32,212 bases of DNA, from the NCBI GenBank assembly GCA_903919075.1, contig CAIXGR010000094.1, forward strand, positions 1-32,212, read 5' to 3'. A model generated the notes under the pieces. That model saw only the letters and a list, made by a program, of their open reading frames with translations. It made no database searches and was not told the DNA's origin. This DNA comes from an uncultured Bacteroidota bacterium (lineage in GTDB: Bacteria > Bacteroidota > Bacteroidia > Chitinophagales > LD1). Positions 1 through 32,212 of this stretch are shown here, piece by piece. The position numbers and the translations under genes were made by a program. Positions within the stretch are counted from its first letter, which is position 1, and the number at the start of each line of letters is the position of its first letter.

Positions 1-241
1 CGTTGCAATCGGTATTGAAAATTGTTAGGCCTGTTGCGGGGTTAGAAATTGCATCTCTTTGGCTGGCACTAATTCTTGGCAATAAAGCGCCCATGTTAGT
101 AAAGTCAATATCCAGACCATCTGAATTATCAGCGGGTGCCCCTGAACTATTAATAGCCACACCTTGCTGTGCGTTTACAGTATTGTACGGGCATACACTA
201 AGGCCTATCAATGCAATTGATAAGTATATTATTTTTTTCAT
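1..241 (-). CDS. Secreted repeat/tail-fibre-like surface protein, 5' fragment
   Basis: This gene is read leftward from an ATG at 241 and runs off the left edge, so only the first 80 codons are visible. The protein begins with a signal peptide (MKKIIYLSIALIGLS, then a likely cleavage near NAQ/QGV). It continues with a region of the form GVAINSSGAPADNSDGLDI, then LLPRISASQRDAISNPATGL and TIFNTD. That pattern is the usual N-terminus of large secreted Bacteroidota proteins, often adhesins or tail-fibre/collar-domain proteins with a T9SS C-terminus, though the C-terminus is outside the window. Function beyond 'exported structural or adhesive protein' cannot be read. An ATG at 248 is in another frame and was not used. 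No TAnnTTTG promoter was found upstream. Confidence 0.75.
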   Translation of the reverse strand, partial: MKKIIYLSIALIGLSVCPYNTVNAQQGVAINSSGAPADNSDGLDIDFTNMGALLPRISASQRDAISNPATGLTIFNTDCN

Positions 242-640
242 AATTCATGGGTTTAGTTAGTTATGATAAGTGCAATATACTTGATTTAATTAGAGAATGC
301 AATTTCCTCTGCATTTCCTTTAGCACATTCACCCTCTGGCATAGTGGCATTTAAAGTAAATCAACATTCGGTAATAATAGCGTACGTTGAAAATCACCGG
401 GTTACCTTAACAAATGAGAACATTTAATAAGATTTGCATATATTTTACTATTTCTAAAATCTTTTTGTAACCAAGGTATTTTGACGAATGAAGGCGAACT
501 TTGTGGCATTTTTGAGCATGGCAACCGAAGGAGTAATTCTTAATATACTTTCATTTAGCTATAGCTAAATGAGTAATACAGAAGAAACTACTATACATTA
601 TCATAATTACATATCCGTATACAATAAATTAAAAATATTG
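242..640. other. Intergenic region of about 400 bp, no credible gene
   Basis: AT-rich spacer between the 5' end of the leftmost gene and the 3' end of the acyltransferase gene. It holds a perfect 22-bp palindrome at 551-572 (listed separately) and an AT-rich imperfect inverted repeat at 617-646. Two tiny plus-strand ORFs (26 and about 46 codons, from 488 and 570) have no support. No promoter matching the Bacteroidota consensus was found for the flanking minus-strand gene. Confidence 0.6.
551..572. repeat. Perfect 22-bp palindrome
   Basis: Two 11-bp arms (TCATTTAGCTA and its exact reverse complement) abut with no spacer. There is no T-tract on either side, so it does not look like a Rho-independent terminator. 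A dimeric DNA-binding protein site or a replication/recombination cruciform are possible readings; nothing in the sequence decides between them. Confidence 0.7.
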
Positions 641-1927
641 TTATACTTTAAACGGGTTTCTAATTACATAATCTTTAGGTTTAAGATTAGAGGTAAAAGT
701 ACGCACTAGGAAGAAATTTAAGAATGGATTAAAATGTTTTAAATACCCGTACATTGGTGACGGAACAGCCCCGATGGTGCTTTTTATTTCAGGGGCTGTT
801 CTGCCAAAATGAAGCTTTTCCACAGCATTTACTATTCCAAATGATATCATATCGTACAACATATGCTGGTAAAGATGAATAGGTTTACATTTTTCTGGAT
901 TCATTCCGGTATAATGCACTTCCATTTTTTTTCCAAACTGATAAAGTGAAATAAACCCTATCATTTCATCATCCTTAAAATAACTAAAAACCCTATACGT
1001 ATAGGGCAAAGACTTTTTTTGCATTCTGAAATAATCTTTTTCAAGTGTTGCCAGTTTAAACTCCGCCCGCGACATTACATCCTGATATAATTCAAATAAT
1101 TTATCTTCATATTTCTCAATATCACTTTCAGTTAATTCTTTTTTTATTACACCATTTTCATTACACAAGGCAATAACTTTTTTTGCTCGAACACGATACT
1201 TTGAAGAAAGCGCATTTAAATAATCATCAAATGATTTCCATTCGGGCTTTAGCTTAATGCCCATGTCTGCCTCAACGGTTATTTCATTAAAGCCGTTTTC
1301 TACAAATCCCTTATCGAAATCTGATTTGGGCTGGTATAAATCAGGAATTAAAATGCCTTTTATTTTATCATCGGTTTTTGCAACTTCATCAATTGCTTTA
1401 AGAAGCAAAAAGCTGCGCTCTTTTTTACTAAGGCTATGTTGGAAGTAAAAGCCATTTTCACCAGTCATAAAAACGTTGCCGCTTACTAGCAATTTAACGT
1501 TGATACGACTTACCAATAGCTTGCTTATATATTTAATAAATCCGTATAAATATTTTTTAAACCCTGCGGGAGATTCGGGGAAATAATTCAGTAAGTCGTT
1601 ACCGGTAAACCGTACTACCTGAAAATATACTATGCCAACCGTTAAATCCTGATTTTTAATAAAGGCATATTTAAACTGCATATTGTGCTTTTGAGATTCT
1701 TCAATTAACCTCAATTGCCCATATAACATAAAAGGATTAGACTCTGGCACCAACTGATTCCATTGCAGTTCAGGAACCATATTTATGGAATCATAAATTG
1801 CGAAAGAAAATGATTTCACACTTTCAATGCCGGTTGAACAGGAAGATGACAAACTTGTACTCACAAAAAAACAATTTCTATTAAATGACGGACAACCGAT
1901 AAGAAAATTTTCTTTCTTTAAAAACAT
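641..1927 (-). CDS. FemAB/GNAT-like acyltransferase family protein
   Basis: A 428-residue cytoplasmic protein with no signal peptide or membrane segments. The start of the conserved part reads VPELQWNQLVPESNPFMLYGQLRLIEES (approximately residues 51-78), the pattern 'W..LVP..NPF' seen at the N-terminus of Bacteroidota FemAB-like/GNAT-fold proteins. The C-terminal half carries GNAT-like features: a charged helix with SSKYRVRAKKV, then FSYFKDDEMIGFISLYQFGKKMEVHYTGMNPE, resembling the strands that form an acyl-CoA or aminoacyl donor pocket. Relatives transfer acyl or aminoacyl groups to cell-envelope precursors, but substrate is not known for this subgroup. The first 30-40 residues are poorly conserved in character, so a later start is possible. 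It lies 61 bp downstream of the methyltransferase gene on the same strand and may be co-transcribed. Confidence 0.6.
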   Translation of the reverse strand: MFLKKENFLIGCPSFNRNCFFVSTSLSSSCSTGIESVKSFSFAIYDSINMVPELQWNQLVPESNPFMLYGQLRLIEESQKHNMQFKYAFIKNQDLTVGIVYFQVVRFTGNDLLNYFPESPAGFKKYLYGFIKYISKLLVSRINVKLLVSGNVFMTGENGFYFQHSLSKKERSFLLLKAIDEVAKTDDKIKGILIPDLYQPKSDFDKGFVENGFNEITVEADMGIKLKPEWKSFDDYLNALSSKYRVRAKKVIALCNENGVIKKELTESDIEKYEDKLFELYQDVMSRAEFKLATLEKDYFRMQKKSLPYTYRVFSYFKDDEMIGFISLYQFGKKMEVHYTGMNPEKCKPIHLYQHMLYDMISFGIVNAVEKLHFGRTAPEIKSTIGAVPSPMYGYLKHFNPFLNFFLVRTFTSNLKPKDYVIRNPFKV

Positions 1928-1988
1928 TTCAAATGTAAGGAAAGTTTAACGGCCCGTAGGCGCAAATACGGTGAGGTAAAACAGGCAG

Positions 1989-3209
1989 CTATTTTTTTCT
2001 AAAAACAACTATGCGATTAGTATTAGTTCCAGATTTATTATTCCCTACACCCCATATATTCGCCGTTTTAGTAAAGTTTTGCTGGTTAATCATAACACCA
2101 ATACAAGTAAAACCTGAATTTAACCCCATTGGTATTACTGCTTCTTCCAACATTACACTTGCATTGCGCACCTCTCCTACTTCAAATGCTACTACACCTC
2201 CTTTTTTAGTTATTCTATATAATTCATCAAACACTTTTTGCATCTTTTCCGACCACTCATCAACTGTTTTGCTCATGGTTATTTTTTCCGCAACCTCATT
2301 TACATTAATATCATTAAACCAACAACGCAACCAGTTATCTGTAGCATATTGAACAACATTTAAAAATGGTGGTGACGTAACGGTAAGCGAAACTGTTCCA
2401 GATAATATAGCCTTGGTTTGTGCGGCGTCCTCATTTAAGAATTTAGCAGATGTATTTTGGAGATTCTTAATATCCTGCTCACCAATATTTTTAAGCAAGG
2501 CTTTTGATTTACGAATGATAAGTCTTTTTACATCTCGGTATTCGGGCTTTTGTTTCCTGTCTCGGTTTATTTTTTCCTGCCTTTCTGGAAGCAGTGCTTG
2601 ATTGGGAGGCAAAGTATAAACCGAAAAAAATCCTTTTGAATGGCCTGTAAGGCGATTGGTAGCCACCATTCTTATCCATCTATCTATATGGTCCTGCTTC
2701 TTCGTAATCAATCGCCTTTTTAAATAATTTTTCAACGAAACAATTTCATGCTCGGTGTCGCGATGATAAAACATCGACAAATCAAGATTAGCCTTTACAC
2801 CTTTTTTAAATAAAATATTATCTATTCTATTCTGTACTTCATCAAAATGCGGAATATTAAGCCGGGGGGTTGTTAATATAAGGCTGATTGGATTTACATC
2901 ATTCGCAATAACCCTTCTTTGCATCAATCCAGCCTCTATTACCGTTGTGCCTCTGCCATTAAAGGGGTCGTATATAATATCATCCTTCTTTGTAAAAAAA
3001 TCTATAAAAAAACGAGGTAACTGCGGCTTAAAACAAGCCCTATATGATACTTCGTGTAAGGCATTTGCCTGCCTTTGCTGTGCAGTCCAAAACTCATTAA
3101 TAAAAACAGGAAAAGACAGGCCTTTTATAACCATGTTTTTACAGTTGGTTCGAGGGCTGTTTTTATAAAGCCTGAATTGCCGCAGATGCTCCTGAAAAGG
3201 CTCTTTCAT
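1989..3209 (-). CDS. Orphan DNA methyltransferase (N4-cytosine/N6-adenine type, permuted motif order)
   Basis: A 406-residue amino-methyltransferase. The S-adenosylmethionine-binding motif DPFNGRGTT is at residues 81-89, followed by IEAGLMQRRVIANDVNPIS. The catalytic motif TSPPF is at 278-282, followed by LNVVQYATDNWLRCWF. The proline-rich S/T-PP-F/Y motif is characteristic of enzymes that methylate exocyclic amino groups. Here the SAM motif precedes the catalytic motif, the reverse of the common beta-class order. The N-terminal FWTAQQRQANALHEVSYRACF (split over residues 40-60) is probably part of the conserved core. No restriction endonuclease or specificity subunit is adjacent, so it is either a solitary methylase or acts elsewhere. 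An RNA-guanine methylase (Trm11-like) is a less likely alternative because those carry D-PPY rather than TSPPF. Confidence 0.8.
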   Translation of the reverse strand: MKEPFQEHLRQFRLYKNSPRTNCKNMVIKGLSFPVFINEFWTAQQRQANALHEVSYRACFKPQLPRFFIDFFTKKDDIIYDPFNGRGTTVIEAGLMQRRVIANDVNPISLILTTPRLNIPHFDEVQNRIDNILFKKGVKANLDLSMFYHRDTEHEIVSLKNYLKRRLITKKQDHIDRWIRMVATNRLTGHSKGFFSVYTLPPNQALLPERQEKINRDRKQKPEYRDVKRLIIRKSKALLKNIGEQDIKNLQNTSAKFLNEDAAQTKAILSGTVSLTVTSPPFLNVVQYATDNWLRCWFNDINVNEVAEKITMSKTVDEWSEKMQKVFDELYRITKKGGVVAFEVGEVRNASVMLEEAVIPMGLNSGFTCIGVMINQQNFTKTANIWGVGNNKSGTNTNRIVVFRKK

Positions 3210-3318
3210 TATAAATACTAAACCTGTTTGATTGGCCTTATTAAGTAATGCCGCAAGGTAAATATTAAGGCGGGGTTTAAAAAATTGGACAAATATTAGC
3301 TACTGTCGGTTTTTTTTA

Positions 3319-3326
3319 TAAATTTG
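3319..3326 (+). promoter_or_regulatory. Putative -7 promoter element
   Basis: TAAATTTG matches the Bacteroidota -7 consensus TAnnTTTG and precedes the DksA-like gene by 75 bp. No TTG is found at the expected -33 distance (the nearest, 3285-3287, is too far), so this is only a partial match. Confidence 0.4.
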
Positions 3327-3401
3327 CACCCCTTAATTTTTGGGCTTTAGTGACACAGCCCGATAAAGAATTTGGTTTGATTCACAGCTAAATTTCTAAA
3401 C

Positions 3402-4217
3402 ATGGCAAAAGTAAAAAGCAAGAAAAAGGTAGCTCCAAAAACAAAGAGTAAACCTGTGGCCAAAAAAGTTTCAAAGCCGGCAAAAAAAGTAGCACCTAAA
3501 AGCAAGAAACCAGCACCTGCTAAAAAGGTTAAAGCTAAAGTTGTAGCTAAAGGCAAACCAGTTGCTAAAAAAGCAACTGCAAAACCCGTAAAAAAAGTTG
3601 CTCCTAAAGCCAAAATTGTAAAGCAAGAAAAAAGGGTTGAGCCTAAAAAAGTTGCGAAACCCACTGCTGTAGGTAACAAAGTAGTAGCGAAACCCGTAAT
3701 GAGCAATAATATTGCGCCCAAAGCAAATAATGGAACAAAACCTGCACCAAAAATAAATATGAAGAAAACAAAACCGGAAAATGAATTAAACATGCGCTAC
3801 AGCGACGAGGAGTTGAAAGAATTTAAAGACCTTATTGACAAAAAATTAATTGCTGCTAGAGAAGAATTAAAAAATCTTAAAGAAGCTTTGGATAACCATA
3901 CCGAAAGCCAGGTTGGCAATAAAGCATGGAATATGGAAGAAGGCACGGATACTTCAGAAATGGAATATCTGATGAACCAGATTTCGCGCCAGCACCAATA
4001 TATCAGAAACCTTGAATTGGCTATGATAAGAATTGAAAATAAGACTTATGGAATATGCCGTGTTACAAGCAAATTAATACCGAAGGAAAGACTTCGGATT
4101 GTGCCACACGCTACATTAAGTCTTGAAGCTAAGATGACGCGTAAAAAAGAAGATGTAAGCCCTGGAGCAAGTTTAGCAGCACCGCCTACTGATTTTTCTG
4201 AAGGCTTTGAAGATTAA
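3402..4217 (+). CDS. DksA/TraR-like protein with Lys/Ala/Pro-rich N-terminal tail
   Basis: A 271-residue protein in two parts. Residues 1-125 are an extremely basic low-complexity tail of Lys, Ala, Pro and Val (AKKV, PAKK, APK repeats), like the tails of histone-H1-like bacterial proteins. Residues 131-245 form a DksA/TraR-type unit: a long helical hairpin (YSDEELKEFKDLIDKKL... to LELAMIRIENKTYGIC) followed by the remnant of the zinc finger, GICRVTSKLIPKERLRIVPHATLSLEAK. The family's C4 zinc ligands are reduced to a single Cys219; the other three positions are Thr/Ser/other, so zinc binding is unlikely. In relatives the coiled-coil tip enters the RNA polymerase secondary channel and modulates transcription. 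The tail may add DNA or nucleoid binding (inference). It ends at a strong terminator. Confidence 0.8.
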   Translation: MAKVKSKKKVAPKTKSKPVAKKVSKPAKKVAPKSKKPAPAKKVKAKVVAKGKPVAKKATAKPVKKVAPKAKIVKQEKRVEPKKVAKPTAVGNKVVAKPVMSNNIAPKANNGTKPAPKINMKKTKPENELNMRYSDEELKEFKDLIDKKLIAAREELKNLKEALDNHTESQVGNKAWNMEEGTDTSEMEYLMNQISRQHQYIRNLELAMIRIENKTYGICRVTSKLIPKERLRIVPHATLSLEAKMTRKKEDVSPGASLAAPPTDFSEGFED

Positions 4218-4241
4218 TTAAGCTGACATATAAGATAAAAT

Positions 4242-4275
4242 AAAAGCACCCGGTCGTTAAACCGGGTGTTTTTAT
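4242..4275. terminator. Bidirectional Rho-independent terminator
   Basis: Stem CACCCGGT (4247-4254) and ACCGGGTG (4261-4268) with a 6-nt loop, flanked by A-rich DNA on the left and a T-run on the right. A-T pairs extend the stem outward. It can therefore terminate the DksA-like gene on the plus strand and the convergent histidine kinase gene on the minus strand. Confidence 0.9.
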
Positions 4276-4323
4276 TTTATACAAATCAGAAATTTGCTTT
4301 TTGCATATTTGTGATAAACGGCC

Positions 4324-5850
4324 TTACACTTTAGGAATTATAATTCTGAAAGTTGTTCCTTTTCCAATCTCCGATCGTTTTACAAATATTTTTCCGCTGT
4401 GGTATTCTTCTACAATTCGTTTGGTTAACGAAAGGCCTAACCCCCAACCCCGGCGCTTGGTAGAGTAACCGGGTTCGAAAATTGTTTCGAATTTATTTTT
4501 GGGTACGCCTTTGCCCGTATCAGTGATATCGATAATTACATTTTTCAAATCCGATGAGGCTTCAACATCAATCTCTCCTTCGCCGTTCATTGCATCCAAT
4601 GCATTTTTTAGAATATTTTCAAGCACCCAATCAAAAAGTTGGTTGTTAACCTTAAATACCAAATTATCCTCACAATAAATATTCATTTGCACTTTATTGC
4701 TCGCACGCCTGCGCATATAATTTACGTTTTTCTCAATACATTCCTTCACACTTTCTGGTATCAGCTGCGGCACTGAACCTATTTTTGAAAATCTTTCGGC
4801 CACCAGAGACAAACGGCTTACATCGTTTTCAAGTTCAGAAAGTATATCCTCCTTCCCTTTCATTTCCTTCATCTCGCGCAAATTTTCTATCCATCCTTCG
4901 AGCGATGAAATTGGGGTGCCTAATTGATGGGCAGTTTCTTTAGCCATACCTACCCAAACTAAATTTTGCTCTCCTCTTCTTGCATAACTGAAAGCCAGAT
5001 ATGCTATGATAAGAAAGGCAGCAAAAATGCCGAGCTGCACAAATGGAAATAGTCGGAGTTGCTTTAAAGTGTCGGAATCATCATAGTAAATATATCTGAA
5101 AACGCCCTCACCTAAATCGGCAACTACCGGGTCATGGGCTTTTTCCATTTGCTTTATAAGCGCAGTTACATCTTCGGGCTTCTGCATTTTTGCGGAGTCA
5201 ATATTTCCGTAATTAATTACATTCTGTTTTCCATCAGTAAGTATTACAGGGGTTGAAGCAGTATTCATTACTACTTCTTCAATAAAAGTTTCAATCAAAT
5301 CATTTAAGGTTTGCTTTAATTTGGTGAACAGATTAGAGTCTTTATAATAAATGTAGTTTTTGCTGCTTTTATAATTCAGGATTTTATACTCAATAGTTAT
5401 TGGCGGGTATACCGAAAACTGAGCGCGCACAGCCGGGGGCAGTTCAGCAAATGTTTTTACATTCTTTGCAATTTCTATATTTCGCGCGCCATGTATATTG
5501 CCATCCTCATCGGTAAGGATGGTGGGTATATCGTTATTTGAAGTAACTATATCATTAAAAAAAGTTGTTTCATCATTATTATCAACTGAAAGCAAAAATT
5601 TTGTTGCTTGTGTGTAAACACTAACTTTTCTTCTTTCGTCTTCGGCCAATTTGGTAAATAATTCTTTTGTGTAGCGAACCAACCTTGCCTTTCGTGCAAT
5701 AGCTTCGGCCCATAGCTTTGCTTTATGCTTTTCATCGTTAGCCATTTTATTGGCCAGGTGGTTAGTATATAAAACTGTTGATGTGCCTAGAAATGTACCC
5801 AACAGCAACAGTATAAGTTTAAGATTTGATTTATGGGCGTATATATCCAT
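4324..5850 (-). CDS. Membrane sensor histidine kinase (orphan)
   Basis: A 508-residue sensor kinase. A transmembrane helix at about 10-28 is followed by a roughly 240-residue extracytoplasmic sensor region and a second helix at about 266-288. The dimerisation/phosphoacceptor segment reads GMAKETAHQLGTP with His308 as the predicted phosphorylation site. The catalytic ATPase domain shows the N box ENILKNALDAM (411-421), the G1 box DITDTGKGVP (441-450) and the G2 box GWGLGLSL (468-475). HQLGTP rather than HE[LI]RTP and the absence of a HAMP domain match a Bacteroidota kinase subfamily. No response regulator gene is adjacent, so its partner is encoded elsewhere. The neighbouring upstream gene on the same strand (AsmA-like) ends 45 bp away, so co-transcription is possible. 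The sensed signal is unknown. Confidence 0.9.
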   Translation of the reverse strand: MDIYAHKSNLKLILLLLGTFLGTSTVLYTNHLANKMANDEKHKAKLWAEAIARKARLVRYTKELFTKLAEDERRKVSVYTQATKFLLSVDNNDETTFFNDIVTSNNDIPTILTDEDGNIHGARNIEIAKNVKTFAELPPAVRAQFSVYPPITIEYKILNYKSSKNYIYYKDSNLFTKLKQTLNDLIETFIEEVVMNTASTPVILTDGKQNVINYGNIDSAKMQKPEDVTALIKQMEKAHDPVVADLGEGVFRYIYYDDSDTLKQLRLFPFVQLGIFAAFLIIAYLAFSYARRGEQNLVWVGMAKETAHQLGTPISSLEGWIENLREMKEMKGKEDILSELENDVSRLSLVAERFSKIGSVPQLIPESVKECIEKNVNYMRRRASNKVQMNIYCEDNLVFKVNNQLFDWVLENILKNALDAMNGEGEIDVEASSDLKNVIIDITDTGKGVPKNKFETIFEPGYSTKRRGWGLGLSLTKRIVEEYHSGKIFVKRSEIGKGTTFRIIIPKV

Positions 5851-5895
5851 TGTAACAGTCTAAAGTAAAAAAATAGAAGCAAACTATGCGTCTCA

Positions 5896-8463
5896 TCACT
5901 TTTCAGTTGAATCAAAGTCCATAAACTGAGGCTGGCTTTTTACATTAAAATATTTATCCTCTCGTTTTCTCTCGTTTTCATCAATAATATCTGCTTTGTT
6001 ATTAATCAGATTTTTTAAATTTTCCTTTTCCTTCTTAAAGTCTTCCTGGATTTTTTTTCTCGAGGCCTTTTTGTCCAGCTTTATTTTTGGATTTGCAAGG
6101 TCCCCTGTCATGCTTAAATACAAATTCAGTCCCTCGTAAGGGTCATCTTCCATATATTCAATATTATCCAACTTACGATTAAATTTCTGGGCCAGTAGTT
6201 TGTGCAGGTTAATTTTAAAATGGTAATCAACTGTATTATTAAAATAATGATAACCCTCTATCATCAGGTTTAGCGCGCTCGATTCAATTTCGAATTGTGG
6301 TATATCCATACGTTGGTTCGCAATTTTTATTGTGTTGGCTAGCTTTGCGAATTTAATATCCTGCAACTCTGTAACTCTTATAAACTTTGAGGCAGCTCGT
6401 AATGGTTCGAATTTAATGAGTTCACCATTCGCTATATCAAAGTCTATAATGGCATTCAATGAATTTGCATCTAGTTGGCTGTAATTATTCCATTTTGAAT
6501 TGAATGAAATTGCTGCGGTAAGCGTGCCTTTTAAATGCTTATCGGTAAGCGTGGTTTGGCCGAAATTTTCGCATTCGCTGAAAATTTTTGTTACATTCAA
6601 ATTAACCGCGCGTATATCGTAACTCATATTCATCGAGTAGTCATCGCCGAACGAAAGCCTTCCATTTGCTTTAATATTACCATCCATGCCCTGCATTTGC
6701 ACATCATTGCATTGAATGATACCGGGAGACACCTGAATATTTCCTTGTAAATTATCAAACTCAATTTTTCTGAAAAGAAACTTTTCTATTTGTATATCAA
6801 TATTCCCTTGCATATTCATTACTTCGCGAACATCGATTTTACCGGTAGCAGCGGCAACGGCCGCGGCCTTACTTTGATTTTTCTTATTATAGGTATCAAT
6901 AATGCCAGAAAGATTCAATGTTTTAATTTTAAGTGCGCCATTTACAACCAGCACAACATTATTGGCATTCCTGTTTACGCTTAGGTTATAGGCAAAAGCA
7001 AGCAAGTGGTGTATATCGCCTGTAAAAGATGCCTCGGTGCTTAAAAAGTTTGTGGTAACATTATCTACTTCAATAACCTGATCGTTGTATTTCATCAGAC
7101 CATTAATGTTGCCATACGTAGTGCCATTTTGCTGAAATTCTACGCCACCAAATTTAAATTCACCGCTGCCCGTTAAAGTTGAATTTTCGATATCTGAAAA
7201 ATCCTTCTTTCTTCCTTTTATATGGAAATTATTAAACGTAATAGTGCCGCCAAAATCGCGGATTACACTATCCGGAATAAAAGTTGATAACTCTGATACG
7301 TGAAAAACACCGTGAGCAAAAAAATCAAATGAGGGGTCGGATAGATTGAGAATGCTAAGCTTAAAATTAAAAGGCGATTCGTTTAACATGCAATTAAAAT
7401 TGCTGATAACTAAATTACTAGTGCCCTTTTCATCCATTTCGTATTTAGCGGTGGCATTTACTTTTTTTAATAATTTATTGTATCGGCCTAGTTTTAACTC
7501 GCTATTCTTAATATCTGCACTAACATCAACATGCGGGAAAGAACTTTTGTTAATCATACCTTTCACATTAGCAGTAATTAAATAGGCTCCACTCCCTTCA
7601 GCCTCCGCAAATGATGTTCTGTATTTTTCCGGAATGAGACCAATCAGCTTTTGAATGTTTTTGCCTTCGTTGATTAATTTAAAATCGACCTGAGTGCCAG
7701 CTTTAAGCAATGTAAAAAAACCGCTAATACCAAACTCACTTCCATCTATATCAATTGCACTCTTTTTAAAAGTGTATTGCGCGTTATCGTTATTTACTGC
7801 TAAAACAATTTCAGCTTTTATTTTTCGTTTTGCAATTAGTTGCTGGTCCGATGAAGTTACGTTATTCACCATAGCGTTAATGCTGGTGGTTAAATCAAAT
7901 GCTTTGCTACTAAAGTCTCCTTTTAATAAAATCTCCTTTACATCAACATCAGCAAAAGTATATTGTGTGTTGTCGTTGTAAGTAAAATGTACATTCTTTA
8001 CCTCTGCCTTTTTTAGTTGCACAGCAAGGCTACTGCTGGTACTTGAAGTATCTTGTGAGGGCTTAATAATTTCGTAATTTGCATTACCATGTTCGTCTTT
8101 ATATATATTGATATCGCCGTTGGTAATAAATATTTTAGTCAGTTCTATTTTATCGCCAAACAAACTAAACAAGTTGCACAGCAACGAAAACTCTTCAACT
8201 TTAAGTAGTTTCTTATCCTTTCGCAGTTTATCATCAATAACCAAATCTTTAAATGTTAATGAGGCATAAGGGAAATGGGTAATAAGCGAAAGATGAATAC
8301 CTCCATTAACTTTTACAGGCACAGTAACCTGCTTATTAATCGCTGTTAAAATTTTTTGGGTTATCTTATCCTGCATAAACCAGCCCAGTAACCCTGCACT
8401 TAGAAGTAAAACCACAATTACGCCTGTAAACACAAGCATAACTTTCTTAATCCGTTTATTCAT
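5896..8463 (-). CDS. AsmA-like envelope protein
   Basis: An 855-residue protein with a single N-terminal transmembrane helix (about residues 8-31, VMLVFTGVIVVLLLSAGLLGWF) and a large extracytoplasmic portion. The first 120 residues follow the AsmA N-terminal pattern (ITQKILTAINKQVTVPVKVNGGIHLSLITHFPYASLTFKDL, spanning roughly 34-74). The rest consists of many short amphipathic beta-strands of the kind that build the repeating beta-groove of AsmA/TamB/VPS13-like lipid-transfer proteins. It ends in a charged coiled-coil-like tail rich in Lys and Glu (about 795-855). Relatives contribute to outer-membrane assembly and bridge the envelope for phospholipid transport. Length is typical for Bacteroidota members. 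It is divergent from the protease operon. Confidence 0.85.
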   Translation of the reverse strand: MNKRIKKVMLVFTGVIVVLLLSAGLLGWFMQDKITQKILTAINKQVTVPVKVNGGIHLSLITHFPYASLTFKDLVIDDKLRKDKKLLKVEEFSLLCNLFSLFGDKIELTKIFITNGDINIYKDEHGNANYEIIKPSQDTSSTSSSLAVQLKKAEVKNVHFTYNDNTQYTFADVDVKEILLKGDFSSKAFDLTTSINAMVNNVTSSDQQLIAKRKIKAEIVLAVNNDNAQYTFKKSAIDIDGSEFGISGFFTLLKAGTQVDFKLINEGKNIQKLIGLIPEKYRTSFAEAEGSGAYLITANVKGMINKSSFPHVDVSADIKNSELKLGRYNKLLKKVNATAKYEMDEKGTSNLVISNFNCMLNESPFNFKLSILNLSDPSFDFFAHGVFHVSELSTFIPDSVIRDFGGTITFNNFHIKGRKKDFSDIENSTLTGSGEFKFGGVEFQQNGTTYGNINGLMKYNDQVIEVDNVTTNFLSTEASFTGDIHHLLAFAYNLSVNRNANNVVLVVNGALKIKTLNLSGIIDTYNKKNQSKAAAVAAATGKIDVREVMNMQGNIDIQIEKFLFRKIEFDNLQGNIQVSPGIIQCNDVQMQGMDGNIKANGRLSFGDDYSMNMSYDIRAVNLNVTKIFSECENFGQTTLTDKHLKGTLTAAISFNSKWNNYSQLDANSLNAIIDFDIANGELIKFEPLRAASKFIRVTELQDIKFAKLANTIKIANQRMDIPQFEIESSALNLMIEGYHYFNNTVDYHFKINLHKLLAQKFNRKLDNIEYMEDDPYEGLNLYLSMTGDLANPKIKLDKKASRKKIQEDFKKEKENLKNLINNKADIIDENERKREDKYFNVKSQPQFMDFDSTEK

Positions 8464-8507
8464 TTGGGTGAATTTAAAGCAACCGATGCAACTAATTATT
8501 ACTCTTC

Positions 8508-8524
8508 ATTAACACGGTGTTAAT
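8508..8524. promoter_or_regulatory. 17-bp palindrome between divergent genes
   Basis: ATTAACAC-G-GTGTTAAT has perfect 8-bp arms around one central base. It lies in the 127-bp region between the divergent AsmA-like and protease genes, 45 bp upstream of the AsmA-like start and 66 bp upstream of the protease start. That position and symmetry suit a dimeric regulator binding site. No regulator gene is adjacent. Confidence 0.45.
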
Positions 8525-8590
8525 TACCATAATACAGGCATAGTTTCGAGTCCAAAAAAAACTATTTTCACGCGTTAGTAACCAGACTCT

Positions 8591-10909
8591 ATGAAAAAAA
8601 TAATTGCGATAACCATGTTGTGTTGTATTTTTTGGAGTAGGCCTTTCGCTCAAATGAATGAGAATACACCACCGCAAAGCACTAAGTTTTCAAAAACGCT
8701 TTTTTCAAATTTACCGGAGCTTATTCTGCCTGCATTTTCAGCCGAAGAAGCAGCTAGCCTTGATTACAATGACACCAAAAACGGCAGCCTGCCTAAATTT
8801 GCCCGCCATATTGCTATTAACGTAAAACTTAATAATTCAGGTATATGGACTAGCCTGCCAAATGGTAGCAGGGTTTGGAGAATACAAATTACATCGAAAG
8901 GCGCATTGGGACTATTACCCTTGTTTGATTCGCTTTATTTACCTGAAGGTTCATCATTGCATGTTTATATACCTGATAAAAAAGAGATATTAGGGGCATA
9001 TACACACGATAACACTCCGAAAACCCGAGCATTTTGCAGCGGCTTAATACATGGTGAAACCTGTATTGTTGAATATTGCGAACCACTATTACAAAAAGGA
9101 AAAGGCATATTAAGCATGGATAAAATGGGCCATGCTTACAGGTGGGTAAACCCTTTAGCAGAAAATGCCGAAAGTATTGACAGTGGCTCGGCAGCATGCG
9201 AAATAAATACTGCCTGCTCAGAAGGCACTAACTGGCAAGACCAGATAAGATCATCGGTCAGGATATTTATTGTTAGCACCAGCGGAGATGGATTGTGTAG
9301 TGGTACGTTAATTAATAATGTTCGCAATGATTGCACTCCGTATATTCTTTCGGCGCAACATTGTACTGAAGGTGGTGTTACGGCAAGCGAATACTCGCAA
9401 TGGAATTTTATTTTCAACAACAACACTTCTACCTGCAATGGCACCACCTGCCCTAGCAATAATATTATTAACGGTTGCAAAAAAATAGCGGATAGTGAGG
9501 ATAATGCCGGTGCCCGCGGTTCTGATTTTCTTCTATTAAAACTAAATTCAATACCATCATCTGGCTATCACGTATTTTATTCAGGCTGGACCAATACTAA
9601 TGCACCAGCAACCTCAGGGGTTTCTATTCATCACCCAAAGGGCGATTGCTCAAAAATATGTACTTATTCAAATGCTGCTGTTTCAGCGTCGTGGGGCGAT
9701 ACAGCAACCGGAACACATTGGCAAGTAACATGGGCAAGTGGTGTTACCGAACCCGGCTCATCAGGCTCGGCCTTATATAATCAACAAAAACTTGTTGTAG
9801 GGCACCTTACCGGAGGTAGCACTTGTTGTGTTACCGGACAATGCGGCCTATACACCGGGCCCAATAATCCTGACTTGTACGGCAAAATTGCTTTCGACTG
9901 GCTTTTAAACGGCGTAAATCCATCAGTTCAATTGCAACCCTGGCTTGATCCTGATACAACAGGGGCCATATCATGGCCGGGTATTAATCCACCATGTGGG
10001 AGCTCTTTGCAAAACGATGCGGGAATTCAATCGGTAAGCATTCCAAATGGCGACGTTTGTTCGCAAACTTTTATACCTGTAGTAACTATTAGAAACTTTG
10101 GCGCAAATACCCTTACCTCAGTAAAAATTAATTATACAATTGATGGTGGAAACTTGAATACTTATACCCCAAGTATCAGTTTAACTGGTGGAGGAAGTGT
10201 TACCATCAGCCTACCCAGCATTACACTTACTACAGGAAGCCATAGTTTTGCAATTTTAACTGCCAAGCCTAATGGTGCAACTGATGCTGACCCATCAAAT
10301 GATTTTATTAGCACAAATTTTTATATCAATCCACCATCCGGTAACCTGGTTTTAAATCTTTCAACAGATAATAAGGGTAGCCAAACCACATGGGAGGTTA
10401 CCGATGCGGGGAGCAACGTAGTTGCTTCGGGTGGACCTTATGCAGATTTTTTGGGCGGAGAATCATTTCAAATTCCGCTATGTTTACGTACTGGTTGCTA
10501 TACCTTCACTATTTTTGATGCCAACAACAACGGAATGAATAATGGCGAACAAGGAGATTTTACGCTAACCGGATTAACCGGGTCACAGGTATACGCCAGT
10601 TTAACCCACGCCGCCTTTGGGAGTCAGGAATCGCACAGTTTTTGTATTGATGCATCGGGAATAGAGGAAATTAATAGCCTATATTTAACCGTTATTCCCA
10701 ACCCGTCAACCGGCACATTCAAAATAGGGTTTGATAATAACGAGCAAAAAATGATACATATTTATGATGCTTTGGGTAGAGTTGTTTTTGGTAAAGAATT
10801 TTATGATAAGAATATAACTCTTGACCTTTCGCAGTTTGGAAAAGGCATTTATGTTTTAAAAGCTGAAACCAGCACCGGAAAAACGACCAAGAAACTTGTT
10901 ATAGACTAA
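8591..10909 (+). CDS. T9SS-secreted lysyl-endopeptidase-like serine protease (paralogue 1)
   Basis: A 772-residue secreted serine protease. Signal peptide at 1-21 (ends PFAQ), a propeptide to about 200, a trypsin-fold domain at about 203-455, a beta-sandwich linker, and a C-terminal type IX secretion sorting domain from about 700 (VIPNPSTGTFKIG... GKGIYVLKAE... KKLVID). The catalytic triad is visible: His257 in SAQHC, Asp312 in GSDFLLL and Ser391 in EPGSSGS. The domain closely follows Achromobacter/Lysobacter lysyl endopeptidase (mature start CxIxxxCSEG, VTEPGSSGS). Asp428 in PDLYGK sits where the API specificity residue Asp225 does, and Trp368 aligns with API Trp169, so cleavage after lysine is predicted; API His210 is replaced by Thr. 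The protein should be anchored on or released from the cell surface. Its stop codon overlaps the next start (TAATG). Confidence 0.9.
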   Translation: MKKIIAITMLCCIFWSRPFAQMNENTPPQSTKFSKTLFSNLPELILPAFSAEEAASLDYNDTKNGSLPKFARHIAINVKLNNSGIWTSLPNGSRVWRIQITSKGALGLLPLFDSLYLPEGSSLHVYIPDKKEILGAYTHDNTPKTRAFCSGLIHGETCIVEYCEPLLQKGKGILSMDKMGHAYRWVNPLAENAESIDSGSAACEINTACSEGTNWQDQIRSSVRIFIVSTSGDGLCSGTLINNVRNDCTPYILSAQHCTEGGVTASEYSQWNFIFNNNTSTCNGTTCPSNNIINGCKKIADSEDNAGARGSDFLLLKLNSIPSSGYHVFYSGWTNTNAPATSGVSIHHPKGDCSKICTYSNAAVSASWGDTATGTHWQVTWASGVTEPGSSGSALYNQQKLVVGHLTGGSTCCVTGQCGLYTGPNNPDLYGKIAFDWLLNGVNPSVQLQPWLDPDTTGAISWPGINPPCGSSLQNDAGIQSVSIPNGDVCSQTFIPVVTIRNFGANTLTSVKINYTIDGGNLNTYTPSISLTGGGSVTISLPSITLTTGSHSFAILTAKPNGATDADPSNDFISTNFYINPPSGNLVLNLSTDNKGSQTTWEVTDAGSNVVASGGPYADFLGGESFQIPLCLRTGCYTFTIFDANNNGMNNGEQGDFTLTGLTGSQVYASLTHAAFGSQESHSFCIDASGIEEINSLYLTVIPNPSTGTFKIGFDNNEQKMIHIYDALGRVVFGKEFYDKNITLDLSQFGKGIYVLKAETSTGKTTKKLVID

Positions 10910-11409
10910 TGATGAAAAAATACATATTTATTATCACTATTTTTTTGCCTTTTACTGTTTTCATTTTTTCATTTAAAATGTATAGGCAGGGGAAAACCAA
11001 TCAGGCTTCGGCTATTATTACCAGCCAAAAATTCCATAAGCCGGTTAGAGATAAACAGTTTTTTGCGGCCACCACTGAAATAATACCCATTGATACTGCA
11101 TTTGTGAGTAAAGATAGTTTGCACATTATAACCCGAAAAGTTTCGGGCTGTGATGCAGAGAATTTTAAATTGGTATGGAGCGGTAATATGGTTAAATCTT
11201 CACCCCCGCAAACTGCCGTTCGGTTATTTAAAGTAGCTGATATAGAGTGTAGTGAAAAGCATAAGTTTCACTTGGTTTACAATATTACACCGCTAAAATT
11301 GAAGCAAGATTCAATTGCCAATAAAGTTACTACCGTACATCTTGGGGGCTGGAAAGAACCGCTTAAATACGAATTTGATTCACTTCCGGGCAGGCAACAT
11401 AAAAACTGA
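10909..11409 (+). CDS. Small membrane-anchored/exported protein coupled to the protease
   Basis: A 166-residue protein of unrecognised family. The N-terminus (KKYIFIITIFLPFTVFIFSF) is a hydrophobic export signal or membrane anchor without an obvious signal-peptidase site or lipobox, so the bulk is expected outside the cytoplasm. The exported part has only two cysteines, Cys81 (VSGCDAENFKLVW) and Cys114 (DIECSEKHKFHLVYNI), each next to a strand-like segment, which suggests one disulfide-linked beta-sandwich. The start codon overlaps the upstream protease stop by one base, and the second protease begins 13 bp downstream. Translational coupling between two proteases suggests a role with them, such as inhibitor, chaperone or surface partner; that is inference only. 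Confidence 0.7.
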   Translation: MMKKYIFIITIFLPFTVFIFSFKMYRQGKTNQASAIITSQKFHKPVRDKQFFAATTEIIPIDTAFVSKDSLHIITRKVSGCDAENFKLVWSGNMVKSSPPQTAVRLFKVADIECSEKHKFHLVYNITPLKLKQDSIANKVTTVHLGGWKEPLKYEFDSLPGRQHKN

Positions 11410-11422
11410 TTAACTTTACAGA

Positions 11423-13765
11423 ATGAAAAACATTGCGATAACTATTTTTCTGGTTACCATTTTCAATCTTTCTTTCTCGCAAACGGATAGTCATTTGCAG
11501 CCTAAAAGCAATGAGTTTTCTAAAACTCTTTTTACTAACCTATCTGAGTTCGTTCTTCCAACATTTTCATATGAAGAAGCAACAAAACTTGATGATATAG
11601 ATGTACAAAATGGAACAGTGCCTAAATTTGCCCGTAATATTTCAACTAATATAAAGCTTACAAATTCGGGAACCTGGACTGAACTAGCTGATGGTAGCCG
11701 GATTTGGCAAATTAAGATTACCTCGAAGGGGGCATTAGCGTTAGTTCCACTGTTTGATGCTTTATTTATTCCCGAAGGCGCAACGTTGCATGTTTATATG
11801 CCCGGAAAAGAAGAAGTAATTGGAGCGTACACACATATTAACACACCAGATACCCGCGCTTTTTGCAGTGGAATAATACACGGCGAAACCTGTATTATTG
11901 AATATTATGAGCCACTAATTCAAAAAAACAAAGGGATATTAAGTATCAACAAAATTGGCCATGCTTACCGGTGGGTGAATAAATCAGTGCAAGATATTGA
12001 TAGTACTTCGGGAACGTGTGAAGTAAATGTTGTTTGCAGTGAAGGAAATAATTGGCGCGACCAAATAAGATCTGTAGTAAAAATAATAACTGTATCAGGC
12101 CCCGATTCCGCCAGTGGCGAAGGATTTTGTAGTGGTTCTTTATTGAACAATGTTAGAAAAGATTGCACTCCTTATATTCTTTCAGCGCAACACTGTGCCG
12201 AAAATGGCGTAAGCGCAGCGGAGTATAATCAATGGCAGTTTATTTTTAACTACCAGGCTTCTACCTGTAATGGGAACACCGGCCCCAGCAGCGATATTAT
12301 GAATGGCTGCAAGAAAGTTGCAGATAGCAAAGATGTCGGAAGCCAAGGGGGGTCTGACTTTCTATTGTTACAACTTAATTCTAATGTTCCACTTAGCTAC
12401 AATGCTTTTTATGCTGGTTGGAATCATATTAACGCCATTCCTGACTCAGGCGTTGGGATATCGCATCCGAAGGCCGATCTTAAAAAAATATCTACATATA
12501 CTTCTCCGGCAGTCTCTTCAGTTTGGGGCAGCGACACTGTTGGCGATACACACTGGGAAGTTGTATGGGCGACAACCCAAAACGGCCATGGAGTAACGGA
12601 GCCGGGCTCTTCGGGCTCGCCTTTATTTAATGAGCAGAATCTTATAGTGGGGCACCTTACCGGTGGCAATTCGTGTTGCACATTTGGTGGATGTGGCAAC
12701 AGTCAAAGCAGTCCAAATGGTCAGGATTTTTATGGGAAACTTTCTTTCGATTGGAACTTAAACGGAATTATTAACTCGGTACAGTTGCAACCCTGGTTAG
12801 ACCCTGACAATATGGGGGGTGACACTTTAATGGGTATGAACGCTCCATGTGGGGGCGCAATGCAAAACGATGCAGGAATACAGGCAGTAAGTATTCCCAC
12901 CGGTAATCTTTGCTCACGTAGCTTTACGCCGGTTGTTACTTTCCGAAATTTTGGAAGCAATACATTAAACTACCTAGTACTTGCCTATTCAGTTGATGGT
13001 AATAATCCTTTGCCCTACTTTCCGCCGCAGGACAGCCTTATAGCCGGAACTACCAGAACTGTAAGTTTTCCGGAAATGACAGTTGCGAACGGCAGCCACA
13101 CTTTTACAGTTTATACTTTTAACCCCAACCATGCAAATGATACCAACCATGCAAATGATACCATAACCACTAGTTTTTATGTTTCGGAACCAGCAGCACA
13201 GGTGGTTTTAAATCTTACTACTGATAATCAGGGTAGCCAGATATATTGGCAACTTATGGATAGCACCGGTTATATGCAAGCCTCGGGAGGGCCTTATGCC
13301 AATTATATTGGCGGGCACCTATATACATACCAACTATGCCTGCCACCCAGCTGTTTTACATTTACCATTTTCGCATCCGATCAAAATGGAATTACACATG
13401 GCATTAACGGTGATTTTCAACTTACCGGTGTTAACGGCTCACCGGTTTATGCAAGCCTTACTAACCCGTCGTTTGGCAGTGAAGAAGTGCACACTTTTTG
13501 CATTGGCACAACGGGTATAGAGCAAATTGAGACCTCGTATTTGAGTGTAATTCCAAACCCATCGACCGGTGTTTTTAATATAGGACTTGATAATAGTGAG
13601 CAAAAATTGCTGCATGTTTATGACGTTTTAGGCCGTATGGTTTTAGAAAAAGAATTTAATGAGAAAAATACAGTCATTAATCTTTCTTCATTTGGCAAGG
13701 GCATATACATTCTTAAAACCGAAACTAAGCACGGCAGGAATGTTCAAAAACTGGTGGTAGATTAA
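11423..13765 (+). CDS. T9SS-secreted lysyl-endopeptidase-like serine protease (paralogue 2)
   Basis: A 780-residue paralogue of the protease two genes upstream, similar along its whole length including signal peptide (ends SFSQ), propeptide, protease domain, linker and T9SS tail (VIPNPSTGVFNIG ... GKGIYILKTE ... QKLVVD). The triad is His257 (SAQHC), Asp312 (GSDFLLL) and Ser397 (EPGSSGS). Asp435 in QDFYGK corresponds to the Lys-specificity Asp225 of Achromobacter protease I, so the same P1 lysine preference is predicted. Compared with paralogue 1, it has an insertion before the catalytic serine (ATTQNGHGVTEP) and an in-frame 6-residue duplication in the linker. The pair most likely arose by tandem duplication followed by divergence. 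It converges on the HmuY-like gene 36 bp away. Confidence 0.9.
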   Translation: MKNIAITIFLVTIFNLSFSQTDSHLQPKSNEFSKTLFTNLSEFVLPTFSYEEATKLDDIDVQNGTVPKFARNISTNIKLTNSGTWTELADGSRIWQIKITSKGALALVPLFDALFIPEGATLHVYMPGKEEVIGAYTHINTPDTRAFCSGIIHGETCIIEYYEPLIQKNKGILSINKIGHAYRWVNKSVQDIDSTSGTCEVNVVCSEGNNWRDQIRSVVKIITVSGPDSASGEGFCSGSLLNNVRKDCTPYILSAQHCAENGVSAAEYNQWQFIFNYQASTCNGNTGPSSDIMNGCKKVADSKDVGSQGGSDFLLLQLNSNVPLSYNAFYAGWNHINAIPDSGVGISHPKADLKKISTYTSPAVSSVWGSDTVGDTHWEVVWATTQNGHGVTEPGSSGSPLFNEQNLIVGHLTGGNSCCTFGGCGNSQSSPNGQDFYGKLSFDWNLNGIINSVQLQPWLDPDNMGGDTLMGMNAPCGGAMQNDAGIQAVSIPTGNLCSRSFTPVVTFRNFGSNTLNYLVLAYSVDGNNPLPYFPPQDSLIAGTTRTVSFPEMTVANGSHTFTVYTFNPNHANDTNHANDTITTSFYVSEPAAQVVLNLTTDNQGSQIYWQLMDSTGYMQASGGPYANYIGGHLYTYQLCLPPSCFTFTIFASDQNGITHGINGDFQLTGVNGSPVYASLTNPSFGSEEVHTFCIGTTGIEQIETSYLSVIPNPSTGVFNIGLDNSEQKLLHVYDVLGRMVLEKEFNEKNTVINLSSFGKGIYILKTETKHGRNVQKLVVD
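13127..13162 (+). repeat. 18-bp perfect tandem duplication inside protease 2
   Basis: AACCATGCAAATGATACC occurs twice back to back, adding the six residues NHANDT in frame to the linker beta-sandwich. Paralogue 1 does not have it, so it is a recent slippage-type expansion. Confidence 0.9.
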
Positions 13766-13801
13766 GTAGAAGCTCGCCTTACAAATTCTTTGAATTTATA
13801 A

Positions 13802-14824
13802 TTATAGCTGTTGGTATTCGAAACTTGGGTAGCCTTTTACGCCTTGGGGGTTATTAAAGCTAATAAAGTGAAGTTTGTAATAAGTATTAGGACCGGTTTG
13901 GATATAGAAAACATAGTATGATTTAGTGGTATAATTAAACCCAGTCCATCTTTTCCATTCATAACCCACTGCATCGCGATTATGTTGAAGTAATGAAGGA
14001 TTAAACTTTGCCATGCTTGCGCTATCGTAATTTACAAGCGAATCTACATATGCCTCTACCTTATAAGGATTGTGCAATACCCCTTCCACCGGGTAGGGAA
14101 GTAAATAACCGGGTTCGTGAAATACAAAGGTGTAATGCGTAAAACAAAGGTCCCAGGTAGATTTATCGGGTTCAATGCCATCCACAACTTTTCCTTGGTC
14201 CGATAATCCTACATAGCGATAGTTACGGGTAGGATCCTTTGGAACGGTGATAGTACCTGAATCGGAACTTGTAAGAGATGCATATCGGATAGAATACGAA
14301 TTGCCATTAAACCCAAGCACCTGCATTTTTACAAACCCTAATTCCTTGCCAAGTGTATCTCGCCCTAAATTAATTACATATACATTTTGAGCTGAGGTAG
14401 GCAATGTAGTCCACCAATTTCCCAAAGCGCTTGAATCAACATTGTAAGACCCTCTTTCATAATTCCAAAAGAAGGAGTTTAATGTATCATGAACTGTAAC
14501 TGCATTAAAATCGGTTTGATTAGTGTTAAGGGCACACATAAATTTGGCAGTATTAAGCCATATATGAAATTTGTTAGCATCACAATCAAACATTAAATCG
14601 TAGGCAGAGCGGGAATTAGAACTAATAATCTGATTGGTTTCAAGACTGTAAAAAAACTGGTAGGAATAGTTAGGATCCATGTTAATGACATTGGTTTTGC
14701 CTATACCCACATTGCTTGGTGTTTTAAGTGGCTTTTCTTTAAAGCATGATGATAAAGAAAAAGCTGCCAGCCCAATAATTAGGGATAGCTCTATGGTTTG
14801 TATTTTCATTACCCCAAGTTTCAT
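13802..14824 (-). CDS. hmuY: HmuY-like haem-binding lipoprotein
   Basis: A 340-residue outer-membrane lipoprotein. The signal sequence ends in a lipobox (AAFSLSSC, lipidated Cys27; Cys22 if translation starts at the second Met). The C-terminal half carries the HmuY family pattern: SAYDLMFDC early, STWDLCFTHYTFVF in the middle, and the ending YYVFYIQTGPNTYYKLHFIS followed by NPQGVKGYPSFEYQQL. HmuY proteins capture haem from host or environmental haemoproteins and pass it to a TonB-dependent receptor. The start codon overlaps the receptor stop codon (ATGA), so the two are translationally coupled. It is longer than Porphyromonas HmuY (about 215 residues). Haem-ligating histidines cannot be assigned without alignment, so the ligand could be another tetrapyrrole or metal complex. 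Confidence 0.8.
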   Translation of the reverse strand: MKLGVMKIQTIELSLIIGLAAFSLSSCFKEKPLKTPSNVGIGKTNVINMDPNYSYQFFYSLETNQIISSNSRSAYDLMFDCDANKFHIWLNTAKFMCALNTNQTDFNAVTVHDTLNSFFWNYERGSYNVDSSALGNWWTTLPTSAQNVYVINLGRDTLGKELGFVKMQVLGFNGNSYSIRYASLTSSDSGTITVPKDPTRNYRYVGLSDQGKVVDGIEPDKSTWDLCFTHYTFVFHEPGYLLPYPVEGVLHNPYKVEAYVDSLVNYDSASMAKFNPSLLQHNRDAVGYEWKRWTGFNYTTKSYYVFYIQTGPNTYYKLHFISFNNPQGVKGYPSFEYQQL

Positions 14825-17094
14825 TTTGAATAGTTAAATACTAATGTCATAAAAAAGGTTCTGCCCCACCCCATATCATTATCTCCAATGTTATGCCCTA
14901 CACCAGTTACGCCGTTGGTTAATACATTCCGAACGTTTAAAAGGTTTTTGCCACCAACAGTTAACTGAATACGGTCTTTCCAAAAATTTCTTGTTATTGA
15001 TGCACTTAAAATATTATATGGGTTTACTGTTCCTGTTTCGCCGGAATTGGCAGCAAAGGCCGGAGTTAAACCATAATATTTATAGGTAACATTTACACCT
15101 ACCAAAATTTTCGGAATCATATAGCCAGCATTAAAAACAACGTCTGGTGTCCACATTCTTAAATTATAGTTATAAACTAACGAGTCTACCTGGTAACGTG
15201 TTGCTTGTACTGAGGCCTCGGCATGGAAATCTTGCCACCGGTAGGTAATAATTGCGCGGCCACCAAATGTAATGCACCGGGTAAGATTGTCATATTGGTA
15301 ATCTACTCCGGTTCCGCTACCTATATGTCTCCAAGTAATTTCATTTTTAATATTATTATAAAAACCCGATGCGGTAAATGATAGTATATGCTTTTTGATG
15401 GGCTTTGTATACGTAATGGAAGCATTAACGGTATTTCCATCCTCTGGCTTTAAACTGGGGCTTCCGTGCAAGTTATGATTAACATCGACAAGGGTGAGGA
15501 AAAGTTCGTTAATTGAAGGTGCTCTGAAGCCTCTGCCATAGGAAGCCCGAACCGAAAGCTTATCCTTGTAATTATACCTGATATTAAACGAAGGAATGAG
15601 TGGCACCTGAAAGCGCGTATTATAGCTAAACCGTACAGCAGGTTGAATATCAAACCCCTCAAATATGGTAATTCGTGCGCTACCGAAAGTTGCATAGTCG
15701 CCCAATTGTTGTTTGCCACCTTGAATAAAATTATCTGCAGCGTATTCCTGATTAACATCAACACCGAATAAAAAATTAAGCCTGTTTTTCCAGGCAGAAA
15801 GCGTGTAAGTAGCCCGCACTTCTATTTGATGATATCGGGTAGTATCCTGGCCTACTGAATCGCTAGGGTCGTTCAAAGGAATTTCATCCAACGTAATTAA
15901 ATTTTTTTGGTAAGTATTGGTAAAGCGGGTATAACCTGAATAGGCGGCCAATGCATCTAATTGGCCTGCGCCCTTAAACCGGTACATAAATGCCGCAGCT
16001 GCACGCCCCCTGTAAGTTAAATAATGTTCATCAACACCAACATAAGTCCACGATGTATCGCCTGTGGCAAGTGATTTAACCGGGGGGCCCCTATCAATCA
16101 TTAACTCTCTAAAAAATGAGCCAGAGAGTGTAAGGCGGAATCTATCGGCAGCATAAACATATTTGGCATCGGCAAAATACTGCTCGCGGGGTTTCCATAG
16201 TTTAAAGCGAGGGGTATCTACCGGAGAATAACCGCCAAAAAAATTTCTACCGGCACTTAAAAAAAATTGATTCTTCTTGTAAGCAAATCCTGCATCTACT
16301 TCAGCATTATATTGTCCTACACTTTCGTAATATCCCTTCAGATTAATATTAATTTTTTGTGCCTGATGGCTTTTGGTTATAATATTTATAACCCCACCCA
16401 TAGCATCGGTACCATACATAACCGAAAGGGGGCCTTCTACTATTTCAATTCGTTCAACATTATTAATATTAATCGAACTTAAATCAACTGAACCATTTAA
16501 TCTGCCTAAAAGCGGCACCCCATCAACCATTATTTTAACCCCTTCGCCTGATATGCCGTTGATTCCGATATTGCTTCCAAAAACTGCGTCTTGACCAAAA
16601 TCTATATTCAGTTCATTCGACAGAGCTTCATATAAGTTATTTGCTCCTTTAGCTCTTATCGCTTCCGCATCTATTACTTTCACGTCGTAAACCGATTTTT
16701 GAGCACTCTCGGGCTTGTATTGACCGGTTACCACCACATCATTAATTTTTTCGGATTTGATAACAAGGGCGTATATTTTGTTTTCGGGAATGTAGATGGT
16801 ATCGGTAACTGTGTAATAACCCAGTTGAGAAACCTGAACAATTACAGGTTGAACAAAGGCATAGCCAAAGTTTCCCTTAGAGTCGGTAAATCCGCTAACA
16901 TCTTTAGTGGCATTTTCAGCTTTATTGAGGGTAGTAATTTTTACAAGTGCATCGGCAAGGGGTTTCGCATTATCGCTTTTAACCACAGAAATTGAAATAG
17001 AAGTGCCTTGGCTTCCTGGATGGGCATAGGCCGCTAACCCAAAAAATAACGCTGGAATTAATATTTGTAATAAAAAACGCAATTGCAATTTCAT
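14821..17094 (-). CDS. TonB-dependent receptor, probable haem (HmuR-like) transporter
   Basis: A 757-residue outer-membrane receptor. Signal peptide at 1-24 (ends AYAH), a carboxypeptidase-regulatory-like domain at about 32-112, a linking VVVTGQYKPESAQKSVYDV segment that includes the TonB box region, the plug at about 135-240 (GVKIMVDGVPLLGR, IEIVEGPLSVMYGTDAMGGVINI), and a 22-strand barrel ending in aromatic MTLVFNYSK. A FRAP motif is at 523-526 (GRGFRAPSINELF), followed by GSPSLKPE where haem receptors have NPDL/NPNLKPE. FRAP/NPDL boxes are typical of haem receptors such as HmuR but also occur in BtuB-like proteins. Coupling to the HmuY-like gene favours haem. The upstream region carries candidate operator repeats. 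Confidence 0.85.
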   Translation of the reverse strand: MKLQLRFLLQILIPALFFGLAAYAHPGSQGTSISISVVKSDNAKPLADALVKITTLNKAENATKDVSGFTDSKGNFGYAFVQPVIVQVSQLGYYTVTDTIYIPENKIYALVIKSEKINDVVVTGQYKPESAQKSVYDVKVIDAEAIRAKGANNLYEALSNELNIDFGQDAVFGSNIGINGISGEGVKIMVDGVPLLGRLNGSVDLSSININNVERIEIVEGPLSVMYGTDAMGGVINIITKSHQAQKININLKGYYESVGQYNAEVDAGFAYKKNQFFLSAGRNFFGGYSPVDTPRFKLWKPREQYFADAKYVYAADRFRLTLSGSFFRELMIDRGPPVKSLATGDTSWTYVGVDEHYLTYRGRAAAAFMYRFKGAGQLDALAAYSGYTRFTNTYQKNLITLDEIPLNDPSDSVGQDTTRYHQIEVRATYTLSAWKNRLNFLFGVDVNQEYAADNFIQGGKQQLGDYATFGSARITIFEGFDIQPAVRFSYNTRFQVPLIPSFNIRYNYKDKLSVRASYGRGFRAPSINELFLTLVDVNHNLHGSPSLKPEDGNTVNASITYTKPIKKHILSFTASGFYNNIKNEITWRHIGSGTGVDYQYDNLTRCITFGGRAIITYRWQDFHAEASVQATRYQVDSLVYNYNLRMWTPDVVFNAGYMIPKILVGVNVTYKYYGLTPAFAANSGETGTVNPYNILSASITRNFWKDRIQLTVGGKNLLNVRNVLTNGVTGVGHNIGDNDMGWGRTFFMTLVFNYSK

Positions 17095-17140
17095 TATTAA
17101 GCCCCAAAATTACTGTATAAAGGGCTAAGGCATGGCCTCC

Positions 17141-17193
17141 AATTGTCATAGAATTGTCATAATGTATAAAAAGAGAGAATGATATATATCATT
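17141..17193. promoter_or_regulatory. Candidate operators upstream of the haem-uptake operon
   Basis: Two elements lie 47-99 bp upstream of the receptor start. AATTGTCATA is directly repeated at 17141-17150 and 17152-17161, an 11-bp period close to one helical turn. AATGATATATATCATT at 17178-17193 is a perfect palindrome whose AATGAT/ATCATT half-sites resemble a Fur-type box but with a 4-bp instead of 1-bp spacer. Both are consistent with iron- or haem-responsive control; this is inferred. Confidence 0.4.
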
Positions 17194-17250
17194 TGGTGTT
17201 TTCGAATTGATTAAGCCTGTATCTTATTGAATTTAGGATTTTACTTTCTT

Positions 17251-19104
17251 CTACCTTTTGTTGTCACAATTTTTTTGAAACATTTTTGTAGCTGGCGCTG
17301 ACCCCAGTTTCATTGCTACGGCAAGGTCAGTACAACCATCTTCAGTTTCATTTTGCGCAATTTTAGCCATGCCTCGGTAATAATGGCTTACTGCATCTTT
17401 TTCGCCGAAAATGAGGTAGCGAGTGAAGTCATCAATTGCAGCTGCGTAGTCTTTATTTTTATATTCGGCAATGCCGCGCAACTTGTATGCTGCATGATAC
17501 CCTCTGTTAATGAGTAAAATTCTGTTATACTCCATAATGGCTGTATCGTATTTGCCTGCTTCAGTAAAAATATCTGCTCTACCTTTAATAGAAGGTATAT
17601 AGTTGGAATCGATTTTGAGGGATTTTTGGTAATATTTAAACGCCTCATCAGTCATTTTCAACTTAGAAGCGGCTTGCCCCATTTTGCCATATAGCTTTGT
17701 GCTTTTCGCACTTAGCTTTTCGCATATTTTATATTCGTTAAGCCCTTCGGAATATAAGCCCATTTGCACATGCACATCGGCAAGAGCTAACCATGCATCA
17801 TAGTAATAATGCTCGAGGTCTATTGACTTTTTAAGGTATTGCTCGGCCTCATTATAATTTTTATCGGTCATGGCCTTTAGCCCCTTTGCCAAGAAAAGTT
17901 CTGCTTTTAAATGGTCGATGGTATCAAGTTCAAGTGGCCGAACGGCAGGGTTTCCGGGAGCACTAGTTTTTGCTTCCTGAGGAACATAAGCCGCAGTATC
18001 GCCGGCAACAACCGGTGGAAGTACATTTTGTGGCACAATGATATCCATGATATCTCTTGAAAAAGAATTTTCAGGTATGGGTTCGAGCGCTCGAGCGGTT
18101 TTCCAATGTACCGGTTCTACAACTACCGGCTCTTTAATGGTATTTATTTTAGGTATTACAACAACTGGCTGTTTGGCCAATGGTTTGGTTTCAGCTATTC
18201 TTGCCGTATCTATTAAAATGCCCTGCATAGTTTCAATAGGAGGTGTTTCCGGTTCAATTACTCTTGTTTCTATTTTAGCAATGGGAGCAGGAACAGTATC
18301 TACTTTTTTGCTGTCAACAGGTGCTGGTTTTCCCTCAACCGGTACCGGTTTCTCTTCAATTGCTACAGGGTTATTTTCGGCAACAGGAGCAGTAACTTTT
18401 GGCGCTGGGGTAGGTTCAATAATTATAGTGTCCGCTCTCGCTTCCTTTAGCTCCACATTGTTCATTCCAGCGTCAATTCTTCTCTTTTCAAATTTCAAGG
18501 CGGCAATTTCTTTTCCGAGGCTATCTTGAAAATGTATGAGGTAAGGTTTAATTACAGCTTTATCGCGCGAACGCTGCATTTTGTATTGTGTAGACTGAAT
18601 ATCTTTTTCATCGAGACTATTTTTATCGTCTTTGTTGAGTGAGTCTAAACTTACCTGAACCCCTTCCATTAATGCCTCATTCAATTCTAAAGTAGCATCT
18701 ATAAGTAGCAGCCGATTTTTCTGTATCTCAAGACTATATTTCTGTGCGGCCGTTTTAGGCTTATTGGGATTTGCTTTTAAAGTATCAGGATCACTTTCAG
18801 CAGCCTGGACCTGTGTATTAGTAACTTGTTTGTTATTGTGCTTAGTATTTTGAACTGCAGGAACTTTAATGCTTTGTCCTTCTTCCAATGGCTGATCAAC
18901 ACTTGCAATATTATTTAAGGAGGCAAGCGCTTGCGGCTCAATTTTAAGCTTTTTAGCTATTGACCGGATGGTCTCTTTTTTCTTTTTAACTACATACGTT
19001 TCGGTGCCACCTGAGCCACCATCGGCCCCAATGGCTTTCGACTGAAATTCTGCCAAGAACAACAGTGTAAAAAACAATAATATGAATGTGATTTTAATTT
19101 TCAC
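17251..19104 (-). CDS. LysM and TPR domain envelope protein
   Basis: A 617-residue exported protein. Signal peptide at 1-26 (ends SKAIG), a LysM-like domain at about 36-83 (ETYVVKKKKETIRSIAKKL, then LNNI and EGQSIKVP), a helical stretch to about 210, a Pro/Val/Glu-rich low-complexity linker at about 225-345, and five or six tetratricopeptide repeats from about 395 to the end. The last repeat has the DGCTDLAVAMKLG pattern common in Bacteroidota TPR proteins and a terminal Cys. LysM usually binds peptidoglycan and TPRs mediate protein assembly, so a periplasmic scaffold at the cell wall is plausible; partners are unknown. The gene ends 156 bp upstream of the haem receptor on the same strand. 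Confidence 0.8.
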   Translation of the reverse strand: MKIKITFILLFFTLLFLAEFQSKAIGADGGSGGTETYVVKKKKETIRSIAKKLKIEPQALASLNNIASVDQPLEEGQSIKVPAVQNTKHNNKQVTNTQVQAAESDPDTLKANPNKPKTAAQKYSLEIQKNRLLLIDATLELNEALMEGVQVSLDSLNKDDKNSLDEKDIQSTQYKMQRSRDKAVIKPYLIHFQDSLGKEIAALKFEKRRIDAGMNNVELKEARADTIIIEPTPAPKVTAPVAENNPVAIEEKPVPVEGKPAPVDSKKVDTVPAPIAKIETRVIEPETPPIETMQGILIDTARIAETKPLAKQPVVVIPKINTIKEPVVVEPVHWKTARALEPIPENSFSRDIMDIIVPQNVLPPVVAGDTAAYVPQEAKTSAPGNPAVRPLELDTIDHLKAELFLAKGLKAMTDKNYNEAEQYLKKSIDLEHYYYDAWLALADVHVQMGLYSEGLNEYKICEKLSAKSTKLYGKMGQAASKLKMTDEAFKYYQKSLKIDSNYIPSIKGRADIFTEAGKYDTAIMEYNRILLINRGYHAAYKLRGIAEYKNKDYAAAIDDFTRYLIFGEKDAVSHYYRGMAKIAQNETEDGCTDLAVAMKLGSAPATKMFQKNCDNKR

Positions 19105-19191
19105 CCTTATGGCTAAATTTTACCCATTGCGTTATAAGAAACGACTAAGTAATTATAATACACCAGGTAAATATTATTCTTCCAGTGCATT

Positions 19192-19485
19192 TTAAAATAC
19201 AACAACATCTTTTACAACCCCTTCTCCCAATTCTTTATTAAACATCTCTTTTATTTTGTCTCTTGAGTAATTTAATTCGTGCTTAAGAGGGGCAGACTCA
19301 ACTTTAATATACAATTTGCCATCGCGCAGCGACACAGAAGATGTATACTTAGCTATTGGCTTACCCATTATTTCGGCCCATCTTTCTCTAATACGGCTTT
19401 CATCTAACTTACCTTTTAGCTTAAGCTCGGTAACCATCATGTCTAATGCTTCGCCAATGCTTATATCGTTTTTTCTGCGTGCCAT
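19192..19485 (-). CDS. DUF721/DciA-like protein
   Basis: A 97-residue protein starting MARRKNDISIGEALDMM. The body (ESRIRERWAEIMGKPIAKYT, then LYIKVESAPLKHELNYSRDKI and VVKDVVVF) is the DUF721 pattern: a KH-like fold with W-x-x-[IV]-[MV]-G and a central strand ending in S/A-x-x-L-x-x-E-L. In other bacteria DciA proteins of this family help load the replicative helicase DnaB. The frame is open further upstream to an ATG at 19542, but the added 19 residues are not family-like, and a candidate promoter at 19554-19561 would leave almost no leader for it, so the later ATG at 19485 was chosen. Confidence 0.8.
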   Translation of the reverse strand: MARRKNDISIGEALDMMVTELKLKGKLDESRIRERWAEIMGKPIAKYTSSVSLRDGKLYIKVESAPLKHELNYSRDKIKEMFNKELGEGVVKDVVVF

Positions 19486-19553
19486 AGTGAACAGTACAAT
19501 GATATTAAACTTTCGTGAAGCATAAAGAATTAATATGCACAATGGTGCGCAGC

Positions 19554-19561
19554 CAAAAGTA
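19554..19561 (-). promoter_or_regulatory. Putative -7 promoter element for the DUF721 gene
   Basis: Read on the minus strand it is TACTTTTG, matching TAnnTTTG. It would give a leader of about 60 nt to the ATG at 19485. No TTG at the correct -33 spacing is visible. Confidence 0.35.
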
Positions 19562-19641
19562 GACGAATTAAACCATTTAACTGCTTAAAAAACAAGTAGA
19601 AACGACCCTAATATTAACATTAAAAATATTACTGGAATTGT

Positions 19642-19649
19642 TACATTTG
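19642..19649 (+). promoter_or_regulatory. Putative -7 promoter element for the PAS kinase operon
   Basis: TACATTTG matches TAnnTTTG and lies 26 bp before the proposed TTG start codon, giving a leader of about 20 nt. No clear -33 TTG was found. Confidence 0.4.
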
Positions 19650-19675
19650 GGGGGACTCAAAAAACAATAAAGACT

Positions 19676-20902
19676 TTGGATACCGCAATAGGACTAGATG
19701 CATTATTTGAATACGCAACCGAAGGCATACTTGTTACCAACCATATTGGTGAGATAGTAAAGATAAACTCTTCGGCCGAACGCATGTTTGGCTACCAAAA
19801 AGATGAACTTTTAAGGCAGAAAATTGAGTTGCTTATTCCTAAGCGATATGACCATAGGCATCAAAAACACAGAGAAAATTTCACCAAACACCCACAACCC
19901 CGATTTATGGGCATGGGAATGGATTTATATGGCCGAAAAAAAGATAATTCTGAATTTCCGGTAGAGGTAAGCCTAAGCCCGTTTGAATCGCCAAGAGGCA
20001 AATATGTTATTGCCTTTATAATTGACATTACAGTTAGAAAGCAAAGCGAAGAGGTATTGCTACAGCAAAAGGTAGAGCTGGAAAAAGTATCGAATGAGAT
20101 TAAGATATTGAACACAGAGCTAGAACGGAAAGTAGAAGACCGGACTATTATGTTACGTGAAACACTGGCGCAACTTGAAAAATCGAAAGATGAAATAGCA
20201 GAATCTTTAAAAACAGAAAAAGAACTTGGCGACCTGAAATCAATATTTGTTTCAACCGTATCGCACGAGTTCAGGACACCATTAAGCACCATTCTATCTT
20301 CAGCCTCGCTTATTTCGAAATATGGTAAGCCCGAAGATTTGGATAAACGCGAACGCCATGTTGCCAAGATAAAAGAGTCGGTAAAGCATATGAGTTCGAT
20401 GCTTGAAGACCTGCTTTCTTTAAGCAAACTTGAAGAAGGCTTAATTACTGCAAAACCTGAAACTTTTCATTTTGGGAATTTTATGACTGAATTTGCCAGC
20501 GAATTACAAGAAATTGCAAAACCAGACCAAAAAATATTACTGGAAGCCTGCGATATTGGCGAAATAACAACGGATAAGCGGCTGATAAAAAATATTTTAT
20601 TGAATCTTACCAGCAATGCCATTAAGTTTTCGGATGAGGGCTCGGTTATAACGTTGGCCTGTGTTAATAAGAAGAAATATTTACGCATTTCGGTTAAAGA
20701 TTCAGGTATTGGCATTTCAAAGGAAGACAAAGAACATTTATTTGAACGCTTTTTTCGCGCAAGAAATGCTGCGAACATTCAAGGCACCGGGCTTGGTTTA
20801 CATATAATTTCTAAATATCTTGAATTATTGAATGGGAAAATATCATTGGAGTCTGAACTTGATGTAGGCTCAACTTTTACCATCGAAATTCCTTTAAATT
20901 AA
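19676..20902 (+). CDS. Soluble PAS-domain sensor histidine kinase
   Basis: A 408-residue cytoplasmic kinase without membrane helices. PAS domain at about 7-122 (LFEYATEGILVTN, then NSSAERMFGYQKDEL, RKKDNSEFPVEVSLSP and FIIDITVRKQSEE), a coiled coil at about 123-190, the phosphoacceptor segment SHEFRTPLS with His197, then the ATPase domain (NLTSNAIKFS, DSGIGIS, GTGLGLHI). The only start that includes the whole PAS domain is TTG at 19676; the frame extends upstream without any ATG. The PAS domain resembles the FixL/generic S-box group: His62 aligns with the FixL haem-ligating His, but this His is frequent in non-haem PAS domains and the FixL distal Arg is Met82 here, so haem binding is not established. 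The regulator gene follows after 10 bp. Confidence 0.9.
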   Translation: MDTAIGLDALFEYATEGILVTNHIGEIVKINSSAERMFGYQKDELLRQKIELLIPKRYDHRHQKHRENFTKHPQPRFMGMGMDLYGRKKDNSEFPVEVSLSPFESPRGKYVIAFIIDITVRKQSEEVLLQQKVELEKVSNEIKILNTELERKVEDRTIMLRETLAQLEKSKDEIAESLKTEKELGDLKSIFVSTVSHEFRTPLSTILSSASLISKYGKPEDLDKRERHVAKIKESVKHMSSMLEDLLSLSKLEEGLITAKPETFHFGNFMTEFASELQEIAKPDQKILLEACDIGEITTDKRLIKNILLNLTSNAIKFSDEGSVITLACVNKKKYLRISVKDSGIGISKEDKEHLFERFFRARNAANIQGTGLGLHIISKYLELLNGKISLESELDVGSTFTIEIPLN

Positions 20903-20912
20903 TACATAGGCT

Positions 20913-21971
20913 ATGAAAAAAGTATTACTAATAGAAGATAACAAAGCCGTAAGAGAAAACATTGAAGAAATTCTGGAATTAGCAGGATATAATGTAACAA
21001 GCGGTGAAAACGGTAAGATTGGTGTTGACCTAGCAATTAAGGATACCCCAGATGTAATTATTTGCGATATTATGATGCCAGAGTTAGATGGTTATGGGGT
21101 ATTGCATATGCTTAGTAAAAATCCCAAAACCTCCACCATACCGTTCATTTTTCTTACCGCAAAGGCCGACCGCACTGACCTTAGAAAAGGTATGGAAATG
21201 GGTGCCGACGATTACCTTACAAAACCATTTGACGATGTTGAATTATTAAATGCTATTGAAACGCGGCTTAAAAAAGTTGACCTGATGAAAACTGAATATT
21301 CAGCAAATTCGGAAGGGGTAAACAACTTTTTGAAAGAGGCGGCCAACGCAGGCAAAATAAATATTACAGATGGCGAACGCGAAACACAGTTTTTCAAAAA
21401 GAAACAAACAGTGTATACTCAAGGGCACCGGCCTTCGGCTTTGTTTTTTGTAAATAAAGGCAAAATAAAAACTTTTAGAACCAGCGAGGAAGGCAAAGAA
21501 CTGATAACCTTTATATTTAAAGAAGGTGATTTTATGGGTTATACTTCCTTGCTTGAGGAAGCATCATATAATGATACTGCCGAGGCGCTTGAAGATTCTG
21601 AATTGATGATTATTCCTAAGGCAGATTTTAATGCGCTTATTAATACAGATTCTCTTATATCCAAAAAATTCATAAAGCTTCTTTCGAAAAATTTAAGCGA
21701 AAAGGAAGATCAATTACTTAACCTGGCATATAACTCTCTTCGTAAACGGGTTGCTAATGGACTGTTGCATGTATACGAAAAATACAAAAAAGATACCGGT
21801 GATAAACCCAGGCTTGAAATATCGCGCGAAAACCTAGCGCAAGTAGTTGGCACGGCTACTGAATCATTGATACGAACATTAAGTGATTTTAAAAACGAAA
21901 AGCTAATTGAAATTAAAGAGGGCAAAATTACAGTTCTTGATGAAGCTAAATTGAAAAACCTGCTGAATTGA
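20913..21971 (+). CDS. Response regulator: receiver domain fused to CRP/FNR-type DNA-binding module
   Basis: A 352-residue two-module regulator. Receiver domain at 1-122 with acidic pocket Glu8/Asp9, phosphoacceptor Asp52 (IICDIMMPELDG), Thr82 and Lys104 (LTKPF). A cyclic-nucleotide-binding-like domain follows at about 150-265 (VYTQGHRPSALFFVNKGKIK, EGDFMGYTSLLEE) and a CRP-type winged helix at about 285-352 (ISRENLAQVVGTATESLIRTL). The module lacks the N-terminal cysteine cluster of FNR, so an iron-sulfur oxygen switch is not expected; the effector pocket may be vestigial, with phosphorylation as the control input. It is almost certainly the partner of the PAS kinase encoded 10 bp upstream. 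Targets are unknown. Confidence 0.9.
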   Translation: MKKVLLIEDNKAVRENIEEILELAGYNVTSGENGKIGVDLAIKDTPDVIICDIMMPELDGYGVLHMLSKNPKTSTIPFIFLTAKADRTDLRKGMEMGADDYLTKPFDDVELLNAIETRLKKVDLMKTEYSANSEGVNNFLKEAANAGKINITDGERETQFFKKKQTVYTQGHRPSALFFVNKGKIKTFRTSEEGKELITFIFKEGDFMGYTSLLEEASYNDTAEALEDSELMIIPKADFNALINTDSLISKKFIKLLSKNLSEKEDQLLNLAYNSLRKRVANGLLHVYEKYKKDTGDKPRLEISRENLAQVVGTATESLIRTLSDFKNEKLIEIKEGKITVLDEAKLKNLLN

Positions 21972-22041
21972 TGTTATACTCCCCCAAATGTGCTGTGAAT
22001 AATTAAAAAAGCCATATACTAAAGTTGTGGCCGAAGCAGTG

Positions 22042-22049
22042 TAATTTTG
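22042..22049 (+). promoter_or_regulatory. Putative -7 promoter element for the acyl-CoA operon
   Basis: TAATTTTG matches TAnnTTTG, with TTG at 22025-22027 at a short spacing of 14 nt. It lies 30 bp before the ATG at 22079 and therefore supports that start over an upstream in-frame TTG at 22025. Confidence 0.45.
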
Positions 22050-22078
22050 TGCATACCTTTTTGAAAATAACTACATCG

Positions 22079-23809
22079 ATGAACGGAGGAGAAATAATTG
22101 CACGTGTTTTACAAAAACAGGGAGTAAAGTTTTTATTTACTCTTTGCGGGGGGCACATCTCTCCTATTTTTGTTTCAGCAGAAAAAGCCGGAATAAGGAT
22201 TATCGATACACGCCATGAAACTAATGCTGTATTCGCAGCCGATGCTGTAGCACGGCTTACCGGTATACCTGGGGTAGTAGCGGTAACAGCGGGTCCAGGA
22301 CTTACCAACACTATTACGGCTATTAAAAACGCTTATTTAGCTCAGTCGCCTATTATTTTATTGGGTGGTGCGGCAGCAACCATCCTTAAAGGAAGAGGCT
22401 CGCTACAAGATATTGACCAAATGAAAATGATGAAGCCCAATGTAAAATGGGCTGCTTCGATAAACCAAGTGAAAGAAATTGTTCCGACACTGGAAAAGGC
22501 ATTTGCTATAGCGCAAGAAGGTATGCCCGGACCAGTTTTTGTTGAGTGCCCGGTAGATACTTTATATGATGAAGAATTGGTGCGTAGTTGGTACGGTGCT
22601 AAAAGCAAGGAGGTTCCACCAAAAAATTTACGGGAGCGCGTTGTTCAATGGTATATCAATCACCATGCAAAAAATTTATTTAAAGAAAAGGATAATATCA
22701 ATTTTAATAACCCACCGGCTGTAGCATCATTTCCAAAACATAGTTCATCACAAACCAGTAAGGCCATTTCAAGAATTAAATCGGCTTCGAAACCATTAAT
22801 GCTTATTGGTAGTGGTGCTATGATGAATCCGCAAAGGGCGAATGAACTTGCGAGTGCGGTAAGTCAACTTGGCATTCCGGTTTATTTAAGCGGTATGGCA
22901 AGGGGATTATTGGGTAAAGAAAATCAGCTTCAAATGCGGCACCATCGCAAAGAAGCAATTAAAGAGGCTGACCTTATTATACTTGCCGGTGTGCCTAATG
23001 ATTTCAGATTAGATTATGGTAACCATATTGGAGGAAGACCCTTTATTTCGATTAACAGAAGTAAAGAAGACCTTACTAAAAACAAAAATCCGACAATTGG
23101 TATTCTTGCCGACCCGCAGGAGTTTTTGATTGACTTGTCGAAAAAATTTCAAGGCAATTACACCGGATGGATAGAAACTTTGCGCAACCGCGATAATAAA
23201 CGAGAAGCAAATATTAATGAACAGGCCAATGCAGTTACTCAACAAGGTATTAATCCTATAAAGCTTTTCCGCGAGTTGGAACCTGTGTTAGATGATAATA
23301 CAATATTAGTTGCCGATGGTGGAGATTTTGTGGCTACTAGTGCGTATACACTTCGTCCGCGTTCGCCACTATCTTGGCTCGACCCTGGAGTTTTTGGCAC
23401 TTTGGGTGTGGGTGCGGGATTTGCATTGGGCGCTAAATTGGTTTTTCCCGAAAAAGATGTTTGGATTATTTATGGCGATGGCAGCGCAGGCTATAGCCTG
23501 ATGGAATACGATACGTTTGTACGACATAAGCTACCTGTAATATCGGTTATTGGTAATGATGCCTGCTGGGCACAGATAGCACGCGACCAAATTGAGTTTT
23601 TAAAAAGCGATACAGCTATGAATCTTGCTTACAGCAATTATCAGGATATTGGAAAGGCTTTTGGAGCAGAAGGTGTACGGGTTGAAAACATAGATGCTTT
23701 TAATGCAGCAGTTGTTGAAGCGAAAAGCATGAGCAGAAAAGGAAAGCCCTATATTATTAATGCTATTATTGGAAAAACTGATTTCAGAAAAGGTTCAATT
23801 TCTCTGTAA
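22079..23809 (+). CDS. ThDP-dependent 2-hydroxyacyl-CoA lyase-like enzyme (ILVBL/HACL2 type)
   Basis: A 576-residue thiamine-diphosphate enzyme of the acetolactate-synthase fold. The cofactor-activating glutamate is Glu47 in DTRHETNAVFAADA. The metal/ThDP motif begins GDGSAGYS at 466-473 and ends at Asn493 in GNDACW. Several stretches match animal ILVBL (HACL2) better than bacterial IlvB: LCGGHISPIFV, MARGLLGKE, LDPGVFGTLGVGAGFALGAK, YDTFVRHKLPV and the C-terminus IIGKTDFRKGSISL. HACL2 cleaves 2-hydroxyacyl-CoA to formyl-CoA and an aldehyde shortened by one carbon. The N-terminal membrane anchor of the animal protein is absent. An acyl-CoA ligase in the same operon fits this role. A plain acetolactate synthase is less likely because no IlvN regulatory subunit or branched-chain gene is nearby. 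Confidence 0.8.
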   Translation: MNGGEIIARVLQKQGVKFLFTLCGGHISPIFVSAEKAGIRIIDTRHETNAVFAADAVARLTGIPGVVAVTAGPGLTNTITAIKNAYLAQSPIILLGGAAATILKGRGSLQDIDQMKMMKPNVKWAASINQVKEIVPTLEKAFAIAQEGMPGPVFVECPVDTLYDEELVRSWYGAKSKEVPPKNLRERVVQWYINHHAKNLFKEKDNINFNNPPAVASFPKHSSSQTSKAISRIKSASKPLMLIGSGAMMNPQRANELASAVSQLGIPVYLSGMARGLLGKENQLQMRHHRKEAIKEADLIILAGVPNDFRLDYGNHIGGRPFISINRSKEDLTKNKNPTIGILADPQEFLIDLSKKFQGNYTGWIETLRNRDNKREANINEQANAVTQQGINPIKLFRELEPVLDDNTILVADGGDFVATSAYTLRPRSPLSWLDPGVFGTLGVGAGFALGAKLVFPEKDVWIIYGDGSAGYSLMEYDTFVRHKLPVISVIGNDACWAQIARDQIEFLKSDTAMNLAYSNYQDIGKAFGAEGVRVENIDAFNAAVVEAKSMSRKGKPYIINAIIGKTDFRKGSISL

Positions 23810-23829
23810 GTAATATCAAAATACAAAAA

Positions 23830-24381
23830 ATGAATATTGGAATTCCATCAAAAGAACATACGGCGCTGATTGTAATTGATGTGCAGGAAAAGTTGATGCC
23901 GGTAATACACGAAAGCAAAAAGGTTTTTGAAAACGTGAATAAATTAATTCGCGGTGCTGAAATACTTGACCTTGAAATTATTGTTACCGAGCAATATCCA
24001 AAAGGATTAGGCAACACTTGTAAAGAAATTGAGTTGCCCACAGAGAATGCGGTGGTGATTGAAAAAATGTGCTTTAGCTGTATGATAAGCGATCCGGTAA
24101 ACGAACAATTAAAACTAACTAATGTAAAAAGCCTGATACTATGTGGCGTTGAATCGCATATTTGTGTATTAAAAACAGCGCTTGATGCATTACAACAAGG
24201 CTACCAGGTTCATGTGGTGGCAGATGCGGTTTCATCGCGCACACAAGAAAACAAGCAATTGGCATTGGACAGAATGCGGCAAGCGGGTGCCTTTATTACT
24301 TCAGTAGAAATGATTTTATTTATGCTGATGGATAATGCCGGTACAGAGGAATTTAAAGCAATCAGTAAATTAATTAAGTAA
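23830..24381 (+). CDS. Isochorismatase-fold hydrolase (ISOC2-like)
   Basis: A 183-residue cysteine hydrolase. The predicted triad is Asp17 (VIDVQEK), Lys79 (VIEKMCFSC) and Cys112 (GVESHICVLKTALDAL). The motif TEQYPKGLGNT and the ending DAVSSRTQENKQLALDRMRQ follow the eukaryotic ISOC1/ISOC2 subgroup rather than nicotinamidase PncA, whose metal-binding His cluster is missing. Substrate is unknown for this subgroup. The gene starts 20 bp after the ThDP enzyme and ends 16 bp before the acyl-CoA ligase, so it is part of that operon and may act on a by-product of the pathway (inference). Confidence 0.85.
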   Translation: MNIGIPSKEHTALIVIDVQEKLMPVIHESKKVFENVNKLIRGAEILDLEIIVTEQYPKGLGNTCKEIELPTENAVVIEKMCFSCMISDPVNEQLKLTNVKSLILCGVESHICVLKTALDALQQGYQVHVVADAVSSRTQENKQLALDRMRQAGAFITSVEMILFMLMDNAGTEEFKAISKLIK

Positions 24382-24397
24382 AGAAAAATATAAGTAA

Positions 24398-26200
24398 ATG
24401 TCAGCGAAACGCCTTTTTGACTTTCTTACAGAACAAATAAGTAAACGACCGGATGCCAATTTTCTTTCGGCAAAAGAACCTACGGCATCGGGCAAAGAGT
24501 GGAAACATTATACTTTTAAGCAGGCACAAAATTACGCGGACATGATAAGTCAACTGCTAATAAATCTTGGAGTTAAACAGGATGATAAGATTGCTATCAT
24601 ATCAACCAACCGGCCCGAGTGGAATTTTGTTGACTTTGGTGCTATGCAATTGGGTATAATACCGGTACCCATGTATCCAACCATTTCGGAAAAAGATTAT
24701 GAATTTATTTTTAATGATGCCTCCATTCAATATGCCTTTGTAGGCGACAAAACTGTTTATGAAAAAGTATTGCCTTTAATGGGGCGCGTAACTTCGCTAA
24801 AAGGCATTTATAGTTTCGATAAAATTGAAGATGCCGTTTATTTAAACAGTGTGTTACCCTCATTGGATAAAGTAAATTGGACAGAAATCCAAAAAGCAAA
24901 GGATTCAATTAACGAAAACAAACTTGCTACCATAATTTATACTTCGGGCACTACCGGTAACCCTAAGGGCGTAATGCTTTCGCATAAAAATATAGTAAGC
25001 AATATCCATAGCGTAAAACAGGTAACACCGTTTAATGAGGGCGAAAAATCGTTAAGCTTTCTTCCGCTTTGCCATAGCTTGGAAAGAACTGCATTTTATG
25101 CTTACTTATCGAAAGGCATACATATACATTATGCTGAAAGCCTTGAAACCATTGCTACCAACCTGAAAGAAGTACAACCTTATTGTTTTACAACAGTGCC
25201 GCGCCTGCTCGAAAAAATTTACGAGAAAATTATGGTGAAAGGAAACGAACAGACGGGTTTGAAACGTAAACTTTTCTTTTGGAGCATTGACCTTGGCCTG
25301 AATTACGAATTGGGAAACCACAGAAGTGCCTGGTATAACTTACAACTGGCATTAGCCAGAAAATTAATATTTAGCAAATGGAAAGAGGCGCTGGGTGGGC
25401 ATGTACAATTTATTGTAACCGGTGCCGCACCAATGCAACCACGGCTTATAAAATTATTTACAGCAGCCGGTATTATTGTTATTGAGGGTTATGGATTAAC
25501 TGAAACAGCACCGGTATTATGCCTTAACCGGCTTGATGAAGAACACCGAGCAATTGGCACCGTGGGCATGGCCATACCGGGCGTTGAAATAAAAATGGCA
25601 GAGGATGGCGAAATACTTGCGAAGGGGGACAACATTATGTTGGGCTATTATAACCGTAAGGATTTAACCGATGAAGTGATTGATAAAGACGGGTGGTTCC
25701 ATACAGGCGATATTGGAGTGTGGATAGAACGTGATGGCAACAAATTTTTAAAAATAACCGACCGGAAAAAAGAATTATTCAAAACATCGGGCGGCAAATA
25801 TGTAGCGCCGCAGGTTATTGAAAACAAAATGAAGGAAAGCCGATATATTGAACAAATAATGGTTTTGGGCGAAGCACAAAAATTTGTTTCAGCCCTTATT
25901 GTTCCTTCCTTTGTAAATTTGGCCGATTGGGCAAAACATAACGGAATTACACTTGAAAATAATGAGCGTATAGTTGACAACAGCAAAATAAAAGCGTTAA
26001 TCAACTATGAAATAGAAAGGCTTAATGAAGATTTTGGCAAGTGGGAGCAAATTAAAAAATTTACCTTATTGCCCGGTGAATGGACTATTGAAAGTGGCGA
26101 ACTTACGCCTTCGCTAAAAGTAAAACGTAAGTTTATTATGCAAAAATACAAATCGCAAGTAGAAGAATTGTATATTAACGAGCGCGAAACTGTAATATGA
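24398..26200 (+). CDS. Long-chain fatty acid-CoA ligase (AMP-forming)
   Basis: A 600-residue adenylate-forming enzyme of the FadD15/long-chain acyl-CoA synthetase group. Motifs: the ATP-binding P-loop YTSGTTGNPKG at 181-191; FLPLCHSLERT; the LPLCH-like and VPRLLEKIYEK segments typical of long-chain members; GYGLTETAPV (A5); and GWFHTGDIG followed by ITDRKKELFKTSGGKYVAPQ (A7/A8 hinge), with a C-terminal domain of about 100 residues. It activates free fatty acids to acyl-CoA with ATP hydrolysis to AMP and pyrophosphate. No membrane helices are evident. Operon position suggests it supplies acyl-CoA or 2-hydroxyacyl-CoA to the ThDP lyase and to the beta-oxidation genes on the opposite strand nearby. 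Confidence 0.92.
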   Translation: MSAKRLFDFLTEQISKRPDANFLSAKEPTASGKEWKHYTFKQAQNYADMISQLLINLGVKQDDKIAIISTNRPEWNFVDFGAMQLGIIPVPMYPTISEKDYEFIFNDASIQYAFVGDKTVYEKVLPLMGRVTSLKGIYSFDKIEDAVYLNSVLPSLDKVNWTEIQKAKDSINENKLATIIYTSGTTGNPKGVMLSHKNIVSNIHSVKQVTPFNEGEKSLSFLPLCHSLERTAFYAYLSKGIHIHYAESLETIATNLKEVQPYCFTTVPRLLEKIYEKIMVKGNEQTGLKRKLFFWSIDLGLNYELGNHRSAWYNLQLALARKLIFSKWKEALGGHVQFIVTGAAPMQPRLIKLFTAAGIIVIEGYGLTETAPVLCLNRLDEEHRAIGTVGMAIPGVEIKMAEDGEILAKGDNIMLGYYNRKDLTDEVIDKDGWFHTGDIGVWIERDGNKFLKITDRKKELFKTSGGKYVAPQVIENKMKESRYIEQIMVLGEAQKFVSALIVPSFVNLADWAKHNGITLENNERIVDNSKIKALINYEIERLNEDFGKWEQIKKFTLLPGEWTIESGELTPSLKVKRKFIMQKYKSQVEELYINERETVI

Positions 26201-26209
26201 AAACTTTTT

Positions 26210-27205
26210 ATGGAGCTATTACCTTATAAGCATTTTTCAAAAATTTATACTTCCCTCCTATTATTTGTGCTTGTTCTTTTAAGCGGAGTAGTGGGGTATA
26301 TGCTTATTGAACATTACACTTTTTTGGAAGCATTATATATGACCGTTATTACACTTTCAACGGTTGGCTTTGCGGAGGTTAGACACCTTTCGGACGCAGG
26401 ACGAATATTTACCATTGCCATTATTTTAGTTAACCTTAGTGCTTTTACTTATTTCATTGCATTAATTTCATCCTATTTTCTTGACGGAGAATTTACCAAA
26501 GCATACAAACAATATAAAATGAAAAAATCTATAAGCGAACTGGAAAACCATATAATAATTTGTGGTTTTGGCCGCAACGGACATGAAGCTGCAAGGGTAT
26601 TTCAGGAAAGCGGAAAAGAATTTGTGGTGATTGAAAAAATGAACCCAAGCCATGACGGACCACCTTCTCATATCGATTTTTATTTAAAAGAAGATGCTAC
26701 ACGCGATGAAGTACTTCTTGAAGCAGGAATACAGAAAGCGTATGCTGTTGTTTCAACTCTTCCGGATGATGCTGACAATTTATTTGTTGTGCTTACTGCC
26801 CGTGCACTAAATCCAAAATTAAAAATAGTAAGCCGCGCTTCGCATGATACTACAGTAAAAAAATTGAAAACTGCGGGTGCCGATAGTGTTATTATGCCCG
26901 ATAAAATAGGTGGAGTGCATATGGCTACGTTGGTATTGAGCCCTGATATAAAAGAATTTGTTGATTTGATAACTACACAAAACAACGAGCAATTTGCTAT
27001 TCACGAAGTGGAGTCGGCAAAAACGATGTCGCTAGAAGAATTGGATTGCTGGCGTAAAACCGGGGCAACTATACTTGGGATTAAAACTTCGGATAGAGAT
27101 TATATGCTTAACCCTGCTTTGAAAACACAGATACAGCCAGGCAATAAATTAATTGCGATGGGCTCGAAAGAGCAGATGAAGAGTTTGGAGATGTTGGTTA
27201 AATAA
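26210..27205 (+). CDS. Potassium channel with RCK (TrkA-N/TrkA-C) domain
   Basis: A 331-residue channel protein. It has two transmembrane helices (about 15-33 and 66-90) around a pore loop with selectivity-filter sequence TLSTVGFAEV (48-57), a variant of TVGYGD with Phe for Tyr and Glu in place of Asp. A cytoplasmic RCK domain follows with Rossmann motif GFGRNG at 119-124 and a TrkA-C-like domain at about 250-331. The RCK domain gates the pore in response to nucleotides or ions in relatives. It starts 10 bp after the acyl-CoA ligase stop, so it is probably transcribed with the operon, although no metabolic link is obvious. The convergent beta-oxidation gene ends only 9 bp away, with no terminator between. 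Confidence 0.9.
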   Translation: MELLPYKHFSKIYTSLLLFVLVLLSGVVGYMLIEHYTFLEALYMTVITLSTVGFAEVRHLSDAGRIFTIAIILVNLSAFTYFIALISSYFLDGEFTKAYKQYKMKKSISELENHIIICGFGRNGHEAARVFQESGKEFVVIEKMNPSHDGPPSHIDFYLKEDATRDEVLLEAGIQKAYAVVSTLPDDADNLFVVLTARALNPKLKIVSRASHDTTVKKLKTAGADSVIMPDKIGGVHMATLVLSPDIKEFVDLITTQNNEQFAIHEVESAKTMSLEELDCWRKTGATILGIKTSDRDYMLNPALKTQIQPGNKLIAMGSKEQMKSLEMLVK

Positions 27206-27214
27206 AATGAATTG

Positions 27215-29365
27215 CTAAAATTCATTACCGGTAGCAACTTTCTTTTCTAATAACATCGGAACAGCAAATCGCTCGCCATAACTTGCCTGCAATTCTTTCG
27301 CTCTTGCAATAAACTCTTTCAATCCATAATCATTAATATACTGCAATGTGCCCCCTTTAAAAGGCGCAAAACCCCAACCGAAAATAGCGCCTATATTGGC
27401 ATCGGGTATGTTGCGCAATACTCCTTCTTCGAGGCAACGGACTGTTTCAATGGCTTGGATAAACATTAGCCGGTCAATTAAATGTTTTTGTGGCGGTTGA
27501 GTTTTTTCGGGGAAGTTTTGTTTTAGGCCAGTCCATAAATGCTTTTTCTTTTCATCCTTCACATATTCATAAAAGCCTGCACCGGCGGCTTTGCCAGGGC
27601 GCTTTAATTCGTTTAGCATTTTATCGGCAACAATGTATGCAGGATGCTCGGGAGGAGTTTTCCCTTCGGCTTTTAAATCGGCAATAGTTTGTTGGCGTAT
27701 ATGCCATAAAAGCGAAAGACTTATTTCATCGGTTAGCACCAAGGGGCCTACCGGCATACCGGCTTGCAAACCTGCGGCTTCAATAGAGCGCGGATTGATA
27801 CCTTCGCCTAACATGGCTATGCCTTCCAGCACATAGGTGGCGAATACGCGCGAGGTGTAAAAGCCACGGCTATCGTTTACTACAATTGGCGTTTTCTTTA
27901 TCGCTTTCACAAAGTCAAAAGCACGAGCGAGGGTTTCATTACTGGTTTGTTTGCCAACAATAATTTCAACCAAAGGCATTCTATCGGCCGGTGAAAAAAA
28001 ATGGAGGCCAATGAAATTATTCGGTCTCATCGATTTTTCTGCCAAACCTGTGATAGGTAATGTGGATGTATTGGAAGCAAAAATAGTGGTGCCGGCTATT
28101 TGTTCTTCAGCTTCTTTTGTAACTTTTGCTTTTAGTTCGCGGTTTTCGAACACTGCTTCAATCATCAAATCGCAGCCTTTTAAATTTACAGCATTGCTGG
28201 TGGCTTGAATACGGTTTAATATTTCGGCGGCTTTTGTTTCATTTATTTTTCCTTTGCCCACTAATTTTTTCAGCAACTCTTCGCTGTATGATTTTCCATT
28301 CATAGCGGCTTCTTCGCTTACGTCTTTTAGCACACATTCCATACCATTTGATGCAATGCAATAAGCTATGGCGCTACCCATCATACCGGCGCCTATGACA
28401 CCAACCTTTTTAAATGCATGGCGCGGTAGTATTGCTTGCCCCTCGGATGAACCGGTTGGGCGGCTATTGCCTGCGTTGATTGCATTCAAATCAGTCCAGA
28501 AGGCTTTAATCATATTTTTAGCTACTTTACCGGTAGCCAGTTTTACAAAGTAGCGGCTTTCGATTCTTGTTGCGGTATCGAAATCAACTAAGGCGCCTTC
28601 AACAGCGGCGCTTAAAATGGCGAGGGGTGCAGGATAGTTGTTATGTGTTTTTTTAGTAACCACTGCCGGTGCCACCGGTAGCACTTGCGCTACTTTAGGG
28701 GTATTAGGTGTGCCACCGGGGATTTTGTAATTTTTATCATCCCATGCCTGAACTGCTGACGGATTAGCCAAAATCCATGCCTTTGCTTTTTCTATTAAAT
28801 CGTTTTTATCAATTACCAGTTCATGAATTAATCGATTTTTTAAGGCTTCGTCCGGTGGGATTTTTTTGCCTTCGGATAAATATGCCAACGCAGGCTGTAA
28901 GCCCAACATACGCACCATGCGGGTTACGCCGCCGCCGCCGGGTAACAGGCCGAGTGTTACTTCAGGTAGACCGAGTTGTGTTTTGGGATTATCAATTACA
29001 ATACGGCGGTGACAGGCGAGAGCAACCTCAAAGCCACCACCCAATGCTGTTCCGTTAATGGCAGCAACAACCGGCTTGCCTTGTGTTTCGAGATAACGCA
29101 GGCCTGCTTTGAATTGCTGCGCTCTATCAAAAAGATTTTGCGGATTTTTTTCGTTGAACATTTCATCAATATCGGCACCGGCCATAAAACTTTCTTTTGC
29201 CGAAGTGATAATAATTCCAATGATGGAATCTTTTTCGGCTTGCAGTTTTTCGATGATATTTTTAAAAGCTTCACCAAATGCAATATTGATAACGTTGACC
29301 GGTTTGCCGGGGTTATCGAAGGTTAGGGTTACTATTCCCTGCTGGTCTTTTTGATAGTTGATCAT
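27215..29365 (-). CDS. Beta-oxidation multifunctional protein: enoyl-CoA hydratase/3-hydroxyacyl-CoA dehydrogenase
   Basis: A 716-residue fusion of the FadB/FadJ alpha-subunit type. Crotonase domain at about 1-200 with catalytic glutamates Glu113 (GGGFEVALA) and Glu135 (LPEVTLGLLPGGGG), and oxyanion segment AGADIDEM. The NAD-binding dehydrogenase domain follows from about 317 (VGVIGAGMMGSA, nucleotide motif 325-330), with the catalytic LHFFSP histidine and two C-terminal 3HCDH domains. It catalyses hydration of trans-2-enoyl-CoA and oxidation of L-3-hydroxyacyl-CoA. The frame extends 12 codons upstream to 29401, but that part overlaps a dispersed repeat and is not conserved, so ATG 29365 was chosen. 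The thiolase gene is upstream on the same strand, forming the usual alpha/beta pair. FadB and FadJ cannot be told apart here. Confidence 0.92.
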   Translation of the reverse strand: MINYQKDQQGIVTLTFDNPGKPVNVINIAFGEAFKNIIEKLQAEKDSIIGIIITSAKESFMAGADIDEMFNEKNPQNLFDRAQQFKAGLRYLETQGKPVVAAINGTALGGGFEVALACHRRIVIDNPKTQLGLPEVTLGLLPGGGGVTRMVRMLGLQPALAYLSEGKKIPPDEALKNRLIHELVIDKNDLIEKAKAWILANPSAVQAWDDKNYKIPGGTPNTPKVAQVLPVAPAVVTKKTHNNYPAPLAILSAAVEGALVDFDTATRIESRYFVKLATGKVAKNMIKAFWTDLNAINAGNSRPTGSSEGQAILPRHAFKKVGVIGAGMMGSAIAYCIASNGMECVLKDVSEEAAMNGKSYSEELLKKLVGKGKINETKAAEILNRIQATSNAVNLKGCDLMIEAVFENRELKAKVTKEAEEQIAGTTIFASNTSTLPITGLAEKSMRPNNFIGLHFFSPADRMPLVEIIVGKQTSNETLARAFDFVKAIKKTPIVVNDSRGFYTSRVFATYVLEGIAMLGEGINPRSIEAAGLQAGMPVGPLVLTDEISLSLLWHIRQQTIADLKAEGKTPPEHPAYIVADKMLNELKRPGKAAGAGFYEYVKDEKKKHLWTGLKQNFPEKTQPPQKHLIDRLMFIQAIETVRCLEEGVLRNIPDANIGAIFGWGFAPFKGGTLQYINDYGLKEFIARAKELQASYGERFAVPMLLEKKVATGNEF

Positions 29366-29398
29366 GTTTCTTTCTTTAATTAGTCTAATTGCTTCCCG

Positions 29399-29434
29399 CA
29401 CCCTCTGACTCCATAAAGGGAGAACCGGCCCCCC
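29399..29434. repeat. Dispersed 36-bp intergenic repeat, copy 1
   Basis: Begins CACCCTCTGACTCC and contains AGAACCGGC. It matches a second copy at 30783-30818 at 32 of 36 positions. It sits between the thiolase and the multifunctional-protein genes. The CTCC/GGAG-type core is partly self-complementary, like the short intergenic repeats scattered in many Bacteroidota genomes. Confidence 0.75.
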
Positions 29435-29450
29435 TATAAATACAAAAAAA

Positions 29451-30659
29451 CTATATCCTTTCTATAATAGTGGCTACGCCCATTCCACCGCCTACGCAGA
29501 GTGTAATTAGGCCGGTAGATTTGTTGGTTCTTTCTAATTCATCTAACACAGTGCCCAATAACATTGAACCGGTGGCACCAAGCGGGTGACCCATGGCAAT
29601 GGCACCCCCATTTACATTTAGTGCTTCGCTATCGATATCCAACTCGCGTTGAAACTTGAGGACGGCGGAGGCGAAGGCCTCGTTCATTTCCCAGATATCA
29701 ATATCTTTTTTGCTCATACCTGCTACGCTCAACGCTTTACGGGCTGCAAACGAGGGACCGGTGAGCATAATGGTGGGTTCGGATGAGGTAACTGCGCCTG
29801 CTACAATGCGGGCGCGTGGTTTAAGGCCAAGCTTATCCCCCATTTCTTTAGAGCCAACCAAAGTAAGCGATGCGCCATCAACAATGCCCGATGAATTGCC
29901 CGGTGTGTGAACGTGATTGATTTGTTCAACTGAAGTATACTTTAGCATGGCTACAGCGTCGAAACCTAATTCGCCTGATGTGGCAAATGAGGGTTGCAGC
30001 TTTGACATGCTTTCAATTGAAGCATCTTCGCGAATGGTTTCGTCATGGTCTAAAATCATTAAACCGTTTTGGTCGGTAACGGGTATAATTGATTTTTTGA
30101 AGTAGCCATTTTTTCGCGCCAATGCCGCGCGCTTGTGTGATTGCAAAGCGTACTGGTCAACAGTTTCGCGGGTAAAGCCTTCGATGGTGGCAATAAGATC
30201 GGCTGAGATGCCCTGAGGAATAAAACCAAGCGCTGAATTAACGGCAGGGTCTAAATACCAAGCACCGCCATCGCTGCCCATGGGGTTACGACTCATGCTT
30301 TCAATTCCACCGGCTACTACTAATTGCTCCCAGCCGCTGCGGATTTTCATGGCAGCCAGGTTTACGGTTTCAAGTCCTGAAGAGCAAAAGCGATTGATTT
30401 GCATACCGGGTACTACTTCATCCCATCCGGCATACACATGTCCAAATTTTGCTATATCTCCGCCCTGCTCGCCAATGGGTGTTACACAGCCTAATACTAC
30501 ATCATCAACCTGTGTAGTATCAAACATGCCTGCACGTTGGCGAAGTGCTGTAAATAATTGCGCCAGTAAATCAATGGGTTTTACCTCATAAAGCGAACCG
30601 GTTTTCTTACCACGCCCGCGTGGGGTTCTTATTGAATCGTATATGTAAGCTTCCTTCAT
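29451..30659 (-). CDS. Acetyl-CoA C-acyltransferase (thiolase, FadA/FadI type)
   Basis: A 402-residue thiolase. The nucleophile Cys92 lies in NRFCSSGLE, the general-base pair is His358 in [11 protein letters not shown] and Cys388 in LCVGGGMG; all three positions are intact and the length is typical. It removes acetyl-CoA from 3-ketoacyl-CoA in the last step of beta-oxidation. It is the first gene of a two-gene minus-strand operon with the hydratase/dehydrogenase, separated by 85 bp that contains a dispersed repeat. A promoter element lies about 32 bp upstream. An Lrp/AsnC-family regulator gene is located 377 bp upstream on the same strand. Confidence 0.92.
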
Positions 30660-30690
30660 TGCTAATTAATTTGTTTGATACTTTTCGGCG

Positions 30691-30698
30691 CAAACATA
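30691..30698 (-). promoter_or_regulatory. Putative -7 promoter element for the beta-oxidation operon
   Basis: Read on the minus strand it is TATGTTTG, a full match to TAnnTTTG, 32 bp before the thiolase ATG. No -33 TTG at normal spacing was found. Confidence 0.4.
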
Positions 30699-30782
30699 AA
30701 GGAAGTTCATAAAACGGGAGTAGAATAGACATCATCTATAGTTCTCGTTTTTACTGATTTGGTTATTTTTTTGCCGCCCTGC

Positions 30783-30818
30783 CACCCTCTAACTCCTTAA
30801 AGGAAGAACCGGCTCCCC
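30783..30818. repeat. Dispersed 36-bp intergenic repeat, copy 2
   Basis: Same orientation as the copy at 29399-29434, differing at four positions. It is immediately followed by the minus-strand terminator, so it lies outside the Lrp transcript end. Confidence 0.75.
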
Positions 30819-30821
30819 GGC

Positions 30822-30852
30822 AAAAAAAAAGCCCATACTTTACGTATGGGCT
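30822..30852 (-). terminator. Rho-independent terminator (minus strand)
   Basis: Stem GCCCATAC (831-838 of the 30 kb block) and GTATGGGC (30844-30851) with a 5-nt loop, followed on the minus strand by nine T residues. It would end transcripts coming from the Lrp/AsnC gene or from a small RNA in between. Confidence 0.9.
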
Positions 30853-31035
30853 AGACACACTAACGAAAAGCCTGTGGGAAGGCTTTGGAGAGAGAAAGTT
30901 TAATACTATTAAGTAAAAAGTTCAAACCCATTAATTGTAATTGATACCAGATTGGAACAATAGTTGAAACGAAAAGTTGAGTATTAAAGTACCCAAATAC
31001 AGGTTTTTGGGACTTTTTGACAATTGAGATGTAAT
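30853..31035. other. 183-bp untranslated stretch with a second hairpin
   Basis: Between the Lrp/AsnC stop codon and the terminator there is no ORF. A second hairpin is at 30867-30886 (AAAGCCT/AGGCTTT arms, 6-nt loop). The stretch may be a long 3' untranslated region or contain a small RNA read on the minus strand; no TAnnTTTG promoter was found in it. Confidence 0.45.
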
Positions 31036-31515
31036 TTATTTTTGAGTTGTTAGATGGACCGTAACCGGGCGATTGAAGCTTTCGGCGAGGGATATGAAAG
31101 TTTCGGTGCGGCTGATGCCTTCTATTTTTTGAATTTTATCATGAAGAATAGTACGCAAATGTTCTGTATCGCGACATATAATTTTTAAAAATAATGAGTA
31201 ATTGCCTGTGGTGTAATTGCATGAAATAACCTCATCGATTTTTTTTAGCGCATTTACCACCTTGTCATACAAATCGCTACGCACCAGATACACGCCTACA
31301 AAGGAGGTAATATCCATACCGAGTTTTGTAAGGTCTATTTGCAGTTGCGGATTTTTTACTATGCCCAGTTTTTCCATTTTGTTCATACGTACATGGACTG
31401 TGCCGGGTGATATGAAGAGCTTTTTGCCTATTTCGGTATAAGGAGTAAAGGCGTTATCCATCAGAATATTCAGAATCTGCAAATCGGTGTTATCAATTTC
31501 GTAATGGAAGGCCAT
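31036..31515 (-). CDS. Lrp/AsnC family transcriptional regulator
   Basis: A 159-residue regulator. N-terminal winged helix-turn-helix at about 8-60 (DNTDLQILNILMDNAFTPYTEIGKKLFISPGTVHVRMNKMEKLGIV, written here as the recognisable pattern DLQIL...YTEIGKKL...GTVHVRMNKM). C-terminal RAM/AsnC domain at about 70-150 (VGVYLVRSDLYDKVVNAL, TGNYSLFLKIICRD, IEGISRTETFISLAES). The family forms octameric or dodecameric discs that bind amino acids or other small metabolites and act as feast/famine regulators, usually autoregulated and often acting on a divergent neighbour. Here the promoter region carries two palindromes, and the divergent neighbour is a tRNA-like RNA. The beta-oxidation operon on the same strand is another candidate target. 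Confidence 0.92.
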   Translation of the reverse strand: MAFHYEIDNTDLQILNILMDNAFTPYTEIGKKLFISPGTVHVRMNKMEKLGIVKNPQLQIDLTKLGMDITSFVGVYLVRSDLYDKVVNALKKIDEVISCNYTTGNYSLFLKIICRDTEHLRTILHDKIQKIEGISRTETFISLAESFNRPVTVHLTTQK

Positions 31516-31545
31516 ATTTTTATATTGATATTATTAATTTACTAT

Positions 31546-31576
31546 CAAAAATAGTATTTTATTGTCTATTATTCAA
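31546..31576 (-). promoter_or_regulatory. Promoter of the Lrp/AsnC gene, with an overlapping inverted repeat
   Basis: On the minus strand TTG (31576-31574) is followed after 20 nt by TATTTTTG (31553-31546), a full -33/-7 match with normal spacing, 31 bp before the ATG. The inverted repeat TACTAT-caaaa-ATAGTA at 31540-31556 covers the -7 element, the arrangement expected for autorepression. Confidence 0.65.
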
Positions 31577-31585
31577 TTTTAATGC

Positions 31586-31604
31586 CAAATAATTAAATTA
31601 TTTG
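31586..31604. promoter_or_regulatory. Perfect 19-bp palindrome between divergent promoters
   Basis: CAAATAATT-A-AATTATTTG has 9-bp perfect arms. It lies just upstream of the Lrp -33 element and its right end forms the -33 TTTG of the rightward promoter. Its place suits an operator controlling both transcripts, with the Lrp/AsnC protein the obvious candidate. Confidence 0.55.
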
Positions 31605-31632
31605 CCAAAAATAAGACCTTATATTATCTTTG
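31601..31632 (+). promoter_or_regulatory. Promoter of the tRNA-like RNA gene
   Basis: TTTG (31601-31604), 20-nt spacer, TATCTTTG (31625-31632): a complete Bacteroidota -33/-7 promoter. Transcription would start near 31640, about 15 nt before the 5' end of the cloverleaf. Confidence 0.7.
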
Positions 31633-31655
31633 TCGTATAGTTCTTTATAAAACAT

Positions 31656-31804
31656 TGTTGGGTGATGGAAATTGGCAGACATGCCCCCCTGTCTCGGGGG
31701 TAAGGAATTTGGGATAAATCTGCTGTATTTTCTTCGACTGTTAAAGTCGAAAGAAATACAGCTTGACTAACTACCTTATGCAGGTTCGAGACCTGCCTCA
31801 ACAG
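31656..31804 (+). ncRNA. tRNA-like RNA with class II cloverleaf and giant variable arm
   Basis: The region folds as a tRNA. Acceptor TGTTGGG (31656-31662) pairs with CTCAACA (31797-31803) with one G-U; U8 G9; a Leu-type D arm ATG-G-AAATTGGCAG-A-CAT (31665-31682) with G18G19; anticodon stem CCCCC/GGGGG (31684-31688, 31696-31700) around loop CTGTCTC; T arm GCAGG-TTCGAGA-CCTGC (31780-31796). The anticodon triplet reads GUC, nominally Asp, which does not suit a class II tRNA, and position 37 is U instead of a purine. The discriminator is G. The variable region is 79 nt (31701-31779): TAAGG/CCTTA at its base, and an 18-position hairpin (31722-31739 with 31745-31762, one C-A mismatch and one G-U). 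CCA is not encoded. It may be a functional unusual tRNA, a tRNA mimic or a decayed tRNA; stem conservation plus promoter and terminator argue against decay. Confidence 0.7.
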
Positions 31805-31848
31805 CTATGGTTTAGTATTTATTATCAAGTATTTAGAATTAAAACAAG

Positions 31849-31877
31849 AAGTCCGCAGAGCGGACTTTTTTTATTTT
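31849..31877 (+). terminator. Rho-independent terminator of the tRNA-like RNA
   Basis: AAGTCCGC (31849-31856), loop AGA, GCGGACTT (31860-31867), followed by a T-rich tail. It closes a transcription unit of about 230 nt that begins at the 31601-31632 promoter. Confidence 0.9.
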
Positions 31878-31954
31878 TGGCCTGTTGTAAAATTTTCTCC
31901 CATGTTTTTCGTCACATGATGTAATTAAAGCATTGTAGTTAAACTTTTTAGAAG

Positions 31955-32212
31955 ATGGGAAATTATGTTGATAATAACCTGATTAAAGATGAACAGGTAG
32001 TATATGAAACTCAATATCACTGGAAGATTTTTTTCACGTTTAAAGGTTTGTTTACGCTTTTTATTGCGCCTGCACTTGACCGGTGGGCAGATGAATTTGT
32101 GGTGACGAATAAAAGGGTGATAGTTAAAACAGGGTTAATATCTCGGCGCACACTTGAGATGAACCTGAACAAAATTGAAAGTGTGAATGTTGACCAATCT
32201 GTTATGGGCAGG
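31955..32212 (+). CDS. Bacterial PH-domain (YdbS/DUF304-like) protein, 5' fragment
   Basis: The reading frame starts ATG at 31955 (MGNYVDNNLIKDEQVVYET) and is open to the right edge, 86 codons. It shows the bPH_2 pattern: LIKDEQVVYETQYHW, a short hydrophobic stretch (FTFKGLFTLFIAPAL), WADEFVVTNKRVIVKTGLIS, and LEMNLNKIESVNVDQSVMGR, where relatives continue with a GxGT segment. Proteins of this family are small, often membrane-associated, and of unknown function. Unlike many relatives the usual two-helix membrane hairpin is reduced to about 15 hydrophobic residues. It is downstream of the tRNA-like unit but separated by its terminator. Confidence 0.8.
   Translation, partial: MGNYVDNNLIKDEQVVYETQYHWKIFFTFKGLFTLFIAPALDRWADEFVVTNKRVIVKTGLISRRTLEMNLNKIESVNVDQSVMGR

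Follow-up and report, generated by a model that had tools for sequence, protein, structure and literature searches.

Close to the 3' end of a 32,212-nucleotide stretch of DNA from an uncultured Bacteroidota bacterium (contig CAIXGR010000094.1, positions 1 to 32,212, assembly GCA_903919075.1), called the window here, lies a sequence that can be folded like a tRNA with a very long variable arm. This raises the question of whether such an RNA is genuine or the remnant of a tRNA and, if genuine, of what it could do. An earlier note, made from the letters alone, had claimed a class II tRNA-like RNA with a 79-nt variable arm, its own promoter and terminator, and a mismatched set of identity elements. 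The features concerned are the following.

31036..31515, reverse strand: divergent gene of a Lrp/AsnC-family regulator, 159 aa (Pfam; the best NCBIfam match is an AsnC model, below its cut-off)
31601..31632, forward strand: putative promoter, TTTG (31601-31604) and TATCTTTG (31625-31632), 20 nt apart (sequence reading)
31640..31648, forward strand: leader element GTTCTTTAT (by reading)
31656..31804, forward strand: tRNA-like RNA, positions 1 to 73, with G73 at 31804 and a C at 31805 (sequence; covariance match of 109 bits)
31656-31662 and 31797-31803, forward strand: acceptor stem TGTTGGG/CTCAACA, 7 pairs, one of them G-U (read directly)
31684..31700, forward strand: anticodon arm CCCCC-CTGTCTC-GGGGG (sequence)
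31701..31779, forward strand: variable arm, 79 nt (covariation)
31702-31705 and 31774-31777, forward strand: basal stem of the variable arm, AAGG/CCTT (covariation)
31710-31712 and 31771-31773, forward strand: second stem of the variable arm (covariation)
Within 31701..31779, forward strand: internal loop of the variable arm, GATAAA/CTAA (covariation)
About 31722-31762, forward strand: imperfect apical hairpin of the variable arm (shuffle test in genus members)
31780..31796, forward strand: T arm GCAGG-TTCGAGA-CCTGC (100% of cells paired over the family)
31846..31870, forward strand: intrinsic terminator-like hairpin with a T run (terminator scan)

The full cloverleaf can be read directly in the window copy, which has a Leu-like D arm, U33 and a U as base 37, and whose folding energy is better than that of 200 out of 200 shuffled sequences (z -4.3). 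When the genus was searched at the DNA level, 15 of 18 genomes, the window's own among them, proved to hold a complete copy, so that the tRNA-like fold is not due to chance; in a 16th genome the match was confined to the terminator. These results confirm the class II tRNA-like RNA with its 79-nt variable arm. None of the listed ORFs of at least 80 aa overlaps 31656-31804. Two further ideas, that the fold might contain an alternative GGCA/TGCC hairpin and that the loop region resembles an anti-Shine-Dalgarno sequence, were dropped by reading, because other families change those bases.

Upstream, the pair formed by TTTG and TATCTTTG fits the Bacteroidota promoter type, for which the sigma-70 scan used on this region is ill-suited. 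Similar elements are seen by eye in most genus relatives. The leader element resembles an rRNA boxA, and its GTTCT is present, by reading, in genus relatives. The terminator scan gave 2 sites versus 0.3 expected, both corresponding to one hairpin, read on either strand. Promoter elements of the Bacteroidota type ahead of the RNA and a terminator-like hairpin behind it thus agree with the promoter and terminator initially claimed.

Annotation tools overlook this gene. ARAGORN finds neither a tRNA nor a tmRNA in the window, leaving 31656-31804 uncalled, and calls no gene in 32 of the loci of the pattern-found relatives described below. Rfam 15, including the tRNA model RF00005, gives at the gathering cut-off 0 matches for the window and 0 in the loci of 10 relatives, and a lax threshold yields only sub-threshold, unrelated matches on the window. 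Blastn searches of plasmid and phage GenBank collections returned nothing matching the window copy. No conserved reading frame comparable to a tmRNA tag was seen, by reading, in the variable arm. No paper on this RNA family was recognised among the titles and abstract openings of the open-licence papers searched, and the relevant passages of PMC7609411, PMC7590224 and PMC3399842 do not describe it. As judged from sequence comparisons, the RNA at 31656-31804 is a real, conserved and so far unannotated tRNA-like RNA, whose function we can only infer.

Relatives occur in many Bacteroidota. An anticodon-arm pattern of 24 letters with three ambiguous positions, run on the named genome collection, returned 44 stretches (46 copies) with record titles naming Bacteroidota groups, among them Algoriphagus, Cyclobacterium, Portibacter, Siphonobacter, Spirosoma, Sporocytophaga, Persicobacter, Saprospiraceae and Chitinophagales. 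Of 48 parsed sites, 47 are complete and all 47 have 7/7 acceptor and 5/5 T-stem pairs, in a count for which the script took the best-pairing placement. In a scan of the phylum with the covariance model R1, members scored 86 to 115 bits and the next match 63. Carriers at 86 bits or above amount to 30 of 296 Bacteroidota genomes, namely 13 of the 16 from the same order (own included), 15 from elsewhere in the class and 2 from outside it; families f5, f6, f7, f8 and f12 gave nothing at this level. Two further genomes, G108 and G089, hold relatives below 86 bits (a partially aligned copy and a short-arm relative, respectively). Three matches below 86 bits were read individually: L170 (63.3 bits) is a short-arm relative, L171 (57.1 bits) a true copy with a partial alignment and L172 (62.0 bits) an ordinary tRNA-Leu; the others, among the matches listed, are about 82-88 nt long and were taken as tRNAs for that reason. 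In another sample of the class, which overlaps the 296-genome sample, 26 of 149 genomes matched at 1e-15, one of them with only 72.5 bits. The tRNA-like gene is also found in tandem, with 2, 3 or 11 copies; the 11 copies belong to Persicobacter sp. CCB-QB2 (L058:5194-7032) and have a spacing of about 172 nt.

The structure is maintained by compensatory changes. A MAFFT alignment of 32 diverse copies, from which the top of the arm was removed, has 96.8% of the cells of a 29-pair structure paired, and 89 two-sided changes versus 29 in shuffles. The alignment of 123 matches (116 distinct rows) has 97.0% of cells paired and two-sided changes in 23 of the 29 pairs, with 441 such changes, where shuffles give 126.5 and slid partners 21-46; being fitted to the model, it leans towards the structure, and the separate MAFFT alignment agrees with it. 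Covarying stems include the acceptor, D, anticodon and T stems as well as the variable arm. The conserved GG of the D loop and TTCGA of the T loop, joined to these covarying arms, are those of a tRNA fold. The covariance search suggested by the earlier note has thus revealed relatives across Bacteroidota genomes with covarying stems. The ARAGORN run that it also suggested gave no tRNA call.

Within the variable arm, the basal stem, the second stem and an AUAAA/CUAA-like internal loop form a covarying core shared across families, and the top is variable, with GGGUUGACCAC or GGGAUUGACCAC in 36 of 114 copies. In 13 of the 15 genus members the apical hairpin beats 100/100 shuffles; in the other two (L008 and L011) it does not, since 11 and 10 of the 100 shuffles fold as well. 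The variable region measures 38 to 118 nt, with the sole exception of a 76-nt relative from family f10 (L170:339-414, reverse strand), which has only 7 nt there, carries the loop CTATCTC and G73, and is followed by a terminator-like hairpin. The long arm is therefore not essential to the core of the RNA. By reading, an extra hairpin can be drawn in the 5' bulge of the arm in Algoriphagus, Cyclobacterium and a relative (L021, L023, L038, L084).

The family is also carried by phages. A 28-letter pattern retrieved 27 IMG/VR contigs, all matching R1 at 76 bits or above, with several identical copies; since an A at position 37 could not match this pattern, the phage copies are uninformative on that base. 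A variable-arm pattern gave 10 viral stretches, of which the 8 new ones are known by this pattern alone. ARAGORN predicts tRNA genes in five of the 27 phage stretches (15 in L128, 3 in L144, 6 in L149, 3 in L151, and a tRNA-Ser plus a tmRNA in L146) and none in the other 22. Eight of 10 proteins taken from 7 contigs match PHROG terminase, portal, polymerase, helicase, ligase or exonuclease families, in 6 contigs, a terminase or portal being present in L131 and L134. No gene is common to all phage contigs, the widest protein family covering 12 of 35.

Aspartyl-tRNA synthetase (AspRS) reads G34, U35, C36, C38, G73 and G2-C71, and that of E. coli also reads G10; good decoding requires U33 and a purine 37. 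Bases were counted on 114 distinct host copies, identical ones being merged and L041 (cut off) and L171 (local match) excluded; the shortened loop of L320 leaves its positions 32-36 empty, which lowers the denominators there by one. U1-A72, G2-C71, G73 followed by C, and C38 are present in 114/114 copies, the third pair is U-A in 112, U35 and C36 are found in 113/113 and G34 in 111/113. By contrast with these fixed bases, U33 is replaced in 14/113 (G in 6, A in 6, C in 2) and base 37 is a pyrimidine in 106/114 (T 97, C 9, G 8, A 0), unlike the loop of an elongator tRNA. As 44 of the copies were picked by a pattern fixing U33, G34, U35, C36 and C38, though not base 37, the count was repeated on the other 70, where some lean from the search remains because the model was trained on pattern-picked copies. 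In these 70, G34 is found in 67/69, U35 and C36 in 69/69, and C38, G73, the next C and G2-C71 in 70/70; U33 is lost in 14/69, and base 37 is T in 59, G in 6, C in 5 and A in none. In family f10, two copies carry C34 or A34 instead. The shortened loop of L320:1501-1646 (forward strand, 72.5 bits) sits in an otherwise intact fold.

As controls, U33 and a purine 37 occur in 29/29 distinct ordinary tRNAs of the window's own genome, and each of them in 27 of 28 phage tRNAs. The ordinary tRNA-Asp of this genome, with G73 and the loop CTGTCAC, differs from the window loop CTGTCTC at base 37 only. Three tRNA-Leu of the same genome carry A73, unlike the family with its invariant G73, which goes together with a long variable arm in 113 of 114 copies, L170 being the exception. 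Position 10 is mostly A or U, not the G10 read by E. coli AspRS. The identity set had been described as mismatched. This holds for the D arm and the long arm only, which are Leu/Ser-like; G73, G34, U35, C36 and C38 jointly form the aspartate set, and the whole is better read, on sequence grounds, as a Leu-like body bearing an Asp-like set. Since the bases read by AspRS are kept and those needed for decoding are not, we infer a substrate of AspRS that is not a normal codon reader; with an anticodon loop that looks unfit for ordinary codon reading, the RNA probably has a different job. A tRNA mimic or special-purpose tRNA seems probable. Of the roles first proposed, that of a missense tRNA is unlikely, given the lack of conservation of U33 and of a purine 37.

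A recurrent neighbour is the regulator gene. Among 46 loci (48 minus L047 and L054), 27 have a Lrp/AsnC-type gene divergently upstream of the RNA, 49-78% identical to that of the window; it is the nearest ORF in 26 loci and the second in L086, and three loci (L026, L036, L061) have no upstream ORF in the sequence stretch. These genes come from 28 neighbour ORFs chosen by size and orientation, of which that of L058, non-homologous, was dropped. In the reverse search, made beside Lrp homologues at 18 loci of 15 genomes, model matches appeared in 2, both known carriers included as controls. The second upstream neighbour has a SufB/D core domain in 7/46 loci. Downstream genes are mixed, AMP-binding ligases being the commonest (8/57), so the idea of a conserved neighbour enzyme was abandoned; no charged-tRNA enzyme stood out as a recurrent neighbour among downstream and second upstream genes. 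In the same way, no link was found with MprF-type lipid aminoacylation (PF09924), present in 1/26 carriers versus 4/26 other genomes. One of these other genomes, G089, has the short-arm relative and lacks a PF09924 match. In the window, 27215-30659 (reverse strand) holds ordinary fatty-acid oxidation genes, for an enoyl-CoA hydratase/3-hydroxyacyl-CoA dehydrogenase and a thiolase.

The reading that we prefer, tentatively and with somewhat less than even confidence, is that of an RNA processed like a tRNA and charged, most likely with aspartate, whose charged form is used outside normal decoding. The RNA would be excised by the 5' and 3' processing enzymes of tRNAs, CCA would be added to its 3' end, and AspRS would most likely charge it with aspartate. 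The charged form, or the ratio of uncharged to charged RNA, could then serve outside codon reading as an amino-acid donor or a signal of amino-acid status; the long variable arm would be an added handle, and the divergent Lrp/AsnC-type gene probably controls the RNA in many hosts. Against this reading stand the G10 that is mostly absent, the C34 or A34 of the f10 copies, the short loop of L320 and the fact that no charged-tRNA enzyme stood out beside the RNA. Phage carriage fits a translation-linked role as well as that of a donor. A broader proposal, somewhat unlikely as a whole, would be that of a widespread class of charged non-decoding tRNAs, coupled to Lrp/AsnC regulators, whose arm gives specificity for an aminoacyl-tRNA-dependent process or an amino-acid-status signal in Bacteroidota and which phages have copied for infection.

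The RNA could instead be an uncharged regulatory mimic, a stable fold that would bind either a tRNA-binding protein (AspRS, a modification enzyme or a ribosome factor) or, by way of its GUCNC loop, a target RNA, and so tune translation or amino-acid genes. The unkept decoding bases, the Lrp/AsnC neighbour, a loop core able to pair with a target and the precedent of tRNA-Other from B. cereus (PMC3399842) are all consistent with it; the invariant U1-A72, G2-C71 and G73 followed by C rather suggest that the 3' end is used, and we consider such a mimic rather unlikely. A working but slow tRNA-Asp, which might decode GAC/GAU in stressed or infected cells, would explain why GUC is kept in 67/69 pattern-independent copies and why some phages carry the RNA beside ordinary tRNAs. 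Ordinary decoding by an Asp anticodon is nevertheless weakened by the losses of U33 (14/69) and the state of base 37 (A in 0/70), when the genome's own tRNAs keep both U33 and purine 37, and an ordinary tRNA-Asp already exists there, which makes this explanation improbable. Charging with serine for a non-ribosomal or recoding role has in its favour that SerRS reads a long variable arm plus G73 in tRNAs of the Ser and Sec types (PMC7609411). It seems still less probable, as G73 and the loop core are retained over arm lengths from 38 to 118 nt and down to 7 nt in L170, the conserved GUC and C38 would be needless for SerRS, and the D arm is Leu-like. Finally, a tRNA pseudogene, or a tRNA with a small insert to be removed from its variable arm, would be in keeping with the silence of ARAGORN and Rfam and with the one short-arm relative. 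This is very improbable: the RNA is conserved across families and beyond the class, tandem and phage copies exist, and covariation inside the arm itself, which has its own core, led us to reject both versions. Decay is thus already contradicted at the level of sequence, as the earlier note had supposed, whereas the removable insert that it had envisaged is unsupported.

Several known RNAs share part of these features. Like bacterial tRNA-Asp, the family has the loop CUGUC-N-C, G73 and G2-C71, from which it departs by its Leu-like D arm, its long arm, a base 37 that is never A in the host copies and a U33 that is not fixed. The non-proteinogenic tRNA-Gly of Staphylococcus is charged and has features that keep it from ordinary translation; its body and its host differ from those described here. 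As in class II tRNAs (tRNA-Leu, tRNA-Ser), allo-tRNAs and tRNA-Sec, there is a 7+5 cloverleaf with a long variable arm and a Leu-like D arm, but the internal-loop core of the arm, the Asp-like loop and the unkept U33 and purine 37 set it apart. Its acceptor branch is 7/5, against 9/3 in allo-tRNAs (PMC7590224) and 13 bp in tRNA-Sec. B. cereus tRNA-Other, according to PMC3399842, is described from Bacilli as part of a longer RNA, is proposed to act outside translation, is poorly charged in vitro and is off polysomes. Both are tRNA-like RNAs with a putative role outside translation; unlike tRNA-Other, the present RNA has a giant variable arm, occurs in phages too, and belongs to a family with covarying stems found in many Bacteroidota.

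If the RNA is indeed charged and used outside decoding, a tRNA-sized gene would have escaped annotation in much of a major bacterial phylum as well as in some phages. With the marks of a charged tRNA kept and those of a codon reader dropped, the spread of non-translational charged tRNAs would become directly testable. The family would also provide a natural tRNA scaffold carrying up to 118 nt in its variable arm.

Besides this family, phages carry a second kind of tRNA-like RNA, with near-fixed ends (AGTCAGGTGGCGGAAT ... CAGGTTCGAATCCTGTCCTGACT-A) and a hypervariable middle, often seemingly without a normal anticodon arm. Examples are L132:9980-10112 and L132:4588-4706 (reverse strand), L149:3170-3298, L146:39-153 and L151:5951-6099 (forward strand), and others lie in L184-L263. 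This kind was found in at least 120 viral stretches; in 80 loci, 98 of 112 sites have their two ends no more than 260 nt apart, the density reaches 7 sites in 5 kb (L196), and Rfam calls some of these sites tRNA. Another odd phage tRNA may be L151:5575-5660 (forward strand), called tRNA-SeC (tca) by ARAGORN and endowed with a Leu-like D arm.
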